From a bacterium (GTDB lineage: Bacteria > CAIJMQ01 > JAADFP01): a DNA stretch of 5,186 nucleotides. Below are positions 1 to 5,186 of the stretch, piece after piece (position 1 is the first letter of the stretch; each line of letters starts with the position of its first letter). The notes beneath the pieces are model-generated. The model ran no database searches. It was not told where the DNA came from and saw only the letters and a list, made by a program, of their open reading frames with translations. The stretch lies in contig JALUVB010000301.1 in assembly GCA_027021085.1 (NCBI GenBank), forward strand, positions 1 to 5,186, read 5' to 3'. The translations under genes and the position numbers were made by a program.

Positions 1-133
1 ACTCAAGCCGCTCTTTATCTATATCCATTAACACAAGTGTTGCATCTCTCAGAAGAGGGAAGGTCAAAATATCCCTTACCAAATTACGGGTAAACACCAG
101 GCTTCCTGCCCCGATAAAAGTAATTCTTGCCAT
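1..133 (-). CDS. Glycoside hydrolase family 4 enzyme (alpha-galactosidase/alpha-glucosidase-like), N-terminal part only
   Basis: The complement reads from an ATG at 133 to the window edge, giving 44 residues of a gene that continues beyond position 1. The protein starts [18 protein letters not shown] and reaches [10 protein letters not shown]. This is the Rossmann start of the NAD-dependent GH4 family: the dinucleotide-binding loop G8-A-G10-S11 after the first beta strand, and the D37-I-D39 acidic end of the second strand. Family members hydrolyse alpha- or beta-glycosides by an oxidation/elimination mechanism needing NAD and a divalent metal. Substrate cannot be assigned from the N-terminus, so MelA-, AglA- and LplD-like enzymes all remain possible. 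The start is supported by AGGAGG (complement of 141-146) seven bases upstream. The gene diverges from the yggT–ileS operon and has no obvious functional link to it. Confidence 0.85.
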
Positions 134-158
134 TTAATTACCTCCTGTTTATGCAGGG

Positions 159-167
159 ATTTTACCA
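159..167 (-). promoter_or_regulatory. Possible extended -10 promoter for the divergent GH4 gene
   Basis: On the minus strand this reads TGGTAAAAT, an extended -10 (TGnTAAAAT, five of six matches to TATAAT). It would start transcription near 152, leaving a short leader that contains the AGGAGG of the GH4 gene. No good -35 lies at normal spacing, although extended -10 promoters can do without one. On the + strand I found only an isolated CATAAT at 166-171 with no matching -35, so the promoter of the yggT operon is not identified. Confidence 0.35.
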
Positions 168-231
168 TAATTTTCACCCTGTAATTTGAAGGCAACCAGG
201 CTCGAATCTGAATTGCATAGGAAGGAGGGGT

Positions 232-264
232 ATGTTAAAATTACGCCATGTTTATAGCAGGTAA
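232..264 (+). other. Possible 10-codon upstream reading frame overlapping the yggT start
   Basis: An ATG at 232 opens a frame of ten codons (MLKLRHVYSR) that stops with TAA at 262-264, inside yggT in another frame. The strong AAGGAGGGG at 222-230 lies 3 bases upstream of this ATG if GGAGG is taken as the core, or 5 if AAGGA pairs. The same SD is 19 bases from the yggT ATG at 248, which is too far for direct use. Translation of this mini-ORF followed by restart at 248 would explain the arrangement. This is inference; the peptide has no recognisable function. Confidence 0.2.
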
Positions 265-544
265 CTTCCTCATAGCAGTAGGCATAATTCTGCGCTGGGC
301 CGTGAATATTTACATGTGGATGATAATAATCCGCGCCCTCATCTCCTGGGTGAATCCAGACCCCTATAACCCTATCGTCCTCTTTTTAAGGAAGAGCACA
401 GACCCCGTCCTGGAGCCCCTGAGAAGAAAGATCCCTTCCTTCGGAGGGATAGATTTTACTCCGGTTATTGCTATTTTTATTCTTATATTTGTCAACAGAT
501 TTCTGGTGGATTCTATTATTGAATTGGGACTGAGATTACGCTGA
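248..544 (+). CDS. yggT: YggT-family integral membrane protein
   Basis: A 98-residue protein with two hydrophobic segments (about residues 5-30 and 70-92). They flank a polar loop with the family hallmark RALISWVNPDPYNP (residues 29-42) and a following TDPVLEPLRRKIP segment. This is one complete YggT unit; E. coli YggT carries two units in tandem, while many other bacteria have the single form seen here. The biochemical role is poorly defined. Relatives are linked to osmotic tolerance, to cell division (YlmG/SepF neighbourhood) and to thylakoid organisation in plastids. ATG 248 is the only sensible start, because an in-frame stop lies at 236-238 and the N-terminus matches family members. Its SD is unusually distant (see the mini-ORF at 232). 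The gene is followed 46 bases later by ileS with no visible terminator, so cotranscription is likely. Confidence 0.93.
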   Translation: MFIAGNFLIAVGIILRWAVNIYMWMIIIRALISWVNPDPYNPIVLFLRKSTDPVLEPLRRKIPSFGGIDFTPVIAIFILIFVNRFLVDSIIELGLRLR

Positions 545-590
545 AGCCAGGTGTGATTTTTAGATTTTATTCAGTTTAGAGGATATAAAC

Positions 591-3329
591 ATGGGTTACA
601 ACAAAACACTCAACCTGCCCCGCACATCTTTCCCTATGAAAGCCAACCTGCCGCAAAGAGAGCCTGAATTCCTGAAATTCTGGGAAGAAAACGGAATTTA
701 CCGCAAAATGCTCCAGGGAAAGGAGAAAAAATATATACTGCATGACGGGCCACCCTATGCCAACGGCGATATACACCTGGGACAGGCTTACAATAAAATC
801 TTGAAAGATATCGTAATGAAAAGCAAAGCACTTTTCGGGTATGCTACTCCTTACATACCGGGATGGGACTGTCATGGCCTGCCGGTAGAACTGCAGTTGC
901 TGAAAAAACTGGGGAAGAGGAGAAAAAGCGAGGTGGACATTTTACCTTTCCGTAAAAAAGCCAGGGAATATGCCTTAAGTTTCGTAAACAGGCAGAAAAA
1001 AGAATTCAAGCGGCTGGGTATTCTGGGAGAATGGGATACCCCCTACCTCACCATGAATTACTCCTACCAGGCAAAGATAATGGAAGCCTTTCTGCTCCTT
1101 TACGAGAAGGGGTATATCTACAGGGCGGAAAAGCCTATATATTGGTGCATCGAATGCGAGACAGCCCTGGCAGAAGCAGAGATAGAGTACGAAGAAAAAG
1201 TATCTCCCTCCATCTGGGTGAAATTCAAGGTAAAAAATGCGGGCAAACATTCCCTGCCTGCTTCTTCCTTCATTTTAATCTGGACCACCACTCCCTGGAC
1301 CCTCCCCGGCAACCTGGCAGTTGCCCTTCATCCAGAAGAATACTATCTCTGGATAAAGAGGGGAGAAGAAACCTGGCTGGTGGCAGAGAAGGCCAGGTCG
1401 CGTGTAGAAGAGGAGACAGGTTTTAAGTTAGGAACAGCTTCAAAGCGCATACAGGGGAAAGACCTGGAAGGTATCGAATACCAGCATCCGCTCTTTCCCG
1501 AAGCTAAAGGAATTATCGTTCTTGCACCTTACGTAAGCATGGAAGAAGGCTCAGGATGCGTGCATACTGCGCCGGGGCACGGGGAAGAAGATTTTCATAC
1601 CGGGGAAAAATACAGGCTTCCGCCTTTCTCACCCGTAAATGAAAAGGGTTATTTTAACGATAAGGCAGGAGAACTCAGCGGGCTCAGGGTAGATAAGGCA
1701 AACCCGATTATCATCCAAAGGTTAGAGAAAGACGGGGCCCTGGTTAAAGAAGGAGAAATTACCCATACTTATCCCCACTGCTGGAGGTGTAAAAAGCCTA
1801 TTATATTCCGTGCTACCACGCAGTGGTTCATGGGAGTAGAGAGGCACAATTTAAGAAAGCTTGCCCTGGAAACGGTAAAAAAGGTAAGGTGGGTGCCTTC
1901 TGCTTCGGAGAATAGAATCAGGGGGATGCTGGAATTACGACCCGATTGGTGTCTTTCCCGGCAGAGGTTATGGGGTATTCCCATACCTGCTTTTCATTGC
2001 AAGAATTGCGGGAGGGTGGTAGCAGAACAGGCAATTCTTGCTCCCATACTGGAAAAAGTAAAAGAGGAAGGCGTGGACTTCTGGTTTGAAAAAGAGGAGA
2101 AAGAGTTACTGCCCCAAGACTTTGCCTGTCCGCAATGCGGAAAGAAAGAATTCCGAAAAGAGACGGACATACTTGACGTGTGGATGGATTCCGGGGTGAG
2201 TCATTTTGCCGTGCTAAAAGAAAGAGGGGATAATTTCTGGCCGGCGGATATGTATCTGGAAGGAAGTGACCAGCACAGGGGATGGTTTCAAACCTCGCTT
2301 CTCACTTCTCTGGGACTATTTGGTGCTCCCCCCTACCGGGAAGTACTCACCCATGGGTTTGTGGTGGACAGCGAGGGAAAGAAAATGTCCAAATCCCTGG
2401 GAAACGTGGTGGACCCGCAGGATACGGTAAAAAAATACGGTGCAGAAATACTGCGTCTCTGGGTAGCCTCCACGGACTACTCCCGGGACATGAGAGTTTC
2501 GGAAGAAATCATCAAAGGCACTATAGATGCCTACCGCAAGATAAGAAACACGTGCAGATTTATCCTGGGAAACCTGTGCGATTTCTCTTTTTCCCGGGAT
2601 GCCCGGCCAAAAGAATCCTGGTGGGCAATAGATGCCTGGGCTTACAACCGGCTTCAGAAGCTCACAGAAAAAGTTTTGAAATTTTACCAGGATTACGAAT
2701 TCATCCGGGCTTTCCAGGAGCTGTACCAGTTTGCCGTTAACGATTTAAGCTCCTTATACCTGGATATACTAAAAGACAGGCTTTATGTCTTCCCGGCCAA
2801 TTCGACGGCGCGCCGGTCTGCCCAGAGCGTTCTGTATATAATTTTAAGAGATTATACAAAACTTATGGCTCCCTTCCTCTCTTTCACCGCAGAAGAAGTC
2901 TGGAAACATCTTCAGGAGAAAGAGGAAAGCATCTTCCTTTCCCGCTTTCCCTCTCCTGACGGGGTGGACGAGGAAGCAGAAAAAAAATGGCAGAAATTCT
3001 GGGCTATGCGGGAAAAGGTTTACCAGGCCCTGGAAGAAGCAAGGAAAAGCAAGGTAATAGGTGGCTCACTGGAAGCCAGGGTCAGTATTACCCTTAGCCA
3101 GGAAGAAGAGAAATTCATGCGAGAGTTTATCCAGGATTTGCCCATGCTTTTTATCGTTTCCCAGGTAGAAGTTAAAAAGGGTAACAAATGGGAAGTGAAA
3201 GTAGAGAAAGCATCCGGAGAAAAATGTGAACGCTGCTGGATGTGGTCAGAAACAGTAGGAGAAGACTTAGAACATCCTAATATATGTTCCCGTTGTAGCA
3301 GTTTTTTAAGGGAGGTAACCAATGCTTAA
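591..3329 (+). CDS. ileS: Isoleucyl-tRNA synthetase, bacterial type with C-terminal zinc finger
   Basis: A 912-residue, full-length class I synthetase that charges tRNA-Ile with isoleucine in the cytoplasm. Visible in order: the N-terminal NLPRTSFPMKANLPQREPE; the HIGH-type motif at H62-L-G-Q65; GWDCHGLP at 91-98; the CP1 editing domain with WTTTPWTLPGN from W231 and GSGCVHTAPGHGEED at 320-334, including the editing aspartate D334; CWRC (C397, C400); DWCLSRQRLWGIPIP; a CP2 cysteine set C470/C473 and C513/C516; KMSKS at 598-602; and the C-terminal zinc finger C879/C882…C899/C902. KMSKS followed by LGN, together with the zinc finger, indicates the common type 1 enzyme (the usually mupirocin-sensitive class) rather than the eukaryote-like type 2. 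The start at 591 has AGAGGA at 578-583. The oddity is Gln65 where the motif usually ends in His. The stop overlaps the next gene by 8 bases. No T-box leader is visible in the short upstream gap. Confidence 0.98.
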   Translation: MGYNKTLNLPRTSFPMKANLPQREPEFLKFWEENGIYRKMLQGKEKKYILHDGPPYANGDIHLGQAYNKILKDIVMKSKALFGYATPYIPGWDCHGLPVELQLLKKLGKRRKSEVDILPFRKKAREYALSFVNRQKKEFKRLGILGEWDTPYLTMNYSYQAKIMEAFLLLYEKGYIYRAEKPIYWCIECETALAEAEIEYEEKVSPSIWVKFKVKNAGKHSLPASSFILIWTTTPWTLPGNLAVALHPEEYYLWIKRGEETWLVAEKARSRVEEETGFKLGTASKRIQGKDLEGIEYQHPLFPEAKGIIVLAPYVSMEEGSGCVHTAPGHGEEDFHTGEKYRLPPFSPVNEKGYFNDKAGELSGLRVDKANPIIIQRLEKDGALVKEGEITHTYPHCWRCKKPIIFRATTQWFMGVERHNLRKLALETVKKVRWVPSASENRIRGMLELRPDWCLSRQRLWGIPIPAFHCKNCGRVVAEQAILAPILEKVKEEGVDFWFEKEEKELLPQDFACPQCGKKEFRKETDILDVWMDSGVSHFAVLKERGDNFWPADMYLEGSDQHRGWFQTSLLTSLGLFGAPPYREVLTHGFVVDSEGKKMSKSLGNVVDPQDTVKKYGAEILRLWVASTDYSRDMRVSEEIIKGTIDAYRKIRNTCRFILGNLCDFSFSRDARPKESWWAIDAWAYNRLQKLTEKVLKFYQDYEFIRAFQELYQFAVNDLSSLYLDILKDRLYVFPANSTARRSAQSVLYIILRDYTKLMAPFLSFTAEEVWKHLQEKEESIFLSRFPSPDGVDEEAEKKWQKFWAMREKVYQALEEARKSKVIGGSLEARVSITLSQEEEKFMREFIQDLPMLFIVSQVEVKKGNKWEVKVEKASGEKCERCWMWSETVGEDLEHPNICSRCSSFLREVTNA

Positions 3330-3699
3330 AGAGAAGGATATAAAAATATTGCAGAAAAAACTTCTGGATATACGGAAAAAAGTAGGAGCAGAGCTCAACG
3401 AATTAGAGAAAGATATCATGAACAAAAGCTTAAAAGAAGCCTCTGGTGAATTGTCCTCCTATTCCATCCATTTTGCCGACCTGGGAAGTGATGCTTCAGA
3501 GAGGGACACAGAGATAGAAGCAATGGAGACAGAAAGGAATATTGTAGAAAAAATAGACGAAGCCTTAAAGAAAATTGAAGAAGGAAATTACGGAATATGC
3601 CAGGCATGCGGTAATGAAATACCTCTATCCAGGCTGAAGGCTATCCCCTATGCCAACCTCTGCAAAGAATGTAAAGTGAAGGAGGAACAATCTGCTTAA
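3322..3699 (+). CDS. DksA/TraR-family C4 zinc-finger protein
   Basis: A 125-residue protein with a charged, coiled-coil-like N-terminal half (about residues 3-88) followed by a C4 zinc finger: C93-x2-C96 (GICQACGNEIP) and C114-x2-C117 (NLCKEC). The zinc-finger layout and the preceding VEKIDEALKKIEEGNYGIC closely follow DksA, which enters the RNA polymerase secondary channel and works with ppGpp. The coiled-coil tip reads HFADLGSDASERD (residues 50-62). It has acidic residues D53 and D57, but not the exact DxxDxA spacing of E. coli DksA, so I assign the family and not the dksA symbol. Its role at RNA polymerase is an inference. SD GGGAGG at 3310-3315 lies within ileS, the ATG overlaps the ileS stop, and its own stop overlaps the lspA start. 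Tight coupling to the synthetase upstream and the lipoprotein genes downstream is therefore likely. Confidence 0.9.
   Translation: MLKEKDIKILQKKLLDIRKKVGAELNELEKDIMNKSLKEASGELSSYSIHFADLGSDASERDTEIEAMETERNIVEKIDEALKKIEEGNYGICQACGNEIPLSRLKAIPYANLCKECKVKEEQSA
3681..3694 (+). promoter_or_regulatory. Ribosome binding site that fixes a CTG start for lspA
   Basis: GGAGG at 3681-3685 is followed by six bases and then CTG at 3692-3694, the first codon of a frame that continues into LspA. The previous junction (GGAGG 3311-3315, six bases, ATG 3322) has the same spacing, and both starts read nTGCTTAAA. No ATG, GTG or TTG occurs in the lspA frame between the upstream stop (TGA 3677-3679) and the first conserved LspA motif, so CTG is the best-supported initiator. 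Confidence 0.75.
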
Positions 3700-4123
3700 A
3701 ATACTTTTCTTCATTCTTCCCCTGCTTGTAGACCAGGCAGTAAAATTCTACGTAGTAAAACTGAAGGGCGGAATAACTCTCATTCCCGGGTTGCTTTACA
3801 TACACACGCCCATTTTTAACCCGGGGATTGCCTTTGGAGTAATGAGCAGAAACCTGCTGCTCTCCTCTTTTCTTTCCATACTTGCCCTTTACCTTGTAGT
3901 ATTTGCCACGCTTCGCCTTCCTGCCTACCGTGTTCCTCTCTATATACTTCTGGCCGGGGCTTTATCCAATGTCCTTGACCGGATATTCAGAGCCGGAGTA
4001 GTGGATTACCTGAGCCTGAAAGGATTCCCCTGGTCATTTAATATAGCTGATACCTTTATAATCTGGGGCACCCTCCACTATTTAATAATTTCCATGCGTA
4101 AAGATGTATCAAATACTGTTTAA
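3692..4123 (+). CDS. lspA: Lipoprotein signal peptidase (signal peptidase II), CTG start
   Basis: An inner-membrane aspartyl protease that removes the signal peptide of prolipoproteins after Lgt has lipidated the lipobox cysteine. From CTG 3692 the product is 143 residues, slightly short for the family (usually about 150-165). Conserved blocks: V13-D14-Q15-xx-K18 at the end of the first membrane segment; N43-P-G-I-A-F-G49; the first catalytic aspartate block ALSNVLDR with D96; VVDYL; and FNIADTF with the second catalytic aspartate D120. Four hydrophobic segments can be seen. Starting at the first conventional codon (TTG 3791) would delete the first transmembrane helix and the DQ motif, so the longer frame is preferred. 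The usual GNxxDR is SNVLDR here, a mild substitution. The start overlaps the upstream gene by 8 bases and the 3' end overlaps lgt by 20. Confidence 0.92.
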   Translation: MLKILFFILPLLVDQAVKFYVVKLKGGITLIPGLLYIHTPIFNPGIAFGVMSRNLLLSSFLSILALYLVVFATLRLPAYRVPLYILLAGALSNVLDRIFRAGVVDYLSLKGFPWSFNIADTFIIWGTLHYLIISMRKDVSNTV

Positions 4124-4865
4124 AATCGGTCACTTCACCATTTATACTTATGGTATATTTGTTGCCCTGGGATTCTTTTTGTCATTTCTTCTTGCCTGGA
4201 AAGAAAAAGAGAATTTTCAGGTAGAGGGAGAATTCCTGGGCAATCTCTGGATGATACTTATCATAGCCGGATTGGCCGGAGGGAAATTGCTGTTCATTAT
4301 TCTACATCTGCCTGCCTTTCTCTCCAATCCCGCCAGTCCGGAATTCTGGCGAGGGGGATTTGCCTTCTTAGGAGGATTTTTCACTGCCCTCCTCTTCGCT
4401 TCTATTTACATACGTAAATGCGGCTATTCCATTCCCCGTATTTCTTACTTCCTGACGCCTTACATACCGCTGGGACAGGCCATAGGCAGGATAGGATGTT
4501 TCTTCAACGGCTGCTGTTATGGAAAACCCACCAGCATGCCCTGGGGCATGACTTTTCCCCTCTCCTCTCCGGCAGGATACCATTACGGACTAATCCCCAT
4601 ACACCCAACCCAGCTCTATGCCTCTGTATTTAACTTTGTGCTCTTCCTCTTTCTCTGGAAACTGCGGAACCATGGCTATCAGAAATTCAGGTTATTCCCT
4701 CTATACTTTCTCATCTACATAACCTTCCGTGCCTTGCTTGATATTCTGCGGGGAGATACTATCATCCTTATCGGCAATTTAACTGTATTGCAATTTTTTA
4801 CTCCTCTCCTGCTTACCCTGGGTTTTCTCTGGTGGAGGAAATGGAAAAGCGAGGAGGGAGAGTGA
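4104..4865 (+). CDS. lgt: Phosphatidylglycerol–prolipoprotein diacylglyceryl transferase
   Basis: A 253-residue polytopic inner-membrane enzyme that transfers diacylglyceryl from phosphatidylglycerol to the lipobox cysteine, the step before LspA. The N-terminus ILFKIGHFTIYTYGIFVALGF is typical of the family. Further motifs: FWRGGFAFLGG at 81-91; the signature G128-R-I-G-C-F-F-N-G-C-C-Y-G140, a GCCYG variant of the E. coli GRxGNFINGExWG block; HPTQLY at 167-172; and the late FRALLDILRGD (208-218). The position usually taken as E. coli His103 (HGG) appears to be Leu in FLGG, while the signature Arg (R129) and Asn (N135) are kept. The ATG lies inside the lspA 3' end and has no recognisable SD, which suggests translation by coupling to lspA. 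The last residues, KSEEGE, are encoded by DNA that matches a heptamer repeat continuing downstream. Confidence 0.96.
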   Translation: MYQILFKIGHFTIYTYGIFVALGFFLSFLLAWKEKENFQVEGEFLGNLWMILIIAGLAGGKLLFIILHLPAFLSNPASPEFWRGGFAFLGGFFTALLFASIYIRKCGYSIPRISYFLTPYIPLGQAIGRIGCFFNGCCYGKPTSMPWGMTFPLSSPAGYHYGLIPIHPTQLYASVFNFVLFLFLWKLRNHGYQKFRLFPLYFLIYITFRALLDILRGDTIILIGNLTVLQFFTPLLLTLGFLWWRKWKSEEGE

Positions 4866-4902
4866 AGTGAATAGTAGTGAGTAATGAGCAGCGGGTAGCG
4901 AG
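4847..4902 (+). repeat. Imperfect 7-bp tandem repeat, consensus about TAGYGAG, eight units
   Basis: Read in sevens from 4847: AAGCGAG, GAGGGAG, AGTGAAG, TGAATAG, TAGTGAG, TAATGAG, CAGCGGG, TAGCGAG. All units end in AG or GG, and most fit xAGYGAG. The first two units and part of the third are the final codons of lgt, including its stop at 4863-4865; the rest is noncoding. The resemblance of the coding units could be partly chance, because Glu/Lys-rich codons look similar. Confidence 0.5.
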
Positions 4903-4911
4903 GGGACATTT

Positions 4912-4946
4912 TAGACTATAGACTATAGACTATAGACTGTAGACTG
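4912..4946 (+). repeat. 7-bp tandem repeat TAGACTR, five units (array A)
   Basis: Three perfect TAGACTA units (4912-4932) are followed by two TAGACTG units (4933-4946). The last 18 bases of this array with its flank (4933-4950, two TAGACTG units plus GGAG) occur again exactly at 5094-5111 in array B. Such short tandem heptamers are known from intergenic DNA of several bacteria, for example the STRR repeats of filamentous cyanobacteria; whether these are related is unknown. Confidence 0.95.
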
Positions 4947-4955
4947 GGAGAGGAG

Positions 4956-4997
4956 GATGCAGGATAAAAGATGCAGAACAGGGGACAGTAAGTAGGG
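4956..4997 (+). repeat. Degenerate 7-bp periodicity between the TAGACTR array and the hairpin
   Basis: GATGCAG occurs at 4956-4962 and again at 4970-4976, exactly two heptamer lengths apart, with GATAAAA between. The following sevens (AACAGGG, GACAGTA, AGTAGGG) are only loosely alike. The signal is weak but in keeping with the clear heptamer arrays on both sides. Confidence 0.3.
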
Positions 4998-5020
4998 AGT
5001 TGGTATCCTGCCCACCTGTC

Positions 5021-5077
5021 ATGCCCGCCTGCTTCCCGACGTAAGGTCGGGGCGGGCAGGCCTGCGGAAGCAGGCAT
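5021..5077. repeat. GC-rich double hairpin, REP/palindromic-element-like
   Basis: Hairpin 1 pairs TGCCCGCC (5022-5029) with GGCGGGCA (5051-5058) and, inside it, CCGAC (5036-5040) with GTCGG (5046-5050), leaving a six-base bulge and a GTAAG loop. Hairpin 2 pairs GCCTGC (5060-5065) with GCAGGC (5070-5075) around GGAA, a GNRA-type tetraloop. CCTGCTTCC (5028-5036) and GGAAGCAGG (5066-5074) offer a competing outer pairing, and 5056-5065 is the palindrome GCAGGCCTGC. The ends TGTCATGCC and GGCATCCAGG resemble those of dispersed palindromic repeats such as the neisserial dRS3 type (TCATTCCC…GGGAATCCA). No T-tract follows directly, so a terminator role is weakly supported. Confidence 0.75.
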
Positions 5078-5086
5078 CCAGGATTT

Positions 5087-5107
5087 TAGACCTTAGACTG
5101 TAGACTG
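5087..5107 (+). repeat. 7-bp tandem repeat TAGACTR, three units (array B)
   Basis: TAGACCT, TAGACTG and TAGACTG follow ATTT, matching the ATTTTAGAC entry of array A. The 18 bases 5094-5111 are identical to 4933-4950. The two arrays bracket the double hairpin. Just after it, AGTGAATAG (5114-5122) repeats the nonamer at 4866-4874. Confidence 0.85.
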
Positions 5108-5148
5108 GGAGGCAGTGAATAGGGAATTGACAGCTTGGTTTCACAGGA

Positions 5149-5166
5149 GGAAGTTTCGGGACTTCC
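5149..5166. other. Small hairpin at the right edge
   Basis: GGAAGT (5149-5154) and ACTTCC (5161-5166) form a six-base-pair stem around TTCGGG. It is followed by CCCAATAGATATATTTAG with no run of Ts, so it is not a convincing terminator. It overlaps an AGGAGG sequence (5145-5150) that has no start codon at normal distance inside the window. Function unknown. Confidence 0.3.
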
Positions 5167-5186
5167 CCAATAGATATATTTAGGGT

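Follow-up and report, generated by a model that had tools for sequence, protein, structure and literature searches.

Evidence for a CTG start codon of lspA in an overlapping ileS-dksA-lspA-lgt gene series of an uncultured bacterial lineage

The lipoprotein signal peptidase gene lspA in the window (the whole analysed stretch of 5,186 bases) has no usable ATG, GTG or TTG ahead of its conserved N-terminal motif, and comparison with a second species of the genus and with other LspA proteins supported its initiation at the CTG at position 3692. The gene stands third in an overlapping series, ileS-dksA-lspA-lgt, and we consider it highly probable that its translation begins at this CTG, probably with coupling to dksA. 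The features of the window are as follows.

248-544, + strand: yggT (sequence and ORF list)
591-3329, + strand: ileS, isoleucyl-tRNA synthetase, first gene of the overlapping series (ORF list; identified as recognisable sequence)
3311-3329, + strand: ileS/dksA junction, GGAGG-N6-ATGCTTAA, with an ATG start (direct comparison, both genomes)
3322-3699, + strand: dksA, a DksA/TraR-type zinc-finger gene (Pfam PF01258, E 1.6e-13)
3677-3679, + strand: in-frame TGA, upstream bound of the lspA frame, inside dksA in the +1 frame (sequence and translation; conserved in the sister stretch L031)
3679-3685, + strand: Shine-Dalgarno sequence AAGGAGG, with the GGAGG core at 3681-3685 (sequence; core and spacing the same in L031)
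3692-3694, + strand: CTG, inferred lspA start, six bases after GGAGG (no upstream canonical start; conserved in the sister species)
3692-4123, + strand: lspA, lipoprotein signal peptidase (signal peptidase II), 143 residues from the CTG (PF01252)
3791-3793, + strand: TTG, first canonical start codon of the lspA frame, rejected as the start (CTG in L031; D14, Q15 and K18 would be lost)
4104-4865, + strand: lgt, prolipoprotein diacylglyceryl transferase (Pfam PF01790, E 5.1e-50)

The codons after the TGA at 3677-3679 are AGG AGG AAC AAT CTG (3692) CTT AAA ATA CTT TTC, and the frame closes at TAA 4121-4123. The 37 sense codons after the TGA contain no in-frame ATG, GTG or TTG until TTG 3791, and ATG is absent from all frames between 3677 and 3793. 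The first-pass annotation had pointed to this gap, and both its coordinates and its codon count proved exact; the GGAGG that it placed six bases ahead of the CTG was also confirmed, with the gap at 3686-3691. Taken by itself, the GGAGG motif counts for less than it seems to, because it lies inside Lys-Glu-Glu codons of the dksA tail. About 1% of the CTG trinucleotides (148 of 14,249) have GGAGG at about the same spacing in 416 kb of our genome, taken as stretches and amounting to about a fifth of the 1.93 Mb in 307 contigs. The case for the CTG as the putative start is carried by the sister-species and protein evidence rather than by the motif alone. RNA structure at the lspA start was undistinctive (z -1.0).

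The product read from CTG 3692 matched the Peptidase_A8 profile (Pfam PF01252) with 84 bits (E 1.5e-23, residues 8-134; cut-off 25), and the product from TTG 3791 reached only 68.5 bits, starting at profile position 36. Under the stricter NCBIfam model TIGR00077, the protein scored 60.6, below the cut-off of 73.95. Its best solved relative was 6ryo_A (S. aureus-type LspA; E 6.8e-10, residues 4-141), to which the N-terminal helix can be aligned from residue 4. We aligned the protein with its sister-species counterpart and with four distantly related LspA proteins. The invariant residues were D14, Q15, K18, N43, G45, G89, A90, N93, D96, R97, F116, N117, A119 and D120, covering the LspA motifs D-Q-x-x-K (N-terminal), N-x-G, G-A-x-x-N-x-x-D-R and F-N-x-A-D; motif position assigns D96 and D120 as the two catalytic Asp residues. 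As had been claimed, the DQ motif lies upstream of TTG 3791, with its Asp at residue 14 counted from the CTG. Initiation at the TTG would remove the first membrane helix together with D-Q-x-x-K, and according to the ORF list, gene callers limited to ATG, GTG and TTG would drop the predicted 33 residues. The ATG of lgt lies 20 nt inside lspA, and this neighbourhood fits a prolipoprotein-processing pathway with a predicted peptidase activity for LspA. The dksA product gave a yteA-type subfamily match (3.8e-29) under the curated cut-off.

The sister genome is a separately assembled Caldisericota MAG (contig JAADFP010000079.1) representing another species of the genus; the comparison within the genus comprises these two genomes only. 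DNA identity was 92% over the aligned region, with differences at about 8% of sites. The dksA/lspA junction reads GTGAAGGAGGAACAATCTGCTTAAAATACTT in our genome and GTGAAGGAGGAAAAATCTGCCTAAAATACTT in the sister species, and the CTG, the GGAGG, the six-base spacing and the bounding TGA are common to both. Conservation of the CTG and the GGAGG is partly explained by dksA, because both overlap dksA codons (Ser-Ala and KEE, respectively). The TTG at 3791 is not conserved, being CTG in the sister species, where the first canonical codon of lspA is GTG 5055 (L031), past the DQ motif. Initiation there would cost 20 residues including D14.

The two gene junctions upstream of lspA are alike. The dksA stop TAA (3697-3699) lies within the lspA start region, giving an overlap of 8 nt, CTGCTTAA. 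This dksA/lspA junction has the form GGAGG-N6-CTGCTTAA in our genome and GGAGG-N6-CTGCCTAA in the sister species; the ileS/dksA junction listed above, identical in both genomes, has the same layout including an 8-nt overlap, with A in place of the C. This likeness might be due to chance, and it adds to the case for the CTG as the candidate start. In five Caldisericota-related genomes (G002-G006; one more from the family, four from the class), a dksA-type gene likewise lies directly upstream of lspA and overlaps it; unlike in the present genus, the tail of dksA there contains an ATG in the lspA frame. A start further upstream is impossible in the present genus because of the in-frame TGA 3677, and the CTG is the only well-placed start candidate for lspA there.

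The best surviving alternative is another non-standard start such as ATA 3701 or ATT 3713, and we regard it as improbable. AUA and AUU starts are known in bacteria, and ATA 3701 is kept in the sister species; however, it lies 15 nt from GGAGG, far beyond normal Shine-Dalgarno spacing, and with ATT 3713 as the start D14 would be preceded by only six residues.

It is very improbable that LspA is instead attached to the end of DksA, through either ribosomal frameshifting or readthrough at TGA 3677. Such a fusion is suggested by the +1 position of the lspA frame relative to dksA, by its overlap with the dksA end and by the presence in this genome of a +1 frameshift gene, prfB. The dksA end nevertheless has no prfB-type shift motif, and its GCT TAA would not allow +1 re-pairing. 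Readthrough is opposed by the frequency of TGA as a normal stop in this genome: it is the commonest stop, ending 97 of the 232 sampled frames of at least 200 codons. The frame upstream of TGA 3677 showed no start of its own and merely overlaps dksA. To our knowledge, standard LspA proteins are never fused to DksA.

The absence of a canonical start in both species could also mean that lspA is a decaying pseudogene whose true start has been lost, leaving no functional LspA. The substitution pattern makes this just as hard to accept. In codons 4-33 (after the dksA stop and before TTG 3791), 14 bases differ between the species, 11 of them at third positions, with nine synonymous and three nonsynonymous codon changes (dN 0.054, dS 0.70); the remaining 110 codons gave dN 0.031 and dS 0.69. 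The dN/dS ratio was about 0.06 for the whole gene and 0.08 for codons 4-33. These values show purifying selection on codons 4-33, a stretch that evolves like a coding region read in the frame of lspA. Furthermore, the frame has no disruptions, and this is the only lspA match found in the genome.

The first-pass annotation had left open whether the gene is initiated at CTG or the assembly has A misread as C. Support for the CTG branch came from conservation of the CTG and of the Shine-Dalgarno spacing, from purifying selection on codons 4-33 and from D14, Q15 and K18 upstream of TTG 3791, and the misread branch was effectively excluded because the same C stands in the separately assembled sister genome, the orthologue in which an ATG or CTG at 3692 was to be looked for. 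The least probable of all alternatives is that an ATG is concealed by an error at 3692: the contig is short (5186 bases, one of 307) and an ATG would match the ileS/dksA junction exactly, but an identical error in two genomes that differ at about 8% of aligned sites is very unlikely. In neither of the two species could a canonical codon serve as the start, and a base-calling error is not a reasonable explanation.

For initiation at CTG 3692, AAGGAGG would position the 30S subunit at the CTG, and the initiator tRNA (fMet) would pair with CUG, tolerating a mismatch at its first position; the product would be a complete LspA of 143 residues, presumably with Met first. Because the CTG precedes the dksA stop by 5 nt, ribosomes ending dksA would probably be handed to it by termination-reinitiation, which may offset the weakness of CUG. 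From the strong Shine-Dalgarno sequence and from ribosomes terminating at a distance of 5 nt, we infer fMet initiation at CUG, largely fed by dksA. Overlapping gene pairs with an internal Shine-Dalgarno motif are widely translated by termination-reinitiation, and coupled pairs typically show short overlaps and internal motifs of this kind (PMC6728339; PMC12548453). The dksA/lspA pair resembles them in its short overlap, its Shine-Dalgarno sequence in the upstream gene and its stop no more than 5 nt from the start. The commonest gene overlaps are 4 and 1 nt (PMC12548453), whereas the putatively coupled dksA/lspA pair has an overlap of 8 nt and a CTG start.

CTG start codons are allowed in NCBI table 11. 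According to values cited in PMC11497404, CUG accounts for 0.024% of start codons in bacteria, and in E. coli it yields only 0.86% of the expression obtained with AUG. In Caulobacter dnaA, a CUG with a Shine-Dalgarno sequence was toeprinted in vitro and was unused in vivo (PMC8443254); that gene had an AUG start on offer, whereas lspA here has none. Known bacterial CUG starts share with lspA the codon, the Shine-Dalgarno sequence in front and presumed fMet initiation; the difference here is that the putative CUG start belongs to a conserved single-copy gene and is common to two species. The literature searched contained no described CTG start in lspA. The proposed CTG start is a rare instance of a known phenomenon and not a new mechanism.

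Is start-codon selection relaxed in this genus? Changes in three G-C pairs of the initiator-tRNA anticodon stem weaken discrimination against CUG. The pairs G29-C41, G30-C40 and G31-C39 were intact in both genomes, so an altered, CUG-tolerant initiator tRNA was rejected; loss of IF3 was also rejected, as the genome encodes it. With the pairs intact and IF3 present, no relaxed discrimination is evident. Nor was general use of CTG seen. Among 340 non-overlapping frames with a length of 100 codons or more in the 416 kb, lspA alone had a Shine-Dalgarno-led CTG well ahead of its first canonical start, in a crude scan that is blind to CTG starts with a canonical codon nearby; no other clear CTG start was found in this sample. 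Two further candidates were discarded: prfB, which surfaced through its frameshift alone, and L048:2147-2617, an ORF without a family match.

A CTG that is too weak for free 30S subunits would make LspA synthesis almost wholly dependent on ribosomes from dksA. That the codon is kept on purpose for this reason seems doubtful to us; if true, lipoprotein processing would be tied to the output of a DksA-type regulator. Independently of this, the comparisons offer a well-supported candidate for CUG initiation in nature, in a gene that nearly all bacteria possess and in two species of an uncultured lineage. Callers limited to ATG, GTG and TTG will annotate LspA without its conserved N-terminal motif, and the truncation differs by species (TTG 3791 here, GTG in the sister). 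The paired junctions of the series, with ATG at ileS/dksA and CTG at dksA/lspA, lend themselves naturally to the question of whether a weak start codon can be rescued by coupling.

Several further observations concern the translation apparatus. The usual initiator-tRNA mismatch is C1-A72, and the initiator tRNAs of the two genomes (L108, G000:C23; L117, G001:C22) apparently have C1-U72, with the anticodon-stem G-C pairs intact. Both genomes lack an ATG near the N-terminus of infC (IF3; L101, L102), where the reading frame begins with ATT and a canonical start codon first appears as GTG at codon 11. The +1 frameshift site of prfB (RF2) is AGGGGGTAT CTT TAA C in both genus genomes (L043:1181-1196, G000:C10; L055:1500-1515, G001:C128), with UAA replacing the usual UGA. 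Five family or class relatives have CTT TGA C, and the exact 16-base form occurred in none of the other genomes among the 98 searched. Because both RF1 and RF2 recognise UAA, the RF2-specific autoregulation should be altered, and this site is possibly more surprising than the CTG start.

An extra tRNA-like gene with the anticodon UCA, which would read UGA, adjoins tRNA-Val(CAC) and has an acceptor-stem mismatch (G000:C246:10816-10889; L083:1339-1412, minus strand). The sister-genome copy is more decayed (L088, about 1765-1835), and the gene is probably a decayed duplicate or pseudogene. This gene and the prfB site raised the idea of UGA as a sense codon. We rejected it, since TGA ends more of the sampled long frames than any other stop and the UCA tRNA resembles a decayed tRNA-Val copy. 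A search for tRNA-Sec gave nothing above the cut-off.

Downstream of lgt, tandem short repeats (TAGACTATAGACTATAGACTGTAGACTGGGAG) lie at positions 4914-4946 and 5088-5107 of the window. They recur in other intergenic stretches, for example in predicted junk frames with 'VYSLKS/VYGLRS' motifs in L130, L131 and L148. Between the two blocks, an intergenic inverted repeat-like stretch at 5013-5080, CCCGCCTGCTTCCCGACGTAAGGTCGGGGCGGGCAGGCCTGCGGAAGCAGGCATCCAG, resembles a dispersed palindromic repeat.
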